Assembly (NCBI GenBank): GCA_020072645.1
Contig: JAIQGK010000001.1
Span: forward strand, 124,001 to 188,000
Length of the DNA: 64,000 bases
DNA from: Terriglobia bacterium
GTDB taxonomy: Bacteria > Acidobacteriota > Terriglobia > Terriglobales > Acidobacteriaceae
Direction: 5' to 3'
Shown here in pieces: positions 1 through 64,000 of this stretch. The notes under the pieces were generated by a model that saw only the letters and a program-made list of their open reading frames with translations, was not told the origin of the DNA and did not search any database. Position 1 is the stretch's first letter, and each line of letters starts with the position of its first letter. Made by a program: the position numbers and the translations under genes.

Positions 1-37
1 ATCGCCGTAATCGCGCGTAATCGCCGTAATCGGAAAG
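1..37. repeat. Dispersed ATCGCC-type intergenic repeat, copy 1
   Basis: This is a run of ATCGCCGTAATCGC units ending in ATCGGAA. Similar units occur at 1171..1200, 3176..3205, 15372..15408 and 18162..18199, and an inverted copy lies at about 1410..1466. All are intergenic. Confidence 0.7.
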
Positions 38-112
38 CACGTAGCGAGCCCGGCTAGCGCGGCGAGCTGCTTGCAGCAGGAGCAGAGGAATGACGGCATA
101 CAGGAGAGTCTT

Positions 113-135
113 GAGCGGTTTGGAGCGGAGCGACA
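113..135. repeat. 23-bp repeat just upstream of aroF
   Basis: The 23 bases, built around TTTGGAGCGGAGCGACA, recur exactly at 30592..30614. A looser similarity extends about 40 bp upstream in both copies. Both copies are intergenic. Confidence 0.7.
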
Positions 136-142
136 AAAATCA

Positions 143-1162
143 ATGATCGTAGCAATGCAGGAAAAAGCCAGCGAAGAACAGATCCAGCACGTGATCGAGC
201 GCCTGATCGACATGGGTTTTGAAGTCCACCGCTCCACCGGAGAACGGCAGACGGTGCTGGGCGCGGTAGGCGCGCGCCATGAGTTCGATATTCGCGACAT
301 CGAGGTGCTGCCCGGTGTGGGCGAAGCGCACCGCATCAGCTCGCCTTATAAGCTGGTGGCCCGCAGTTTTCGTCCTGAAGGAACAGTGGTCAAGTTCAAG
401 CGCGGCGTGAGCATTGGCGGCGACGAAGTGGTGTTGATGGCCGGGCCATGCTCGATTGAATCGCGCGACCAGATTTTTGCTGTCGCTGAATCGGTGGCGC
501 GTTCCGGGGCCAAGTTCCTGCGCGGCGGCGCGTTCAAACCTCGCAGCTCGCCTTATAGCTTTCAAGGCATGGGTGAAGACGGGCTGAAGCTGATGCGCGA
601 AGCGGCAGACCAATTTGGCATGCTGGTGGTTAGCGAGGTCATGGAAATCTCGCAGATTCCAGTAATGCTGCCTTATGTTGACCTGCTGCAGGTGGGCGCG
701 CGCAACATGCAGAATTTCAACCTGTTGCGCGAACTGGGCAAGGTCCGCAAGCCGGTGCTATTGAAGCGCGGCATCGCCGCAACCATTGAAGAGCTTCTGC
801 TTTCCGCTGAATACCTGATGGCCGGCGGCAACTATGACGTCATCGTATGTGAACGCGGCATCCGGACTTTTGAGACTTACACCCGCAACACCATGGATAT
901 TTCCGCCATACCCATCGTCAAGAAGCTTTCTCATCTTCCTATCCTTGCCGATCCATCGCACGGGACTGGCCGCCGGGAAAAGGTTTCTCCTATGGGCCGC
1001 GCCGCGATCGCGGCCGGCGCTGATGGCCTGCTGATTGAAGTCCACAACTGTCCTGATAAAGCTCTTTCCGACGGCGCTCAGTCGCTGTATCCCGAGCAGT
1101 TCGCCCAACTCGTGGGACAGTTGCGAGTTATTGCGCCTGCGGTGGGAAGAAAGATGGCGTAG
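143..1162 (+). CDS. aroF: 3-deoxy-7-phosphoheptulonate (DAHP) synthase, type I beta
   Basis: This enzyme condenses phosphoenolpyruvate with erythrose 4-phosphate, the first step of the shikimate pathway. The protein is 339 aa. Residues 1 to about 70 form a ferredoxin-like or ACT-like N-terminal regulatory domain, followed by the aldolase barrel with GPCSIES, KPRSSPYSFQGMGEDGL and DPSHGTGRR motifs. I chose the ATG at 143 because upstream residues come from a dispersed repeat and the family normally begins MIVAMQ-like. The tyrosine-branch gene tyrA lies 2 kb downstream on the same strand. The N-terminal domain suggests feedback control by an aromatic product, which is inferred from the family. 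Confidence 0.95.
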   Translation: MIVAMQEKASEEQIQHVIERLIDMGFEVHRSTGERQTVLGAVGARHEFDIRDIEVLPGVGEAHRISSPYKLVARSFRPEGTVVKFKRGVSIGGDEVVLMAGPCSIESRDQIFAVAESVARSGAKFLRGGAFKPRSSPYSFQGMGEDGLKLMREAADQFGMLVVSEVMEISQIPVMLPYVDLLQVGARNMQNFNLLRELGKVRKPVLLKRGIAATIEELLLSAEYLMAGGNYDVIVCERGIRTFETYTRNTMDISAIPIVKKLSHLPILADPSHGTGRREKVSPMGRAAIAAGADGLLIEVHNCPDKALSDGAQSLYPEQFAQLVGQLRVIAPAVGRKMA

Positions 1163-1170
1163 TTGACCCG

Positions 1171-1466
1171 GATCGCCGAGATCGCCGTGATCGGAAAAGC
1201 AAAAAAAAACAACACCTTTGAAACACGGAGGAAAGGAGGAACCGGAGGGGAATCTTTCTGAAATCCCGAGCGGAGCAAGGGATTGCTATCCCACGATATG
1301 TTCAGTTTATTTTCGCGAAATGTATACATTTCATTATGAATAGGGGTTCATCGCTACGCTTGGGATACAACCCAATTTCCTCCGTTTTCTCCTGTCCTCC
1401 GTATTTCAAAGATGTTGCTTCCGATTCCGGCGATGAATCGCGATGACGGCGATCGGTCGATCAGAT
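1171..1466. repeat. MITE-like element with ~80-bp imperfect terminal inverted repeats
   Basis: The left arm (about 1171..1250) carries ATCGCC units, then CCTTTGAAACACGGAGGA and GGAGG runs. The right arm (about 1378..1466) is the reverse complement of the same composite. The central ~130 bp is unrelated and has no convincing gene. A direct solo copy of the same composite lies at 15372..15485. The whole 1163..1562 gap has no other feature except the start region of the TIR gene. Confidence 0.6.
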
Positions 1467-1562
1467 GAATTCTCCAAAGTTAATTTATGACAGTCCAGGC
1501 TGTTCCCGTTTTCTCCGATTCGCGCTACGCCAACCAATCGACGAGTTTCAAATTGAATTAGA

Positions 1563-2780
1563 ATGTCGGCCAAATTTCATTTTTCTCAAGAAAGAGTTCA
1601 AACTGTGGCCGATGAACAGCTAATTAAGCGTTTGAAAAAAGATGTTCAAAATTGGAATCAGTGGCGTAAGGCGAACTTTGGTGAAAGCATTGACCTTACG
1701 GGAGCGGATTTGACGGATGCGATTCTCATTGGAGCAGACCTTAGTAATGCCGAACTCACTGGAGCTCGATTCGAGAATGCCGACTTGAATGATGCCGATC
1801 TAAGTGACGCAATCCTTACTGAAACGCACTTTGATGGAGCGAACTTGAGTGGGGCGAACCTGAGCAGGGCGTTTCTTCAAAGGGCGAATCTCTATCAGAC
1901 AAACCTCACTGGATCTGACCTCCGCGAGGCACGGCTCGTATCGGCGAGTCTTGTTGCAGCGAATCTAAGCCGTGCGGTACTCAATAATGCTGACCTTAGC
2001 TGGACGGACCTTAGTGAAGCTATCCTGAATAAGGCAAGCTTCTATGAAACAGATATTTGGGGAGTAAATTTTTCGCGTGCCGACCTCAGCGGAGCGGATC
2101 TTAGTGCAGCAAACGTCGGACATACGATCTTTGGAGATGTAGATCTCAGCTCGGTCAAAGGCTTAAACGAAATGGTCCATGAAGGGCCCTCCTATATCAG
2201 CATCGATACTGTGTATAAGTCTCAAGGCAACATTCCCTTCGAATTCCTGCGTGGTGCCGGCGTTCCAGACAACTTCATCGAGTACATGCATTCACTCACC
2301 GGGACCGCATTCAAGTACTACTCCTGTTTCATCAGCTACTCCACAAAAAACCAGGAATTTGCGGAGCGGCTACATGCCGATTTGCAGAATAAGGGCGTGC
2401 GTTGCTGGTTTGCCGCACATGATGCCAAAGCAGGCTTAAAACTCGATCGGCAGATTGATCAGGCTATCCGACTGCACGAAAAAGTGTTGCTGATTCTTTC
2501 TCCTGACAGCATTAAGAGTGATTGGGTCAAGCGAGAGATCAAGAAGGCGGCGAAACGTCAGGCGCAGGAAAAGAAAGACGTGTTGTTCCCGGTTTCGCTG
2601 GTACCGTTCAAACAATTACAGCAGTGGGAGTACTGGGAGGGCGATCTGTCGAAAGACCTCGCTGCCGAGATCCGCGAGTATCTCATCCCTGATTTCAGTA
2701 ATTGGAAGAATCATGATGCGTACAAGAAGGCGTTTGCCAAGCTGCTAATAGATTTGCAATCCGGGAAGACCAAAGCATAG
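1563..2780 (+). CDS. Pentapeptide-repeat/TIR domain protein
   Basis: The protein is 405 aa. Residues about 40-200 are tandem A(D/N)LSGADL-type pentapeptide repeats, which fold as a right-handed beta-helix. Residues about 252-380 are a TIR domain with FISYS at 256-260, CWFAAHDAKAG near 281-291 and SDWVKREI, where E325 is at the position of the catalytic glutamate of NAD-cleaving TIRs. Codon use is visibly more AT-rich than in aroF and tyrA, and the gene sits between them beside a MITE-like repeat, so I infer horizontal acquisition. A defence or signalling NADase role is plausible but unproven. No partner defence gene is adjacent. Confidence 0.85.
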   Translation: MSAKFHFSQERVQTVADEQLIKRLKKDVQNWNQWRKANFGESIDLTGADLTDAILIGADLSNAELTGARFENADLNDADLSDAILTETHFDGANLSGANLSRAFLQRANLYQTNLTGSDLREARLVSASLVAANLSRAVLNNADLSWTDLSEAILNKASFYETDIWGVNFSRADLSGADLSAANVGHTIFGDVDLSSVKGLNEMVHEGPSYISIDTVYKSQGNIPFEFLRGAGVPDNFIEYMHSLTGTAFKYYSCFISYSTKNQEFAERLHADLQNKGVRCWFAAHDAKAGLKLDRQIDQAIRLHEKVLLILSPDSIKSDWVKREIKKAAKRQAQEKKDVLFPVSLVPFKQLQQWEYWEGDLSKDLAAEIREYLIPDFSNWKNHDAYKKAFAKLLIDLQSGKTKA

Positions 2781-3330
2781 GCAACCCTGAAGAGCAGCGG
2801 AGCCGATTTCTGGTTCTCGCGAGAACGCACAAGATAAGCTCGTGGCATAGGTTCGATCCTAGGGGATGGCACGCGTGGGGGCTGAGCAGCATGCTGAACC
2901 CTGTACAGTCAGGGGCAGATCTGGGCCTTCAGCGTGCAAATATAAGAGAATTTTCATTGACTTTTCTGTCAAGCAGTTGTAAAATAAACCTTTTATTTTC
3001 ATAGTCTTATGTCTGTTATGAGCGGTATGGTTTTCATGCCTGTGCCCCGCCGCAGGGATCGGGGGGAGATGCCGGGGTTGAAAGAAGTATCCCCGGGGTT
3101 GAATCGTGTAAGTGCTTTGGAATCCTAGTTGAGGTATAGGGGGGAGGGGGGTGCGCGAAGCGCACCTTGGATCCGGTGATCGGGGAATCGAGTGATCGGA
3201 AAACCAAAAACCTCCTGCTGAGCAACACGATCACACGGATCTGATCCGCAAGATCGGGTCATCAAGGTGACCGGGAGATCGGATCGAGCAAGGTTCGAAT
3301 TTTCAATCTGGTATAGCGTTCGAAGCAAGT
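2781..3330. other. Repeat-rich intergenic region
   Basis: There is no convincing gene in these 550 bp. An AT-rich patch lies at 2935-3010. Two G6 runs lie near 3139-3150, a GGTGCGCGAAGCGCACC hairpin at 3150..3166 and an ATCG-type repeat at 3176..3205. The last ~35 bp presumably hold the tyrA promoter, with a TATAGC-like -10 about 18 bp before the ATG. Confidence 0.6.
3150..3166. repeat. REP-like hairpin GGTGCGCGAAGCGCACC
   Basis: This is a perfect palindrome with a one-base centre, followed by an ATCG-type repeat. A similar GGCGCGGAGCGCGCC hairpin followed by the same repeat family occurs at 18147..18161. Confidence 0.6.
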
Positions 3331-4734
3331 ATGGCGTTTAAGCAGATCACCATTATCGGCACCGGACTGATCGGCGGCTCTTTCGCGCTGGCCTTAAAGG
3401 CGGCGGGGTTTGGCGGCAAGATTGTTGGTTGCGATCGCCGCGCCGTTGTGGACCGCGCCCGCAGCATGCGCGCCATAGACACAGGCACTGAAGATCCAGT
3501 GGAAGCCGTGGCCGGAAGCGACCTGATCGTCCTGGCTACGCCCGTGGGCGGAATTATCGACCTGATTGAGCGCATTGGTCCCGTTGCGCCGCCGGACGCG
3601 TTAATCACGGATGTCGGCAGCACAAAAAAAGAGATCCTTGATCGCGCGCGTGCCGTGTTTGGAGACAAAGCGGCGCAGCATTTTATCGGCGGCCATCCTA
3701 TGGCGGGCAAGGAACACAGCAGCCTGGAAAATGCCGAGGCAAAGTTATTTCTCAATGCCGTATGGCTGCTGGTCCCGCAGGCAGGCCAATCCACGGACCG
3801 CGGCAAGATCAAGGATTATTGCGAACTGCTGGAGCGAATTGGCGTTCGCATTTTGAAAATGGATGCGGAGCGCCACGATCTGATGTGCGCGTGGACCAGC
3901 CACCTTCCGCAGATGATTGCCACCGCGCTGGCGGCGACTTTGGTCGAGGAACTGGGCGACAACCCTGATGTGCATGCCGTTGGGGGACGCGCGTTGCGAG
4001 AGATGACGCGCATCGCTTCCAGCCCTTATTCCATGTGGCGGGACATTGCGCACACCAATACGGCCAACATTGAAAACGTTCTGAGCAAGCTGGAGCAACG
4101 GCTGGTGCACATTCGTGAAAACCTGCGCACGCCGGCATTGCGGGAGGAATTTGATCATGCCAACCGCTTTGAGCTGGGCACAAGAGACGTTGCTGCCACG
4201 GTGCTGGTGCTGCCGGGATGGCAGAATTCCGGCCCGCGGCACTGGCAGACGTTGTGGGAACAACAGAATCCCATTTTTCTGCGGGTGCAGCAACGGGACT
4301 GGGAGTATCCTCACCGCGACTGGTGGCTGGAACGGATTACCGCCGAAGTGAAGCAGTCGCCTGCGCCGATTGTTTTTGCGGCACATAGCCTGGGCTGTAT
4401 CGCGCTGGCGCACTGGTGCAAAGCCGCGCCGTCAGAGGTCCACAAGATCAAAGGCGCATTGCTGGTGGCGCCGGCTGACGTTGATGGCAAAGACGCTCCC
4501 AAGCAGCTCAAGGATTTTGCGCCCGTCCCGCGTGACCTGCTTCCATTTCCTTCAATCGTTGTGGCCAGCAGCAGCGATCCCTACCTGACGATTGCCCGTG
4601 CCCGGGAATTTGCGCGTTCCTGGGGCAGCCGGTTTGTCGATATCGGCGCCGCCGGGCACATCAATGGAGAGTCCGGCCTGGGTGACTGGCCGGAAGGGAA
4701 ACGGCTGTTAAGGCATTTGATTGAGGGAGAGTGA
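3331..4734 (+). CDS. tyrA: Prephenate dehydrogenase fused to an RBBP9/YdeN-type serine hydrolase
   Basis: The protein is 467 aa in two parts. Residues 1-285 are TyrA: a GTGLIGGS Rossmann loop at 10-17, GGHPMAGKEHS with H122, and SHLPQ with H191. This part oxidatively decarboxylates prephenate to 4-hydroxyphenylpyruvate in tyrosine synthesis. Residues about 289-467 are a small alpha/beta hydrolase beginning VLVLPGWQNSGPRHWQ, with nucleophile S353 in AHSLG, D416 and H443, as in RBBP9/YdeN proteins. The junction shows no linker, and the hydrolase begins where free-standing members start. Either a true fusion or a lost stop codon could explain it. The role of the hydrolase is unknown. Confidence 0.9.
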   Translation: MAFKQITIIGTGLIGGSFALALKAAGFGGKIVGCDRRAVVDRARSMRAIDTGTEDPVEAVAGSDLIVLATPVGGIIDLIERIGPVAPPDALITDVGSTKKEILDRARAVFGDKAAQHFIGGHPMAGKEHSSLENAEAKLFLNAVWLLVPQAGQSTDRGKIKDYCELLERIGVRILKMDAERHDLMCAWTSHLPQMIATALAATLVEELGDNPDVHAVGGRALREMTRIASSPYSMWRDIAHTNTANIENVLSKLEQRLVHIRENLRTPALREEFDHANRFELGTRDVAATVLVLPGWQNSGPRHWQTLWEQQNPIFLRVQQRDWEYPHRDWWLERITAEVKQSPAPIVFAAHSLGCIALAHWCKAAPSEVHKIKGALLVAPADVDGKDAPKQLKDFAPVPRDLLPFPSIVVASSSDPYLTIARAREFARSWGSRFVDIGAAGHINGESGLGDWPEGKRLLRHLIEGE

Positions 4735-5009
4735 GCCGAGGCGAAAAGATTGCCATTTTGAAGGCATATGTTTACGTGTGGGCAGGATTGGCGATCCTTA
4801 CTGTCTGGTTGGATCGCTGGACTGTTTCGCTCGGTTTTGGATTCATTTCCTGTGTTATCGGTGCAATGGCAGCGACCGCTCAAGTCGATCCTGAAGATCC
4901 AAAGCGAAAAGAATGGTAGCATGCTGCCATTGCGCTGATGGTGTTTGGTTGCGTGTTCAGTCTGATAGTGTTTATCGGCAAATTCATGCTCCCGTACTTT
5001 GTCCGCTGA
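4731..5009 (+). pseudogene. Small membrane protein interrupted by an in-frame TAG
   Basis: A GTG start overlaps the tyrA stop (GTGA). It encodes 62 aa with two hydrophobic segments (about residues 12-28 and 32-48) and ends at TAG 4917-4919. The same frame continues for 29 sense codons with a further hydrophobic helix (LMVFGCVFSLIVFIG) to TGA at 5007-5009. An intact form would have three membrane helices and about 92 aa. I read it as a nonsense mutation in a small membrane protein. A functional 62-aa protein is the alternative. Confidence 0.45.
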
Positions 5010-5047
5010 TTGCACCCGTCGCCACAGCTAGTTAAAATCATCTGTTT

Positions 5048-5746
5048 ATGAATAAAGTCGTTACCAGCGCTGATGAGGCCGTCCGCGACGTAAAAGACGG
5101 TTCAATGATCATGGTGGGTGGTTTCGGGCTGTGCGGAATTCCTGCCGATCTTATCGATGCCCTTGTCCGCAAGGGCGTAAAGGACCTGACCACGGTTTCC
5201 AACAATGCCGGGGTGGACGAGTTTGGCCTGGGCAAACTTTTGCAGACGGGCCAGATCAAGAAGCATATTGGCTCCTACGTCGGCGAGAACAAGTTGTTTG
5301 AAAAACTTGTTCTTACCGGCAAACTGGTGCTGGAGTTGAATCCGCAGGGCACACTGGCGGAGCGCATACGTGCTGGCGGTGCGGGTATTCCAGCGTTTTT
5401 TACTCCCACCGGTGCTGGCACCGTGGTTTCAGAAGGCAAAGAGATAAGAGAATTCGACGGTCGTCCGTATGTGATGGAACGCGGGTTGAAGGCCGACTTC
5501 GCGCTTATCAAGGCATGGAAAGCCGACCGTTGGGGCAATTTGATCTTTCGCAAAACCGCGCGAAACTTCAATCCTGTTATGGCCACGGCGGCGCGGGTCA
5601 CAATTGTCGAGGTGGAAGAAATCGTGGAGCCTGGGCAGCTTGATCCAGATGGCGTTCACCTGGCCAGCGTTTATGTGAAGCGGATCGTGTTGAGCACCGG
5701 ACAGGAAAAGCGCATTGAAAAGCGCACCGTAAGAAAGCGGGCGTGA
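5048..5746 (+). CDS. scoA: 3-oxoacid CoA-transferase subunit A
   Basis: This is the alpha subunit (232 aa) of the heterodimeric CoA-transferase that moves CoA from succinyl-CoA to a 3-oxoacid such as acetoacetate. The [16 protein letters not shown] block near the N terminus, [13 protein letters not shown] and YVGENKLFE are typical of the family. The beta subunit follows after a 103-bp gap holding a long palindrome. Both belong to ketone-body or short-chain acid catabolism in the cytoplasm. A TTAAAA-like -10 lies just upstream of the ATG. Confidence 0.93.
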
Positions 5747-5790
5747 AGCGTCAGGTAACGACTGCGCATTGCTCGAACGATACTGTTAAC

Positions 5791-5818
5791 GTAGAGACGT
5801 AGCATGCTACGTCTCTAC
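5791..5818. repeat. 28-bp perfect palindrome between scoA and scoB
   Basis: The two halves, GTAGAGACGTAGCA and its reverse complement, meet with no spacer. It could form a 14-bp hairpin in the mRNA and lower scoB expression relative to scoA, or be a mobile palindromic repeat. Confidence 0.8.
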
Positions 5819-5849
5819 ACAGAGCCCATCGCGATTGCAGGGGACCATT

Positions 5850-6545
5850 ATGGCGACAACACCAGTCAATAAAGTGGACAAGCAAAAAGACGTGGAGAAG
5901 CGCGAGCGGATCGTGAAACGAATCGCGCGAGAGATGCAGGATGGCTTCTATGTGAACCTGGGGATTGGCATGCCAACGCTGGTGGCCAACTACATTGCTC
6001 CAGGCGTTGAAGTAATTCTGCAAAGCGAGAATGGCATGCTGGGGGTCGGGCCATTTCCTTTTGAAGGCGAAGAGAATCCTGACCTGATCAATGCCAGCAA
6101 AGAAACTGTGACGGAAGTACCGGGTACGGCGTATTTTTCCAGCGCCGACTCATTCGCCATGATCCGCGGCGGCCACATTGACCTGAGCGTGCTGGGCGCC
6201 ATGGAAGTGGACGAACAAGGGAACCTGGCGAACTGGATGATTCCGGGAAAAATGGTGAAGGGCATGGGCGGCGCCATGGACCTGGTGGCGGGCGCGCGGC
6301 GCGTGATCATCGCCATGGAGCATACGACGAAAGACGGCACGTCCAAAATCCTACCCAAGTGCACTCTTCCCTTAACGGGAATGAAAGTTGTGGACACCAT
6401 TGTGACCGAGATGTCTTATATCAATGTCACGCCCAAAGGCCTACTATTAGAGGAGGTGGCACCGGGGTTGACGGCGGAAGACGTGCAAAAAGCCACCGCG
6501 GCCCGATTGATCGTGAGCCCGAATTTGAAGACAATGGAGTTTTAA
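5850..6545 (+). CDS. scoB: 3-oxoacid CoA-transferase subunit B
   Basis: This is the beta subunit (231 aa), which carries the catalytic glutamate in the [10 protein letters not shown] motif (near residue 60). [12 protein letters not shown] near the N terminus and the [15 protein letters not shown] block are also typical. I chose the ATG at 5850 because AGGGGA lies 5-10 bp upstream. It acts with ScoA, encoded immediately before it. The SAD... GGHID region matches succinyl-CoA:3-ketoacid transferases more than glutaconate transferases. Confidence 0.93.
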
Positions 6546-6605
6546 GAACCAACCAAAATCGGGTTTAGGCAATCGGAAAAAGGTAGTTACAACGGAGGCA
6601 AGCAA

Positions 6606-6824
6606 ATGCGTGCAGATCATGCTGAAGTTTCCTGGGATTCCGAAAAGTCAAAGTGGATGGTACGAATTTCCGTTGGCGAAGAGGTAATTCGCCGCTATTG
6701 CAGTCTCCCCCAGACCGCAAGTGAAACTGACCTTCGCGCGGCGGCGCAAACAACCTTGAAAGACGAAGGCTATGAGCTGGATGGCGCGGCCATCACAATC
6801 CAGAAACAGACACACGCAGCTTAA
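6606..6824 (+). CDS. Small conserved-looking protein of unknown function
   Basis: This 72-aa soluble protein is preceded by a good GGAGG site about 7 bp before the ATG. It has no signal peptide or membrane segment and is rich in charged residues. The pattern WDSEKSKWMVRISVGEEVIRRY, followed by a helix, suggests a small alpha/beta fold. No function can be assigned. It stands alone, 60 bp after scoB. Confidence 0.65.
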   Translation: MRADHAEVSWDSEKSKWMVRISVGEEVIRRYCSLPQTASETDLRAAAQTTLKDEGYELDGAAITIQKQTHAA

Positions 6825-6906
6825 GCTGTTCTCGGCAGTCGCCGGGTCACGGCGACGCGAATGAACAATACTGAGATCGGATATGCGCTCATCGGAGTGC
6901 CAGTCA

Positions 6907-6936
6907 TAAAAAACGGGCGGCCACAAGAGCCGCCCG
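6907..6936 (-). terminator. Rho-independent terminator of the CxxCH protein gene
   Basis: On the minus strand an 8-bp GC-rich stem (CGGGCGGC with GCCGCCCG, 7-base loop) is followed directly by six Ts. It lies 20 bp past the stop of the gene at 6956..8851. Confidence 0.85.
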
Positions 6937-6955
6937 AGTCCGCAATCCTCAATTC

Positions 6956-8851
6956 TTAAGGAAGCGGTTGTATGGGGAAGTAGATGTGGCTGAGCCCACT
7001 GTCCGCGCTTATGCCCAACATGCCGTTAGCTGATCCCAGGTCGTCGTGGCAGCTGAAGCAGTTCGAGGTGCCCTGCACATAGGTTTCCATGGTGGAGTTG
7101 GCCAGTACATTGGTGCCAACCTGAGTGCCGCTTGACGGAGGCTGGCCGCCCGCGGTCCAGGTTGCTCCAAGCATGAAGTAGTTCTTGCGCATGTCTCCTG
7201 ACACCAACTGCGAAATAACACTGTTGTTAATAGAGACAATTTGCGTGTTCGAACTCACGCTAGCCGCCGCCGTGCCCGGCAGTCCCCATGGGTTCGTCCG
7301 GAGGGTATTGCTGGGAGTGATGGACGGGGACCCGACGATGTTGTTTCCGGATAGCTGCGCGTGCGACTGGTTGAATGTACTGCCGGTCGGGCAGTTCGGG
7401 ATACAGAACAGCCAGTTTCCGGCGCTGTCCTGCGGGATGGTCTTATTTCCCGTGGTTGAGGCGTAGGTATAGGCCGCATTGGGCGTGTTGCCGAAGTGCT
7501 CAAAGGTGGCCCAGATCATTTCCGGATGCCCGGCGGTCGTAGCTACGAAGTGCACACCCACCAGAGCCAGCGTGATGTTCTTCGTTCCAGTGGGAACCCA
7601 TTGGCTGGGATTCGAAGTGTTATACGTCGGCACGGTCCCCTTCACAGTGATGTAGTTACCTGGGTTGGAAATAGTGGACGCGTCTACCCACGACATCTTG
7701 ACTTCGACAGCCAGAGCATTGGGATCAGGAAAAGTTACACCTTTCGACGAAGCGAAGGTCGTGACCTTGGCCAGGTCGGCAGCGGTGGTTGGAAACTCCG
7801 ATGCCGCCGGCGTGATGCCACCGGTCTTGTTGCCGGTCAGGAAGTAAGCATATACGTCGTTAACCACGATTGTGTAGTAAACGAGCGATGGTCCCTGTGA
7901 CAAGAGCGCATCGAACGTCGCCTGACCTTCTTCTGGGTCTACTGGGGTCACCAGCCCGCCAAAAGGATTGATGAAGATTTTCCGGCCGTTGATAGTAAAC
8001 CGCTGCGCGATCTGCGGCTTTACTGCTTGCGGTGCGGCGGATTTCCGCATCACCTTGGTGATAGCTCGCGGAGCAGCCTTCGGAGCAGGCTTCAGCGGCG
8101 CTACCGGCTTGAGCAACTCGGGACGGAGGATCGGCTTGGGCGTCGCAATCACCTTGCCCGCTGGGTCCTTAAAGACCACTTTGCCTTGTGTAATGGCAGC
8201 ACTCCCAACTTCCACTTCCTTGCCTAAGCCATTCCGGATGAGCTGCTTGCCGCTGGGCGCAACCTTTGCGGGCTCTACCTCGAACAGGCGGTGATTCCGG
8301 TCCATGATCATCGGCAAGCCGTGCGGTCCGGGGATAGGGACGCGCACCCCAATGATGGGAAACCGGCCAGAGACGTGTTTGGTCATCGTGCGCTGGTCGC
8401 TCGAGTTGAGAGGGGACACGTCATAGAAGGTGGGAGAATCGAAGATGTGAGCGCCGCCGCCATAACTCGATGGGGCCGGAGAGAGCAGCCAAAGGAACAT
8501 CTGTTCCGACCACTGATAGAAGGCGCACAGGCTGGAACCCGTGAAGGTCAAGCTGTTGGCCGGATTTACTATGCCGTTCACCGAGGGCGTTCCGGATTGA
8601 AACCAGCCGTTGAAGGTTGCCGCAGAAACCGGACAGCCGCCGGAGGCGTTCGTGGGAATGGTTTGAGCATTCACTGGCGATGGTTGGACCAACAGGATCG
8701 TCAACCCCAGCGCCGCTCCCGCAATCAACAATACCAGCCCGACCAGATAGGTCCGGCGCGAGTTCCTATACTTATGCGGAGGGCGTCCCATGGCGTCAGC
8801 CTGCGACGCTAAACGGTTGACCACTCCTCCACAGACGGTAGCATTATTCAT
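6956..8851 (-). CDS. Secreted/membrane-anchored protein with a C-terminal CxxCH motif
   Basis: The protein is 631 aa. A hydrophobic helix at about 36-56 (LVGLVLLIAGAALGLTILLV) acts as signal or anchor. The body is Ser/Thr/Asn-rich and extracytoplasmic in character, with a Pro/Lys/Ala-rich linker near 235-275. CFSCH at about 598-602 is a single c-type heme attachment motif close to the C terminus. The start at 8851 has GGAGGC about 9 bp upstream. A periplasmic cytochrome-like or redox-linked role is inferred from the motif alone. I do not recognise the rest of the protein. No cytochrome maturation gene is nearby. Confidence 0.8.
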   Translation of the reverse strand: MNNATVCGGVVNRLASQADAMGRPPHKYRNSRRTYLVGLVLLIAGAALGLTILLVQPSPVNAQTIPTNASGGCPVSAATFNGWFQSGTPSVNGIVNPANSLTFTGSSLCAFYQWSEQMFLWLLSPAPSSYGGGAHIFDSPTFYDVSPLNSSDQRTMTKHVSGRFPIIGVRVPIPGPHGLPMIMDRNHRLFEVEPAKVAPSGKQLIRNGLGKEVEVGSAAITQGKVVFKDPAGKVIATPKPILRPELLKPVAPLKPAPKAAPRAITKVMRKSAAPQAVKPQIAQRFTINGRKIFINPFGGLVTPVDPEEGQATFDALLSQGPSLVYYTIVVNDVYAYFLTGNKTGGITPAASEFPTTAADLAKVTTFASSKGVTFPDPNALAVEVKMSWVDASTISNPGNYITVKGTVPTYNTSNPSQWVPTGTKNITLALVGVHFVATTAGHPEMIWATFEHFGNTPNAAYTYASTTGNKTIPQDSAGNWLFCIPNCPTGSTFNQSHAQLSGNNIVGSPSITPSNTLRTNPWGLPGTAAASVSSNTQIVSINNSVISQLVSGDMRKNYFMLGATWTAGGQPPSSGTQVGTNVLANSTMETYVQGTSNCFSCHDDLGSANGMLGISADSGLSHIYFPIQPLP

Positions 8852-9248
8852 AGTTCAAAGCCTCCACGCTTTCTTTGTAGAAACAGAGCAATTGCACGAT
8901 CCGCACCACGGGCCCAATCCGTTCGTATTAGTCGTTGAGAATCCAAAGATCATGTTGGATATCGTCCAAATCGGAACCCTAAGAACTTGATGCTCCAGAT
9001 GCAATTGTTTTGGTAGGTAGTGAGGAGAACTTGCAAAACGTTACGGATATTGCAAGTAAGAATGCGCAAAATGTTCCGGAACAGACAACAAACCCTGCTG
9101 GGTCTTGTTTTTTAGTTTAGGACGGAAGCTTGCGGGCACAGATTGGTGAAGAGCCGATCCATTGTTTGATTGCCTGGACCCGCGGGAACAGTGGGCAATG
9201 ACTTGGGAATCCATGCCATCTTAGAAACAGAGGGTGAATGCGCTTAGA
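8852..9248. other. Intergenic region without a gene
   Basis: This 397-bp gap between two minus-strand genes holds the promoter region of the CxxCH protein gene, with no clear boxes. A small ACCC-TGCT-GGGT hairpin followed by T6 at about 9088-9113 is oriented for the plus strand, where no upstream gene exists. Nothing else is apparent. Confidence 0.5.
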
Positions 9249-10301
9249 CTAGGCCTTAACCGCTTCCATTGCTGCCAGTTCGCGCAAAGTTTCTACAAAA
9301 GGCGGCTTGGCGATTCCCCGCTCGGTGACAATGGCCGCCACGTACTTGCTCGGCGTTACGTCAAAGGCGGGATTCTCCACCAGCACGCCATCCGGAGCAA
9401 CTTGTTTACCGGCGTGATGCGTAACTTCCCGGGCTGAGCGTTGCTCGATGGGAATTCCTTCACCGTCGGGCATGTTCATGTCCACGGTGGACCACGGCGC
9501 AGCAACATAAAAAGGAATGCCATGCTCTTTGGCCAGAACAGCCACGCTGTAAGTGCCAATCTTGTTGGCCACGTCGCCGTTGGCCGCAATGCGGTCCGCG
9601 CCCACGATCACAGCCTTGATCTTGCCCTGGCGCATCATGGCGCCGGCCATATTGTCCGCGATGAGCGTGGTCGGGATGCCATCTTTCATCAACTCCCATG
9701 CGGTAAGGCGCGAACCCTGCAGAAATGGGCGTGTTTCATCGGCAAAGACATGCAGTTTTTTGCCTGAATCAATGGCGGACCGGATGACGCCGAGCGCAGT
9801 GCCGTAACCGCACGTGGCCAGCGCGCCCGCATTGCAGTGGGTGAGCACTCCGCCGGACGAAGGCATAAGTGCGGCGCCATGGCGTCCCATGGCTTGATTC
9901 GCGGCAATATCTTCCAGCAGCAGCTTTTGTGCTTCTTCCACAAGGTTGATCTTCACCTGGTGAACACCCTGCGGGGCCGCAGCTTCAAACGCCTGCTGCA
10001 TACGGCGGATGGCCCAGAAAAGATTTACGGCTGTAGGCCGTGTTTCTCCCATGATCCGGCAGATCTGGCCGAATTCCGTACGCAGGGTGGCGATATCCGG
10101 GGCAGCGGAATGTTTGATGCCGAGCGCGATGCCCATGGCCGCAGCCACGCCAATGGCGGGCGCACCACGAACAATCATGTCGCGGATGGCGGTTGCAACT
10201 TCCTGATACGTGCCACAGGTTACAAAAACTTCTTCCATGGGCAACCGCGTCTGATCAATAAGGCGGATTCCCTGGCTGGTCCATTCAAGTGAGCGAATCA
10301 T
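9249..10301 (-). CDS. mtnA: S-methyl-5-thioribose-1-phosphate isomerase
   Basis: This enzyme isomerises 5-methylthioribose 1-phosphate to 5-methylthioribulose 1-phosphate in the methionine salvage pathway. The 350-aa protein is of family length, with [17 protein letters not shown] near residue 45, the catalytic cysteine in [10 protein letters not shown] and the catalytic aspartate in [18 protein letters not shown]. No other methionine-salvage gene lies beside it. The ATG is preceded by TACAAT only 7 bp away, which suggests a leaderless transcript. Confidence 0.95.
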
Positions 10302-10308
10302 CTACAAG

Positions 10309-10314
10309 ATTGTA
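10309..10314 (-). promoter_or_regulatory. Candidate -10 box (TACAAT) 7 bp before mtnA
   Basis: On the minus strand TACAAT-CTTGTAG-ATG would place the transcription start at or next to the start codon. No strong -35 or Shine-Dalgarno site is visible. The same arrangement occurs before the gene at 29476. Confidence 0.45.
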
Positions 10315-10427
10315 ATTGGAGAGGTGAAGGCGCGCATCTTCCGCAAATCCCGAAATGGGAAATCTCAAGCGCGCAAACTGGACTAATCCGCTGGGGGCGG
10401 CTAGTTCATCATGAATCGAACTTCGGC

Positions 10428-10691
10428 CTAGTTGGGCCGCCGCGGCACCACTTGTTCATCAATAATCACGAACTGCGCCGGGCAGGTGCTTGATCCGCAA
10501 ATTACGGGCACCACGCCGCGCATCTGTCTGCGGGTGATCAAACCCAGCGTGCCGCATTCCGGACAAGAGAGCACGGCCCAGTAAGGATCTTCCTGGTCGC
10601 CGACCTCGCCCGCGTTTTCCAACACAAAGATTGTTCCCGGCTCCATTTGTTCCGGAAGCCATTCCGTCACGATGTTCAGCTCTGCCACCAT
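10428..10691 (-). CDS. Small zinc-ribbon-like protein
   Basis: The 87-aa protein carries CPECG (near residue 43) and a second CGSSTC pair about 20 residues later, so it could bind one zinc ion. I chose the start at 10691 because GGAGGTGACC precedes it directly. The N-terminal half (TEWLPEQMEPGTIFVLENAGEVGDQEDPYW) is acidic. There is no membrane segment. The MerR gene lies 68 bp upstream on the same strand, so the two could be co-transcribed. Function is unknown. Confidence 0.7.
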   Translation of the reverse strand: MVAELNIVTEWLPEQMEPGTIFVLENAGEVGDQEDPYWAVLSCPECGTLGLITRRQMRGVVPVICGSSTCPAQFVIIDEQVVPRRPN

Positions 10692-10758
10692 GGTCACCTC
10701 CGCCACTCTGTTTCTCCCCTTTTTTAGGACCTGCATTCAAGCACGCGCAGCCGGCTGA

Positions 10759-11226
10759 TTACGAACTTCGCCTTCTGCCCGCGTTTCGCGCCGCCTGCTT
10801 CTGCGCTGGACGACGGTTGAATATTTCAGCCCGGACTTCCTTCACAGCGTCACTCAGGCAAATCCCCAGCAACGGCTGGCGCGAGTTCTTGAGAATGTCG
10901 ATTACCTGGCGCTCTGAGTTTTCCAGGTAAATGCGTTTTCCATCGGTCAAGAGGTGATACTCCGATCCGTTGCTCACCGCTTCCGCCAGCCGCCTGCCGA
11001 ATTCCTTTTGCAGGAATTTCATGATGCGGCGGACGCGCTGCAGCGGAAAACCCTTGCGGCGGAGAGCGCAAATCACCGCGATCTCCGTGAGGTCATCGAA
11101 CGAGTACAGCCGGATGCGGCCTTTGCGCTGCGGCTGCACAATGCCTCGCTCATCCCACCACTGAAGCTGCCGCGGCGTGATGCCCGTAAGTTTCACCACT
11201 TGCGCCGATGTAAAACGCTGGTCCAT
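10759..11226 (-). CDS. MerR-family transcriptional regulator
   Basis: The protein is 155 aa. Residues about 5-75 form the winged HTH of MerR proteins: FTSAQVVKLTGITPRQLQWWDERGI, then GRIRLYSFDDLTEI and LRRKGFPLQRVRRIMKFL. The usual metal-binding cysteines of MerR/CueR are absent. The C-terminal part has a short effector region and a basic tail. AAATGTTT inverted repeats lie immediately upstream, so autoregulation is likely. The neighbouring zinc-ribbon gene may be a target. Confidence 0.88.
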   Translation of the reverse strand: MDQRFTSAQVVKLTGITPRQLQWWDERGIVQPQRKGRIRLYSFDDLTEIAVICALRRKGFPLQRVRRIMKFLQKEFGRRLAEAVSNGSEYHLLTDGKRIYLENSERQVIDILKNSRQPLLGICLSDAVKEVRAEIFNRRPAQKQAARNAGRRRSS

Positions 11227-11235
11227 TGCGTATAG

Positions 11236-11254
11236 GAAATGTTTAAAACATTTC
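11236..11254. promoter_or_regulatory. Inverted-repeat operator candidate upstream of the MerR gene
   Basis: GAAATGTTT and AAACATTTC face each other around one base. A further AAATGTTT lies at about 11263. The site is 10 bp upstream of the MerR start codon, where MerR-type operators usually sit. Confidence 0.5.
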
Positions 11255-11326
11255 TTCCTATAAATGTTTGATTCATTTTAGGAGCAGTATCTAGAAAGTC
11301 AACAGGAAAGTCCAAGGCAGAGCTGC

Positions 11327-12433
11327 TCAAGACAAATAGAGGGCGGTGAGGAAGAGTACGAAGCGGTAGAAGTCCAAAACGTAGTGGAATGAAACAACGA
11401 GAACGAGCGCCTTAGCGAATGACCAGAAGACCGATTCGCGATATGCAGCGCGCAGGGCAAGAGAACTGTAGATAAGCAATACCAGGAGCGCGACAGGAAA
11501 AATAAGCATGTCCCAGTTCACGGAAGGAAGATGGACGCCGCGCTTCAGGACGAATCGCAAGACCAGCGTTACGCCAGGGTAGAGCGCGACGAAAATCGCC
11601 ATTAGCCAGAACGCCGTGAAATGCAGGCTGAAAACCAGATGCTGGCCGAAAAATTGTTTCTTGCGCCATTGCAGAAGGGCCAGAAGCATGGCATAGAGCA
11701 GGACCATAACGACCACGAGGGAGCGGGCCTGTACGTCAACAACGTGGTTAAAAGACTGAGAGAACTGGGTGAGAGTGATGCCTTTGGCGGCCAATCTCTG
11801 CGCCACCAATCGCGACGCGAGATTGCTGTATGACATCCCGTGCATCTGAATGTCGAGCGTGGTGCGCAGGCCGGACCATCCGATGTAGGGCTGCACGAAA
11901 AAATAAATCAGGTTCGAGACAAAGAACAGTTGAAAAGGATGCAGGTAAGGCTTGCGGCAGCCGCGTAGATACTCAGCGGTGAGGAATCCTGGCCTGGTGA
12001 AAAGTAGTCTGAAGCTGCGGAATATCTTCGAGTCAAAATGAAAGAACTCGCCCAGAGCGTGGGTAAAAAAATGTCCGATGGACAAATCATTGGTGCTAAA
12101 CCTTTTCTCGCCACAGGCGGAGCAGAACCTGCCGGAAACGAATTTCCCGCATGCAGGACACTGCCATTGGTTTTCGGCGGGCGGCTCTGACGAGTCGTGT
12201 TCCTTTGATTGTACGGATTCAGCGGGACTGACCGTTCCGCCCCCAACAAAGTGAACGACTTCCAGTTTGTCTCCATTCTTGAGCGCAGTCGCGTCCCACT
12301 GTGTCCGTGGCACGATCTCCATGTTTAACTCCACGGCCACGCGGTCGGGTTTCATGCCGAGGTGTACCACCAGCGCAGCGACGGTCAGGCCGTCAGGAAA
12401 GTCGCGTTGTTCGCCATTGATGTGGAGAAGCAT
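11327..12433 (-). CDS. ThiS-like domain fused to a DUF3667 membrane protein
   Basis: The protein is 368 aa. Residues 1-67 look like a ThiS/MoaD-type ubiquitin fold (INGEQRDFPDGLTVAALVVHLG ... GDKLEVVHFVGGG) ending in glycines, where free ThiS would end. Residues about 90-115 hold two CxxC pairs (CPACG, CSACG) followed by the FFHFDSKIFRSFRLLFTRPGFL block of DUF3667. About five membrane segments follow from residue 170 on. No thiG or thiF gene is near. The function is unknown; processing at the glycines to release a sulfur carrier is speculation. Confidence 0.8.
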   Translation of the reverse strand: MLLHINGEQRDFPDGLTVAALVVHLGMKPDRVAVELNMEIVPRTQWDATALKNGDKLEVVHFVGGGTVSPAESVQSKEHDSSEPPAENQWQCPACGKFVSGRFCSACGEKRFSTNDLSIGHFFTHALGEFFHFDSKIFRSFRLLFTRPGFLTAEYLRGCRKPYLHPFQLFFVSNLIYFFVQPYIGWSGLRTTLDIQMHGMSYSNLASRLVAQRLAAKGITLTQFSQSFNHVVDVQARSLVVVMVLLYAMLLALLQWRKKQFFGQHLVFSLHFTAFWLMAIFVALYPGVTLVLRFVLKRGVHLPSVNWDMLIFPVALLVLLIYSSLALRAAYRESVFWSFAKALVLVVSFHYVLDFYRFVLFLTALYLS

Positions 12434-12443
12434 AGGGAGTACT

Positions 12444-12472
12444 TAGCAATTAGCAACTGGCAATTAGCCAAA
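12444..12472. repeat. GGCAATTAGC-type dispersed repeat
   Basis: TTAGCAATTAGCAACTGGC-like sequence. An inverted copy lies at 12603..12634 and related pieces at 13622..13643 and 17872..17912, all intergenic. Confidence 0.6.
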
Positions 12473-12602
12473 CCTTTTTACCGCAGAGGACGCGAAGAAC
12501 GCAACGATACGAAGATTCCGAATCACATCCTCTCTGGATCTCCACGTTTGGACGGTTGGTTCTTTAAGGTTGAGCGCTGACTGCGAATAGCCGAGTTTCC
12601 GG

Positions 12603-12634
12603 CTAACTGCTATTTGCCAGTTGCCAATTGCTTT
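12603..12634. repeat. GGCAATTAGC-type dispersed repeat, inverted copy
   Basis: GCTAACTGCTATTTGCCAGTTGCCAATTGC-like sequence is the reverse complement of the copy at 12444. The two bracket about 130 bp between the ThiS fusion gene and the dehydrogenase gene. Confidence 0.6.
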
Positions 12635-12635
12635 G

Positions 12636-13619
12636 TCAATATCCTCTTCCCTTGTCCACTTCGTTCAGCAATGGCTGGCCCGCCAGAAAGCGTTTCATGT
12701 TGTCCACGATCAAGCGGTAGTGGCGCTCCCACAGGCGTTCAGTGACCGCTGCTGTGTGCGGCGTGATCAAAATATTGTCAAGCGACCAGAAAGGCGAGCT
12801 CGCCGGCAATGGCTCTTCATTGAAGACATCGAGCGCAGCCCCGGCGATGCGACGTTTCTGCAAGGCGTCGAGCAAAGCGGGTTCATCGATCAGCGGACCG
12901 CGAGCGACATTGATCAGGTAGGCGTCGGGCTTCATTTTGCTGAGGCGTGCGGCGTTCATAAGTCCCATGGTGGATGGGGTGACCGGCGTGCAGAGCAGGA
13001 CGTAGTCGGCCTGGGGCAAAACCTCGTCGATCTGCGCAGAACCGTAGACGGCATTCGCGCCGTCAAGGCCTTTGGCAGGATTTTCCCGGATGGCCACGAT
13101 TTTCAGGCCCAGCGCTTTGGCTCGCACAGCAAACTCGCGTCCAATGCTGCCCATGCCGACGATGAGCACCGTAGAGCCGGCCACCTCTCGCGGGCGGGGT
13201 TTGTCATGCCAGAGCTGATCTTGCGACCACGCATGCTTTGCCTGATATTGCATCGCCTGAGGCAGCCGCTTGGCCAACGCCAGCAGAACGGCAATAGCGT
13301 GCTCGGCGACTACGGGGCCATGGATTCCAGTTGAGTTGGTGACAACCACGTTGCTTCGAACCATTTCTGGATACATGAGTTGGTGCACCGCTGCCGCAGG
13401 AGAATGTATCCAACGAAGTTTTTTGGCGTCGGCGAATTGCTCAGGCCGCAATGACCAGCCGATGAAGACATCAGTGTCGCCAATTTCCTGCGGCACACGG
13501 TCATAGTTCTGGAGCTGGACGACTGTATGGCCCGGAAAATCCTGCTGGAGGCGTTCGCGTATCCATGAGGGCGCATGCCAGAGTTCAAAGGAGTGGTAGT
13601 GGACGATTAATATTTTCAT
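12636..13619 (-). CDS. D-2-hydroxyacid dehydrogenase (NAD-dependent)
   Basis: The protein is 327 aa. It has the family NAD-binding core: VLIVGMGSIGREFAVRAKALG (about residues 145-165), CTPVTPSTMGLMNA, INVARGPLIDEPALLDAL with the catalytic Arg region, LDVFNEEPLP with the Glu, and TPHTAA with the catalytic His. It reduces 2-oxoacids or oxidises D-2-hydroxyacids in the cytoplasm; the substrate cannot be told from sequence. I chose the ATG at 13619 because it begins a standard MKILIVHYH strand and upstream sequence is repeat DNA. Confidence 0.9.
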   Translation of the reverse strand: MKILIVHYHSFELWHAPSWIRERLQQDFPGHTVVQLQNYDRVPQEIGDTDVFIGWSLRPEQFADAKKLRWIHSPAAAVHQLMYPEMVRSNVVVTNSTGIHGPVVAEHAIAVLLALAKRLPQAMQYQAKHAWSQDQLWHDKPRPREVAGSTVLIVGMGSIGREFAVRAKALGLKIVAIRENPAKGLDGANAVYGSAQIDEVLPQADYVLLCTPVTPSTMGLMNAARLSKMKPDAYLINVARGPLIDEPALLDALQKRRIAGAALDVFNEEPLPASSPFWSLDNILITPHTAAVTERLWERHYRLIVDNMKRFLAGQPLLNEVDKGRGY

Positions 13620-13692
13620 GGTGAGCAAATAGCAATTAGCCGGATGCTTGATTTTGCAGGGGCTAAAGCCCAATCTTTTTTAGGCTGCTGAC

Positions 13693-13712
13693 GGCACGAG
13701 TAAACTCGTGCC
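13693..13712. repeat. Intergenic hairpin between gpmI and the dehydrogenase gene
   Basis: GGCACGAG and CTCGTGCC flank a TAAA loop. A second small GGGCTAAAGCCC hairpin lies at about 13659-13670. They may be dispersed repeats or mRNA hairpins separating the two minus-strand genes. Confidence 0.6.
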
Positions 13713-13747
13713 CTGACACTTGTCTTCCTTTAGGACACATCTGTTTC

Positions 13748-15349
13748 TTAAGCATGCTTTACTACCCGCAGGTCTTTCCCGGTCATTTCTTTTGGTTGAT
13801 CAAAGCCCAGCATGCCGAGCACCGTGGGAGAAATATCCTGCAATGAACCTTCCGATCGCAGCGCCAGTTTTTTTGCATCTTCACTGACCACGATGAACGG
13901 CACGGGATTCGTGGTATGCGCGGTATGCGGCCCGCCGGTTGCCGGGTCAATCATCTGCTCGGCGTTGCCGTGGTCGGCCGTAATGAGCATGGCGCCACCG
14001 CGCGCGCGGACAGCCTTATAAATTTCTCCCAGGCAGTGATCGACCGTTTCAACGGCCTGCACCGTTGGCGGAATTTTACCGGAGTGGCCGACCATGTCGG
14101 CATTGGCGAAGTTGACGATCACTACATCAAAGGCAGAATCGTTAGCAGCCTTGATCACGGCATCGGCAATTCCCTGGGCAGACATTTCCGGTTTGAGATC
14201 ATAGGTTGCGACTTTCTGCGAAGGAACCAGAACGCGGTCTTCACCGGGGAAAGGCTTTTCCACTCCGCCATTGAAGAAGTAGGTCACGTGGGCGTACTTT
14301 TCGGTTTCGGCCACGCGCAGGTTGCGCAGGTTGTGTTCGGCCATCACGTTGGCCAGGATATTTTTGAGCGAGTCCGGCTGCACGACAAAGGGCAGAGTGA
14401 ACTGCTTGTCATACTGCGTCATGCATATGTATTTCAGATTCTTGGGAACGCGGCTGCGAGGGATGGCAGCGTCGAGCGCTTCAGCGTCAGGCAGATCGCG
14501 TCCGCCCTGGGCGGTGAGTCCGCTTTCACGAGCCAGGCAGCGGGTGATCTGGCGAGCGCGGTCAGCGCGGAAATTGAAGTTGATGACCGAATCGTCATCG
14601 CGAATCGTCGCAACGGCTTGCCCGCGATTGTCGACGCAGGTGAATGGAATAATGAACTCGTCAGTGACGTCTCGGTTGTAGGAATCTTTCACGCCTTGCA
14701 CCGGATCGACAAATTCTCCGCCTTCGGCTTTGCCCGCGACCATGGCGTCAAAGGCCTTGAGCTCGCGGTCCCACTTTTTGTCGCGGTCCATGGCATAGTA
14801 GCGGCCGCTCACACTGGCGATCTTGCCGCCAAGCTCGCGCATTTTCTGCTGCAATTGCTGCAGGTAAACAGCGCCGTTGGTGGGCAGAGTGTCGCGGCCA
14901 TCCATAAAGCAATGAACAAAGATGCGATCAACGCCGTTCTGTTTGGCCATGCGCAACAGCGCATAGAGATGGTTCTGGTGGGAATGCACGCCGCCATCGG
15001 AAAGCAGCCCGCAAAGATGGAGCCGCCGTCCGCCACTGCGCGCATTTTTCATGGCTTCCATCAATACGGGATTGCTGTAGAAATCGCCCTTTTCGATCAT
15101 GAGGTCGATCTTGGTGATGTCCATGTAAACAATGCGGCCCGCGCCAATATTCAGGTGGCCGACTTCACTATTACCCATCTGTCCCTGCGGAAGGCCGACA
15201 AAGGGTCCGCTGGTATGGATAAGCGTGTTGGGATATTCGGTGAGCAGGCGGTCATAGTTGGGCTTGTGCGCCAGCGCAATGGCATTGGCCTTGGAAGGCG
15301 GCGCATAACCCCAGCCATCGAGAATGATAAGGACAAGAGGACGGTTCAT
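13748..15349 (-). CDS. gpmI: 2,3-bisphosphoglycerate-independent phosphoglycerate mutase
   Basis: This enzyme interconverts 3- and 2-phosphoglycerate in glycolysis and gluconeogenesis and needs Mn2+. The 533-aa protein is of normal length. LIILDGWGY at the N terminus holds the metal aspartate, [17 protein letters not shown] holds the phospho-serine near residue 62, and [20 protein letters not shown] and [10 protein letters not shown] hold further metal ligands. A long open frame on the opposite strand is only its shadow. Confidence 0.97.
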
Positions 15350-15371
15350 GGTGAACCAAAGATTTTAAATC

Positions 15372-15485
15372 AATCGCCGTAATCGCGCGGAATCGCCGAA
15401 ATCGGAAGCCCCCACCGCGGAGGCGCGGAGACGCGGAGAAAAACAAAAACCCTTGAAACACGGAGGAACGGAGTAAGCGGAGGAA
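15372..15485. repeat. Composite dispersed repeat (ATCGCC units plus ACGGAGG units)
   Basis: ATCGCC units ending in ATCGGAAGC (15372..15408) are followed by CCGCGGAGGCGCGGAG, then CCTTGAAACACGGAGGA. This is the same composite that forms both arms of the MITE-like element at 1171..1466. Confidence 0.65.
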
Positions 15486-15588
15486 ACACTTACTGATAGG
15501 CATGAGATTTACAAGGATCAGGAGATGCAATGATCGAGTGACAGCGACGCCCAAGTGATAGCATAAGCAGCGCAGTTGGAGAGGACTC

Positions 15589-16791
15589 ATGAGGACGAAG
15601 GATCTGGTTGTGTTGTTGGTCTTACTGGCAGCCATGTTGCAAGCGATGTCAGCGCAGGGTGCGCAGGGCAAGGCGGACAAAAGCGCCACACAAGGTAAAT
15701 CATCGCAAAGCAAAGACGTCCAAAACAAAGACGCCCAAGCGCAGGCGCAGGATGCGGCCAAAGACAAGACGGAGAAGCCGGACATCCATGAATTTGTCAT
15801 CGCCAACTTCAAGACCGAAAGCGGCGTCACGTTGCCGCAGGCGCGTGTGGTCTATGGAACGTATGGCCACCTGAACGCGGCGCGGGACAACGTGGTCCTG
15901 CTGCCGTCGCATTACATGGCGGATTGCCACGGTTACGAATGGCTCATCGGGCCGGACCGCGCGCTGGATACTTCCAAGCTCTTTCTGGTTGCGACCGAGC
16001 TTTTCGGCAACGGGCATTCATCTTCGCCCAGCAACACGCCAGAGCCTTTTCATGGGCCGCGATTTCCGGTGACGACCATCCGAGACAACGTGGAAGCGGT
16101 GCATCGGTTGCTGACGGAAGAGCTGAAGATCAAGCATTTGCGCGCGATTGTCGGATTCTCGATGGGTGCGCAGCAGGCGTTTCAGTGGGCGGTTAGCTAT
16201 CCGGATTTTGCGGACAAGATTGTGGCGACGGCAGGCACAGCAAAAACCTACCCTCATGGCGTTGTGCGGCTGGAAGGGCAGATTGCCGCGCTTACGGCGG
16301 ACGCGGCATTTCAAAATGGAGACTACACCGCGCCGCCGACCAAAGGCCTGGAAGCGTTTGCCACGGTGTGGACGGCATGGCTGTTTTCTCAGGAATGGTG
16401 GCGCAAGGAGTTGTGGAAGGCTTCGTCGCCGCCGGGGACTACGTTTGAGCAGACGCTGCACGAGTTCCGGACGAACTTTATTCCCGGCGCGGACGCCAAT
16501 AACTTAATCCTGCAATGCCGCACGTGGGAGAAGCACGACGTGGGAGCGACTCCGGGCTTCAACGGCGACGTGGAGAAGGCGCTGCGATCAATCAAGACGC
16601 CATTTCTTTATATGCCGTCGGAAACCGACCTGTATTTTCCGATCGGCGATGCGCGCTATGAAGCGGCGTTCATGAGCACGGTAACGCTGACACCGATTCC
16701 GTCGCTATGGGGACATACAGCCGGCGCGGGGCCAAATCCTGAGGACTTGAAGTTTTTGAACGAGAAGATTGGAGCGTTTTTGGGGCGGTAA
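15589..16791 (+). CDS. Exported MetX-like alpha/beta hydrolase
   Basis: The protein is 400 aa. Residues 1 to about 24 are a signal peptide (DLVVLLVLLAAMLQAMSAQG), followed by a Lys/Gln/Asp-rich linker to about 60. The rest resembles homoserine O-acetyltransferase: NFKTESGVTLPQARVVYGTYG, ATELFGNGHSSSPSNT, GFSMGAQQA with nucleophile S191, SETDLYFP with the aspartate, and WGHTAGAGP with the histidine. True MetX is cytoplasmic, so this is probably a periplasmic hydrolase or acyltransferase of the same fold. GGAGAGG precedes the ATG. It is a single gene with no methionine genes nearby. Confidence 0.85.
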   Translation: MRTKDLVVLLVLLAAMLQAMSAQGAQGKADKSATQGKSSQSKDVQNKDAQAQAQDAAKDKTEKPDIHEFVIANFKTESGVTLPQARVVYGTYGHLNAARDNVVLLPSHYMADCHGYEWLIGPDRALDTSKLFLVATELFGNGHSSSPSNTPEPFHGPRFPVTTIRDNVEAVHRLLTEELKIKHLRAIVGFSMGAQQAFQWAVSYPDFADKIVATAGTAKTYPHGVVRLEGQIAALTADAAFQNGDYTAPPTKGLEAFATVWTAWLFSQEWWRKELWKASSPPGTTFEQTLHEFRTNFIPGADANNLILQCRTWEKHDVGATPGFNGDVEKALRSIKTPFLYMPSETDLYFPIGDARYEAAFMSTVTLTPIPSLWGHTAGAGPNPEDLKFLNEKIGAFLGR

Positions 16792-16822
16792 AGGTGGCGT
16801 CTGGAATTTGAACACTTCAACA

Positions 16823-17647
16823 TTATTGAATTCGCGTGGATGCCTTAAGATCGGCCCAGGGAGGCGCGGGCGCGATGCCGAGAATCCATCCTTCTATTTT
16901 GGCAATCTCGCGGTCGGCGGGCGAGAGGACGGGACAAAGGAAGTCTGAGAGTGTTCCCGCCGTGTCGTTACGGCGCAGCCACTCAGCAATAGCAAACGCG
17001 TCTTGTTGGTCACGGGTCCGCCCTTCTGAGGGGAAATCCTTGCTCCATAGCGCGGGGTAGGCCTCAGCGATCACGGAGGTGTTGGGTGGAACCTGCCAGC
17101 CGTCAAAAGGCCAGAAGTGCGTGCGACTACCGAGATGCTGACGGAGATAGCGCAGCCAGGGGATGCCCGCATGGGTGGATTTTGCCACCGAGCCGGGGAC
17201 ATCGAAATGAAAAACCGACTTGGCCGTGCGGGCGTGCAGCTCGGTAAGGCGTCGCCAACGGGAATCGCCCGAGCGCGCGGCTCCGTTTCCGCGTATGCCA
17301 TCGCGGACAAAGTCGACGTAAGTATATTTGTCGTCGGTGGGCCAGTGTTGCTGAAAATCATCAAGGAATGCAGGCCAGTCAAGCGGCAGGCCATGCTTTT
17401 GAAAATAGCGGATTGGGAATGAGAATCCGTGATCAATGCCAACGATAGAGGGAGGGCCGGCGCTCAGCTCTGCCACAAGCCATTCAGCTATCTCGCGGCG
17501 CGTCCAATACCAGCGGGGGCTTTTTGGGGGAGCGACTTCGCGGGGAGGCGTGAGCCCGTCGCTCTCGTAGATGCGCAGACCTTTGAGGCTGGACGTAGGC
17601 ACTTCAGCGCCAGAGTAATCAATGCCGATGTAACGGTCGAAGATCAT
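16823..17647 (-). CDS. DUF429-like (predicted RNase H-like fold) protein
   Basis: The protein is 274 aa, taken from the ATG at 17647 because the DRYIGIDYSGAEVP strand begins right after it. The opening IGIDYSG, the later GIDHGFSFP and AEAYPALW, and the final DQQDAFAIAEWLRR recall DUF429 proteins, which are predicted to adopt an RNase H-like fold. No nuclease activity has been shown for the family as far as I know. There is no membrane segment. Function is unknown. Confidence 0.7.
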   Translation of the reverse strand: MIFDRYIGIDYSGAEVPTSSLKGLRIYESDGLTPPREVAPPKSPRWYWTRREIAEWLVAELSAGPPSIVGIDHGFSFPIRYFQKHGLPLDWPAFLDDFQQHWPTDDKYTYVDFVRDGIRGNGAARSGDSRWRRLTELHARTAKSVFHFDVPGSVAKSTHAGIPWLRYLRQHLGSRTHFWPFDGWQVPPNTSVIAEAYPALWSKDFPSEGRTRDQQDAFAIAEWLRRNDTAGTLSDFLCPVLSPADREIAKIEGWILGIAPAPPWADLKASTRIQ

Positions 17648-18235
17648 TGTTCCGTCAATTTCGCGTGTTGTTGAAAGAATGTGTCTGTTGCAAACAGGGT
17701 TATACCACCCGCGTATGACCTTCCACCAACAGAGTGGCCGGACGGCTGGGCGGAGAAGGACAATTGACAATGAGTCGCATTGCCATTATTCGCAATTGAT
17801 TCGCTCAGTGAAAGCGGCTATACTCCGGCAACGCCCCAGGGTGTGAGGTCTCCAAGAAGCTCTTTGAAAATATAGCAGTTAACAATTGGCAGCTGGCAGT
17901 TGGCAAAAGCCGGTACTTGGTTTTTGGTATTTGGTACTTGGTGAAAGCATTGCGACCCTCTGCCGACCGAACAGTTAGAAATGGAAAAAAGAGCTGAAAT
18001 CGACCTGGATTCGAGCCCTGGAAAACGAAAAAAAGAGGCTTCGACCGTTCGGTGACCGCTCGGTCGAATTGCACTTTGGTTTTTGTTTTCAACAAAGCGT
18101 CTATGGGGGTGGGGGCTCTGGCTGAGGGACGCAGGCAGAGGGCTGTGGCGCGGAGCGCGCCTATCGCCGGAATCGCGTGATCGCCGAGATCGGAAGACCA
18201 AACCCTTAGCACGATTGACTCAGGAAGAAGGAAGG
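17648..18235. other. Repeat-rich intergenic region
   Basis: No gene is supported in these 588 bp. It holds a GGCAATTAGC-type repeat (17872..17912), a short tandem of TTGGTATTTGGTACTTGGT-like units (about 17912-17943), a TCGACCG/CGGTCGA inverted repeat (18041..18067), a GGCGCGGAGCGCGCC hairpin (18147..18161) and an ATCGCC repeat (18162..18199). Confidence 0.6.
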
Positions 18236-18787
18236 CTATTTGTCGTCATCGTCCTTGTCGTCGTCATCATCCAGGCCGCCGCTGGAAAGCAAGTTGCGCA
18301 GTGCGCCTTCTCCGGCTGCGCCGCGTTGTTCGCCAGCCACGTTGCCGTCACGGTCGATGACGACATAGATCGGATAGACCTTGGCCTCAAACATGGCTGC
18401 CAGGTTAGTGTCGTCAGTAAGGACAATGCGGGTGGACCGCGGGTGCTGCTCCAGATATTTCTTTACCGTCTTTTTGGATTCGCCTACGTTAATCGCCAGG
18501 ATGACAAGCCCGTTGTTGGCGTATGCGTCATTGATGCGGTCGACGAAGCCGGCTTCCTGAAGGCAGTAACCGCACCATGTGGTCCAGAATTCCAGCAATA
18601 CGACCTTGCCTTTAACGGAGTCGTTATTGAACTTCTCGCCGCGGGTGGTGGTGGCGCTGAAGCGTGGAGCCGGTTCTTTGGCCTTGGTCTTACCGGCGGC
18701 TGGTCCTGCCGCAGCGCAAAGCAAGGAGGAAACCAACAGACAGGTTATGGCAACGCGCAAGGTGCGAAGTTGAATTGGAGCTTTCAT
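18236..18787 (-). CDS. TlpA/ResA-like thioredoxin-fold protein, exported
   Basis: The protein is 183 aa. Residues 1 to about 26 are a signal peptide ending near AAAGPAAG. The thioredoxin fold follows with the redox motif WCGYC (about 65-69) and a cis-proline in KVYPIYVVIDRDG. It probably reduces or exchanges disulfides in the periplasm. The C terminus ends in an odd acidic tail, GLDDDDDKDDDDK. The start at 18787 was preferred over an ATG six codons upstream because it begins the signal peptide directly. Confidence 0.88.
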   Translation of the reverse strand: MKAPIQLRTLRVAITCLLVSSLLCAAAGPAAGKTKAKEPAPRFSATTTRGEKFNNDSVKGKVVLLEFWTTWCGYCLQEAGFVDRINDAYANNGLVILAINVGESKKTVKKYLEQHPRSTRIVLTDDTNLAAMFEAKVYPIYVVIDRDGNVAGEQRGAAGEGALRNLLSSGGLDDDDDKDDDDK

Positions 18788-18944
18788 GCGGCGGTACTTT
18801 ACCACAGAAAGGCATAGTTTCAGATGAGGTTCGTTGCAATGCCAATCAGCAGGAGGGTCTTACGATCGCGTAGCGAAGATGGGAGATCAAGATTGCGCCC
18901 AGCTCTGGCTGCTCAGTGGTGTCGACCAGCGGCGAAGTGATCGA

Positions 18945-19874
18945 CTACTGAAGAGAGAAATTGCAGACGGCCAGCGTTGCTCCATCAGGAGCGTTTACAA
19001 GCAGTCCCCATCCGCCCAGAGTTGTTGCTCCGCGCTGGCCGGAAGGAACCTGCAGATCGGTTGCCAATGGAACCTCAGCGGCGCCCGGCGGCGTGACAAA
19101 CAGGGAATAAGTGGTTGCCGGCAGGTTCGCTACCAGTCGGAACTGGAGTGTCTCACCGGCAGAGTAGGGAACAGCGGATGAAGTCAATGAATCGCCATTG
19201 CGTACCTGGATTATGCCGTCGGGACTGAAGTTGATCAGGCTGCTTAGTCTCGGTTGGCCGCTGGAAGAGCCGAAGAAGCCTAAAGCCGCGTCCATGGCCG
19301 ATGAAGAAGGAGTAACGGAAAAGGTGGCGGTAAAGCCTTTGGCCAGCGACACAGGAAAGCTGACGCGTTGAGCGGTTGAGCCTGCCAGCGTACTTACGCA
19401 TCCCGTTGGAGTGATAGCACTTTCAGCAGACATGAGTTGGCTGGCCGGCGACGCTGCGCTCTGGACAGAAGCAGTCAGGGAAATATTCTGGGAGACATTG
19501 TTCGCCGTGTCTGAAGCCGTAACGGTGATGGTGATATTTCCAACGGGAGTCCCGCTGGCGGTGGAAACCGTTAAGACCGCAGAGCCGGAGCCACCGGTGA
19601 TGGAAGTGGTATCAAAGCTGGCAAGAACGTTTGAATTTGACGAGGAGGAACTGAGCGATACGGTCCCAGTGAAGCCATTGACGGCCTGGACAGTGATGGT
19701 AAAAGTGGTGGAGCCGCCCGCGGCAACCGACTGGCTAGTTGGATTCGCGGACAAAGTAAACTCTGAGTTGCTGCCGCCGCTCCCGGTGGTCGATCCAACG
19801 GTACGGCGCGGGGAAATCACGCAGCCATTTGCAACGATCAGTAGACTTGCCAGCAACAATGCCAACTTACGCAT
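18945..19874 (-). CDS. Lipoprotein with an Ig-like/BACON-type repeat
   Basis: The protein is 309 aa. A lipoprotein signal (RKLALLLASLLIVANGC) places the lipidated cysteine near residue 18. A Gly/Ser linker leads to a beta-sandwich domain (FTLSANPTSQSVAAGGSTTFTITVQAVNGFTG), seen in many Acidobacteriota surface proteins. The C-terminal half (FPVSLAKGFTATFSVTPSSSAMDAALGFF) resembles a carbohydrate- or ligand-binding jelly roll, but I cannot name it. It is probably anchored in the outer membrane. Function is unknown. Confidence 0.75.
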   Translation of the reverse strand: MRKLALLLASLLIVANGCVISPRRTVGSTTGSGGSNSEFTLSANPTSQSVAAGGSTTFTITVQAVNGFTGTVSLSSSSSNSNVLASFDTTSITGGSGSAVLTVSTASGTPVGNITITVTASDTANNVSQNISLTASVQSAASPASQLMSAESAITPTGCVSTLAGSTAQRVSFPVSLAKGFTATFSVTPSSSAMDAALGFFGSSSGQPRLSSLINFSPDGIIQVRNGDSLTSSAVPYSAGETLQFRLVANLPATTYSLFVTPPGAAEVPLATDLQVPSGQRGATTLGGWGLLVNAPDGATLAVCNFSLQ

Positions 19875-20052
19875 GGAAGAGTCTCTTTTCTCGGCCGGTC
19901 CCAATAAGAATGAGAGTAATAGATTTGGATTCTTATCAGAGGTCCAAGTGTTTGCCGCGAAAGCGTAAGAATTGGTAAAGAGTTGGGCTATTTTTGTAGT
20001 CTCGAATAGGCTTCTTTTTTATGGAAACCGCAGAGCCAGGGAGAATAGCGTT

Positions 20053-20442
20053 ATGTTTCCTCAACTTGCCGAGTTTCAAGATGTTGCCATTCTGCTGCTG
20101 CGGCTAATGGTCGGAGCCATATTTGCCAGCAGCGGCTGGAGTCACCTGAAAGATCCGGAAGGCCGCGGCAAAAGCATCGGCATGAGCAAGGGCTTCACGG
20201 CGTTTCTTGGGGCGGCTGAGCTTGCCGGGGCGTTGGGCGTAACGTTGGGCGTGCTGACGCAACTTGCCGCCGCAGGCTTGATTCTGGTGATGCTCGGCGC
20301 TATCCAGAAGAAGGTTTTTGTATGGAAAACAGGCTTTTGGGGCAAGCACGGCACGGACGGCTGGCATTACGACCTGATGCTGGTAGTAATGAACCTGGCC
20401 ATCATCACAACCAACGGCGGAAGGTTTGTCTTATGGATGTAG
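20053..20442 (+). CDS. DoxX-family membrane protein
   Basis: The protein is 129 aa with four predicted membrane helices. The LLRLMVGAIFASSGWSHLKDPEGRGKSIGM opening and GAAELAGALGVTLGVLTQLAAAGL second helix pair fit DoxX/SURF4-like proteins. The ATG at 20053 starts the first helix at the usual distance. Family members have been tied to thiosulfate oxidation or redox stress, but the exact role here is open. It is not clearly in an operon. Confidence 0.85.
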   Translation: MFPQLAEFQDVAILLLRLMVGAIFASSGWSHLKDPEGRGKSIGMSKGFTAFLGAAELAGALGVTLGVLTQLAAAGLILVMLGAIQKKVFVWKTGFWGKHGTDGWHYDLMLVVMNLAIITTNGGRFVLWM

Positions 20443-20480
20443 CGCGCCGATTCATTGCCTCAACGCCTAACGAGCAAAAG

Positions 20481-21464
20481 CTATTTAAGTTTTACGAGTC
20501 CCACAACATCTCCGCCATTCGGACCCACGGCATGCACCCACACGTTATTAAATCCGTCTTTCAATTCCGGATATTGCGCGATCATGGCATTGGCCAGGTT
20601 GCGCGCGTCGGCCTGCGTGCCGTTGAAATCCGCGGTGCTGGGGACGGAATATTTCATTGTGAGATCAAAGTTCTTGTCATTGCGGAAGAAGTTCATCTCA
20701 GTAATGTTGTAGGTTTTGCCGCCGGCGGTAAACGCCACCGGCTTGCCGCCCACAGGGATATCTTTTGGCTGGATGCTATTGGTTTCATCGGTAATCTTGC
20801 TGAGCATCTTTGTGTTCATGTATGTGGCGGGCTGCAGAAGATCGTAAGAGTTCAGATAGTAAAACCAGGCATTGTGGGTCTGGCCTTTGCTCTTATAATC
20901 GCGCGCCTGCAGCAGATACCACAGGCCGTCATGGCCGGCGGCGGAGCCGGGACGAATCTGATATCCGGCAATTTTCCAGCCACCAAGGTCCTGGAAAATG
21001 ATGGAAAGAACGTATGGCCCCTTGTTGCCGATGAAATCCTGAATGGTGACTGCGTATTTGCCAACGGCAATTCCGGCAAGATCAAATTCTGCCGTATTCG
21101 GATTCATGCCGTTGGCGCCGAAAACACCGCAGTAGAAGGTGCCGTCCGGACCGGGATTCGTGCCGGTATCGAGAAAGTAGAGGTTGCGGAGTTGCGGCTT
21201 GGCGCCTACAAAAGCGTCCTTGTTATCGTTGACCGCGCCGGTGATGCCGGCAAAGTTCGATTGCAATGAAGGAACTGAGCTGGCCTGAAGGCCTTGTACG
21301 TTGCCGCTGGCGCTTTGATCGAATGCCTGCTGCGCTGCGGTCTCAATGGCCTTGCGCGCAGGCTCCGGGATTTCGTCCTTGTTCTGGCAGGTCTGGGCCC
21401 AAGCCGAAAAGCTTCCGGCTAGAACCAGTGTTGCTGTAAGAATCCTGAATGTAAGATGCTTCAT
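20481..21464 (-). CDS. Secreted protein of unknown function
   Basis: The protein is 327 aa. A clear signal peptide (MKHLTFRILTATLVLAGSFSAWAQ) is cleaved near residue 24. The mature part is soluble, with blocks such as FAGITGAVNDNKDAFVGAKPQLRNLYFLD and IFQDLGGWKIAGYQIRPGSAAGHDG that could form a cystatin- or NTF2-like fold, but I do not recognise a family. It converges with doxX, with a 38-bp gap between the stops. Confidence 0.75.
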   Translation of the reverse strand: MKHLTFRILTATLVLAGSFSAWAQTCQNKDEIPEPARKAIETAAQQAFDQSASGNVQGLQASSVPSLQSNFAGITGAVNDNKDAFVGAKPQLRNLYFLDTGTNPGPDGTFYCGVFGANGMNPNTAEFDLAGIAVGKYAVTIQDFIGNKGPYVLSIIFQDLGGWKIAGYQIRPGSAAGHDGLWYLLQARDYKSKGQTHNAWFYYLNSYDLLQPATYMNTKMLSKITDETNSIQPKDIPVGGKPVAFTAGGKTYNITEMNFFRNDKNFDLTMKYSVPSTADFNGTQADARNLANAMIAQYPELKDGFNNVWVHAVGPNGGDVVGLVKLK

Positions 21465-21726
21465 AAAAGTGCGCTACTCCGGTTTATTTAGGATGCTTTG
21501 GACCGCTTTTCAGATGCACGACGTTTCCGGCTCAAGCCCGTAACTCATAGGTAAATATATCGCTTTGGCGGACAAGCAGGGAAGTGGAGTTAAGCATGGA
21601 AACTCATGAGGCCTAAGTGAAATTAGCGGGACAAGTTTGCCAACGCTGAACGTTCTTTATCCATAAGGAGTAAAATCTCCAGAACAAACAAATTAGGGGC
21701 AAAGGGCTCGGTCCGAACCAAATCTT

Positions 21727-22524
21727 ATGGCACGTTTTTCTTCAATAACTTGTGGCGGTTTTGTTCTTTTCGGCGCATTGACGTTGCTTCAGGCGCAAAC
21801 CATGCGTCCTACAGTGCCCGTGCAACGCCCCAATCCGCCCGGCAGCCTTGCTCCGCAAACGCCCCAACAAACGCCGCCCCCCCAATCCCCTATAGGCGTT
21901 CCATCTCCCGCCGCAACTATCGGCCAACCAGCCGTCCAGCCAGGTCCAATGGGACCGCCTGTGGCCCCTGTGGTCACGTATCGCGATGGCTTGCTCAGCG
22001 TGCAGGCGCTGAATTCAAACCTGAGCAGCGTGGTGACGGCCATCCGGAACAAGACAGGAATTGAATTTGAAGGCGCAGAAGGCATTTCAGAACGGGTAGC
22101 AATTGCCCTGGGCCCAGCGCCGGAAGGTGACGTTCTGGCTGCGATTTTTGCCGGCTCGAAGTATGACTTTCTTGCCATTGGAAGGGCAGACAGCCCGACC
22201 ATTGTGCAGAAGGTCATTCTGACAGTGAAGAATAAACCCGGCGCAGCAGGAGAAGCGCAGGCGCAGCAGCAACCTCCTGCCGCGAACCAGGGCGAAGAAG
22301 AAGAAGCTCCGGAAGAACAGCCAAATGTCGGCGAGCCGCAGGATACGCCTGTTCAGCCTCCGGTGCCGCAACCACCTCCACAAGCTGAAACGCCGCCCAA
22401 CCAGCAGCCGAAGACGCCAGAACAGTTGCTGCAAGAGCTACAGGAAATGCGGCGGCAAAAAGGTTCGCCGGAGGATCCAACGAACAATCCCAATCCGGCC
22501 CCACGGAAAGCGCCGCCGAGATAG
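21727..22524 (+). CDS. Proline-rich exported protein with an STN/secretin-like domain
   Basis: The protein is 265 aa. Residues 1 to about 23 are a signal peptide. Residues 25-80 are Pro/Gln-rich. Residues about 85-155 (YRDGLLSVQALNSNLSSVVTAIRNKTGIEFEGAEG ... LAAIFAGSKYDFLAIG) match the STN fold of secretin and TonB receptor N termini. The remainder is again Pro/Gln/Glu-rich and probably disordered. It may bind a periplasmic partner of a secretion or uptake system. None is encoded here. Confidence 0.75.
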   Translation: MARFSSITCGGFVLFGALTLLQAQTMRPTVPVQRPNPPGSLAPQTPQQTPPPQSPIGVPSPAATIGQPAVQPGPMGPPVAPVVTYRDGLLSVQALNSNLSSVVTAIRNKTGIEFEGAEGISERVAIALGPAPEGDVLAAIFAGSKYDFLAIGRADSPTIVQKVILTVKNKPGAAGEAQAQQQPPAANQGEEEEAPEEQPNVGEPQDTPVQPPVPQPPPQAETPPNQQPKTPEQLLQELQEMRRQKGSPEDPTNNPNPAPRKAPPR

Positions 22525-22602
22525 AACAGTCGCTCGCTTGGAAGTCAAAAGCCTGTTGCTGCCTTTCAAAAGAATTGATTTGTGAGAAAGTGGTGACGGG
22601 AA

Positions 22603-23028
22603 ATGGAATATCTGGTTGGCATCTTATTGTCGCTTGGGACAATAGTCCTCGCCGCTGTGATTGGCTTTGCCCGGGAAAGATCTTTTTATTCGACGGTGCT
22701 GATTGTTGTCGCCACCTATTACATTCTGTTCGCCATAATGGGAGCCTCAGGGCGAACCTTGGTGATTGAAATCGCAATCGCGGGTGGCTTCATTCTTTTT
22801 GCCCTGCTTGGCTTTAAAGGGAATTTTTGGCTGGTGGCGGTTGCATTGATGGGGCACGGGATATTTGATTTTCTTCGTCCCAGCGTGATTGCAAATCCCG
22901 GGGTGCCACACTGGTGGCCGGGTTTCTGCACGGCATTCGATGTGATTTTTGGCGGTTGGCTGGCGTTACAACTGTTGCAGCGGAGAAGTTTTCCGCATTC
23001 CGGGGCCGTGGATCGGCACGCCGGTTAG
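22603..23028 (+). CDS. Integral membrane protein of unknown function
   Basis: The 141-aa protein has four or five hydrophobic helices (about 3-20, 28-48, 53-70, 74-90, 103-123). A conserved-looking HGIFDFLRP motif lies between helices 4 and 5. There is no known catalytic motif. It follows the STN-like gene by 78 bp on the same strand, so co-transcription is possible. Confidence 0.75.
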   Translation: MEYLVGILLSLGTIVLAAVIGFARERSFYSTVLIVVATYYILFAIMGASGRTLVIEIAIAGGFILFALLGFKGNFWLVAVALMGHGIFDFLRPSVIANPGVPHWWPGFCTAFDVIFGGWLALQLLQRRSFPHSGAVDRHAG

Positions 23029-23067
23029 CTTTTATAGCAAAGCCCGGCAGACGCCGAAGAATAAGGC

Positions 23068-23244
23068 TTAGTGGCTGGACGCCGTAGTGGCAATCACCGC
23101 GGTTGTGGTGGCCTGAGGTTCAGTTTGTCTACGGGCAAAAGCGTGCAGGATCGCGCTGATAACAGCGTAGCCGCAGGCAATACCAAAGGCGAGTGAAAAC
23201 AGAATGGTAAAGAGCACGGTGGAGGAAGCCAGAATGGGATTCAT
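23068..23244 (-). CDS. Small single-pass membrane protein (58 aa)
   Basis: The frame begins MNPILASSTVLFTILFSLAF and continues through one hydrophobic helix (residues about 8-35), then RRQTEP and a Thr/Ala-rich tail. A weak AAGAGA-like site precedes the ATG. The helix-then-basic pattern and absence of overlap with other genes support a real small protein. Function is unknown. Confidence 0.55.
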   Translation of the reverse strand: MNPILASSTVLFTILFSLAFGIACGYAVISAILHAFARRQTEPQATTTAVIATTASSH

Positions 23245-23576
23245 TGTCCAATCTCTTTGATGGTCCTTTTCTCGGGCCGGTTGGTTTCGCCGGCCATGTG
23301 CATTGTCGGCAATATTGGTTCAAATGTCTGCATTACCGCCGCTGCTGCACCCTTGATACCTCATCATGCCCTTTGGTCATACAGCCCGCAAATAACTGAA
23401 GTCATTAGGTTAAAGCCCGAGTTTTTTCGCGGCCAAGCGCGAAAATTGACCGATCTTAACCGCCAACGATAAGATACGGAGTAGAGCTGTGCGCTCACCT
23501 TCCGGGACCTTCCAGTGAAGGCCCCCGCAATTTTGTTGGGGTGGCGCCAATTTTTCGAACCAGGTTTAGAAGGTCC
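23245..23576. other. Intergenic region upstream of uvrA
   Basis: These 332 bp hold the divergent promoters of the 58-aa gene and uvrA. Apart from the hairpin and promoter at 23424..23475, nothing else is recognised. Confidence 0.5.
23424..23475 (+). promoter_or_regulatory. uvrA promoter with adjoining palindrome
   Basis: TTGACC (23446-23451) and TAAGAT (23470-23475) are 18 bp apart and form a plausible -35/-10 pair. The palindrome TTTTCGCG-GCCAAG-CGCGAAAA (23424-23445) abuts the -35 box. It could be an operator, possibly for SOS control, but the LexA site of this organism is unknown. Confidence 0.5.
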
Positions 23577-26372
23577 ATGGCTATCAGCAACATCACTGTG
23601 CGCGGCGCTCGCCAGCACAATTTGAAAAACATTTCGGTTGAAATCCCGCGCAATACTTTAACGGTAATCACGGGGCTTAGCGGTTCGGGCAAATCGTCGC
23701 TCGCTTTTGACACTATTTATGCCGAAGGCCAGCGCCGCTATGTGGAAACGCTCTCCGCATACGCGCGCCAGTTTCTCGACCAGATGGAGCGTCCGGACGT
23801 GGATTCCATTGATGGCCTGAGTCCGGCAATCTCCATTGAGCAGAAGACTACCTCACGCAGCCCGCGCTCTACAGTCGGAACAATCACTGAGATTTACGAT
23901 TATTTACGCCTGCTATACGCTTCGGTCGGCGTCCCGCATTGCCCAAAATGCGATAAGCCGATCAGTCGCCAGACGTCTGACCAGATTGTGCAACGCGTGA
24001 TGCAGCTGAAAGCCGAAGATCGCGTGATGATCATGGCGCCGCTGGTTCGGGGACGCAAAGGCGAGTTTAAGGAAGAACTGGCAAAGCTGGCGCAACACGG
24101 ATTCGTGCGTGCCCGCATTGATGGTGAGCTTCGCCACCTGGATGAAGAATTGGATGAGATCCAGCTCGACAAGCGCAAGAACCACACTATTGAAGTTGTG
24201 ATTGACCGCTTGCTGGTGAAGTCTGGGATTGAAAAGCGCCTGGAACAATCCGTGGCTACGGCCATGAAGCTGGGTAAAGGACTGGTTCAGGTCGCGGTGG
24301 TGAATGGTGAAGAGCATCTTTATTCGGCGCGCATGGCCTGTCCCGATTGCGGCATCAATATTCCTTCACTGGAGCCACGCTCATTTTCTTTTAACAGCGT
24401 CTATGGCGCGTGCCCGGAATGTAACGGTCTGGGCAGCAAGTATGATTTTGATCCGGCCAAGATCATTGTGGACTGGTCCAAACCGCTGCTGGATGGCGCA
24501 CTCGGTCCCGGATCGGGATCGTCTTATCTTCAGCGGATGGTCGATATTGTTGCCGCCGCGTACAAACTGGACATCGCGACACCGTTTGAGAAGTTTCCGC
24601 CGAAAATCCAAAGCCTGCTGCTGTACGGGCCGGATGAAAAAGAAGCTCCGCGCCTGGGCTTTCGCGGCGTGCTTGGTTTCCTGAAGCAGAACCTGGAAGA
24701 ATCGACATCAGAAAGCTATCGCGAGTGGATGTTGAGTTACATGTCCGCGACAAAGTGCCCTGTCTGCCAGGGCAAGCGGCTGCGTCCGGAAAGCATTGGG
24801 GTAAAAGTAAATGGCTTGTCGATTTCAGACTTCACTGCCCTTCCGGTTTCGCGTTCAGTGGACGTGGCAGCCAAGATCACTCTGACTGACCGGGAACGGC
24901 TGATTGCCGGCCGTGTACTGCATGAGATCAGCGAGCGGCTCCAGTTTCTGCATGCCGTGGGGCTGGGGTATATATCGCTGGATCGCTCGGCGGCAACGCT
25001 TTCCGGCGGAGAAGGCCAGCGCATCCGGCTGGCGACACAGATTGGATCAAAGCTGCGCGGAGTGCTCTACGTTCTCGACGAGCCTTCCATCGGCCTGCAC
25101 CATCGCGATAATAATCGGCTTTTGCAGGCGCTGGAGCATTTGCGCGATTTGGGAAACACAGTGCTGGTGGTGGAGCATGATGAAGAAACCATTCGTCGCG
25201 CTGATTACGTAATTGATCTTGGTCCGGGGGCCGGATTGCTGGGCGGAGGTGTAGTGGCTTCCGGCACTCCCGCGCAGATTATGGAGCAGGCTGGATCGCT
25301 TACAGGTCAGTACATCTCCGGACAAAAAAATATTGCTGCGCGTTTTGAGCCGCGGGCCACAAATGGCAAAGCCGTTACGGTACTGGGCGCCAAAGCCAAT
25401 AATTTGCGCAGCGTTGATGTCACCTTTCCGCTGGGTGCAATCACGGTTGTCACCGGCGTTTCCGGGTCGGGAAAATCCACGCTGGTGAATGACATTCTTT
25501 ATAAAGCGCTGGCCAAGGCCTTGTATCGATCGCGGGAGGAGCCCGGCGCGCACAAGGCAATCTCCGGCGCGGAGCACATTGATAAAGTCATCCGCATCGA
25601 TCAATCGCCCATTGGCCGGACACCGCGTTCAAACCCTGCGACATATACCGGAGTGTTCACGCACATCCGCGATCTTTACGCGATGTTGCCGGAGTCGCGC
25701 GAACGCGGCTACAAGGCGGGACGTTTTTCTTTCAACGTCTCAGGCGGACGCTGCGAGCACTGCCAGGGTGAGGGCGAGCGCCGCATCGAGATGAACTTTA
25801 TGCCGGACGTTTACGTCCTGTGCGAGGTCTGTGGCGGCCATCGCTATAACCATGAGACGCTGGCAGTGCGGTTCAAAGGAAAATCTATCGCCGATCTGCT
25901 GGAAACCGCTGTCTCAGACGCGCTGCCGATCTTGGAAGACATTCCGCAAATCCGGCAGAAATTGCAAACCCTGGTAGATGTGGGGCTCGGTTATATCAAG
26001 CTGGGTCAATCCGCTGTCACGCTTTCCGGCGGCGAAGCCCAGCGCATGAAGCTGGCCAAGGAGCTTTCCAAGCGGCAGACCGGGCGAACTCTCTATCTCC
26101 TGGACGAGCCAACCACCGGCCTGCATTTTGAAGATGTTAGCAAGCTCCTGGAAGTCATCCACCGCCTTACTGACCTGGGAAATTCGGTGGTGATCATTGA
26201 GCATAATCTTGATGTCATCCGTAATGCGGACTGGATCGTTGATCTGGGACCAGAGGGTGGAGAGGATGGTGGGCGAGTGGTGGCACAGGGAACGCCGGAC
26301 CAAGTTTCCAGAATCAAGAAATCTTATACCGGTCAGGCCTTAACAGAATACGGAAACAGATCGCTTAAGTGA
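23577..26372 (+). CDS. uvrA: UvrABC excinuclease subunit A
   Basis: UvrA is the damage-sensing ATPase of nucleotide excision repair and loads UvrB on DNA. The protein is 931 aa, normal length. It has the first Walker A loop [22 protein letters not shown], two ABC signatures ([12 protein letters not shown] and [12 protein letters not shown]), a second Walker [12 protein letters not shown], and zinc-binding CxxC pairs near residues 120, 260 and 735. I chose the ATG at 23577 because it begins the conserved [16 protein letters not shown] block. It is a single-gene unit. Confidence 0.97.
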
Positions 26373-26494
26373 TTGATTTTAAAAGTATTATATGATTCTG
26401 TTCCAGATTCGTAAACTAAACATAAAAGTTATCTCATGATTAATTTAATCAAGTAGAGTGCTTTCAACCTTCTCCTTATACCTGGGCACAATCG

Positions 26495-26536
26495 AGGGGT
26501 AGCGGCTTTGGCTTCCAATGTTCAAACGCTACCCCT
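26495..26536 (+). terminator. Candidate terminator hairpin downstream of uvrA
   Basis: AGGGGTAGCG pairs with CGCTACCCCT across a 22-base loop. TTTAG then TCTTTTC follow. The stem is perfect but the U-tract is weak, so it could also be an attenuator for the next gene. Confidence 0.4.
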
Positions 26537-26571
26537 TTAGTCTTTTCTGAGAAAACTCTCAATGGTGTACA

Positions 26572-27432
26572 TTGGAATTTAAGGACTCATTCCTCAATCC
26601 TGTGCATTCATTCGATCCCATTTCGCAGGCCGACCCCATGCCGCCGTTGGCGATAGAGCCTTTGCAAGCTGCTGAACCGGCAAAAACAGAAATTGATCTT
26701 CTTGATGTCCTGCTGGTGGGCGTGGCCATGGCCGTCGCCTTTGTCGTTTTTGGCACTATGGCGGCGACCATTTTCCTTCTTACCCATCGGTCTCCCGGCC
26801 TGAACCCCAAAGTGCTGGAAGATGCCATGACCAGGAATGCATTTTTCATTGTGCCCACGCAATTTGTGATTTATGTGGCAATTATTGGCTTCATGGCGGT
26901 ACTGGTCTGGGTACGCCATAAAAATTCACTAGCTGAAGCTGTCCACTGGAACTTGCCTGCGCGCAGACGCGTTTGGGGGCTTGCGCTGATAACAGGAACA
27001 GCCCTGGCTTTTATTTCTGACATTGGCGAAGTTGTGCTCCATCGCTGGATACCGGACTCACTGCCTATCACCGAGTTTTTCAAAGACCGTCCGTCAGCCT
27101 TGCTGCTGGGGGCATTTGGGATTCTGGTGGCGCCGCTTATGGAAGAACTGCTTTTTCGCGGCTTTTTGTATCCTGCGCTGGCCCGATGGACAGGCACAAC
27201 TGCGTCACTCATTATTACCGCATCGGCATTTACCCTGCTTCATGGGGCACAGCTGGGCTATTCCTGGGCTCCGTTGCTGCTGATTTTTGTGGTTGGCTTC
27301 ACGCTCACGCTCACCAGGATTCGGACCAACTCAGTGGCTACGTGCGTCATCGTCCATATGACTTATAATTTTGTCCTGTTGCTGCAAACCTATATTGCCA
27401 CGCACGGATTCCGCCAGATGCAAGGAATCTAA
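26572..27432 (+). CDS. CPBP-family intramembrane metalloprotease
   Basis: The protein is up to 286 aa with about seven membrane helices. It carries the three CPBP/Rce1 motifs: EELLFRGFLYPAL (EExxxR), FTLLHGAQLG (FxxxH) and HMTYN (HxxxN). Such proteins cleave membrane substrates or modify prenylated or bacteriocin-like peptides; the substrate here is unknown. The start is uncertain. A TTG at 26572 gives the longest form, and an ATG at 26638 is an alternative that still precedes the first helix. pyrE follows 29 bp later. Confidence 0.85.
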   Translation: MEFKDSFLNPVHSFDPISQADPMPPLAIEPLQAAEPAKTEIDLLDVLLVGVAMAVAFVVFGTMAATIFLLTHRSPGLNPKVLEDAMTRNAFFIVPTQFVIYVAIIGFMAVLVWVRHKNSLAEAVHWNLPARRRVWGLALITGTALAFISDIGEVVLHRWIPDSLPITEFFKDRPSALLLGAFGILVAPLMEELLFRGFLYPALARWTGTTASLIITASAFTLLHGAQLGYSWAPLLLIFVVGFTLTLTRIRTNSVATCVIVHMTYNFVLLLQTYIATHGFRQMQGI

Positions 27433-27460
27433 GCCGGAAATAAGTTAATCTTAAAAACCT

Positions 27461-28036
27461 ATGTCTTCTGCGCGCGACCAACTTCTTGAGTTGCTGGCTA
27501 CAAACTCTTTCCGTCTGGGTGAATTCACGCTCTCTTCCGGCGCCAAGAGTGACTACTACATTGATTGCCGTACCACCACGCTTCATGCCCGCGGCGCGGA
27601 ACTCACTGGGCGCGTCTTCCTTGATCTTATTCAGCAGCACGGCTGGAAACCGCAAGCCGTGGGCGGACTCACGATGGGCGCCGACCCAATTGTCGTGGCG
27701 ACGTCAGTCATCAGCTCGCAGGCTGGCGCTCCGATCCATGGTTTTCTAGTGCGCAAAGCGGAGAAAGCGCACGGCATGGGACGCCGCATAGAGGGTTTTC
27801 AGGAAAAAGGCGCGCGCGTTGTCATTGTGGATGACGTCTGTACCACCGGCGGTTCCACGATCCAGGCGACTGAAGCCGCGCGCGAATTCGGCTTCAACGT
27901 CGTCGGCGTAGCTTGTCTGGTTGAACGCCTTGAAGCCGGCGGTCGGCCTGCGGTGGAGAAATCAGCCGCGCCGGCAAAATTCATTTCGATTTTCACTTCA
28001 GACGACGTGAAGGTCGAGCACCTTAAACTGAAATAA
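27461..28036 (+). CDS. pyrE: Orotate phosphoribosyltransferase
   Basis: This enzyme joins orotate with PRPP to give orotidine monophosphate in pyrimidine synthesis. The 191-aa protein has the flexible-loop region FLVRKAEKAHGMG and the PRPP-binding motif VVIVDDVCTTGGST (about residues 122-136). FTLSSGAKSDYYIDCR near residue 25 is also typical. It is close behind the CPBP gene and may share its transcript. No other pyr gene is adjacent. Confidence 0.94.
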   Translation: MSSARDQLLELLATNSFRLGEFTLSSGAKSDYYIDCRTTTLHARGAELTGRVFLDLIQQHGWKPQAVGGLTMGADPIVVATSVISSQAGAPIHGFLVRKAEKAHGMGRRIEGFQEKGARVVIVDDVCTTGGSTIQATEAAREFGFNVVGVACLVERLEAGGRPAVEKSAAPAKFISIFTSDDVKVEHLKLK

Positions 28037-28041
28037 AACCT

Positions 28042-28150
28042 CGCCACTGATGACACGGATCACACTGATTTCCATGGATGATTCCGTTGCATGTACGGTC
28101 TCAACTGCGTATTCAATCCGTTAAATCCGTGTTTAGCCGTGGTAAGGTTT
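28042..28150. repeat. CACGGAT-type intergenic repeat cluster
   Basis: TGATGACACGGATCACACTG and later AATCCGTTAAATCCGTGTTT-like pieces form an imperfect inverted arrangement between the convergent pyrE and ribBA genes. This resembles other dispersed intergenic repeats of the genome, and only this copy is in the window. Confidence 0.45.
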
Positions 28151-28181
28151 GTTTTTTTAGGATATCGCTAAACAGGTGCGC

Positions 28182-29327
28182 TCACTTTGTTGCGGACTTT
28201 AATGTCGGCACTGGCACCTGCTCAACAATTCTGATTCCAAAGCCTTCCAGCGCAGCCACGCGCTTGGGATGGTTGGTAAGCAGGCGGATGGAACGGATGT
28301 TCAGGCCGGAAAGAATCTGCGCTCCCACACCAATATCGCGCTGCGTTTTTCTCTGATGCGCTGGGGCAGAGCGCGGCTCACGATGGAACACCAGCCGTTT
28401 TTCCTCGTCCACGTTGAAGCCTTTGGAAGTCTGGTGCAGGTAGATCAGTGCCCCGGTCCCTTCGAGTGCAATCATTTCCAATGAGCGATCAAGGACCTGT
28501 TGGCAATCGCAAAGCGATCCGCCAAAAACATCTCCCGCCAGGCAATGCGAATGCATGCGCACCAGCACAGGGCCGGTGCCGCGTTCCACGTCGCCTTTTA
28601 CCAGGGCAACGTGCGATTCGCCGTCGAGCTGGTTTTCAAACGCGATCATCCTGAACTCGCCGTGACGCGTCGGGAGCATGGCCTCGCCCACTCTGGCCAC
28701 GTGGCTCTCCGTTTCCATGCGATAGCGAATCATCTCCGCCACCGTAAGCATTTTCAGGTTGTGCGTCTTGCAGAATTCAGTAAGATCAGGCACGCGCGCC
28801 ATGGTGCCGTCTTCATTCATGATCTCGCAGATCACGCCCGCGGGAATCATTCCGGCCATACGCGCCAGATCGACAGAGGCTTCTGTCTGTCCGGCCCTAA
28901 CGAGTACGCCGCCTTTGCGCGCCGCAAGAGGGAAGACGTGTCCCGGTCGCACCAGGTCAGCCGCCCGGCTTGCCGGATCAATGGCAACTTGAATCGTGCG
29001 TGCGCGATCATGGGCTGAAATTCCGGTCGTGACACCTTCACGCGCCTCGACACTTTCATAGAAGGCCGTTCCGTAGGGCGACGTATTTTCGCGCGTCATG
29101 GGCCCGATGCGCAGATAATCCAGCCGTTCCGGCGTCATGGCAAGGCAGATCAGTCCGCGCCCGAACTTGGCCATAAAGTTGATGGCTTCTGGGGTGATCT
29201 TCTCGGCCGCCATGGTGAGGTCGCCTTCATTTTCGCGGTCTTCATCGTCCACAACCACGATCATCCGCCCGGCGCGGATCTCTTCGATAGCCGTGGGAAC
29301 ATCGGTAAATGCGGCGGAAAAAGGCAT
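28182..29327 (-). CDS. ribBA: Bifunctional DHBP synthase / GTP cyclohydrolase II
   Basis: The protein supplies both branches of riboflavin synthesis. Residues 1 to about 205 are 3,4-dihydroxy-2-butanone-4-phosphate synthase with [11 protein letters not shown] and [15 protein letters not shown]. Residues about 206-381 are GTP cyclohydrolase II with the zinc cysteines in [16 protein letters not shown] and the later [23 protein letters not shown] chose the ATG at 29327 since the DHBP synthase fold begins there. No FMN riboswitch is recognisable upstream. Confidence 0.94.
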
Positions 29328-29403
29328 GGGAACTATAGCCAAATTGTAGCAAACTCGAAATTGTTCCGGACTTGGCAAACATGTTCCGATTTGGAATCGG
29401 ATG

Positions 29404-29450
29404 ACCTTCAATTTTGGCAATCTTTGGCAATTTCGGCGATTTTGGCAATG
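29404..29450. repeat. TTTGGCAAT short tandem-like repeat
   Basis: ATTTTGGCAATC, TTTGGCAATTT and TTTTGGCAATGG occur within 47 bp, interrupted by CGGCGA. They lie between ribBA and the divergent gene at 29476 and supply its probable -35 (TTGGCA). Confidence 0.5.
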
Positions 29451-29469
29451 GCCCGAATGGGCTTACAAT
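29442..29469 (+). promoter_or_regulatory. Promoter of the gene at 29476, probably leaderless
   Basis: TTGGCA (29442-29447) and TACAAT (29464-29469) are 16 bp apart. The ATG lies 6 bp past the -10 box, so transcription would begin at about the start codon. No Shine-Dalgarno site is present. Confidence 0.55.
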
Positions 29470-29475
29470 CTTGTT

Positions 29476-29793
29476 ATGGCAAAGGCAAAATCCACGCCCG
29501 AACCCTTTGAAGTTGCTTGCCCCTGCTGCAACGCCGTACTGAAGGTCGATCCTGACACCAAGGCCGTGATATCGCACGTTGCCGCCGTGAAGCCCAAAAC
29601 GTTCAATGATTTTGAGGCTGCCGCCAAAGCCATGCGTGAGCAGGAAGGCCGCAAGGAATCCATCTTCCGCCAGGCCGTAGATGCGCAGAAGAACAATGCC
29701 AGCCTGCTGGAAAAGAAATTCCAGGAAGCCGTGAAGAAGGCCAAAGAGACGCCCGACGAAGGCCGCCCGCTGCGCGACTTTGACCTGGACTAG
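29476..29793 (+). CDS. Small CxxC protein of unknown function
   Basis: The 105-aa protein has CPCCNAVLKVDPDTKAVI near residues 14-30, which looks like half of a zinc knuckle, then a Lys/Glu-rich helical region (about 50-95) of coiled-coil character. I chose the ATG at 29476 because the promoter sits just upstream. The glycerophosphodiesterase gene follows 9 bp later, so the two are probably co-transcribed. Confidence 0.75.
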   Translation: MAKAKSTPEPFEVACPCCNAVLKVDPDTKAVISHVAAVKPKTFNDFEAAAKAMREQEGRKESIFRQAVDAQKNNASLLEKKFQEAVKKAKETPDEGRPLRDFDLD

Positions 29794-29802
29794 CTGACAG
29801 CT

Positions 29803-30483
29803 TTGCCCGCCAAACTCTTACTGCTCGGACATCGCGGCGCCCGGCTTTACGCACCGGAAAACACCATACCCGCTTTCGACCTCTGCCTCAAGCATGGCGC
29901 AGATGGTTTTGAGTTCGATGTCCGCTGCACCCGCAACAAAGAGTCCATTATTTGCCATGATAGAAAATTCAACCGCATTGCGGTGCGCACGCGGACACTC
30001 GAACAGATCCATGCAAAATGCTCGGTCGATGGCAGGCCGCCGTGTCTTGAAGACGTTCTTGAACTCTACTCTCGCAAGGCCTTCCTGAATATTGAAGTGA
30101 AGGTGCGCGGCATGGAGCAGGTAGTGCTTGACGCGGTCAAGCGCTTTCCTCCGCAGCGTGGATACTTTATCTCCTCGTTCCTACCCAGCGTCGTGCGCAA
30201 GCTCCATGCGCTGGATCGTTCGCTGGTTCTGGGAGCGATTTCCAAGTCTTATTGGCACCTGCGGCGGTGGAAGGGGCTGCCCGTCAGCTATGTGGTGCCC
30301 CACTACACATTGCTCACCCCAAAGCTGGTAGACGAGCTGCACGCCGCCAGCAAAACCGTGGTCACCTGGACCGTCAATGATCCGCGAAAAATGTTGCAAG
30401 CCGCTGAGATGGGAGTGGACGGAATCATCTCAGACGATACCAAGTTGCTCGTAGAGACATTCATAAGAAAATCTGTGCGTTGA
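29803..30483 (+). CDS. ugpQ: Glycerophosphodiester phosphodiesterase
   Basis: This enzyme hydrolyses glycerophosphodiesters to glycerol 3-phosphate and an alcohol. The 226-aa protein has the family signature LGHRGARLYAPENTIPAF (about residues 8-25), then GADGFEFDVRCT with the metal-binding Glu and Asp, and later NIEVKVRG. There is no signal peptide, so it acts in the cytoplasm. The start is a TTG only 9 bp after the upstream stop. It has no good Shine-Dalgarno site, so translational coupling is likely. Confidence 0.88.
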   Translation: MPAKLLLLGHRGARLYAPENTIPAFDLCLKHGADGFEFDVRCTRNKESIICHDRKFNRIAVRTRTLEQIHAKCSVDGRPPCLEDVLELYSRKAFLNIEVKVRGMEQVVLDAVKRFPPQRGYFISSFLPSVVRKLHALDRSLVLGAISKSYWHLRRWKGLPVSYVVPHYTLLTPKLVDELHAASKTVVTWTVNDPRKMLQAAEMGVDGIISDDTKLLVETFIRKSVR

Positions 30484-30591
30484 TCTACAAACCGGCTCAT
30501 CGTACGCATTAAATAAATGGCGGCGAGGCCGACTTGCGCGCCGAGCCGCTGCTTCAGGAGCCGAAGCAGAGTCGCGGTACAGAATGAGCTG

Positions 30592-30614
30592 GAGCGGTTT
30601 GGAGCGGAGCGACA
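30592..30614. repeat. 23-bp repeat, second copy
   Basis: This is identical to 113..135 upstream of aroF. Here it lies between the convergent ugpQ and aceA genes. Confidence 0.7.
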
Positions 30615-30631
30615 TAGAAAAGCAGCGACCA

Positions 30632-30668
30632 TAAAAAAATACCTTCCTGCCGGGCCACGACAGGAAGG
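30632..30668 (-). terminator. Rho-independent terminator of aceA
   Basis: On the minus strand CCTTCCTG pairs with CAGGAAGG and is followed by a T-run (seven As on the plus strand at 30633-30639). It lies 24 bp beyond the aceA stop. Confidence 0.85.
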
Positions 30669-30691
30669 CCAAGTCACCTCAATGGATACAA

Positions 30692-32002
30692 CTAAGCAGC
30701 AGGCTTAAGAGCAGGCGCAGCTGCAGGCTCAATGAATTGCTCCGTCTCCGTCGATCCCTCCATTGCCGTTGTGGACGACTGTCCACTGGCAATGGTTTGG
30801 GCAACTTCGTCAAAATATCCGGTGCCGACAAATCTCTGGTGCCGGACCGCCGTATAACCTTTATCCGCGCTCTTGAATTCTTTTTCCTGGAGCCGCGAAT
30901 AGGCCGTCATGCCTTCACGCGCGTAGCCATGCGCAAGTTCAAACATGCTGTAATTCAAAGCGTGGAAGCCGGCCAGCGTAACGAACTGGAACTTGTATCC
31001 CATCGCGGCCAGCTCAGTCTGGAATTTGGCAATGGTGGCTTCGTCCAGCTTCTTCTTCCAGTGGAAAGAAGGCGAGCAGTTGTACGCCAGCAGCTTGCCG
31101 GGGAACTTTTCATGGATGGCTTCAGCAAATCGCCGCGCTTCTTCAATGTTCGGCTCTGATGTTTCACACCAGATCATGTCAGCATAGGGCGCGTAGATCA
31201 GGCCGCGGGCAATCGCCGCGTCAATCCCGCCCTTGAAGCCAAGGTACCCTTCAGGAGTGCGTTCGCCTGTCAGGAATTCCACGTCGCGCAGGTCGCTGTC
31301 TGAAGTGATCAATTTTGCGCCATTCGCGTCTGTGCGGGCGATCAGGATCGTCGGTACGCCCTGAATATCGGCCGCCAGCCGTGCTGCCACCAACTTCTGC
31401 ACGAACTCCTGTGCGGGAACGAGCACCTTGCCGCCCATGTGTCCACATTTTTTTGCCGATGCCAACTGGTCTTCAAAATGGACCGCTGCCGCGCCTGCCT
31501 CGATCATCGACTTCATCAGTTCAAACGCGTTCAGGTTGCCGCCAAATCCCGCTTCCGCGTCGGCCACGATCGGCGCAAACCAGTACATTCCGTTCTTGCC
31601 TTCGGCATGATGCATTTGGTCAGCGCGCAGGAAAGCATTGTTAATCTCTTTCACCACGTTGGGAACGCTGTTGCAGGGATACAGGCTCTGGTCGGGATAC
31701 ATTTGCCCAGCCAGATTGGCGTCGCCTGCCACCTGCCAGCCGCTCAGGTAGATGGCTTTTAGCCCGGCAAGCACTTGCTGCACGGCCTGATTGCCGGTCA
31801 TTGCGCCCAGCGCTTTTATGTAAGGTTCTGAGTGGAGCATGTCCCAGAGGCGCAGCGATCCCAGACATGCGAGCGTGTGTTCAATCTGCACGGTTCCGCG
31901 CAGCCGCACTACGTCTTTGGCCGAGTAAGGCCGTTCAATGCCCGTCCAGCGGGGATCTTGTATCCATCTTTCCTGTAAGCGTTGTTCTGGGGTCTGTCTC
32001 AC
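30692..32002 (-). CDS. aceA: Isocitrate lyase
   Basis: This enzyme splits isocitrate into glyoxylate and succinate, the first step of the glyoxylate shunt used on acetate and fatty acids. The 436-aa protein has the catalytic [10 protein letters not shown] motif, EDQLASA just before it, and the metal-binding [15 protein letters not shown] region. I chose the GTG at 32002 because GGAGGC lies 6 bp upstream, which rules out the longer ATG form. Malate synthase is not in the window. A TPR/HTH gene is transcribed divergently. Confidence 0.95.
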
Positions 32003-32155
32003 GGTGAAGCCTCCGAATTGTCTGTCTATAATGGCGCGGCAGAAAAGAAAACTTTCTTTCCGCCGCACCCATTAGATGCGGGTGCAGCCCGGGTTGCAAA
32101 CCAACTCGTCCGATTCGGACGACCTGGACAAAAAAGTGCTATCATTCTCAACACT
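32003..32155. promoter_or_regulatory. Divergent promoter region of aceA and the TPR/HTH gene
   Basis: These ~150 bp separate the GTG start of aceA from the likely GTG start of the TPR gene. No strong boxes are certain. A shared regulatory region is inferred from the divergent layout. Confidence 0.4.
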
Positions 32156-33802
32156 GTGGCCACATCCCGGCTCAACAAAAAGCAGAATTCTGGCGTGCCC
32201 CGCCAGCTTCTCCAGGACTTGAAACACAACCTGGTGATGCGCCACGTATCCAGCGGTATTGAATTGCTGGACCGCCATGAGCACCTCTTTGCTGCTGTTG
32301 GCCCGGATATGCCGAATGCCGCCGCTTTTGTCGGCTGTCTTGCTCAGTGGGTTGATATCGGCTATGGCGAGCCTGCTTTGATTGAGCAAGTTCTTGCGCG
32401 GTTTCCGCGGGAAAAGCGCGCACATCTCTCCGTTAGCGACTATCTTCAACTTCGCATGGCGGAAGGACTGCTCGCGCTTCTGCGTGACAATCCTGATGAT
32501 GCGTTGCGGCAGTTCGACCTGGTGCTTTCCATGCAGGACGAGATTGAAGACAAAGAAGTGGTGGCAATCGCCCACTTCTGGAATGCGCGCTGCCACCGCA
32601 AGAAGGGCGAGTATGATGAGGCGCTGAAGCGCGCCGGAGTCGGACGCGAACTGGCACAGGTGCTGGGTTTCCCTAATATGGCAGCCGTCATGCGCGTCCT
32701 GGAAAGCTGGCTGTTATTCCAGAAAGGGCAATTTCGCGAAGCTTCGCGCATTTTGGACCAGGCCGAAGCAGCGCTCCGCAACAGCGACGATCACATCACG
32801 CTGGGCAATATTTATTCCGCGCATGGCCGCATGGTGCGGCGCCAGGGACATTATCAGGAAGCGCTGAAATTCTTTTCCCGCGCCATTGAGCATTTCCAGA
32901 AAACAAATCCTCACCACAGGAATTTGGCTCGCACACTTACGAACATCGCATATGTGCAGAGACTGGTGGCGGTGCAGATGGGCAAGCAGATTGATGCGGA
33001 AAGAGAACGCCGCCAGGGCACAAAGACAGTCGCCAGCCGCGACCAGAAGCAGACTCTCTTGCGTCAACATCAGGAGCTACGCACCAAAGCTTTTGCCAAT
33101 CTGGAGTTGGCAGAAGATATTTATCGCCACCACAATCATCATCATGGGATCGGCAGCGTGCTGGAAAATCGCGGGCTGCTCTATCTGGATGTGGGCGACC
33201 TTGATAATGCCAGCGCCCAGGCCGCGCAGGCATTTGAGCTGGGCAAGCAGGTCAATGATTCAATCCTGATGGCGCGCGCGCGGCTTTTGCAGTGCGAAGT
33301 GGAAAACGGGAAACTGGAAGAAGAGATTGAAGGCAGCACGCACACATGGGAGCATGCGCAGGCCGCCCGCGACTATGCCCGCGAAGCCGTGGAAGCCGCC
33401 AAGCACACGCAAAACCATCGTTTGCTGGCGCGCGCCTATATCTGGCGCGGCCTCACAGCTTGCCATCCTGCAATTCACGATACAGAGGACGCCAAGCGCT
33501 GCTGCGAACTCGCCAGCTCCTTTCTGAAAGCCGTGGATTATGACGATCTCTGGGAAGAACTTCAGATGCTCAAACAGAAAGTCATGCCTAAGGGCAGCAT
33601 CGATCCATTGTTGCGTGCATGGTCACAGGGAATTACCGGCGAGGAAACTTTCCAGGAATTGACTGAGCAGTTTGCGGAGATCGTGATTCCCAAAGTCTGG
33701 GAAAAAGAAGATAGAAAAGTTGCGCGCGTAGCCAAAAGACTGTCGGTGTCGCCCAAGAAGGTACGCCGGATATTGGCGCGGGCAGGGAAGAGAAAAAAGT
33801 AG
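32156..33802 (+). CDS. TPR-repeat protein with a C-terminal HTH, possible aceA regulator
   Basis: The protein is about 548 aa from the GTG at 32156; an upstream ATG would run into aceA and is less likely. Residues about 60-430 are helical TPR-like repeats (GHYQEALKFFSRAIEHFQ, GDLDNASAQAAQAFELG). The last ~30 residues, KVARVAKRLSVSPKKVRRILARAG, form a Fis-like HTH. TPR plus HTH and the divergent position beside aceA suggest a regulator of the glyoxylate shunt, but this is inference. The internal Arg/Gln-rich segment near 285-315 breaks the repeat pattern. Confidence 0.7.
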   Translation: MATSRLNKKQNSGVPRQLLQDLKHNLVMRHVSSGIELLDRHEHLFAAVGPDMPNAAAFVGCLAQWVDIGYGEPALIEQVLARFPREKRAHLSVSDYLQLRMAEGLLALLRDNPDDALRQFDLVLSMQDEIEDKEVVAIAHFWNARCHRKKGEYDEALKRAGVGRELAQVLGFPNMAAVMRVLESWLLFQKGQFREASRILDQAEAALRNSDDHITLGNIYSAHGRMVRRQGHYQEALKFFSRAIEHFQKTNPHHRNLARTLTNIAYVQRLVAVQMGKQIDAERERRQGTKTVASRDQKQTLLRQHQELRTKAFANLELAEDIYRHHNHHHGIGSVLENRGLLYLDVGDLDNASAQAAQAFELGKQVNDSILMARARLLQCEVENGKLEEEIEGSTHTWEHAQAARDYAREAVEAAKHTQNHRLLARAYIWRGLTACHPAIHDTEDAKRCCELASSFLKAVDYDDLWEELQMLKQKVMPKGSIDPLLRAWSQGITGEETFQELTEQFAEIVIPKVWEKEDRKVARVAKRLSVSPKKVRRILARAGKRKK

Positions 33803-33811
33803 ATTCCGCTC

Positions 33812-34741
33812 ATGCGTCTCTATTCAGAAGAGCAAATCCGCAATGCAGTCAAAGTAAATGAAGTGATTGCAGCAATCCACGAAGCATTTGCCCGCGGCTT
33901 CGATACTGTCACCATGCCAGTACGGACTGTGCTGAATATGGATGACGCCGTTTTGCTGGTCATGCCTTGTTATGATTCCGCGCTGGGCGCGGCAGGAGTC
34001 AAACTTGTAAGCGTGAGCGCCAAAGCAGGCGTTCAGGCGGCTTATGAATTGCTTGATCCGCAGACTGGTATCGCCGTGGCGCGGATGGAGGCAAACTATC
34101 TTACTGACGTTCGAACCGCTGCGACCTCCGCAGTCGCCACTGATCTGTTGGCGCGGACGGATGTAGAGACGCTTGGTATCTTTGGCAGCGGGCGACTGGC
34201 AAGGGCACATCTGGCGGCGCTTCCACGAGTGCGGAAGTTCAAGCGCTTTCTGGTGTGCGGATCCGGAAGATCTGACGTCGCGGCATTCTGCTGCAAAATT
34301 AAAAATGAGTTGGGCCTGAATGTTGAGACGATCAATGCTGAAACGGTGGCGCGAGAATCCGACGTGATCTGCACCTGCACTACCGCGCATAAGCCGCTGT
34401 TTGACGGCAATTGGCTGCGTCCTGGCACACACCTGAACCTGGTAGGGGCGTTTCAGCCGGAGACTCGCGAGGTGGATGACATCACGGTGAAGCGCGCTCG
34501 GGTAGTAGTGGATACTTATGACGGTGCGCTGCAGGAAGCCGGCGACTTGCTGATACCAATCAAGAATGGAACCATCGACCGTTCACATATCATTGCCGAT
34601 CTGCATGAGATTGCTTCAGGCAAGAAACCAGCGCGGACCAGCGCGGAGTCAATTACATTGTTTAAGAGCGTGGGATGCGCATTGGAAGACCTGGTAGCGG
34701 CGCAACTGATTTATCAGCGTACCGATCGAAAATTGTCGTGA
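33812..34741 (+). CDS. Ornithine cyclodeaminase / mu-crystallin family protein
   Basis: The 309-aa protein has the family NAD(P) fold with LGIFGSGRLARAHLAAL (about 121-137), the conserved YLTDVRTAATSAVATDLLA helix, and NLVGAFQPETREVDD. Members include ornithine cyclodeaminase, alanine dehydrogenase and imine (ketimine) reductases; the exact substrate cannot be told. It starts 9 bp after the TPR gene, and its TGA overlaps the GTG of the FAD oxidase gene, so the pair is translationally coupled and probably acts on one amino acid or imine. Confidence 0.88.
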   Translation: MRLYSEEQIRNAVKVNEVIAAIHEAFARGFDTVTMPVRTVLNMDDAVLLVMPCYDSALGAAGVKLVSVSAKAGVQAAYELLDPQTGIAVARMEANYLTDVRTAATSAVATDLLARTDVETLGIFGSGRLARAHLAALPRVRKFKRFLVCGSGRSDVAAFCCKIKNELGLNVETINAETVARESDVICTCTTAHKPLFDGNWLRPGTHLNLVGAFQPETREVDDITVKRARVVVDTYDGALQEAGDLLIPIKNGTIDRSHIIADLHEIASGKKPARTSAESITLFKSVGCALEDLVAAQLIYQRTDRKLS

Positions 34742-35895
34742 ATAACAAAACATACGATTTCGCAGTGGTCGGTGCGGGCGTTTTTGGCGCGTGGACGGCG
34801 CACTTTTTACGCCAGAGCGGCGCATCTGTCGCATTGCTGGATGCCCACGGACCAGCGAACAGCCGCGCGAGTTCCGGCGGTGAAACGCGGGTGATTCGCA
34901 TGGGCTACGGCCCGGACGAGCTTTACACACGCTGGGCCATGCGATCATTGCCGCTGTGGCGTGAGTTTGCCGCTCGCACCGGACATGAAATTTTCCGCCG
35001 GACCGGAGTGCTCTGGCTGAGCAATGACGCCGACGCTTATTTGAAAAGTCTGTGCAGCGTGCTGGCGCAGGCGGGAGTCAAGCACGAAGAACTTGAGGCC
35101 GGAGAGATTGTGCGAAGGTGGCCTCAACTTCGTTTCCACGATGTGACCTGGGGTGTGCTGGAACCGGATAGCGGCCTTCTGCTTGCGCGCGATGCGGTGC
35201 AGACACTGGTGAAAGGACTGGCAGCAAACGGCATCGATTACATTCAATCTTCCGCCAAGGCGCCTTCAGGCGGAAGCGATCTGAAGACGATTCATACCAG
35301 CGCGGGCGAATCTATTTCTGCAGGAACGTTTATCTTCTGCTGTGGTCCGTGGCTGCCAAAATTTTTTCCTGAATTATTGTCGGAGCGGATATTTGTAACC
35401 AGGCAGGAAGTGTTCTTTCTTGGCGCTGCGGCAGGCAGTGCTGACTTCCGTCCGCCTAAAATGCCTGTATGGCTGCATCGCACACATGTTGGGCTACCTT
35501 ACGCTCTGCCGGATATCGAGGGACGAGGATTCAAAATCGCTTTTGACCGTCACGGAGATCGTTTCGATCCCGATACCGATATGCGAGTAGTAGGGGAATC
35601 CTCTATAACCCAATTGCGAGAATATCTGCGGCAACACATCCCATCGCTGGAGCACGCGCCCGTGCTTGAGACGCGCGTGTGCCAGTATGAAAACACCTGG
35701 AACGGGGATTTCCTAATCGACCGTCATCCAGAAATGGAAAATGTATGGATCGCCGGCGGAGGTTCCGGGCATGGCTTCAAGCATGGTCCTGCGCTGGGCG
35801 AATATCTGAGTGCGCGAATCCTGCATGGAGCACTGGGCGAACCGCGCTTTTCACTGGCCGCAAAACAGACTGCGCAAAGTCGGTCCGTTTATTGA
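34738..35895 (+). CDS. FAD-dependent oxidase, monomeric sarcosine oxidase type
   Basis: The 385-aa protein begins at a GTG that overlaps the preceding stop (GTGA). FAVVGAGVFGAWTAHFLRQSG at residues about 8-28 is the FAD-binding Rossmann loop, GGETRVIRMGYG follows, and VCQYENTWNGDFLIDRHP carries a cysteine at the position that binds FAD covalently in sarcosine and N-methyltryptophan oxidases. GGGSGHGFKHGPALGEYLA is the C-terminal FAD motif. It probably oxidises a secondary amine or imino acid; its product may feed the upstream reductase. Confidence 0.88.
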   Translation: MNNKTYDFAVVGAGVFGAWTAHFLRQSGASVALLDAHGPANSRASSGGETRVIRMGYGPDELYTRWAMRSLPLWREFAARTGHEIFRRTGVLWLSNDADAYLKSLCSVLAQAGVKHEELEAGEIVRRWPQLRFHDVTWGVLEPDSGLLLARDAVQTLVKGLAANGIDYIQSSAKAPSGGSDLKTIHTSAGESISAGTFIFCCGPWLPKFFPELLSERIFVTRQEVFFLGAAAGSADFRPPKMPVWLHRTHVGLPYALPDIEGRGFKIAFDRHGDRFDPDTDMRVVGESSITQLREYLRQHIPSLEHAPVLETRVCQYENTWNGDFLIDRHPEMENVWIAGGGSGHGFKHGPALGEYLSARILHGALGEPRFSLAAKQTAQSRSVY

Positions 35896-35933
35896 AGCTG
35901 ATGCGGCCCGCTATCGGCTGCCGAGAGTCCGGT

Positions 35934-35962
35934 TTGAGTGAATTCAGCGGGGTTGTTATAAT
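35934..35962 (+). promoter_or_regulatory. tRNA-Phe promoter
   Basis: TTGAGT (35934-35939) and a consensus TATAAT (35957-35962) are 17 bp apart, about 70 bp before the tRNA. The following stretch has a GC-rich discriminator-like leader. Confidence 0.6.
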
Positions 35963-36033
35963 CGAAAACGTTCCGTACGCACAAAGTCTTCAGCCGTCCC
36001 ACCGAAGATGCACGTATGTAACTCACCCGAAAT

Positions 36034-36109
36034 GGCCAGGTAGCTCAGTTGGTAGAGCGCAGCCCTGAAAAGGCTGGCGTCGGCGGTTCGATTCCGTCCC
36101 TGGCCACCA
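36034..36109 (+). tRNA. tRNA-Phe (GAA)
   Basis: The acceptor stem GGCCAGG pairs with CCTGGCC. The D-arm GCTCAGTTGGTAGAGC, the anticodon stem CAGCC/GGCTG around CTGAAAA (anticodon GAA) and the T-arm GGTTCGATTCC are all present. The CCA tail is encoded (36107-36109). The tyrosine integrase gene begins 176 bp downstream, so the 3' half is the probable ICE attachment site. Confidence 0.97.
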
Positions 36110-36110
36110 T
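36090..36110. other. Predicted ICE attachment site (attL) in the tRNA-Phe 3' end
   Basis: Tyrosine integrases of ICEs often use tRNA 3' ends. No second copy of the tRNA 3' sequence is seen before the window end, so the right boundary lies beyond 64000. This is inferred from layout. Confidence 0.55.
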
Positions 36111-36285
36111 TTTAACGGCTCTGAAATCAATAAGTTAGCGACAGGCTCTCGGCCGTGTACCTCCTATGTACCGCCGACCCATTTTTTCTACACCGAAAAT
36201 TGCCCTTCCGCGAAGCCGATTTGCGCGAATTTTGCTTCGCCTCTACGCTCGGCGCTAATTCAGAAATTCTGAAGGAAGCGGCAAA

Positions 36286-37506
36286 ATGCTCCACGTTTAC
36301 ACTCGCCATCTGGTCAACTGCGCACATTCGGGTGATGCTCACTGGCGGCGCTGTCACTGTCCCAAATGGATTCGCGGCGTTCTCCTCAACGGCACCAAGA
36401 TCCGCCGTTCGACGCAGTCCGGCAACTGGGAGGCGGCAGAGAAACTGGCCCGTGAACTTGAGACCGAGATCGATCCGGAACGAGAAAAGATTGAAGCACG
36501 CCGCGAGTTCACGCTGCGCGAAGTCGTTGAAACATTTCTGGGCGACCAGAAGGCTCGTGGCTTGGGCAAAGAGACGCAGAAAAAATATCGCGGCTTCCTC
36601 GAACGCCAGTTTCTGGCCTGGGCCGATTCTCGAAGAATAAAATTTCTGGCCAAGGTCAACTCCGCGGAATTGACTAAGTTCCGTACCAGTTGGACCAACG
36701 GCGAGACCACCACCCATCGCAAGCATGAAATGCTGGCATCATTCTTCAGGTTTTGCCAGCGGAACGAACTCATCGGAAAAAATCCCATGGACGCACTGAA
36801 GAAGCCCAAGACCCCGGACGTGGTTCCCACAGACTATTTTCGTCGCGACGAGATCGAGAAGATCGTTGCAGCGACCATCAAGTACGAATTCGGCGGAGGG
36901 AATGATTGCCAGTTTCGTGGACTGCGACTGCGCGCGATGTCACTCTTAATGCGATGGGGCGGATTGTCAATCCTGGACGCAACTAAATTGGAGCGAGAGC
37001 ACCTTTCCAAGGATGACCAGGGAGACGATCAGATATTCCTGTATCGCGCCAAAACCGGCGTTCCGGTGTCGGTCGTCATTCCACCTGATGTCGCTGATCT
37101 CTTGCGGTCTGTGCCCAACGACAATCCACGCTACTTCTTCTGGTCCGGCAATGGCGATCCCAGGAGCGCGAGAAAAGCCTTTCAGCGTTCGTTCTGGAAA
37201 TTGTTCAGGCTCGCCAACATTCGCCGGGAGGATGGATCGCCAAAACGGTGCCATCCCCACATGTTCCGGGACACCTTTGCCGTGGAACTCCTGCTGGCCG
37301 GCAACCCGATCGATCAGGTATCGCTGCTGATGGGGCATTCGTCCGTGAAAATCACTGAGCGGCACTACGCTCCATTCTGCAAGGCACGCCAGCAACAACT
37401 CACGGCTGCGGTGAAGCGGAGCTGGCGAATACGCGAGCCCCGAGCAGGATCCACTAAGCAATCGGAAGCAGGTCCGATGAGCCCGCCCACGACGCTGATC
37501 CAGTAG
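36286..37506 (+). CDS. Tyrosine recombinase / ICE integrase
   Basis: The 406-aa protein has a Cys/His cluster near 12-25 (CAHSGDAHWRRCHC) that may bind zinc, a SAM-like core-binding domain (about 75-170), and a catalytic domain with R223, K256, H325, R328, H351 and the nucleophile Y361 (HMFRDTFAVELLLAG, LLMGHSSVKITERHYAPF). It should excise and insert the element at tRNA-Phe. GAAGGAAG precedes the ATG. The excisionase-like gene lies opposite, just after it. Confidence 0.93.
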   Translation: MLHVYTRHLVNCAHSGDAHWRRCHCPKWIRGVLLNGTKIRRSTQSGNWEAAEKLARELETEIDPEREKIEARREFTLREVVETFLGDQKARGLGKETQKKYRGFLERQFLAWADSRRIKFLAKVNSAELTKFRTSWTNGETTTHRKHEMLASFFRFCQRNELIGKNPMDALKKPKTPDVVPTDYFRRDEIEKIVAATIKYEFGGGNDCQFRGLRLRAMSLLMRWGGLSILDATKLEREHLSKDDQGDDQIFLYRAKTGVPVSVVIPPDVADLLRSVPNDNPRYFFWSGNGDPRSARKAFQRSFWKLFRLANIRREDGSPKRCHPHMFRDTFAVELLLAGNPIDQVSLLMGHSSVKITERHYAPFCKARQQQLTAAVKRSWRIREPRAGSTKQSEAGPMSPPTTLIQ

Positions 37507-37525
37507 CGTAGGGTCTTCCCCTTGC

Positions 37526-37792
37526 TCAGGCGGACTTTGATAGCCGCTGGTGGACTCTGCGTGCGACACTCTCAGGAATCCTCAGAGTCACGTAAGCGCG
37601 CTTGTGGCGCACATCGTTGTCTCCGATCCTTACGATGTCAGGCTCGTCCTCGAACAGCCTTCTTATCGTCTGTTTGCTCAAGTTCCACAGAGCTGCCAAC
37701 TCGTTCACCGAATAGTGTTTTTCTTCGCAAGGGTTCTCTTCTTTCGATTCTGCCCGGATGAAACTGCCATTTGGCTGGATTGCTCTCAACAT
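37526..37792 (-). CDS. Excisionase-like HTH DNA-binding protein
   Basis: The 88-aa protein carries an HTH_17/MerR-like fold: HYSVNELAALWNLSKQTIRRLFEDEPDIVRIG (about 26-57), followed by a basic tail (RIPESVARRVHQRLSKSA). Its place beside the integrase and opposite the transfer operon suggests a recombination directionality factor or a repressor of the divergent promoter. It is convergent with the integrase. Confidence 0.75.
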   Translation of the reverse strand: MLRAIQPNGSFIRAESKEENPCEEKHYSVNELAALWNLSKQTIRRLFEDEPDIVRIGDNDVRHKRAYVTLRIPESVARRVHQRLSKSA

Positions 37793-37852
37793 GCCTGCAA
37801 GTTACCCCAGGTGCGTTTTTCGGTCAAAAATCGGTGCGATTCATAATTCGAG

Positions 37853-39332
<1,480 letters not shown>

Positions 39333-39336
<4 letters not shown>

Positions 39337-40256
39337 GAGTGCATTTGATTTTTATTATTTATCTAACCACGGGAATTGGCATGGGACAAACGCAGGAAGA
39401 TCAAATCATTCCTACGGTTACTAGTGCGCGCGTTGAAGACGGCGCGGTAACTGTCCTGCACCTTGCGCCCGGCTACACCACCTCGGTCAGACTTCCTGAA
39501 GAAATCAGCTCCGTTGTCATTGGCAATCCAGCAGGCTTCAAGGCCGAGCATTCCGAAGCTGAACCACGACTGGTCTTCTTCAAACCGACGACCAGCCAAC
39601 CGAGTGAAAGCAACGCCCTGATTACGACAAAATCCGGGCAGGAGATCAGCCTGCATCTGGTAAGCGCCGGCAAGGACGCCGCGAAGTCGCGAGTGGATTT
39701 CCTGGTCGAATATCGGCCAGCGCAGAGCGTGCTGATCAGTCCTGACGAGCAAAGCTTTCTCATTGCCGATACACATCCGGTCTCATCAGTAACTCCGGTC
39801 GATCCCCCTGCTCAATCGGACAAACCGGATTCGGTTGCGAAGCAACTTGAGACACAAAAAAGCCTTTCTTCTCCGGCGTGGCAAGGCAAGGAGGTGCGTG
39901 CGGCTTTGGGCGACTCCCTAGAAACCAACCATCAGACGATTCTGAGTTTCTCAATTCTGAACGACTCGAAACGAGTGATCGAATTGCTTCCGCCGCAGCT
40001 TGAATTGACTGGCACAGCACACGGAAAAGGAGGCAAGCGGATCAAAGGCGATCCGGTTGCAGTCTCCGATTATCGGATGACCGCCAGAAGGTTGCAGCCG
40101 GGGCAGCGGGCCGATGGAGTGGTCGTGTTTGAGCGTCCGGCGTTCAAGGAGTCATCCGAAAAACTACAGCTGAAGTTGGCGGAGGCGGAGCAGGTGGATC
40201 GTCCCATCCTGCTGCCCGTTTCATTTACAGCCAATAGTCAGGGAGGTGGGCAATGA
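39333..40256 (+). CDS. VirB9/TrbG-like transfer protein
   Basis: The 307-aa protein starts with a signal peptide and a beta-rich domain (VTVLHLAPGYTTSVRLPEEISSVVIGNPAGFKAE ... RLVFFKPTTSQ ... ALITTKSGQEISLHLVSAG, about 30-120) that matches the N-terminal domain of VirB9/TrbG core-complex proteins. A second beta-domain follows a linker after about 160. The ATG overlaps the transglycosylase stop, and its own stop overlaps virB10. It is one of two VirB9-like genes; the other lies at 54298. Confidence 0.7.
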
Positions 40257-41566
40257 AGACGAGCGATCAAAACGGATTCGGTAGTTCGCAGGTTTTGGAA
40301 GAAGTGCCGCAGCAACTCTCTACGAGTACTCCGCCTCCGAGCTTGAACGGGAAGGAGCCCTTCATACCGGCAAAGGAGAAGCCAAGATCGGTTTTAAAGG
40401 AAAATGGCCGGCTCGTCTTCATAGGAGCGGGTATTGTACTCGTGCTTTTGCTTCTGGCGTTTAATGGCATTTCGCGCCACTCCATACCAGCACAGAAGAA
40501 CTCTTCGACCGCCAAGCAGCAACAGCCAACAAAACCAGACAATTCTGTCCCGGCTACGAGCATGACACCGATACTTGATACAGGGCGCTCGCCAGCACAG
40601 GAGACAGATGGCAGCCTGGTAAACCCGGACCAGATCGGACGCACAGCGCTCAAGCAGCAGAAACCAAGCGCAGCAACGCTCGCCGACGTGAAGCCTTTTG
40701 ATGGCAATCAGTGGCAGCCCGCGCCATATCAGCCAGGAACACAATCAGCCACGACCAGTAGCGACGTTCCTCCTTCGAGTGATGCTACCCAAACGCGGAG
40801 CGAACATGATGCACTAGACAAAACATCCCTGGTCTTCGTGAGAAACAGTGCTTCCCCTCCAGGAAATCAGAAACCGCCAGATGTCACTCCTGCCATTGAT
40901 TGGGGCATTGGTTTGCCACCGGGTACCAGGCTGCGGGCCAGACTCGAATCCGCGGTAAATACGGCAGTTCGAACTCCTGTTGTGGCCGTTATCGAATACA
41001 ACTACGAGCAAAATGGGGAAATTATCATTCCAGCGGGCGCGAAAGCCTTCGGGCACCTGGAATCTGCCGACCATTCTGGCTACATCGGCATCCGCTTTGA
41101 GTCCTTACTTATGCCAGATGGATCCTCGGTATCGCTCGAAGCAGCTGCTACGGATCTTCAGTTGCGGCCACTGCGAGGAAAAGTTGGGGGCAAGCACACT
41201 GGCAAAAACGTGCTCGTACGCTCGTTTGCAGGTGTGGGAGAGATCGCGGCGACCCTAGTTGGGCGAGGCAGTCTTAATCAATCGTTGAGCGAAGGCGACC
41301 TTTTACGTGAAAGAGTTGCGAATAACATTGGGCAAGCGTCCGATCAAACTGTCGCAAACCTGGCCCTGACGGAGCGAATTGTGGTCTCGGTTCCTGCGGA
41401 CACGGAGATTTACGTCATCTTGCAGAAGGCGGCAAAAGAAAATAGTCAAACCTCACGTGTCCAATTGCCATCACAAGCGGCAACTCAGCCCAGCATCGAG
41501 GAATTGCGGCAACTGATGCAGCTTCAACAGGAATTAAACCAGGGAATGACCAAACCACCGGAATGA
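40253..41566 (+). CDS. VirB10/TrbI-like core-complex protein
   Basis: The 437-aa protein has a cytoplasmic N-terminal tail, one membrane helix (about 54-72), a Pro/Gln/Ser-rich periplasmic linker, and a C-terminal TrbI domain (about 225-415) with LPPGTRLRARLESAVNTAVRTPVVAVIEY, IIPAGAKAFGHL and FESLLMPDGSSVSL. This energy-sensing protein spans the inner and outer membranes in type IV secretion. Its ATG overlaps the preceding stop. A cargo islet follows and separates it from the rest of the cluster. Confidence 0.9.
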   Translation: MKTSDQNGFGSSQVLEEVPQQLSTSTPPPSLNGKEPFIPAKEKPRSVLKENGRLVFIGAGIVLVLLLLAFNGISRHSIPAQKNSSTAKQQQPTKPDNSVPATSMTPILDTGRSPAQETDGSLVNPDQIGRTALKQQKPSAATLADVKPFDGNQWQPAPYQPGTQSATTSSDVPPSSDATQTRSEHDALDKTSLVFVRNSASPPGNQKPPDVTPAIDWGIGLPPGTRLRARLESAVNTAVRTPVVAVIEYNYEQNGEIIIPAGAKAFGHLESADHSGYIGIRFESLLMPDGSSVSLEAAATDLQLRPLRGKVGGKHTGKNVLVRSFAGVGEIAATLVGRGSLNQSLSEGDLLRERVANNIGQASDQTVANLALTERIVVSVPADTEIYVILQKAAKENSQTSRVQLPSQAATQPSIEELRQLMQLQQELNQGMTKPPE

Positions 41567-41871
41567 GGCCAGAGTCATTGGGTAAAAACCCAAACATTGT
41601 GCCGATGACTTATTGTTGTAATAGAGGGTGCCTAGCTTGGCAGCCGAAGGGTCCGAACGGGCTGGTATGCGCCCGGCCAACTGGAACTAGATTGCTTCCG
41701 TGTTGGCAACCGTACGCACGGAGCTCATCTCGACATCGGCGCAAGCTCTGAAGGTCGTCCTAATCGACCACCCGGTCCCCGCCGACTTGGCATTAGCCTA
41801 GCTATGGCGAAGACCGATGGTGTATGAAGTCGCTGGATCAATCAGCGTATCTGTGGTGGCTTCTTGCAACA
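41567..41871. other. Non-coding left part of the ICE cargo islet
   Basis: No gene is supported. It starts with a copy of a ~45-bp repeat (41574..41618) next to the virB10 stop. Confidence 0.5.
41574..41618. repeat. Cargo-islet 45-bp repeat, copy 1
   Basis: The core GTCATTGGGTAAAAACCCAA then CATTGTGCC and GACTT recurs at 42606..42648 and 42718..42763 in the same orientation, with about 80-95% identity by eye. Confidence 0.7.
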
Positions 41872-42261
41872 CTATTTATTGCAACTCTCGTTGACCATCT
41901 TGACATCGGTCACGGTCATGTGACCGTGCTCCTTGGCGTTTTTGTCCATGCCGTGCTCTTTGGCTTCTTCCTTGGCGTCTTCTTTCACGCCGTGCATGGC
42001 GGCATTGGAGACCACGCCGGTCACTGTCACCGTATGGCCCACATGCGGCGCCAGATCAACCCCGTCGCTCTTGACCTCCCAGGTAGCTCCTTCGCCGGTG
42101 ACCAAATTGAATTCTTTCGCGTCATCGGATTTCTGCAAGCAGCCGGTGAGCGCCCGCGTTTTCTGATGGGTGGGTTTCTTGGTTTCCTGCGCCTTTGCTA
42201 ATCCGGCAATGCCGGCAAAGACAAACAACGTAAGGACAGCCATTGTGAGTTTAACTTTCAT
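41872..42261 (-). CDS. Secreted DUF5818-like protein (cargo)
   Basis: The 129-aa protein has a signal peptide (MKVKLTMAVLTLFVFAGIAGLAKAQ) and a small beta domain (ALTGCLQKSDDAKEFNLVTGEGATWEVKSDGVDLAPHVGHTVTVTGVV) of the type seen in many Acidobacteriota secreted proteins. A His/Glu/Lys-rich tail follows (KEDAKEEAKEHGMDKNAKEHGH). GGAGGCAAG lies 5-12 bp upstream of the ATG at 42261. It lies against the transfer genes, so it is cargo. Function is unknown. Confidence 0.75.
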   Translation of the reverse strand: MKVKLTMAVLTLFVFAGIAGLAKAQETKKPTHQKTRALTGCLQKSDDAKEFNLVTGEGATWEVKSDGVDLAPHVGHTVTVTGVVSNAAMHGVKEDAKEEAKEHGMDKNAKEHGHMTVTDVKMVNESCNK

Positions 42262-42605
42262 TCTTGCCTCCAGAGGGATCGACGTGAGAATCTGCACGGC
42301 AGGTTATTCACAGACGATGCCATAGACCGCTCGTCGACCGCTGTGTCTTTAGATGCAGGAGCTTAGCCTCGCGGCAGCCCCCAAGCTCTCGTAGAGGCGC
42401 ATTCCAGACCGCGACCAGACTGTCGCCTGCTCACGATTTCTTGTTCCAAACCCTCCGCTTGTCGGCTCTTTGTGATCCCCATGCCTTTCTACTAATAAAG
42501 GGTGTATCGCAGCATCTCGCCCAATTTCACAATGTGCCGATCCAATTCCGGTCAGATCACCGCGTCCACGGAAGTAATGAGCTCTTAACGGCGTGGTGTA
42601 ATCGA

Positions 42606-42648
42606 GTCCCTGGGTAAAAATCCGAACATCGTGCCAATGACTTGCTGT
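42606..42648. repeat. Cargo-islet 45-bp repeat, copy 2
   Basis: The core CTGGGTAAAAATCCGAACAT then CGTGCCAATGACTT is the most diverged of the three copies. Confidence 0.65.
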
Positions 42649-42717
42649 GGGTTTTGGAGGGCGAGAGGGTGTTGGTACGCCGTCGAGGACGCACGTTCCG
42701 CGGAAATGGCCTGCAGC

Positions 42718-42763
42718 GTCATTGGATAAAAACCCAAACATTGTGCCAACGACTTACCGTTGA
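42718..42763. repeat. Cargo-islet 45-bp repeat, copy 3
   Basis: The core GTCATTGGATAAAAACCCAA then CATTGTGCCAACGACTT is closest to copy 1. Confidence 0.7.
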
Positions 42764-42973
42764 GTCAGAGTGCACAAGGCAGGAGGGCCAACACTCCTAA
42801 ACGTTGTCCTTTTCAGTGCGTCATCCCAGTCTTTCGATTTGGCCTCTTCACAAACGACGTCGACGCCCGCCCAGGAACCGCAGCTCCGTCCTCCTTAAAT
42901 TTGCGCGAGTTCCAAACCAGCCCTATGTTCTCTTTGCGAACGAGATGAACTGACGTTCGCTGGAGAGGGCGGT

Positions 42974-43345
42974 ATGCAGTTTCTGAAGTCCAAAGAGTTT
43001 CCGCAGCGAATTGCGCCACTGTTTCTTTTACTAATAATTCTCCTTCAACTATCCCCAGTGCTCTTGCAGGCCCAGAACCTTGGCGGCGCACCCGCGACCA
43101 ACAAGGCTGTGCAGGGACAGACAGCGGCCCAACCCGAGGGCGCGTTCTTGAATATTGTGAACTGGGTCGGGAATGTGATTTGTCCGGTCGGTGCTGCGCT
43201 CTGTGTGGTCATGGCGATCATCAATTACACGCATGGGCGCGGTGTAGCCCGTTGGGCCATCGCTGCTGTCGGCTTGTTGATGGTCTCGGGGCTGACACGG
43301 CTGCTCGAATTTTGGATTCAGCAGGGCCAGGCGGGAGTCCAGTAG
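42974..43345 (+). CDS. VirB2/TrbC-like pilin-domain protein 1
   Basis: The 123-aa protein has an N-terminal hydrophobic signal (IAPLFLLLIILLQLSPVLLQAQ) and two membrane helices with the pattern NWVGNVICPVGAALCVVMAI and WAIAAVGLLMVSGLTRLLEFW, ending IQQGQAGVQ. The size and helical hairpin fit the VirB2/TrbC conjugative pilin. The same domain recurs in the next two genes. GGAGAGGG precedes the ATG. Confidence 0.75.
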   Translation: MQFLKSKEFPQRIAPLFLLLIILLQLSPVLLQAQNLGGAPATNKAVQGQTAAQPEGAFLNIVNWVGNVICPVGAALCVVMAIINYTHGRGVARWAIAAVGLLMVSGLTRLLEFWIQQGQAGVQ

Positions 43346-43377
43346 CGCCACGAAGGATGGTGTCTTGGGGATGAGTC

Positions 43378-44040
43378 ATGACGGTACCTCAGTTATTGGT
43401 CGACTTGCTGCAACTGCTGTTTGACATGGCAATGCCGGCGGCAATGTGCACGCTAGTGCTGGCTGGGCTGGCATTGCGCCAGGAAAGCGGTGTCAATTTC
43501 GAGGTCGGCGGCCGGTTCCAGAGATGGATGTTGTGGTCCGTGATTCTCCTGACTCTGCCGCAATTTCTGTCGTGGTTTGCAGCGCAAGGGATCAACGTAC
43601 CGCCTCAGAGTGCCGGAATCAGTGGCCCTTGGCTACGCGGAATGGAGACGAGCTTCATGAGCTTCATCTCCGATGTGGTTGTCGGCAAGCTCGTTCCTGT
43701 GTTGGCAGCTTTCTTCGTTCTCAAAGCTGCCCTTGATGCCTCGCAAGGAGCGAGTCCGCTCGGTTCGGTGGTAGCGGCGATCTTTCTGCTCAGCATTTCT
43801 GGGACAGCAAAACTCATGCAGGGTTTCAACAGCGGAGGCACACTGGCCACCGTTGATATGTTGGCCTCTCTTTGGAACTACCTCGCTGGAACGATCCTGC
43901 CGGAAGCCGCAGGCCTGGCGGTCGTTGGCGCTGTCATTAACTATTCACGCAAAAAACCATTCATGCCGCTGGTGTTCTCAGCATTGGCATTTTTAAGCGT
44001 CACTGGGCTGTGGAAGCTTGTCCAGGCGATGGTCGGGTGA
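43378..44040 (+). CDS. Pilin-domain-related membrane protein 2
   Basis: The 220-aa protein has about five or six membrane helices. Its C-terminal part (LWNYLAGTILPEAAGLAVVGAVINYSRKKP ... SALAFLSVTGLWKLVQAM) follows the helical-hairpin pattern of the neighbouring pilin-like proteins. The N-terminal half may be a diverged second copy. I find no other known motif. It lies between two VirB2-like genes and probably belongs to the channel or pilus. Confidence 0.6.
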   Translation: MTVPQLLVDLLQLLFDMAMPAAMCTLVLAGLALRQESGVNFEVGGRFQRWMLWSVILLTLPQFLSWFAAQGINVPPQSAGISGPWLRGMETSFMSFISDVVVGKLVPVLAAFFVLKAALDASQGASPLGSVVAAIFLLSISGTAKLMQGFNSGGTLATVDMLASLWNYLAGTILPEAAGLAVVGAVINYSRKKPFMPLVFSALAFLSVTGLWKLVQAMVG

Positions 44041-44061
44041 AGCGGAGATCGGAGGTGATCC

Positions 44062-44514
44062 ATGTTTGAAAACGGACTGCTGAACATGACCAACTGGGCC
44101 GGCAATGTGATCATGCCGACTCTCGCGGGATTGTTCTTTGCCGCGGCGATCTACCGCTTCAGCAAGGCGCACCCCTACTCGCACTTGTCATGGGCCGGCT
44201 TCGCCGCGCTGATGTGCTCAGGACTGCTAAGGGCGCTTGAGGCATTCGCGCAGCAAGCAGGCCCAAACGATCCAGACCGCTACTGGATCTCGATTCTGAC
44301 GCTCGTCAATTGGGTTGGCAACGTAATGCTGCCGCTATATGGAGTTATCCAGGTCGTGATGATGGTACTGCATTCAGCGGGCGTGCTCGAGCGCATGACC
44401 ATCGGCGAAGCCTGGGTCAGGAATTTCGTCGCGGCCATGATGTGCTTCGGACTATCGGGACTGCTACGGCTGGCGGAATTTTGGATTCAGAACGGCACGG
44501 CGGGAGTGAGGTAA
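44062..44514 (+). CDS. Tandem VirB2-like pilin-domain protein 3
   Basis: The 150-aa protein has two copies of the pilin-like hairpin: residues 8-70 (MTNWAGNVIMPTLAGLFFAA ... SGLLRALEAFAQQ) and residues 80-150 (LVNWVGNVMLPLYGVIQVV ... LSGLLRLAEFWIQNGTAGV). The second copy ends almost like protein 1. There is no signal peptide before the first copy. A pilin-pair subunit or a channel adaptor are both possible. Confidence 0.65.
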   Translation: MFENGLLNMTNWAGNVIMPTLAGLFFAAAIYRFSKAHPYSHLSWAGFAALMCSGLLRALEAFAQQAGPNDPDRYWISILTLVNWVGNVMLPLYGVIQVVMMVLHSAGVLERMTIGEAWVRNFVAAMMCFGLSGLLRLAEFWIQNGTAGVR

Positions 44515-44519
44515 CAGCC

Positions 44520-44840
44520 ATGGCTTTAGATGTGACACCGGTGAATCGCAACCTGCACACACGCGTGACCTTCATGGCACTTGAATTTGAAGATCTGTTT
44601 GTTGTTCTGGGACTGGCCGCAGTGATGAATGTCATCAGCCGCTTTGTCGGCGGTCAGATGAGCGCCTATCTGCAGTATGGGGTGCCCCTGGCGGTCGTTC
44701 CGCTGCTGATGGTCTTCAAGTACGGCAAACCGCGCGGCTACCTGAGAGATCTGCTGAATTGGTACACGAAGCCAAGGGCGTATTGCGCGGTAGCCCGCGA
44801 CCGGCAAATGCAACGCAGCTACATGAAAGAGGAGCAGTAG
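44520..44840 (+). CDS. VirB3/TrbD-like membrane protein
   Basis: The 106-aa protein has two adjacent hydrophobic helices (FVVLGLAAVMNVIS and LAVVPLLMVF, about 27-60), then GKPRGYLRDLLNWYTKPRAYC, which fits VirB3/TrbD. VirB3 docks to VirB4, whose gene begins two bases after its stop. The ATG at 44520 follows a GAGG site. Confidence 0.75.
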   Translation: MALDVTPVNRNLHTRVTFMALEFEDLFVVLGLAAVMNVISRFVGGQMSAYLQYGVPLAVVPLLMVFKYGKPRGYLRDLLNWYTKPRAYCAVARDRQMQRSYMKEEQ

Positions 44841-44842
44841 CG

Positions 44843-47488
44843 ATGCCCGTGACATCACCACTAACCCGGGAACAGCACGAAAAGCGGCTTGATGATCCGG
44901 CGCTGTGCGAACAGCTGTCCATCCGTGATTACTTGGACAACGTACTCGTGCGCACCAACGGGGCGCTGGTTGCGGGCTACGAATTGCGTGGAATCACTTC
45001 CTATTTCGCGAGCGACGAGGAACGGGACCGCGCCAAGGTCATGCTCGGCGCTCTGCTCAAGTCCATTCCTGAGCAGAGCATGAGAGTCCAGGTTCGCTAT
45101 GAGATGGTCGAAGATGTGGGTAACCTGTTTGAGGTTTACACGGCGCAGGACCGTTTTGGAAGCGAAATTGGGCGGACGCTCGATGCTGTGAGGCTCGAGG
45201 CCTGGCAGCAAAAGGCTGAAGCCGGCCACTATCTCCGGCCCGTGCTTCACCTATACCTCATCTGGGACCCGGCGATACACCACCGCGTCACAGGCAAGGC
45301 GACCAGACGCAGCACAAGTTGGAGCCTTTCTGCCAAGGCCTCAATTGAGCGGAGCCGGCGCGAGCACGAGGAACTCTTGGCGGAGTTTGAAAGTCTGCTG
45401 GTTGGCATCGAGACGACGATGCAGGCGGCAGAATTGGGGCCACGCAGACTCAATGAACAGGAGTTATTCCTTGAAGCCAGGCGTGCGCTGAATCCGCTTG
45501 ATTCCGACACACGGCCCTACACTCCAGCCGAGGGCCATCTTGAATACCGCAGTGCCCGCCAGCAGTTAGCCAATGCCAGCATCGTCGATGAAACCGACAC
45601 GTATCTCAACATAAACGGAATTCTGTATTCGTTCGTAAGCCTCAAGGAACTGCCGGATGCGACGTTTCCCGGAATCCTGCGGGAGCTGGTCGCGCTTGAT
45701 TTTCCGATTGTTGTGAATGCGCAGCTAACGATTCCAGATCAGACCAAGGTCCTAAAGGGCTACAAAACGCGACTCAGGAAGATGCAGGCCGCCCAGCGGG
45801 ACACACATGGCGGATTCCGCGTCAATGTCGAAGCACAGGTTGCGGAGTCCCAGCTCTTCAAAGTGCAGCAGGAGATCATTGCCAGCTCGATCAAGACAGT
45901 AAAGCTGAGTCTGGTGATTGCCACCAGGACATCAAAGCCGGCCATCACGCGCGGCGAGTTCGAGGAGGCCGAGCGGCTCATCAGCAACCGGCGCCAGCAG
46001 CTTCTCTATTCGGTTGCCCGAATGAACGGCGCTAAAGCGATTACCGAGACTTTGGCGAAAAGGCGGCTGTTCTTTAGTTCGCTGCCTGGCATGGCGGATG
46101 CCGACAAACGCGAACAGGATATGTTGACGACGAATGCAGCCGACCTGCTCCCAGTGGAAGCCCCATGGCAGGGCACCCCACGGTCGCCACTGTTCCTGCT
46201 CGAAACGCCATATCGGCAGCTCATTCCATTCTCGCCATTTGATCCCGCTCTGAGCGATGCAAACGTTCTGATCATGGCCAAGAGCGGCGGCGGGAAAACC
46301 TTCATGGTGCAGCAACTGCTTTCCATGGCCTCTCGCGCCAATCCTCTGGTATCGATCATCGAACGTGGCGACTCTTACAGGCCGCTGGTGGAATTGATGG
46401 GCGGTCGCATGATCACGATGTCGCTCGACGCCGACCAGACGATCAATCCATGGGACCTGCCACAGGGTGAGCGGCAGCCAAGCAAGGACCAGGTTGCGTT
46501 TCTTAAGAACCTGACGCGCCACATGCTGGGAGAGAACCCAGCGGAGGATACAGAGCTTCTCGACAATTTGATCACCGAAGCAATTTTGCGAACTTACAAG
46601 CGTGCGGCGATCCGGCCATCCAATCCGATTCCAACGTTCACGGATTTGCGCGATGAACTCGCGCAGTGGCGCGACGAAGAGAAAAACCAGCGCGTGATGG
46701 ATGAGGCCCATCTGGCGGCGATCAAGCTGCGCAGCTGGACAGGAGAGAAAGGGATTTACTCCCGCCTGTTCGACCACGCGACCACAATCTCCCTCGACAA
46801 CCCCTGGCTGTTCTTCAATGTTGAGCAACTCGCCGACGATCCGCGCCTTGAGACCGCTATGAGTCTGTTAATTGCTCATTCCACCGCGCAGAGGGCTTCC
46901 GGCAAGACCGGGCAGCCGAGCATCACGGTGCTCGATGAGTGCTGGTTTTTGCTCGATTCGCCTGTGCTGGCGCCTGAAGTAGTCCAGCTGTTCAGAACGG
47001 CCCGGAAGCGTAATGCGAGCGTGTGGGGCATCAGCCAGACAGCGGAGGACTTTGTTGGCTCGGAAGCCAAGCCAAGAGTACATGGCGCCGGAATCGTCAA
47101 GAATTCGAGCACGAAGATCGTGGGCCAGCAACCGGGTGACATGACCGCCTTGAGGGACCACCTGCACCTGAACGAGACCGCACTTCACCAGATCAAGCAC
47201 TTCAGCGCTCCCCGAAAAGGTCGCAGTGCCGATGCTTTGATTGTGATCGGCGAGAAAGCTGATACCACGCACACCATTCGCATGGTGCCTACGCCGCTCG
47301 ACTATTGGATTACGACCACCTACGCGCGAGAACGACTGTACCGGGCCTGGTGGATTTCACAACACAAGAATATGCCGCTCATCGAAGCTTATCGCCAGCT
47401 TGCCAGGAAATTTCCGTTCGGTCTGGCGGATGTCGAACCGCTCCCAGAGGAGCAATCGATGGAAGTGGCAAAGGGAGCACACAAATGA
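44843..47488 (+). CDS. VirB4/TrbE-type ATPase
   Basis: The 881-aa protein powers pilus assembly and substrate transfer. Walker A is MAKSGGGKTFMVQQ (about 478-491) and Walker B is SITVLDECWFLL (about 693-704), with ISQTAEDFVGS after it, typical of VirB4. The N-terminal half is the usual alpha/beta VirB4 region. The ATG at 44843 has GAGGAGC upstream. It overlaps the next gene by 4 bp. Confidence 0.93.
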   Translation: MPVTSPLTREQHEKRLDDPALCEQLSIRDYLDNVLVRTNGALVAGYELRGITSYFASDEERDRAKVMLGALLKSIPEQSMRVQVRYEMVEDVGNLFEVYTAQDRFGSEIGRTLDAVRLEAWQQKAEAGHYLRPVLHLYLIWDPAIHHRVTGKATRRSTSWSLSAKASIERSRREHEELLAEFESLLVGIETTMQAAELGPRRLNEQELFLEARRALNPLDSDTRPYTPAEGHLEYRSARQQLANASIVDETDTYLNINGILYSFVSLKELPDATFPGILRELVALDFPIVVNAQLTIPDQTKVLKGYKTRLRKMQAAQRDTHGGFRVNVEAQVAESQLFKVQQEIIASSIKTVKLSLVIATRTSKPAITRGEFEEAERLISNRRQQLLYSVARMNGAKAITETLAKRRLFFSSLPGMADADKREQDMLTTNAADLLPVEAPWQGTPRSPLFLLETPYRQLIPFSPFDPALSDANVLIMAKSGGGKTFMVQQLLSMASRANPLVSIIERGDSYRPLVELMGGRMITMSLDADQTINPWDLPQGERQPSKDQVAFLKNLTRHMLGENPAEDTELLDNLITEAILRTYKRAAIRPSNPIPTFTDLRDELAQWRDEEKNQRVMDEAHLAAIKLRSWTGEKGIYSRLFDHATTISLDNPWLFFNVEQLADDPRLETAMSLLIAHSTAQRASGKTGQPSITVLDECWFLLDSPVLAPEVVQLFRTARKRNASVWGISQTAEDFVGSEAKPRVHGAGIVKNSSTKIVGQQPGDMTALRDHLHLNETALHQIKHFSAPRKGRSADALIVIGEKADTTHTIRMVPTPLDYWITTTYARERLYRAWWISQHKNMPLIEAYRQLARKFPFGLADVEPLPEEQSMEVAKGAHK

Positions 47489-48255
47489 CGAATCGATTCT
47501 TTAAAAAGAGGGCACTTGCGCTCGGCGTGATCCTCCTGCTGGCCTTGATGCCTGTGGCAGCCAAAGCCGGCGTTGCCGACATCATCTTGCTACTGACCAC
47601 GATCACAAGCACCTTGCAGAATGGCGTCGGCCAGGTCCTAAGCGGGATTCAGTCGATCAATACCACGGTCAGGAACTTCGAGCAGCAAGTGGTGTGGCCG
47701 GTCACGCTCATCAATCAGACTCGGGCTGAGGTGTCGCAGGTGCGCTCTCAATTCACCAGCCTAGCCGGGCAAATTCAGAGCATTCCGACCAACAGCGCGA
47801 GCCTGGTGAACCCGAAACAATTGGAAACCCTGCTGCGCAGCCAACAATCTGGCAATCTCGGTCAAATCAGCGGGTCCTATACACAGGTCTATCAGGCGCT
47901 GCCACAGGCGAACCAGGCGACGGCGACACAGAGAAACCTGATGGATGTCGATGACGCGCTCGCGCTTGGCGCGCTTAAGACTACGACCATCTCCGACCAG
48001 GCCAGCCAGCGAATGTTGAATGTGGCCGATGGGCTTGAGCAACAGGCTGCGTTATCCGCGCCTGGAAGCGCGTCAATTTTGACCGCTCAAGCCCAGGCCG
48101 CCAATCTTCAAAGCCAGGCGATGCTGCAGCGCATGCTTGCGGCTGAATTGCGCCAAGAAGCTGCTCGCCTGGCCCATACAAATGCGTTGCGGAAACAGAG
48201 CGCAGACGCAAACCGGACTCTGCGCAACAACTTGCTGCAGATCTTGAGCAGGTAG
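47485..48255 (+). CDS. VirB5/TrbJ-like protein 1
   Basis: The 256-aa protein has a signal peptide (RALALGVILLLALMPVAAKAG) and a long helical body rich in Gln and Ala (NFEQQVVWPVTLINQTRAEVSQVRSQF). Members of this family cap the conjugative pilus tip or aid mating-pair contact. Its ATG overlaps the VirB4 stop. The following gene is a paralogue: APGSASILTAQAQAANLQSQAMLQRMLAAELRQEA corresponds to APGSAPILEAQ there. Confidence 0.8.
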   Translation: MTNRFFKKRALALGVILLLALMPVAAKAGVADIILLLTTITSTLQNGVGQVLSGIQSINTTVRNFEQQVVWPVTLINQTRAEVSQVRSQFTSLAGQIQSIPTNSASLVNPKQLETLLRSQQSGNLGQISGSYTQVYQALPQANQATATQRNLMDVDDALALGALKTTTISDQASQRMLNVADGLEQQAALSAPGSASILTAQAQAANLQSQAMLQRMLAAELRQEAARLAHTNALRKQSADANRTLRNNLLQILSR

Positions 48256-48265
48256 AGGTGAACTT

Positions 48266-49096
48266 ATGAAGATGCAAACAGTCAAAGCATTTACCAAACG
48301 AGTTTGGCCGGCGATGAAGTGGAAACTGATCTTCACCTCTGCGCTGGCGGTTGTTCTAGCCCTGGTTCCGCTCGGAGCCAGAGGACAGCTTGGGCTTGAT
48401 CCGTGCTGCGCCATTATCACTGCCGGCCTCAATACGATATCGAGTCTCCTGACGAATGTTGTTGCCAAACCGCTGTCGCAGATCCAGCAGATCCAACAGC
48501 AGGCGGCAAATTTTCAGCAGCAGGTGATTTACCCCACTACGGCAATCAACAATGCCCGCGGACTCGCCTCGCAACTCCAAGGCCAGCTGCGCCAGATCAA
48601 TCAGCTGTATCGGCTGCCCATCAACAGCGCCACTCTGCCAACGCCGCAACAATTTGAGCAAGCCCTGCTGTCGCACAACCCTCAAGCCCTGGGACAGGTA
48701 AGCCAAAACTATGCTGCCGTATACGGCACGGTTATGGCGCCGTCGGATGCGCCACAGCCGGTTCGCGATCTCGTCGATATGAGCGATGCCGAAGCGCAGG
48801 CGGCGCTCAAGAAGGCCGTGGAGTTGGATGCCTTGGCAGATGTTGAACTGGCAGCGGCCGATCAGATCAACCAGCAAATCCAGAATGCGGCTCCAGGAAG
48901 CGCACCGATCCTTGAAGCCCAGGCCTCTGCATGGCTGGTCCGCGCAAATGCTTATACGCAATCGGCGATGGCCGAACTGATACGCGTGCGCTCGATTGAT
49001 CTCGCCAACTCCGGGGCACAACTGAAATTCAGCGCTACGGATGTGAACAACCTGCGCAATAACACCGGTCAAGTCTTAGGGCGGGGAGCGCAGTAA
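48266..49096 (+). CDS. VirB5/TrbJ-like protein 2
   Basis: The 276-aa protein has a signal peptide (about residues 20-40, LIFTSALAVVLALVPLGARG), a CC pair just after it (LGLDPCCAIITAG), and the same Gln-rich helical body as the preceding gene. The pair probably arose by tandem duplication. It precedes the TrbL gene by 2 bp. Confidence 0.78.
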   Translation: MKMQTVKAFTKRVWPAMKWKLIFTSALAVVLALVPLGARGQLGLDPCCAIITAGLNTISSLLTNVVAKPLSQIQQIQQQAANFQQQVIYPTTAINNARGLASQLQGQLRQINQLYRLPINSATLPTPQQFEQALLSHNPQALGQVSQNYAAVYGTVMAPSDAPQPVRDLVDMSDAEAQAALKKAVELDALADVELAAADQINQQIQNAAPGSAPILEAQASAWLVRANAYTQSAMAELIRVRSIDLANSGAQLKFSATDVNNLRNNTGQVLGRGAQ

Positions 49097-49098
49097 TC

Positions 49099-50346
49099 AT
49101 GTTCTATTTCCAGCAATTGCTCCAGCAAGGGCTGAACGGGATCGATCGGACGGCGATGATACCGACCGTGGTCGGCATCGGGTACACGATCTTGTTAATC
49201 GGATTCCTGATCGGACTCTATCAGGCTGCCATGCGGGGCGGCGATGTGCAGTCGTTGGCGATCACCGGGATCAAGTATCTGGTCATCGCCATCATTCTTG
49301 CTAACTGGTCCACCGTTTTTCGCGAGGTCAACGACTCGTTCAATCAGGTGGCGCAATTCATTGATAACAGTTCTGGCGCCGGCGATATGTTCCTGAGCTG
49401 GTTCGATCAGCTGAAACAACAGTTCGCGAACAACGGCGTAAACTCCATCCTGCCGTCGATAACAGCGAGCTTTGCGGCCATCACGACGGCCCTGATGGTC
49501 CTGCTGGCCTACATCATTTACGCAATGATGGTGGTGATCTTCGCTTTCTTCTATGTGCTCTACGGGTGCGTCCTTTATGTGCTGGGGCCTTTGGTGTTGG
49601 CTCTTCTCCCAATGGCCGGAGTTGGTCAACTGGCTAAGAGTTATGCGACGAACCTGATGATCTGGAACGCCTGGGGCATTCTTTACGCAATCTTCGGTTC
49701 CCTTATCACAGCCATCCAATTTAATCGTGTCGACGAGGTGATGAACCAGGGTTTCCTGCAGGGATTCTTCCGGGGATCATCCGACGCCACCGTTCTGGGC
49801 ATGGTCAGCATTTTCTATGCGCTGGCTCTTGGCCTGATTCCATTTATTGCGAAGAAGTTGATTTCCGGGGATGTTGGAGCGACAGCAGGTTCGCTGGTAA
49901 AAGCTGCAGCGACAGCGGCCGGCGCGCTGATCTCGGCGGGCGCTGGCTTCTCAGCCGGCGTTGGAGCGGCATCAGAAGCTGCACCAGCGATGGCCTCTGC
50001 GGGCACCGGCGCATCGGCGGGCGCAGGGACCAGCGCCGCGGCATCCTCTTCTGCACCGCCTCCGCAACCGAGCCTTGCGCAGACGATTCGCGCGGGCGTC
50101 ATGAGTGCGGTGCAAGGGACCGCACCAACAGCTCCGTCGTCAAATGGGGACGGGAGCGCACAGCAAGCCGCAGCGGCTAGTTCAGGCGCTTCCAGTGGAG
50201 GCAGCTCGCCACGCAGGTCCCAGTCTTCCAGCGGATTTCGGCCAGTGGGCGTCACTCAGACAGTGGCGTTCCATGCCGGAAGAATCGCCGGCGGGATCGT
50301 GAGCGGCAACGGCAAGAAAGGCGATGGGGCTCAAGAGAATGCGTGA
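49099..50346 (+). CDS. VirB6/TrbL-like channel protein
   Basis: The 415-aa protein has about six membrane helices between residues 20 and 255 (TVVGIGYTILLIGFLIGLY, YIIYAMMVVIFAFFYVLYG, LYVLGPLVLALLPMAGVG) and a low-complexity Ala/Ser/Gly tail from about 265 that is probably disordered. This is the usual layout of TrbL/VirB6, which forms the inner-membrane pore. Confidence 0.88.
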   Translation: MFYFQQLLQQGLNGIDRTAMIPTVVGIGYTILLIGFLIGLYQAAMRGGDVQSLAITGIKYLVIAIILANWSTVFREVNDSFNQVAQFIDNSSGAGDMFLSWFDQLKQQFANNGVNSILPSITASFAAITTALMVLLAYIIYAMMVVIFAFFYVLYGCVLYVLGPLVLALLPMAGVGQLAKSYATNLMIWNAWGILYAIFGSLITAIQFNRVDEVMNQGFLQGFFRGSSDATVLGMVSIFYALALGLIPFIAKKLISGDVGATAGSLVKAAATAAGALISAGAGFSAGVGAASEAAPAMASAGTGASAGAGTSAAASSSAPPPQPSLAQTIRAGVMSAVQGTAPTAPSSNGDGSAQQAAAASSGASSGGSSPRRSQSSSGFRPVGVTQTVAFHAGRIAGGIVSGNGKKGDGAQENA

Positions 50347-50366
50347 GCTGGAAAGGAAGGTTAGCA

Positions 50367-50525
50367 ATGCTGCCATGGTATCGCGGTCCGATTTACGAGC
50401 CCAAGGACAGCCGCTTTCGTCCGTGGAATATCAGCACGCTGATTGCATTTTTCATCGGCAGATTGTTCGGCCGTCTGTTTCGAAGCAGGAGAAAAGGTCA
50501 TGTGGTTAAAGAAGACAGATCCTAA
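50367..50525 (+). CDS. Small membrane-associated protein (52 aa)
   Basis: It begins MLPWYRGPIYEPKDSRFRPW, has one short hydrophobic helix (STLIAFFIGRLFG) and a very basic tail (RLFRSRRKGH). GGAAGG lies about 10 bp upstream. It overlaps the VirB8 gene by 26 bp in another frame. Its position in the cluster suggests a minor T4SS component, but no family is recognised. Confidence 0.5.
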   Translation: MLPWYRGPIYEPKDSRFRPWNISTLIAFFIGRLFGRLFRSRRKGHVVKEDRS

Positions 50526-51243
50526 AGAGAAGGAGCAAGCGCCGGAAAAACTTCGCTACAGCCGGTACTACGAACACGACGGCGCATTGCGTGCGTATGC
50601 CAACCGCGCGATGGTGTTGGCGTTCATTTGCGTGCCGACAACCCTATTGGCCGTTGCCATGGCCGCGTATGTCCGTCTACAGCCGCCTACTGTAATTCGG
50701 GTCGATTCGAGTGGCTCCGCAAGCGTCCTCAGTGACAGGCCGGGAGTTGCAAGGCCAGTGCTGTTGTCTCAGGGCGTAAACGCGGAACCCAACGACTTTG
50801 AGAAGAACGCTTATGTGCGGCTTTTCCTGGACCGCTACTTAAGCTTCTCGCCCGACAGCGTGAACCGAAACTGGGCTGACGGTCTGAATATGATGACCAC
50901 CAACTTACGGCGGGCCACCCTGGCCACAATTGAAAAGAACAATGTGGTCGGAAAGATTCAGGACGAGCAGATTACATCGGTTTTTCACCTGCGATCCCTG
51001 GAACCGGCAAAGGATGACCCCCTGAGCTTCACGGTCTTTGGCGTGAAAGAAGTTCATCGCGTCCGCGACCACCAGGAAACCACCGACAAGCTCGTCGGCG
51101 AAATTCATATTCGGCTGATTACCGAGCGGCGCTCAGAGGCAAACCCCAGTGGCTTGCTTATCGCTGAATACGGGGAGCGGCTGATCGAGGGAGAGCGCAA
51201 GGACGCGATCGTCCGCGACACGTCCCTTAGCAGTTCGAATTGA
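50500..51243 (+). CDS. VirB8/TrbF-like protein
   Basis: The 247-aa protein has a cytoplasmic N terminus, one membrane helix (about 40-60, RAMVLAFICVPTTLLAVAMAAYV) and a periplasmic alpha/beta domain (NDFEKNAYVRLFLDRYLSFSPDSVNRNWADGLNMMTTNLRRA), as in VirB8/TrbF. It nucleates assembly of the channel. I chose the ATG at 50500 since AGGAGAAAAGG precedes it. Confidence 0.85.
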   Translation: MWLKKTDPKEKEQAPEKLRYSRYYEHDGALRAYANRAMVLAFICVPTTLLAVAMAAYVRLQPPTVIRVDSSGSASVLSDRPGVARPVLLSQGVNAEPNDFEKNAYVRLFLDRYLSFSPDSVNRNWADGLNMMTTNLRRATLATIEKNNVVGKIQDEQITSVFHLRSLEPAKDDPLSFTVFGVKEVHRVRDHQETTDKLVGEIHIRLITERRSEANPSGLLIAEYGERLIEGERKDAIVRDTSLSSSN

Positions 51244-51251
51244 GGACCATC

Positions 51252-51539
51252 ATGGACGGAACAAAAACCACAAATGACGGCGCGGCCGGAACTCCTGAAA
51301 GGAACGGCCGCCGCAGGCGCTGGGAGATGACCAGTGAGAACGTTCGCTATTTCCTTCCCAAAGCGGGAAATTCGGGGGAGAAGCCGGAACTGGGGCAGGA
51401 GATGGCGAGCGAAGGCGAAGCGTTAGTGCAGGCATTTAAATCCGGCCAGGTGTTCTACACGCTGGTCGCATGGAAGGCGGTGCCGGAGATTAACGGAAAC
51501 GAACCGAAAATTGTGAAACAGGTTTTGTCCCGAAGCTGA
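51252..51539 (+). CDS. Hypothetical small ICE protein
   Basis: The 95-aa protein is charged and has no membrane segment. Residues 20-95 (RRRRWEMTSENVRYFLPKAGNSGEKPELGQEMASEGEALVQAF) may form a small DNA- or protein-binding fold. It lies after VirB8 by 8 bp with a GAGGACC site and before a structured non-coding stretch. Function is unknown. Confidence 0.6.
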   Translation: MDGTKTTNDGAAGTPERNGRRRRWEMTSENVRYFLPKAGNSGEKPELGQEMASEGEALVQAFKSGQVFYTLVAWKAVPEINGNEPKIVKQVLSRS

Positions 51540-51782
51540 AAAGCGGAAGGACTCGAGTTGGCACGAGTTTTCAAAAGAGACCAACAAGCTCGTCGAGCTT
51601 ACGGTCCTTTGAAGACCCTACACGTTTCATGTAGGGAGATGTGCTGACCCGGCTCTAGTCGGTTGCCTGGCCAGAAACCCAAAACCAGGGAGGCCAGGCA
51701 GACAGAGTGTCCGGGGAAAGCAAGAAAGCCCCTTAGTCAATGCCGGGTTTCCCGCAGCAAAAACTAAGGAGCTTTATCAATC
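51540..51782 (+). ncRNA. Structured leader of the polymerase-like gene
   Basis: The 243-bp gap holds several stems: ACTCG/CGAGT (51551-51568), AAGCTCG/CGAGCTT (51586-51600), CCCTACA/TGTAGGG (51616-51636), a 9-bp TGCCTGGCC/GGCCAGGCA (51664-51700) and CCTTAG/CTAAGG (51731-51769). The last stem would bury the AAGGAG site (51766-51771) of the next gene. GGGG (51713-51716) could instead pair with CCCC (51729-51732), which overlaps that stem. It is a candidate translational switch. It matches no riboswitch I recognise. Confidence 0.55.
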
Positions 51783-54230
51783 ATGGAAAAGTATAGCAAC
51801 AAGACGAATAAGTTTTCAATCGAGCAGGTTGTTACGCTTGACATCGATTCAACAGGAAGTGTGACCCAACGGCTCACAAACCTGGAGACGACGCTCGAGA
51901 ACACCCTTCTCAATGCGCTGTATCCCGGAATCAAAGTCGCTGTTGTGAACGTACCGAACGAGCCTCTGGATGCTTACGAGGAATCGCAGGTCGAAAACGC
52001 AATGGCGAACCTCAAGTTCAAAAACACTCCTTACAAATTAGTAGGGGCAAGTGGTTCGTCCAAGGACGGCAAGTTTTACTTCGTGGACAAGGACCACAGC
52101 CAATCGATTGCGGAACGCTTCCAGCATTGGCCGCAGGCAGCCATCGTCTACTTCGGCATCCTGGTCTCCTCCTGCAAGGTGGTAATCGAGGAGCCGGACG
52201 TGTCGGTGCTGGTGGTTGAAGATCACGTATTGGGAACCAATGATTGCCGTGGTTGGATTCGGCGGTCACTGTTTTCAAAACTTCAACTGCCGGGAAACTG
52301 CTTCTACCAGTTCCGGCTGGCATTTGAAAGAACACAAGCGAAGGGATCCTTCAAGGTCATGGAGGATGAGGCGGCGCAGCTGCTCGACGCCGATATTGTT
52401 CTCCCAGAAAGCGCGGTGAAACCAGGCCTGAAGGTGCCAGTCATGATGTATTCGGTTTTCGGCAAGGGCCGCAGGTTCCGTGGGCCGGTAGTGTTGGGGA
52501 TTCGCGAATTCTCGCGCAAGCTTGAATTCGAGTCCAGCTACACCCTCATCGAACACGCGCCTGATGATTCGATCCAGCTTGAGATCCTGCCCGAGGCCCT
52601 CGGTCAGGTGCGCAGGCTGAATGATTCGATCAGCGAAGGCCGGTACACGGAACTGCTTGAGCTCCTGGGTCTTGACGATTCCGAGAAAAGCCAGGACGAG
52701 GAGGTCAGGACTGTGGAAGCGGCGCTGCTGGCCGATACCAGTGGTCATATCGTCCGCTACCCCTACATCAACAATCAACTCAACCGTCTGCTCGCGCGTT
52801 GGGCTTTCAAAGCGGCGACCGGTGGAGGGTTCCGTCTGCCGGCTTATGCTCTTGCCGACGATGGCTATCTGGTCGTTCACGATGGACGGCTGTATGCGGG
52901 GTCCGACTGGATCTCAAAACAGCAAGCCATTGTGGCGCTTGAGTCCAAACGTGGTCTGTGTGTCCGTTATCCCATCCGCATGTGTGAGGACTTGTTGCCG
53001 ATAGAACATATAGGCTCATCAGAACTCGTCATGCAGCTCAATCGCAGTCTGGATGAGCAGGGATGCCGAACGTCGCATGACCTGGCTGGGCAGATTGCCG
53101 CACAGCAGTTGCTTCTGGAAGGCACGTATGTTCTTCATTCAGAAGCAGCCAAGAAAAACGGCGGCGATTTCGATTTTGACTGGATCTGCATCCTGGAAGA
53201 AAGCCGGTTCCCGCGCTTTGTGCGGAAACGGTTTTCGCTGACCAACGAATTCCATCAGCAGAAGATGAAGCTCCGTAAGGCCAAATCTCCCTGGTGGAAC
53301 CTCGAACATGTGGCGATCAAGGCCCGAGGAAACCAGATCGGCATGATTACCGACCTGAAGACCTCGTGTCTGGCTGCCGGCAGGAGCGATCTTGCTTACC
53401 AGCTCGTCACTGAATTGCAGAAGGCGCTCGACAGTCTCAAGCACGAAGTCGAGCCCGATGCCAAGGTCATCGCCGACATACGCCAACAGGTAAATCCGGC
53501 GCCGTGGCTCAAGTACAAGAATGAGTCGCGAATTTCGGGTTTGCCAATTCATCTCGATGTGGACGAGAACGACCGCATCGGAAAACTCTATAACCACGTT
53601 CGCAAGGAGATTGAAGACCTGCTTACGGCCAAGCTGCCCATAGAGGAATTCAAAGGACTGGTCTCGGGAGAAGAGGTGACCCGGCCCATGTTCGATGAAT
53701 GCCGCTATGTCAACAGCGTCTACGCCGCGGTCGTTGGTCGGATCTCCGAGCGGCAGGACAAACTTAAAGCTGATCTCGACAAGGCGCAGGCAGAATGGGA
53801 GGCTGTGCGCAAGGGCTCCGACAAGGAACTGCGGAAGCAAAAGTTGCAGGCGCGCCGCAAGGCCTATTCCGCTCACTACCACGGTGAAGAACGGGCCAAG
53901 CAGGAGATGAAAGCGATCATCTCTTACGTGCGTGTCTGGGCAGCGAGCAAGACCGACAATCGGATGGGATGGTGCCAGGCCTTGAACCGGGTGGTATGCA
54001 ATGGCCAGGGTAGTGGCTCGATCCTCTTCCATGCTTTCCCGCAGGAACTCGTCGCGAAACTTGCAGAGCAGACGGGCGGCAAAACCGTCCGCGTTGTTGT
54101 GCCGGAGGTGTCCGGGATGTCGATTTTCCGCGACTCCGAAGGGCGTAGCTTCCTGGTCGAGAAGATTGAAGGCGGAGAAAAACAGACCTTCCTGTTTCAG
54201 TACAAGGACGGCCTGTTCTTCTTCGGATGA
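51783..54230 (+). CDS. Putative two-barrel RNA-polymerase-like protein (ICE-encoded)
   Basis: The 815-aa protein lacks a signal peptide or membrane helix. The sequence shows FRLPAYALADDGYLVVHDG (350-368), a KRGLCVRYPIRM block (389-400), KKNGGDFDFDWICIL (457-471; acidic triad D462, D464, D466), and later GNQIGMITDLKTSCL and ALDSLKHEVEPDA (549-560). In order and spacing these recall the second double-psi barrel of QDE-1/YonO-type polymerases, where DbDGD binds catalytic magnesium, followed by a helix with a KTG-like lysine. Residues about 670-725 look like a coiled coil. The DFDFD triad differs from DFDGD. If correct, it makes RNA inside an ICE. Without a structure search, other folds cannot be excluded. 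Confidence 0.45.
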   Translation: MEKYSNKTNKFSIEQVVTLDIDSTGSVTQRLTNLETTLENTLLNALYPGIKVAVVNVPNEPLDAYEESQVENAMANLKFKNTPYKLVGASGSSKDGKFYFVDKDHSQSIAERFQHWPQAAIVYFGILVSSCKVVIEEPDVSVLVVEDHVLGTNDCRGWIRRSLFSKLQLPGNCFYQFRLAFERTQAKGSFKVMEDEAAQLLDADIVLPESAVKPGLKVPVMMYSVFGKGRRFRGPVVLGIREFSRKLEFESSYTLIEHAPDDSIQLEILPEALGQVRRLNDSISEGRYTELLELLGLDDSEKSQDEEVRTVEAALLADTSGHIVRYPYINNQLNRLLARWAFKAATGGGFRLPAYALADDGYLVVHDGRLYAGSDWISKQQAIVALESKRGLCVRYPIRMCEDLLPIEHIGSSELVMQLNRSLDEQGCRTSHDLAGQIAAQQLLLEGTYVLHSEAAKKNGGDFDFDWICILEESRFPRFVRKRFSLTNEFHQQKMKLRKAKSPWWNLEHVAIKARGNQIGMITDLKTSCLAAGRSDLAYQLVTELQKALDSLKHEVEPDAKVIADIRQQVNPAPWLKYKNESRISGLPIHLDVDENDRIGKLYNHVRKEIEDLLTAKLPIEEFKGLVSGEEVTRPMFDECRYVNSVYAAVVGRISERQDKLKADLDKAQAEWEAVRKGSDKELRKQKLQARRKAYSAHYHGEERAKQEMKAIISYVRVWAASKTDNRMGWCQALNRVVCNGQGSGSILFHAFPQELVAKLAEQTGGKTVRVVVPEVSGMSIFRDSEGRSFLVEKIEGGEKQTFLFQYKDGLFFFG

Positions 54231-54297
54231 GTCAACGATCAACCCAGAATGGAGCCGGAGAAATCCGGTTCCGTTCGTTAAGAATTCGAAGGTCATC

Positions 54298-55135
54298 ATG
54301 AAGCGCGCACTGATATTTCTGTTGACGATGTATGCAGTCTTCACTGCTGCTGACGAGCTGAAGGTGAGTCAACCGGCCCCCAGGCGAGGTGATCCATGTT
54401 GCGACCGCACTCGACCACCTGACCGTGCTTGAGTTCGGAGAACCCGTCACCATGGCCGCCGCCGGCAGCCCGGCATTCCAGATCGAGCGTCACGAAGACA
54501 AGGTCTTCATCAAGCCCTTGAAGCCTGGCGTCTCGACCGACCTCTTTGTCTGGACCGCTTCACGGCGCTTCGCCTACGAGCTAGAGCCCCCAGGGGAGGT
54601 AAAGAACATGAATTTCGCATTTGACAGCCGCATTCCAACACCTAAACCGGCGCCAGACAGCAGCGCACATCTGGAAGAAATCGCCGACATGATGTTCACG
54701 CGTGCATTTCTTGGAGCCGAGCGCGTGGACTCGACCAGCATCAGGGATGCCAAAGACCGCATCACCGTCCGCATCGAGCATGTATTTCAGTCCCGAAACA
54801 CTCTCTACATTCACTATTCAATTCGCAATCAGTCACCCCGGCCATACCGGGTGACCACACCGGCAATTGCCGAGGCCCTTGCGCCGCAGGCCACCATCTC
54901 GGTCATGTCGTTTCATCACGTCCAACTCGACGATCAAATGCTGCGCAGGCTTGGAGAACTTAGAGAACGTCCTTTGTCGCCAGCGCGGGCGGAGGTCGAA
55001 AAGCAGGACCTGCAACCAGGCGAGGAAACGCAAGGAGTGATCGCCATCCGGGAACAAGTTGTCGCGCCAACCATCTTTCAACTGACTTTTGGTTCACTCG
55101 GTCCTCGAAAAGTGCAAGCCACGATGGTGTTCTAG
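54298..55135 (+). pseudogene. VirB9/TrbG-like gene with a single-base frameshift
   Basis: The ATG at 54298 opens a signal peptide (MKRALIFLLTMYAVFTAADE) that runs to SQPAP, then shifts frame at a run of five Cs (54377-54381). In the +1 frame the protein continues as GEVIHVATALDHLTVLEFGEPV, a textbook VirB9/TrbG domain, to the stop at 55133-55135. One C fewer would join the two parts exactly. The GTG at 54389 could start a truncated form without signal peptide. It may be a real mutation, a sequencing error or slippage. It is the second VirB9-like gene in the element. Confidence 0.75.
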
Positions 55136-55136
55136 C

Positions 55137-55364
55137 ATGTCAGGGCGGTACATCGCGGAAACCGAGATGCGGAGGCTTCTCCGCGACGCTTATGCGCAGG
55201 ATCCTGAAAAGAGCTTCCTCGGACAAATAGGCCGAAATGCATCTGATCCGGCCATGCTGCGGGATGCGAATAACCGCCCACGCATTCATCCCCTGTGGCT
55301 GACGCTTGGTTTGGTCATCCTGTTTGCAATGGTGGTCTTCTTCTATTTCAGTTTTGTCAAATGA
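55137..55364 (+). CDS. Small single-pass membrane protein (75 aa)
   Basis: Most of the protein is cytoplasmic, and a hydrophobic helix closes it (WLTLGLVILFAMVVFFYFSFV). Its ATG follows the VirB9-like stop by one base, and its TGA overlaps the VirD4 start. It is likely a small T4SS-associated protein. No family is recognised. Confidence 0.6.
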   Translation: MSGRYIAETEMRRLLRDAYAQDPEKSFLGQIGRNASDPAMLRDANNRPRIHPLWLTLGLVILFAMVVFFYFSFVK

Positions 55365-57157
55365 TCAATCACAACAGCTACGAGTATGGCCGGCGCGAGT
55401 ATCAACGTACGCACGAAGATAATGCCGCGCTCGCTCTCGTTGTGTTGGCAGTCGTTGTGCTCGGAGTCGGGTTTTATCTTCTCGTTTCGCGCTTTCATAT
55501 CCGCACCTACCAAATCGTCGAGCTGAGCTTCTATCTGATCGCGCTGATTGGAGCCCTGGTCAGCGCAGCCTGGTACCTTAAAACGCGAAAGAGGCGCATC
55601 GAGAACGCCTGGCCCCATCCGGCGGTGTTTGTTCCGATGCTCAAAGATCGCCGCTATGTTGAACGGGCTTTTGATCAGAACGCCATCATTCCCGGCTACG
55701 ACATCTATGTGCGCCCCTGGTATTGGTCGGACGACGCCCGGCGGATGCAAACGGTGGTGGTTGGTCAGTCAGGTTCCGGCAAGACGACTTTGCTTCACAA
55801 CATTGCCAGTCAGGACATTCGCCGGACTTTTAACAGCCGGCACTTGCCAGTAATCATTTTTGACGGGAAGGGCGACCAGGAATTCCTGAATGACCTGCTG
55901 CCGGAGATTGCCGCTGCCGGCCGGCTCCATCAATTGCGCGTCCTTGATCCATTCCGCCCCGACATCTCCGTGCGCTTTAATCCGCTCTATAACAAGGGGG
56001 GCTCAAGCCAGGAACTTGTTAACGCCTTCTTCGATTCCTTTCTGCAGAGGCAGGACTTCTTCAGAGGACACCAGGCGGCGTATTTGAGCGACGTTTGCCG
56101 CGTGCTCGACTACACCGGAAAGATCTACAACATCCCGGATGTTTTGGTCATGGCCAGGGATGAACATGTGCTGAAAGAACAAATTGCCAGGGCCTCGCGC
56201 AGCATAAGCGATCAGTCCAACGTATCTCAGCAGCGGCGCCAGAACTTCGAAATGTCTGCAAAGAACTTGCTGCAATCGCTCGAAGACCGCGAGCGTTTGC
56301 AAAAGATCCAGGGTTTGCTGAACGAGCTTGGGACGTTCACCGAAGACGACCTTTCGGTCATTACCAACGCCTATGACGATCTGCTGACCCTCGACGAGAT
56401 CGTGGATCAGGAACTCATTCTTTTCGTCTCGTTGAACACGAACAAGAACGCCAGAGCGGTCACGGCTCTTGGTCGAATGCTGCTCCAGAATCTTCAACTC
56501 ATGGTAGGTAAACGCTACCTGAACGAGCAGGACAGACGCCGTGAGAACCGCCCGATGGTCAGCGTGATCCTGGATGAATTTGCCCCGTTTGCCTATCCCA
56601 ATTTTGCGCAAATCCTGCAAACTGCACGCGGCAGCAACATCGCCCTGCTGTTTTCGCTGCAATCGATTCCACAGCTGCGGAGCGTCAGCCGCAGCTTTGG
56701 CGATGACGTTTCATCCGCTCCAAACACGATCATGCTCCTGCGAACCCGCGATGAGGAAACCGCCCGATATTTCCTCAACGCTTCGGCCAGAGTGACTGGT
56801 GAAAGACGCACTATGACGGTCGAAAAGAAAGGTGTTCTGGATGAACATTACGAGGAGATTGGATTCGGAAGCATTACCGAAATCGAAAAGACTAGAGCGG
56901 TGGATTTTCAAATCAAGAACCTGCCTGTGGGACAGATGCAGGTCTTAACGACCGATAACCGGTTGGGTACGCTGCACATGCACGTGCATGTGCGTCGGCC
57001 ACAGAGGTGGTTCCTTTCCAGCTTTGAGGCCGTGCTATATCCACGGTTGCAGCAGGTTAACGCAGACACTAACGGCGCAAATCTGAGGTTCAGAAACCCG
57101 GATCTGGCCCGTCGCATGAATCGGATATTCGGCAAGAATAGGGTCGCCTCGGTATGA
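55361..57157 (+). CDS. VirD4/TraD-type coupling ATPase
   Basis: The 598-aa protein has two N-terminal membrane helices (about 24-45 and 55-75), Walker A VVVGQSGSGKTTLLHN (about 131-146) and Walker B VSVILDEFAPFAYPNF (about 401-416), with a RDEETARYFLN sensor region. Coupling proteins bring the relaxosome to the secretion channel. It starts at an ATG overlapping the previous stop. Confidence 0.9.
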   Translation: MINHNSYEYGRREYQRTHEDNAALALVVLAVVVLGVGFYLLVSRFHIRTYQIVELSFYLIALIGALVSAAWYLKTRKRRIENAWPHPAVFVPMLKDRRYVERAFDQNAIIPGYDIYVRPWYWSDDARRMQTVVVGQSGSGKTTLLHNIASQDIRRTFNSRHLPVIIFDGKGDQEFLNDLLPEIAAAGRLHQLRVLDPFRPDISVRFNPLYNKGGSSQELVNAFFDSFLQRQDFFRGHQAAYLSDVCRVLDYTGKIYNIPDVLVMARDEHVLKEQIARASRSISDQSNVSQQRRQNFEMSAKNLLQSLEDRERLQKIQGLLNELGTFTEDDLSVITNAYDDLLTLDEIVDQELILFVSLNTNKNARAVTALGRMLLQNLQLMVGKRYLNEQDRRRENRPMVSVILDEFAPFAYPNFAQILQTARGSNIALLFSLQSIPQLRSVSRSFGDDVSSAPNTIMLLRTRDEETARYFLNASARVTGERRTMTVEKKGVLDEHYEEIGFGSITEIEKTRAVDFQIKNLPVGQMQVLTTDNRLGTLHMHVHVRRPQRWFLSSFEAVLYPRLQQVNADTNGANLRFRNPDLARRMNRIFGKNRVASV

Positions 57158-57906
57158 AGTACTGCATCATCAGTCTGCTGATTTTGTTGTCATGGCTGCC
57201 GGCCTGGAGTCAGCGATCTTCCTATGATCCTGCGACCAAGCAGCCTGCCAAACAGGGTGACGGCTTTGTCGATTTTGCGTTCAAGCAGGTCAATTCCCAC
57301 GACAAGGATTATGGTTGCCAGATTGATGATGCGCGCAAACTTCTGGTCGATGAGACGATCAAGAGCGTTACTTCCTGGGCAGCGTTGGTTGCGCTCTCGT
57401 TTCTCGTCCTGTCTTTCTTCCTGCTGCTTCACCAGCACAGGGAGCGTAAACGTCGCGAGATCATCGCCGCGGGCCTTTTGGCCCAGTATCACAACGCCTT
57501 GGCAGACGCCCGTAGCCAAGCCGATCAGGCAATACGCCGGTACAACGCACTCGTGAACAGGACCAACACGGCTGCCGAAGCCGCGCTTCGGACCGCATCG
57601 CAGCCGCCTGAGCGCGCGCAAGCGATGGCTTCAGCGACGCATTCAGCCCGGGATGTAAAGCAACCCAAGCCGACTTCGGCTCCCCCGCCAAAAGATAGAA
57701 TCAAGACCGATGAAAATGGTGCTGGCCGAACTGAAGCCGCGCCACAAAACCGTGAGCCTGAAGGCGACATGATTGCCCAGATCAGCACCTTGCAGCAACA
57801 ATTGCATGACTCTCACGAGCGAGAGAAAAACCTCCAGAAGGAACTCATGAAAATGCAGCGTCGCATGGAAGCGGCGCAGCCAAAAGATGCAAATATTGTG
57901 GGCTGA
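57154..57906 (+). CDS. Transfer-cluster membrane protein with a helical cytoplasmic tail
   Basis: The 250-aa protein has a signal-like N terminus (ISLLILLSWLPAWSQ), a membrane helix (about 68-89, SWAALVALSFLVLSFFLLLH) and a long Ala/Gln/Glu-rich tail with coiled-coil heptads near the end (ISTLQQQLHDSHEREKNLQKEL). It overlaps the coupling gene by 4 bp. A role in tethering or in regulating the coupling protein is possible. Confidence 0.65.
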   Translation: MKYCIISLLILLSWLPAWSQRSSYDPATKQPAKQGDGFVDFAFKQVNSHDKDYGCQIDDARKLLVDETIKSVTSWAALVALSFLVLSFFLLLHQHRERKRREIIAAGLLAQYHNALADARSQADQAIRRYNALVNRTNTAAEAALRTASQPPERAQAMASATHSARDVKQPKPTSAPPPKDRIKTDENGAGRTEAAPQNREPEGDMIAQISTLQQQLHDSHEREKNLQKELMKMQRRMEAAQPKDANIVG

Positions 57907-57940
57907 CCGGCAGCCCGTTCTCGGAAAGGAGCCGGACAAA

Positions 57941-58291
57941 ATGGCAGACGATACCCCGCAGAAAGAACTGCTCCAGGAGATGGCACGGCTGTTCAAACGC
58001 TTCGAGAAAGGCGGCGATCTTGCGCCAATCGAAGATCGAAATGAGTGGGACAAACTGGTCGAATCGAAACCGCCCGAAGAGCGTGAACTTATCAAAGAGC
58101 TCGCCCGGTTTGCCGACCTCTGGCGGTACTTTCAGGAACGCAACGAGAAATTAGGCCCCGAAGTTGTTAACGCCATCAGCGAGGTGCACAAACTGCCGGT
58201 CCCGGAGCGCACCGCACGGCTGAAGGAAATCAATCAGAGACTTATGGAGCGGGTCGGAGATGCTGGTCCAGGTGCTCAGTTTCGGCACTAA
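57941..58291 (+). CDS. Small helical ICE protein
   Basis: The 116-aa protein is all-helical by its Leu/Glu/Arg pattern (LLQEMARLFKRFEKGGD, ARFADLWRYFQERNEKLG). AAAGGAGCC precedes the ATG. It overlaps the next gene by 32 bp. It could be a relaxosome accessory protein, but nothing in the sequence proves this. Confidence 0.6.
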   Translation: MADDTPQKELLQEMARLFKRFEKGGDLAPIEDRNEWDKLVESKPPEERELIKELARFADLWRYFQERNEKLGPEVVNAISEVHKLPVPERTARLKEINQRLMERVGDAGPGAQFRH

Positions 58292-58808
58292 TTGGTGGGC
58301 TCGGTTCGGACGTAACGTTGACGATCCCCACCGTTTTACGCGCCACGCTGCCTACTACAACTCGACCGGAGTGCGTTGCGGCAGCAAAGTCAGGCGTCAC
58401 TGGATTATCTCAGGATTGATCCGCTTTAACGGCGTCGGCGACTTCAATCCGAACCTGCCAGATCGCGCCGTCGGACGTACTTTTGTCTGCTCTGATCTTA
58501 CCCAGGCGTTTGGTGGTAACCGCCTCCTTTTTCAAAGCAGGGCGCCAAAATCTGCCGCTCCCGATTGTTATCTGGTTGTCATTTCCAGTGATGTACATGG
58601 GCAGGTCGACTTCACTTCCGGTGTCTGGAAATCGGTCTTCAGCCAGGTCATCGCAGCGAGCCACTTGCGCGATAAACAAGAGGCCATGTTGCTGATGAAA
58701 CCCGGCGACTGGCTACAGACCAACACCGGCTTTTGGCAGTTAAGCGCCGACAGAGGTTCTGGTGAACGAGCGATGTTGGCGCAGCTTGGAGGAAAGATTT
58801 CAAGCTAA
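58260..58808 (+). CDS. Hypothetical ICE protein (182 aa)
   Basis: The protein has no signal peptide. It has an N-terminal basic/aromatic region (WWARFGRNVDDPHRFTRHAAYYN) and a beta-rich middle (VRRHWIISGLIRFNGVGDF, DCYLVVISSDVHGQVDF). I do not recognise a family. It is translationally linked to both neighbours by overlap. Confidence 0.55.
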   Translation: MLVQVLSFGTNWWARFGRNVDDPHRFTRHAAYYNSTGVRCGSKVRRHWIISGLIRFNGVGDFNPNLPDRAVGRTFVCSDLTQAFGGNRLLFQSRAPKSAAPDCYLVVISSDVHGQVDFTSGVWKSVFSQVIAASHLRDKQEAMLLMKPGDWLQTNTGFWQLSADRGSGERAMLAQLGGKISS

Positions 58809-59611
58809 TGCGGTACCCCAAAGGCAGCGTCGTTGTTACTCGCGCGGGAGACATTCCCCTGCTCAAATTGGTGCGGAATTGTCGCTTCATCGGCCACCAG
58901 CAGTTGTTCGAGCTGTTACAGCACGACGCAGTCGAATCATCGCGTGGTAGTTTCAATTGGCGCGTGCGGCGCCTGCTTAAGGCCGGCCGAATTGAGCGCG
59001 TGAAAGATGTGCTCTGTGACGGGTATTCCGTTTATACGATTAATCAAAATGGGCTCATCGAACTCGAAAGCCAACACGAATTTGCGATAGCACTACATTC
59101 GGGAACGCGCCAGATGCCGGATCGGGCACAGGTATTTCACGCTCTGGAGCTGAACGCAATTCGGTTATCACTCGTGCGCAGCGCGTTGCTGGTTAGCTGG
59201 CAATCTGAAATCGAAATCAGCTCATGGAATATGGTTTCGCCGGCTCCCTATCAGAAGGATTACGACGCTATTGTGAAAGTCTGGTTGGGCGATGAGGTGC
59301 GCGAATTCGCCCTGGAATACGAGCATTCCCTGAAGAACACGAAACAGTATGAAAGAGTTCGAGCGGCTCTGGAAGCTGAACGCAAGGTGGGTTCCGTTTT
59401 GTACCTGACGGTGGATCCAGACCTCTTGATGGCACTCTTGTATCATCTGACTCCAGTCTCCACGCGTCTGGGTTTCCTGACCTCAAGATCGTTCCGCCAG
59501 CAGCTGTTGCAAGCGTTGGTCACAACAGACAACAATCGAGCTATGGTCACGCTTGAAGAATTTCTGCATTACTCGCATCCTTTATATACAGGTGCTTCGA
59601 TGAACGTGTGA
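58808..59611 (+). CDS. Replication-relaxation family protein
   Basis: The 267-aa protein has an N-terminal winged-helix region (CRFIGHQQLFELLQHDAVESSRGSFNWRVRRLLKAGRIERV, about 26-65) and a C-terminal alpha/beta core with KDYDAIVKVWLGDEVREFALEYEHSLKNTKQY (about 150-180), which recalls the restriction-like core of the replication-relaxation family. Such proteins help start conjugal or plasmid DNA processing. It is the last gene of this operon segment, and no relaxase is seen yet. Confidence 0.7.
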   Translation: MRYPKGSVVVTRAGDIPLLKLVRNCRFIGHQQLFELLQHDAVESSRGSFNWRVRRLLKAGRIERVKDVLCDGYSVYTINQNGLIELESQHEFAIALHSGTRQMPDRAQVFHALELNAIRLSLVRSALLVSWQSEIEISSWNMVSPAPYQKDYDAIVKVWLGDEVREFALEYEHSLKNTKQYERVRAALEAERKVGSVLYLTVDPDLLMALLYHLTPVSTRLGFLTSRSFRQQLLQALVTTDNNRAMVTLEEFLHYSHPLYTGASMNV

Positions 59612-59806
59612 GCTTTGCCCACTGATGCCTTAGTTTTCACCTGCATATGAGCTGTTCTTGCCCTCGCTTTGCCCTCTCGGTACGCCTCGAACCCTCTCTG
59701 GGTCAGCAGGTTGCAGCTGACTATCCCCTGAAATATGTTCTTTTGAGCGTGAAAACGGCATTCTCAACCGTTGGGTGACTTGCGTCGTTGCCAGAATCCC
59801 CGACGC

Positions 59807-60178
59807 TTACGTGCGAGTCTGTTCCCCTGTTTTCTTGATGCCCATCTCCGCAATGCGCTCCGCCAACTGCTGCGGCACATCTGCAGGGACTTCCAACCAT
59901 GAATCTGCATCTGCAAGTGTTCTTCCATGATGCGCTTGGTGCAGCTCGAGAATCTTGGCGGAAGGACAGTTCCTTCGAACAGTGGACGCAATCACCTTCT
60001 TGCTCTCTGGTGAAACGGACTGACCTATGACTGCAACATCGAACACATGTTGTTTGCACGCAAGAATCACCTGCTCAATGTTTAAGGCAGAAACCACAGT
60101 GTGACCAGCTTGCTGGAGAATCAGCCGGCGAGTTTCGAGCAATACGGGATCTGGACCAGTGCAAAGAACCAGGGCCAT
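59807..60178 (-). CDS. Degenerate response-regulator-like receiver domain
   Basis: The 123-aa protein has the receiver fold (MALVLCTGPDPVLLETRRLILQQAGHTVVSALNIEQVILACKQ ... DVAVIGQSV) but lacks the usual acidic pair at the N terminus, and the phospho-aspartate position reads FDVAVIGQ. It has no output domain. It stands alone opposite the neighbouring operons. A scaffold or sensor role is possible. Confidence 0.65.
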   Translation of the reverse strand: MALVLCTGPDPVLLETRRLILQQAGHTVVSALNIEQVILACKQHVFDVAVIGQSVSPESKKVIASTVRRNCPSAKILELHQAHHGRTLADADSWLEVPADVPQQLAERIAEMGIKKTGEQTRT

Positions 60179-60356
60179 AGCCTTGTTCCTGTGGTTGTAC
60201 GGTCAAAAGAAAACAACAATTGTACAGGCGTGAACAGGCCAGCTAAAGCGCTATTTTGCGCCAGCGGCTCTTCCGGAACATGCTTGATTGCGAGCCCGTG
60301 GCGCTTATCCGACCCAAACGTCAATTTCTCGATGAACTTAGCAAGAAAGGAGACCG

Positions 60357-60731
60357 ATGTCGTTTAGCAGAGGAACCATAACCCCCCACCGTCTATTCAG
60401 CGTGAAAGACATGGCAGTAGGCAATCCTGAGCCTCATGTCGAACGCGTAATCAACGAATTTCTCCACATTGGTGATGCAGTAGCTGCCCGTTGGATCCAG
60501 ATGCCAAAGGCAATCCTGTTGCTGCAAATGGCCCCCGAGAACCCGGCTTCCGGGGCAATTTACGTCTATGACCGCCTGCGCCAGGAGTTCTTCTTGCTCT
60601 CGTTCGAAGGCGCAGAAGATGACCTTACGGTGGACGAGTTCTCCGAACTTCTGCCCGAATACAACCTGCTTCGATACGCCGAGCAACCGGCACTATTGCA
60701 AGTCCCATTCCAAACTGCCGGAAACGCCTAG
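60357..60731 (+). CDS. Hypothetical ICE protein (124 aa)
   Basis: The protein has a preceding AAGGAG site. It is soluble, mainly alpha/beta, with FHIGDAVAARWIQ-like and YVYDRLRQEFFLLSF blocks and an acidic stretch (EGAEDDLTVDEFSELLPE). I do not recognise it. It precedes the primase by 77 bp. Confidence 0.55.
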   Translation: MSFSRGTITPHRLFSVKDMAVGNPEPHVERVINEFLHIGDAVAARWIQMPKAILLLQMAPENPASGAIYVYDRLRQEFFLLSFEGAEDDLTVDEFSELLPEYNLLRYAEQPALLQVPFQTAGNA

Positions 60732-60761
60732 TCACACCCGTCAAGGCAAATCAGAGGAAAT

Positions 60762-60790
60762 TTGACCGAGTCTCGGAACCGGGGTACCAA
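60762..60790 (+). promoter_or_regulatory. ICE primase-operon promoter
   Basis: TTGACC (60762-60767) and TACCAA (60785-60790) are 17 bp apart, 18 bp before the primase ATG. The 23-bp block around the -35 (60754..60776) matches the transfer-operon promoter at 37853..37875 with one mismatch. Confidence 0.55.
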
Positions 60791-60808
60791 CATCCTGGAA
60801 GGTGAACT

Positions 60809-61807
60809 ATGCAATCCCGACTCTTGGCTTCCGATGAGACCGTAGCTCGATATTTTGAGCTGTTCGTTAACCGCGGAGCCTACACAGTCCAGTCTTCCAC
60901 TCCGGATTCCGGGACTCGCCGCTGTCACTATTACCGGCCGAAAGGCCGGCTTTCTTTGTCCCGAGATACCGTCCGGCGACATCTCGAAGGACAAGTCACC
61001 ATTGGCCTTTATGCCATCAACCCTGCCACTCAGCGTTGCAAGTGGGTCGCGATCGATGCCGATTATCCAGACGCTTTGGAAGACCTGCTGAAGTTGCAAT
61101 GGGAGCTACGGCAGGATGGAGTTGAAGCAGCTTTGGAGAAGTCTCGCCGCGGCGGACATCTCTGGGTCTTTGCAGCCCAGCCGCTGCTCGCCCGTGATTG
61201 CAGGTTATATATTCACAGCCTGGCGCGACGCCTGAAAGTGCCGGTCAAAGGCGCCCGCCGAGACCAGACTTCTGCAGATGCATGCGGCCCCTTGGCTGAC
61301 GGAATCGAGGTTTTCCCCAAACAAGATGAAGTGCATGCCGATGAATTCGGCAACGCGATTCGTGGGCCTCTCGGGATTCACCGGGGCGTAGGCAAGCGGT
61401 TCTGGTTTTACGGCGCCGATTACACGCTGAGCGCGCAGATGTCTTATCTCACTCGTGTAACGCGCATCACCGAGGACGAGATGCGCCAGTTCGTGGCCGG
61501 CATTGAAATACCGCCCGAGCCTGAACCGGCGCGCAAGCAATTCGCGCGGCCACAGACGTTGACCGGGAACAATCGAAAAGAGTTTTTGATCCTGGAACAT
61601 ATAACCGGAAGAAAGCGCAGGATTGGTAGGAATTACTTCACGCGCTGTCCATCCTGTGCCCGACAGGGACGAGATAGGACGGGCGATAACCTGGCCATCT
61701 GTATCGCCGACCCGCGAAAGTACAAATGTTGGGCAGGCTGTGGCAAAGCGGAGATTCGTGCAGCACTTGGCTCGCCAATTCGGTATGGCACCGGGGCAAG
61801 CCGATGA
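60809..61807 (+). CDS. Archaeo-eukaryotic-type (AEP) primase with a C-terminal zinc cluster
   Basis: The 332-aa protein has the AEP motifs: KWVAIDADYPDA with D83 and D85, SRRGGHLWVF (112-121) with H117, and DGIEVFPKQ (164-171) with E167. The N terminus (SRDTVRRHLEGQVTIGLYAI) resembles mobile-element primases of the TOTE/small-primase type. C280, C283, C298, C307 and C311 could bind zinc. It probably primes replication of the transferred strand. The following two genes overlap it in an ATGA chain. Confidence 0.78.
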   Translation: MQSRLLASDETVARYFELFVNRGAYTVQSSTPDSGTRRCHYYRPKGRLSLSRDTVRRHLEGQVTIGLYAINPATQRCKWVAIDADYPDALEDLLKLQWELRQDGVEAALEKSRRGGHLWVFAAQPLLARDCRLYIHSLARRLKVPVKGARRDQTSADACGPLADGIEVFPKQDEVHADEFGNAIRGPLGIHRGVGKRFWFYGADYTLSAQMSYLTRVTRITEDEMRQFVAGIEIPPEPEPARKQFARPQTLTGNNRKEFLILEHITGRKRRIGRNYFTRCPSCARQGRDRTGDNLAICIADPRKYKCWAGCGKAEIRAALGSPIRYGTGASR

Positions 61808-62436
61808 AGGGGCTGAGCAAAGTTGAGGTGCTTGCTCTTCGCGGCTTGCGGCTGCCCCCGATAGCCCTCAAAGGACTGCGACGGGCTGGAATTTGCTGTG
61901 AGCCTTCGATCTCAATTGAGTTCCAGCAGCAGGCACGATGCTATGTTATCCGAGGCATTGAATCTGGTGGCGCTGTTCCACAATTGGGCATGTACTGTGC
62001 CTTCGCAGATGTTCGCGGCGGTCCGCTGACTACGGTTCAATCAGTCGCCACAGTGGGGGTCAATGGCTTTCATGCAGCCATCCTCTCCGCGGAATTCGTC
62101 AGGATCCAGATCTTCCGTTCCGACCACCACTGCGAACTGCTGTTGACTCAGCACACCTTGGTTTCAAAGGAAGGCAAAGTTCGGCCGGCGCTCTCGAATT
62201 CAGTGATGTTCCACAGCGCACATGGCCGGCTCGAATGGGAGTTATGGGGCAAAGACAGTCGCCTGCAGAACATGGTTGCTCCCACCTTTTACAGCAAAAG
62301 TGGTGAGCAGGTGCTACCGCCTGACTGCCTCCATGATGCAGTTCTGCGCGTCACTGCTGGCGCCTGTTGTGTCGGGTGTCGTCACGCCCACGTTGCTAGT
62401 TCAACCAGACAAGTCGACGGAGAGCAACCGCTATGA
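61804..62436 (+). CDS. Unknown protein, primase operon (210 aa)
   Basis: It is a soluble protein that begins MKGLSKVEVLALRGLRLPP. The middle (QLGMYCAFADVRGGPLTTVQSVATVGVNGFHAAILSAEFVRIQIFR) looks beta-rich. A C-terminal Cys/His patch (CCVGCRHAH) may bind metal. It overlaps the primase stop, so it probably works with it. No family is recognised. Confidence 0.6.
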   Translation: MKGLSKVEVLALRGLRLPPIALKGLRRAGICCEPSISIEFQQQARCYVIRGIESGGAVPQLGMYCAFADVRGGPLTTVQSVATVGVNGFHAAILSAEFVRIQIFRSDHHCELLLTQHTLVSKEGKVRPALSNSVMFHSAHGRLEWELWGKDSRLQNMVAPTFYSKSGEQVLPPDCLHDAVLRVTAGACCVGCRHAHVASSTRQVDGEQPL

Positions 62437-62624
62437 CAGGCGAGCAGCAAGAACATGAACTGCCAACAATTGAAGAGGTTCTGCGCGATCCGTCGGCGTC
62501 ATTCTGGTTGAAAGCGGCGCTCCGCTCTGCATTGGGCCGCGATCCTGTTGATGCCGCCAATGATGCAGAAGTATTGGCGCGCTTGCTCGATCAAAGATGC
62601 CGGTCGATGCTTCGTGAAACGTGA
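62433..62624 (+). CDS. Small protein, primase operon (63 aa)
   Basis: The protein is acidic and helical (EQQEHELPTIEEVLRDPSASFWLKAALRSALGRDPVDAANDAEVLARLLDQRC). It overlaps the preceding gene by 4 bp. Function is unknown. Confidence 0.6.
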   Translation: MTGEQQEHELPTIEEVLRDPSASFWLKAALRSALGRDPVDAANDAEVLARLLDQRCRSMLRET

Positions 62625-62695
62625 AGACCTGTTCGAAGTTTTGGGTGGGCACGGCGTGTGCTCGCGGGAACTTCGCAAATTTCTGCATAATTCTG

Positions 62696-62713
62696 CCCCG
62701 TACGGGGTATAAT
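62696..62713 (+). promoter_or_regulatory. Toxin-antitoxin promoter with palindromic operator
   Basis: The palindrome CCCCGTACGGGG (62696-62707) abuts a consensus TATAAT (62708-62713). The ATG of the antitoxin follows 7 bp later with no Shine-Dalgarno site, so the mRNA is probably leaderless and repressed by the antitoxin. Confidence 0.65.
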
Positions 62714-62720
62714 TAATCTT

Positions 62721-63341
62721 ATGGAAACCCGAGAATACACCCCGGCGCAAGCTTCGGTACTGGCAAATCTCCCCCTTCCAGCGGTCCACAAAGTCATAGA
62801 GCGCCGCCTCATTAGGCCGCGACGCCTTCGCACAGGGCGTTCTGTTCAAAGAATGCTTAACTGGCAGCAAGTGCTCTATTTGCGTCTCGAGGCTGAGGGT
62901 GTGCGCCTCCTACCGGTATCCGCGCGCAGAGCTATCGCAAAGCAAATCGAGGCTTTTCCTGGAAAAGACATTGTGGTTCCCGGCGGCGGATCCGCTCTTG
63001 TAATTCAAGTGAAATCAGTGCGACAAGAGCTCGATGCAGACCTGAAAAGACTTGAACGGGCGGCGGAGATGGCGGTTTCCGACCCCGAGGTCATGCATGG
63101 AACTCCCGTCTATCGGGGAACCCGTATCCCTATCGAACTCATTGCTAATATGGTCCGACAGGGCGCCAAAATTGACGAAATTCTGGAAGGTTATCCAGCG
63201 TTAGACCTAGAGAAGGTCGAACTCGCCCCTCTCTACGTGCAAGCCTTCCCGCGCCGCGGCCGTCCAGCTAGTCGCCCCTGGGCCAAGAGAAGACCCGTAC
63301 GTGTGACGCGTGAGATCCGCAACCTTGTCGTTCGACAATGA
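62721..63341 (+). CDS. DUF433-family antitoxin with an N-terminal HTH
   Basis: The 206-aa protein has a MerR/HTH-like N terminus (EYTPAQASVLANLPLPAVHKVIERRLIRP) and a C-terminal DUF433 domain (about 125-165, VMHGTPVYRGTRIPIELIANMVRQGAKIDEILEGYPAL). DUF433 proteins are antitoxins for PIN-like toxins. Its stop overlaps the toxin start by 4 bp. The HTH and the palindrome upstream suggest autorepression. Confidence 0.85.
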   Translation: METREYTPAQASVLANLPLPAVHKVIERRLIRPRRLRTGRSVQRMLNWQQVLYLRLEAEGVRLLPVSARRAIAKQIEAFPGKDIVVPGGGSALVIQVKSVRQELDADLKRLERAAEMAVSDPEVMHGTPVYRGTRIPIELIANMVRQGAKIDEILEGYPALDLEKVELAPLYVQAFPRRGRPASRPWAKRRPVRVTREIRNLVVRQ

Positions 63342-63718
63342 AGCTCCTCTTCGATGAATGCCTGCACACGTCCTTGGTTGAACTGGCGCACGCAGCAGGG
63401 CACGCGGCGGATCATGTCAATTATCTGGCGCTGGGTGGGTACAAAGACTGGCAGCTCATGGCCATCATCCGTGAACGGGAATACACGTTTGTGACCAACA
63501 ATCGCGTGGATTTTCTACGACTTCATGCCAACGAGCCACTTCATGCTGGAGTGATCGTTATTGTCCCGAATGTGCCACCGGCTGACCAGAGAGCGCTGTT
63601 TAGTGCGGCGCTCAAGCATATCGCTGCCCGAGACCTCACCAACACTATCGTTGAGGTTCGATATGCAGGCAACCAGATTACCTGTTCTCAGTACCTTCTA
63701 CCGGAAAGAAGCGAGTAA
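63338..63718 (+). CDS. DUF5615 PIN-like toxin
   Basis: The 126-aa protein begins MKLLFDECL, with the first acidic residues of the PIN-like active site, and has YKDWQLMAIIREREYTFVTNNRVDF with the central Asp. The family is a likely ribonuclease. Together with the DUF433 gene it forms a toxin-antitoxin pair that could stabilise the ICE. Confidence 0.85.
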   Translation: MKLLFDECLHTSLVELAHAAGHAADHVNYLALGGYKDWQLMAIIREREYTFVTNNRVDFLRLHANEPLHAGVIVIVPNVPPADQRALFSAALKHIAARDLTNTIVEVRYAGNQITCSQYLLPERSE

Positions 63719-63762
63719 GCCAGGAACTCTGAACCCACTAAATTCTTCTTTGGAGATGCCCT

Positions 63763-64000
63763 ATGAGTCCACCAAATGGACACGCAAACGGCTCGCCTGG
63801 GAGCCAGGACCAGCATTCCATAGCGCCAGTTCTGTCGCCCGCTTGGAATACTGCGACTCATTACACAGCAGAGCAGATCAAAGAATTCGTCGCTCTCCTG
63901 GAAGTGCCTTTCGATCCAAGGGTTATTGAATGGAGGGTCACCAACACCACCAAAGGGAACAGGCAGTCACGAGGGCAGGTCATTCCTTACGCTGATCAAA
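63763..64000 (+). CDS. Partial gene at the window edge (N-terminal 79 aa)
   Basis: The frame runs from ATG 63763 with GGAG upstream and is open to the end of the window. The N terminus is Ser/Gly/Pro-rich. Later residues (IEWRVTNTTKG, RGQVIPYADQ) recall DNA-annealing or repair proteins of mobile elements, but too little is visible to name it. Confidence 0.6.
   Translation, partial: MSPPNGHANGSPGSQDQHSIAPVLSPAWNTATHYTAEQIKEFVALLEVPFDPRVIEWRVTNTTKGNRQSRGQVIPYADQ

Follow-up and report, generated by a model that had tools for sequence, protein, structure and literature searches.

Why would the transfer of DNA between cells need an RNA-making enzyme of its own? This question is raised by a gene lying within a type IV secretion system (T4SS) cluster, in the 64,000-nucleotide stretch of a Terriglobia genome that we analyzed (hereafter, the window; contig JAIQGK010000001.1). 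The original prediction was that its product is a divergent single-chain RNA polymerase akin to YonO and QDE-1/RDR. This is supported by profile comparisons, by invariant catalytic residues and by the structural match of a homologue's model.

A conserved gene with polymerase motifs

An RYP block, a DFDFD string at residues 462-466, and the segments GNQIGM and ALDSLKHEV had been noted in this product, and all of them were located in one 815-residue open reading frame (ORF).

51783-54230, + strand: putative single-chain two-barrel polymerase gene, 815 aa, ATG start (motifs, profiles, dN/dS)
52044-52064, + strand: GASGSSK, residues 88-94, facing the SSSAGQxR region of a YonO-type protein (profile alignments)
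52341-52343, + strand: K187 (AKG), the earlier of two invariant lysines in the predicted beta-like barrel (alignment A6)
52419-52421, + strand: K213, second invariant lysine of the predicted beta-like barrel (alignment A6)
52965-52979, + strand: RYPIR, residues 395-399, facing RSP of YonO and QDE-1 (alignments)
53166-53180, + strand: DFDFD, residues 462-466, facing the DFDGD/DNDGD/DYDGD metal motif (alignments)
53328-53351, + strand: GNQIGMIT, residues 516-523, a conserved segment past the metal motif (alignments)
53424-53450, + strand: ALDSLKHEV, residues 548-556, a conserved (A/V)D..K segment (alignments)

The ORF is a real gene under strong purifying selection, with dN/dS values of 0.031 and 0.036 against its two nearest intact copies. 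We aligned the window protein with 15 homologues (alignment A3, 16 rows of which two are incomplete, 24-98% identity) and found D462, D464, D466, R395, Y396, P397, R399, I519, G520, Q546, and A548 invariant in every row, while the C-termini diverge without conservation. All 16 rows of alignment A6 likewise share the aspartate triad, together with K187 and K213, whose counterparts in a Pseudanabaena protein are K195 and K218. Two basic residues contributed by the beta-like barrel are described as a rule for two-barrel polymerases (PMC7824862), and we infer that K187 and K213 are the catalytic lysines. Strings of the D.D.D type also occur by chance elsewhere along the chain in 5 of the 29 proteins compared, and such a string alone is weak evidence. 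Yet the DFDFD of the window protein goes beyond chance, because the residues listed above are invariant and the dN/dS values are so low. The glycine of the DbDGD motif is replaced by Phe or Tyr in all 10 acidobacterial members compared (DFDFD, DYDFD, or DFDYD), whereas it is kept in all 13 cyanobacterial proteins.

Relation to known polymerases

Direct searches with the window protein were uninformative. It has no usable family match in Pfam, PHROGs, or NCBIfam, a PDB sequence search with the protein alone or with alignment A2 returned nothing usable, and the phage collection contained no match to it or to the Pseudanabaena protein. The viral collection gave no match with alignment A2 or with the Pseudanabaena protein; relatives were found there with cyanobacterial profiles, and further viral searches added nothing new. 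The links to known polymerases come through homologues. The nearest step is a set of cyanobacterial plasmid proteins, from Pseudanabaena and others, annotated as "hypothetical protein" and sharing about 22-23% identity with the window protein in alignments that cover as much as 88% of the query. Their catalytic motifs come in the same order, with DFDGD or DTDGD in place of DFDFD, and the canonical DFDGD of the Pseudanabaena members falls at the very position of the window motif. Matches to the Pseudanabaena protein number 81 among plasmid records, and the 30 of them that are listed are cyanobacterial. A profile comparison between the acidobacterial (n = 10) and cyanobacterial (n = 13) proteins gave a probability of 100 and an E value of 2.7e-40. 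When the profile without acidobacterial rows was run against the whole 6.4-Mb genome, only the window gene and a paralogue were recovered at E <= 1 (best E 2.6e-29).

The next step leads from the cyanobacterial proteins to annotated polymerases. Four of the five Pseudanabaena members match the Pfam RdRP family (PF05183) across the metal-motif region, at a best E value of 5.9e-5, and no family member tested reached the cut-off of 23.8 bits (best 22.4). This Pfam family has a strict DbDGD motif, which is not that of the window protein (DFDFD) nor of the other acidobacterial members. No match to the family came from the window protein or from the genome that encodes it. Three Pseudanabaena proteins scanned against PHROGs fell into a family without function (E 1.8e-53 at best). 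When the 28 sequences of the family were pooled and compared with six YonO-type proteins, they aligned over 458 columns (probability 97.2, P 4.4e-11, score 102.3), from the N-terminal motif to past the metal motif, with DFDFD opposite DNDGD. Against the four YonO-type proteins that are not fragments the score was 91.0, and 60 column-shuffled controls scored at most 22.3. The acidobacterial set alone aligned with YonO over a short N-terminal stretch only, at a probability of 8.8, with scores of 36.0 (six proteins) and 34.2 (four) against a null maximum of 25.3. In profile searches of the PDB, the polymerase rows were weak (E 0.28-0.56 and 0.98) and the top row was an unrelated protein (0.23 and 0.018); the family profile puts the triad on the DYDGD of QDE-1.

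Because of this chain of homologues, through the cyanobacterial DFDGD proteins, Pfam RdRP, and YonO, we consider it very probable that the window protein belongs to the single-chain two-barrel RNA polymerases, with one beta-like and one beta'-like double-psi barrel. That DFDFD is instead a chance string in a protein unrelated to polymerases, as the lack of a usable direct family match might suggest, is barely credible, since the homologue chain contradicts it, as do the invariant residues and the structural matches of the homologue.

Structural models

Comparing a predicted structure with known polymerases had been suggested as a check, and it gave matches for a homologue and no significant one for the window protein. 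The window model was built with eight partner sequences, of either 97-98% or 22-27% identity, and its pLDDT of 35 makes it unusable. Foldseek returned nothing significant for it (best E 0.14); its top four rows are double-psi-barrel proteins (E 0.14-0.27), which we do not count as evidence. The model of a viral homologue has low confidence overall (mean pLDDT 48), with a better-modelled part at residues ~81-210 (block pLDDT 56-90). Its only Foldseek matches under 0.001 are QDE-1 (6e-4) and P23-45 gp96 (8.8e-4), the superposition on QDE-1 being loose (TM 0.25, rmsd 21.6 over 853 columns). With VIA-align, the top five rows are all two-barrel polymerases, at Z values (7.9-8.7) barely above those of rows with the barrel only. 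The better-modelled barrel has its best structural matches in QDE-1, phage RNA polymerases, and RDR2, and the beta-like double-psi barrel is predicted on the model of this homologue rather than on that of the window protein. The region of the putative beta'-like barrel that bears the triad has a pLDDT below 50 in both models.

Several known systems resemble the window protein in part. YonO of Bacillus phage SPbeta is likewise a single chain, close in length (839 aa) and with the same motif order; it is phage-borne, with an HU-type DNA-binding gene behind it, and its direct similarity to the acidobacterial set is weak. QDE-1 and the RDRs (PF05183), which are eukaryotic RNA-silencing enzymes, stand among the best structural neighbors of the homologue model and show a profile match at the level of motifs. 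The NCgl1702-like RNA polymerases were reportedly described originally by Iyer and Aravind in 2012. They are mentioned as relatives of the RDRs that belong to mobile elements and lack the flap domain (PMC7824862). The closest functional parallel that we found is the two-barrel, single-chain virion RNA polymerase gp96 of phage P23-45, genetically tied to a DNA-delivery channel (PMC10770324). It is fused to a phage tail-tape protein, whereas the window polymerase is a separate gene in the T4SS run.

A fixed component of the T4SS cluster

The gene had been placed between virB8 and trbG, and we indeed find a VirB8-like gene upstream and a CagX/VirB9/TrbG-like gene downstream, with a further small gene, orf94, between virB8 and the polymerase.

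40253-41566, + strand: VirB10/TrbI-like gene (Pfam)
44846-47488, + strand: VirB4-like ATPase, TraG P-loop (Pfam)
49099-50346, + strand: VirB6/TrbL-like gene (Pfam, 20.6 bits, below cut-off)
50500-51243, + strand: VirB8-like T4SS gene (Pfam matches of orthologues)
51252-51539, + strand: orf94, small conserved protein (10 of 10 loci, plus two more)
54389-55135, + strand: VirB9/TrbG-like (CagX) gene, with the signal-peptide part in another frame (Pfam, 33.1 bits, cut-off 34.2)
55361-57157, + strand: VirD4-like coupling protein (Pfam)

Six of the seven orthologues tested match Pfam VirB8, two of them above the cut-off, the exception being the window copy. The names virB5a, virB5b, and virB2-like were given by position and by eye, and virB5a/b have no Pfam match. 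Nine of 10 other loci keep the gene order virB4-B5-B5-B6-B8-orf94-polymerase-B9-D4, and two additional ones agree with it in their visible part. Rows from a query labelled virB3, translated in a wrong frame, do not enter this comparison. Strong VirB8 matches and polymerase matches occur in the same 6 sampled genomes. Polymerase distances follow those of VirB4, VirD4, VirB8, and VirB9 (Pearson r 0.95-0.97); over 9 loci and six T4SS proteins, the comparison being with T4SS proteins alone, Pearson r is 0.88-0.97 and Spearman correlation 0.69-0.94. These results show that one lineage of acidobacterial conjugative T4SS clusters carries the polymerase as a constant part. Such a constant place for a two-barrel polymerase would be new. 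Literature searches that covered few subscription papers listed none within a T4SS cluster. The window T4SS proteins find no relative around the polymerase homologue in 14 stretches of cyanobacterial plasmids, a weak test because 3 of the 14 also lack a match to the window polymerase. Coupling to transfer may not be a trait of the whole family.

Other parts of the element and a promoter-like repeat

The carrier is a DNA-transfer element of soil Acidobacteria, of which we identified the following further parts.

36286-37506, + strand: tyrosine integrase, adjoining tRNA-Phe (36034-36109)
37853-37875, + strand: promoter-like element (23-nt repeat), upstream of the AAA gene that starts the T4SS run
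60754-60776, + strand: promoter-like element, copy 2, ahead of the primase gene
60809-61807, + strand: primase of the archaeo-eukaryotic type (AEP-TOTE), also part of this element (Pfam E 1.9e-24)

An exact-word search (14 bases or longer) of the window plus the 17 kb that follow it found no second copy of the tRNA end, and HMMs for the MOBP relaxase (PF03432) and Replic_Relax had zero matches in the genome. The primase is also matched in three close loci (L012-L014). Two ORFs following the promoter-like element, in L089 and L093, had been taken by eye for integrases; the window integrase does not match them.

The promoter-like element has TTGACC, 17 nt, and YANNNT, and precedes the AAA gene, the primase gene, and small genes ahead of virB4. 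Among 24 sites (<=3 mismatches), the second base of the hexamer that lies 17 nt past TTGACC is A in 22; one of the two others lies on the opposite strand inside a virB5 gene and one outside the element. Three sites (window 47853, window 1561, and L074 15608), judged chance-like before the count, were omitted from the column count, leaving 21. Of these, 16 were counted, all with the A; five more had been omitted by judgement, two of them because they nearly duplicate the primase site (in L013 and L014) and three as weak (in the window, L012 and L013). The first 16 columns are the search columns and have no proof value, and the sites are related by descent, so that no probability can be attached to the count. 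Our reading of the repeat is a promoter of the sigma70 type that carries one additional conserved block. The idea that it is the private promoter of the polymerase was set aside, since its layout is that of the host sigma70; a polymerase-specific promoter may lie elsewhere.

What could the polymerase do?

The reading that we favor, if tentatively, is that of a single-chain two-barrel polymerase, fixed in T4SS clusters, that makes transfer-linked RNA on the DNA of the element. The beta-like barrel would supply K187 and K213, and the beta'-like barrel the DxDxD triad D462/D464/D466. RNA synthesis, templated by the DNA of the element itself, would be tied to transfer; the enzyme would travel with the single strand or wait for it, and transcribe it on entry or establishment in the recipient. 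The parts of this proposal differ in strength. The template is likely to be DNA, because of the relation to YonO. Coupling to DNA transfer is conceivable, though a little less assured than the reading as a whole. More doubtful is the specific idea that a dedicated polymerase, at or through the transfer channel, transcribes the incoming single strand and spares the element the need for the RNA polymerase of its new host. A parallel to transcription on entry is the tail-fused polymerase of P23-45, proposed to transcribe DNA as it enters the cell (PMC10770324).

The main alternative, which we hold to be unlikely, is a YonO-like role in the ordinary transcription of the element's units. YonO is a processive DNA-dependent RNA polymerase, without which 37 of 148 induced SPbeta genes are silent (PMC5467207), and the pooled family aligns with it over 458 columns. 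However, several units are preceded by a promoter of host sigma70 layout, and T4SS genes flank the polymerase gene on both sides. DNA arrives single-stranded in conjugation, and RNA polymerases can prime replication; the enzyme could thus lay down the RNA primers from which the complement of a transferred or rolling-circle single strand is made. We regard this as improbable, as the element has its own AEP-type primase. Both roles are made less likely by the sigma70-like promoters and the separate primase.

A polymerase templated by RNA, acting in defense or regulation like QDE-1 and the plant RDRs, would fit the presence of QDE-1 and RDR2 among the structural neighbors and the Pfam RdRP matches of four Pseudanabaena members. 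We consider it very improbable: YonO strongly prefers DNA over RNA templates (PMC5467207), and the constant T4SS linkage points to no use of RNA templates. Equally improbable is the loss of catalysis through the change of Gly to Phe or Tyr, which would leave the fold to serve the transfer machine in a structural or DNA-binding capacity. The substitution separates the acidobacterial from the cyanobacterial members, but the three aspartates and two lysines stay invariant, selection is strong, and DFDYD is found in a YonO-like protein from Bacillus phage BUCT082 as well.

Implications

A very early split between the single-chain two-barrel polymerases and the cellular RNA polymerases has been proposed (PMC5467207), and plasmid and phage members of the former are already known as a group (PMC10770324). 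Fixed inheritance and divergence together with a DNA-transfer machine would put such a polymerase in a new setting, and the glycine of its catalytic motif can be substituted across a whole lineage while under selection. If transcription is indeed linked to the channel, the acidobacterial enzyme would be a conjugative counterpart of the virion RNA polymerases. It offers a direct experimental route to the first transcription of a mobile element in a foreign cell.

Identity of the polymerase

The motifs from which the original prediction started are all present in the open reading frame:

51783-54230, + strand: polymerase ORF, 815 residues
residues 395-399: RYPIR
residues 462-466: DFDFD
residues 516-523: GNQIGMIT
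residues 548-556: ALDSLKHEV

This ORF is a gene under selection, since its dN/dS is 0.031 and 0.036 against the two nearest intact copies. On its own, the protein has no usable match in Pfam, PHROGs or NCBIfam. Comparisons of profiles place it in the RNA polymerase family, as had been proposed. The acidobacterial profile aligns with the cyanobacterial one over 674 columns (probability 100, E 2.7e-40), and the Pseudanabaena proteins have DFDGD at the exact position of DFDFD, with the surrounding motifs common to both. When a profile without acidobacterial rows was searched against the whole genome, the two polymerase genes were the only matches at E<=1 (best E 2.6e-29). With six YonO-type phage proteins, the pooled family (28 sequences) reaches a probability of 97.2, with P 4.4e-11 and a score of 102.3 over 458 columns. 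When only the four non-fragmentary ones are taken, the family scores 91.0 over 484 columns and aligns DFDFD on DNDGD; its score with 60 column-shuffled versions of these four was at most 22.3. The acidobacterial set alone matches YonO much more weakly (probability 8.8, N-terminal part only), with scores of 36.0 for the six proteins and 34.2 for the four, where the null maximum is 25.3.

Two lysines (K187 and K213) and the three aspartates of the metal triad (D462, D464 and D466) are invariant in the 16-row family alignment, from Acidobacteria through cyanobacterial plasmids; as judged from the alignment, these are the putative catalytic residues that would be expected of two barrels. Pfam RdRP is matched by four of five Pseudanabaena proteins (E 5.9e-5, 7.3e-5, 8.8e-5 and 0.0042; the fifth has no match at E<=1) and weakly by two of the five acidobacterial proteins scanned alongside (E 0.022 and 0.24). 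Each match lies around or behind the metal motif, and none of these ten proteins reaches the Pfam cut-off. A PDB profile search with the family alignment gave five rows: the best was an unrelated designed scaffold (E 0.23), and the other four, all at the metal motif, were three of QDE-1 and one of the P23-45 tape-measure polymerase (E 0.28-0.56). With the cyanobacterial set, ribosome recycling factor came first (0.018), followed by RNA polymerase III RPC1 (0.98), aligned at the motif.

Predicted structure of a homologue

In the proposed comparison of a predicted structure with known folds, QDE-1 and P23-45 gp96 came out on top for L055, a viral homologue; the model of the window protein itself, from too thin an alignment, had a pLDDT of 35. 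The L055 model, built from the same kind of sequences, has a mean pLDDT of 48, and its better-modelled part (residues about 81-210, block means 56-90) excludes the triad barrel. Foldseek placed QDE-1 first (6e-4), loosely (TM 0.25), and gp96 second (8.8e-4; 167 columns, rmsd 6.4). Next came formate dehydrogenases, p97/VCP and aspartate decarboxylase, all of which we take to have double-psi barrels within, and isolated DPBB domains, at >=0.019; unrelated proteins were intermixed from 0.14 on. The best five in VIA-align were all polymerases: P74 gp62 (8.7), the crAss-like phi14:2 RNAP (8.5), maize RDR2 (8.5), P32 gp64 (8.4) and Arabidopsis RDR2 (7.9). Four of them align 156-170 residues at 3.6-4.4 angstroms and the crAss row 386 at 8.3; ATPase barrels follow (7.6, 89 residues). 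All of the Z values are modest, and the polymerases have only a small margin over the rows that match barrels alone.

A constant place in the T4SS cluster

In the window, TrbI/VirB10, TraG P-loop/VirB4, the VirD4 coupling protein, a tyrosine integrase adjoining tRNA-Phe and an AEP-TOTE primase are over Pfam cut-offs; CagX/VirB9-like (twice) and TrbL/VirB6 matched below them. VirB8 was recognised in six of seven orthologues. Thirteen polymerase loci are known besides the window, and window genes were searched by tblastn in ten of them (nine genomes). The order virB4, virB5a, virB5b, virB6, virB8, orf94, polymerase, virB9b, virD4 recurs in nine, including L014, where polymerase and virB4 are each matched in separate pieces. 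In L075, the tenth, the match to the polymerase ends at residue 357 and no further gene of the run follows in the stretch examined. Two partial sequences carry virB8, orf94, polymerase, virB9b and virD4 (L010), and virB8, orf94 and a 28-residue polymerase fragment at the contig end (L006). The polymerase had been predicted to lie in a conjugation cluster between virB8 and trbG, and so it does, with orf94 between virB8 and the polymerase.

The polymerase also keeps pace with its neighbours. Over nine loci (the window included, L014 and L075 left out), its mean pairwise identity (54.8%) equals that of VirD4 (54.8%), is close to that of VirB5b (54.4%) and exceeds those of VirB8 (51.2%), VirB6 (46.4%) and VirB9 (40.5%); VirB4, at 63.5%, lies above it. 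Polymerase distances are correlated with the distances of six T4SS proteins (Pearson r 0.88-0.97, Spearman 0.69-0.94), much as those of VirB4 and VirD4 are with each other (0.93); all the genes compared belong to the element. In samples of 297 and 294 genomes for polymerase and VirB8, the six genomes with a polymerase match are exactly those in which VirB8 is matched strongly (E below 1e-40); six further genomes have VirB8 matches only at 1.6e-4 to 8.9e-4.

Several other genes of the element deserve mention:

51252-51539: orf94, a small protein encoded between virB8 and polymerase in ten loci and two more
54321-55135: VirB9-like gene, downstream of the polymerase
60809-61807: AEP-type TOTE-class primase (Pfam E 1.9e-24)

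The first of these, with no Pfam match, is a candidate partner of the polymerase. The signal-peptide part and the body of the VirB9-like gene are in different frames, which could reflect true damage to the gene or a mistake in the assembly; a related copy in L009 is in a single frame throughout. Primase matches also occur in L012-L014 and at L097, which lies on contig 4 of this genome. Downstream of the window, the element seems to extend into L083 (contig bases 185000-204900), where ORFs named by eye are methylase-like and helicase-like. Behind the polymerase gene of Pseudanabaena, too, the annotation gives a methyltransferase and a helicase (L015, L018, L019).

Distribution and known relatives

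The genome (6.4 Mb) has a second polymerase copy on another contig, 63-68% identical to the window copy. Matches were found in six of 41 genomes (its own and 40 relatives), one being only a 28-residue contig end, and in six of 297 of an even phylum sample, its own counted in. Only five plasmid records, all from Pseudanabaena, match the window protein; with the Pseudanabaena protein as the query, 81 do, of which 33 are typed as conjugative, and those listed (30 of 81) are all cyanobacterial. Viral contigs also carry relatives. In five from IMG/VR (L043-L047), each homologue has behind it an ORF of about 1,730-1,820 residues that extends to the end of the stretch examined.

Earlier papers recognise a clade of two-barrel polymerases of phages and plasmids (PMC10770324), report YonO-like proteins in Firmicutes and cyanobacteria (PMC5467207) and mention NCgl1702-like enzymes of mobile elements (PMC7824862). 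No two-barrel polymerase inside a T4SS cluster was found in the literature searched, outside which stand Iyer and Aravind 2012 and Ruprich-Robert and Thuriaux 2010. In two plasmids of cyanobacteria and in four YonO-type phages (L029, L030, L037, L039, L040, L041), an HU/IHF-type or DNA-binding protein is encoded behind the polymerase homologue or one gene away from it. The scan of window genes recognised no such gene.

A promoter-like element

A promoter-like 23-nt repeat has two copies in the window:

37853-37875: first copy
60754-60776: second copy

In several polymerase clusters, the promoter-like element lies upstream of AAA and primase genes, of small virB2-like genes and of others; with YANNNT at sigma70 spacing, it stands before several units of this family of mobile elements in the window, L089, L092, L093, L072-L075, L097 and L099. 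Five sites in the genome fit AATTTGACCGARTTYC with no more than one mismatch, where the reversed control pattern has one such site. All five are in or beside elements of this family: two are in the window, a third is about 1.7 kb ahead of the AAA gene at the genome's second polymerase locus, a fourth precedes a primase homologue on contig 4, and the fifth, on contig 35, has an integrase on one side and an AAA homologue on the other. A hexamer YANNNT lies 17 nt after TTGACC, its second base being A in 16/16 counted sites and 22/24 of all found. We read AATTTGACCGARTTYC with YANNNT as a putative sigma70-like promoter that the host polymerase would use, extended by a block specific to the element. 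This reading speaks against the simple view of the element's own polymerase as the enzyme that serves those units.

A possible role in transfer

What could the polymerase do in such a cluster? We infer that it may be active even though Phe replaces Gly (DFDYD occurs in a YonO-like protein of phage BUCT082), that it would copy DNA, as YonO does (PMC5467207), and that it could act in DNA transfer. The closest parallel that we found is P23-45 (PMC10770324): the authors hypothesise that the phage genome, while entering, is transcribed by a polymerase tied to the channel that delivers the DNA.
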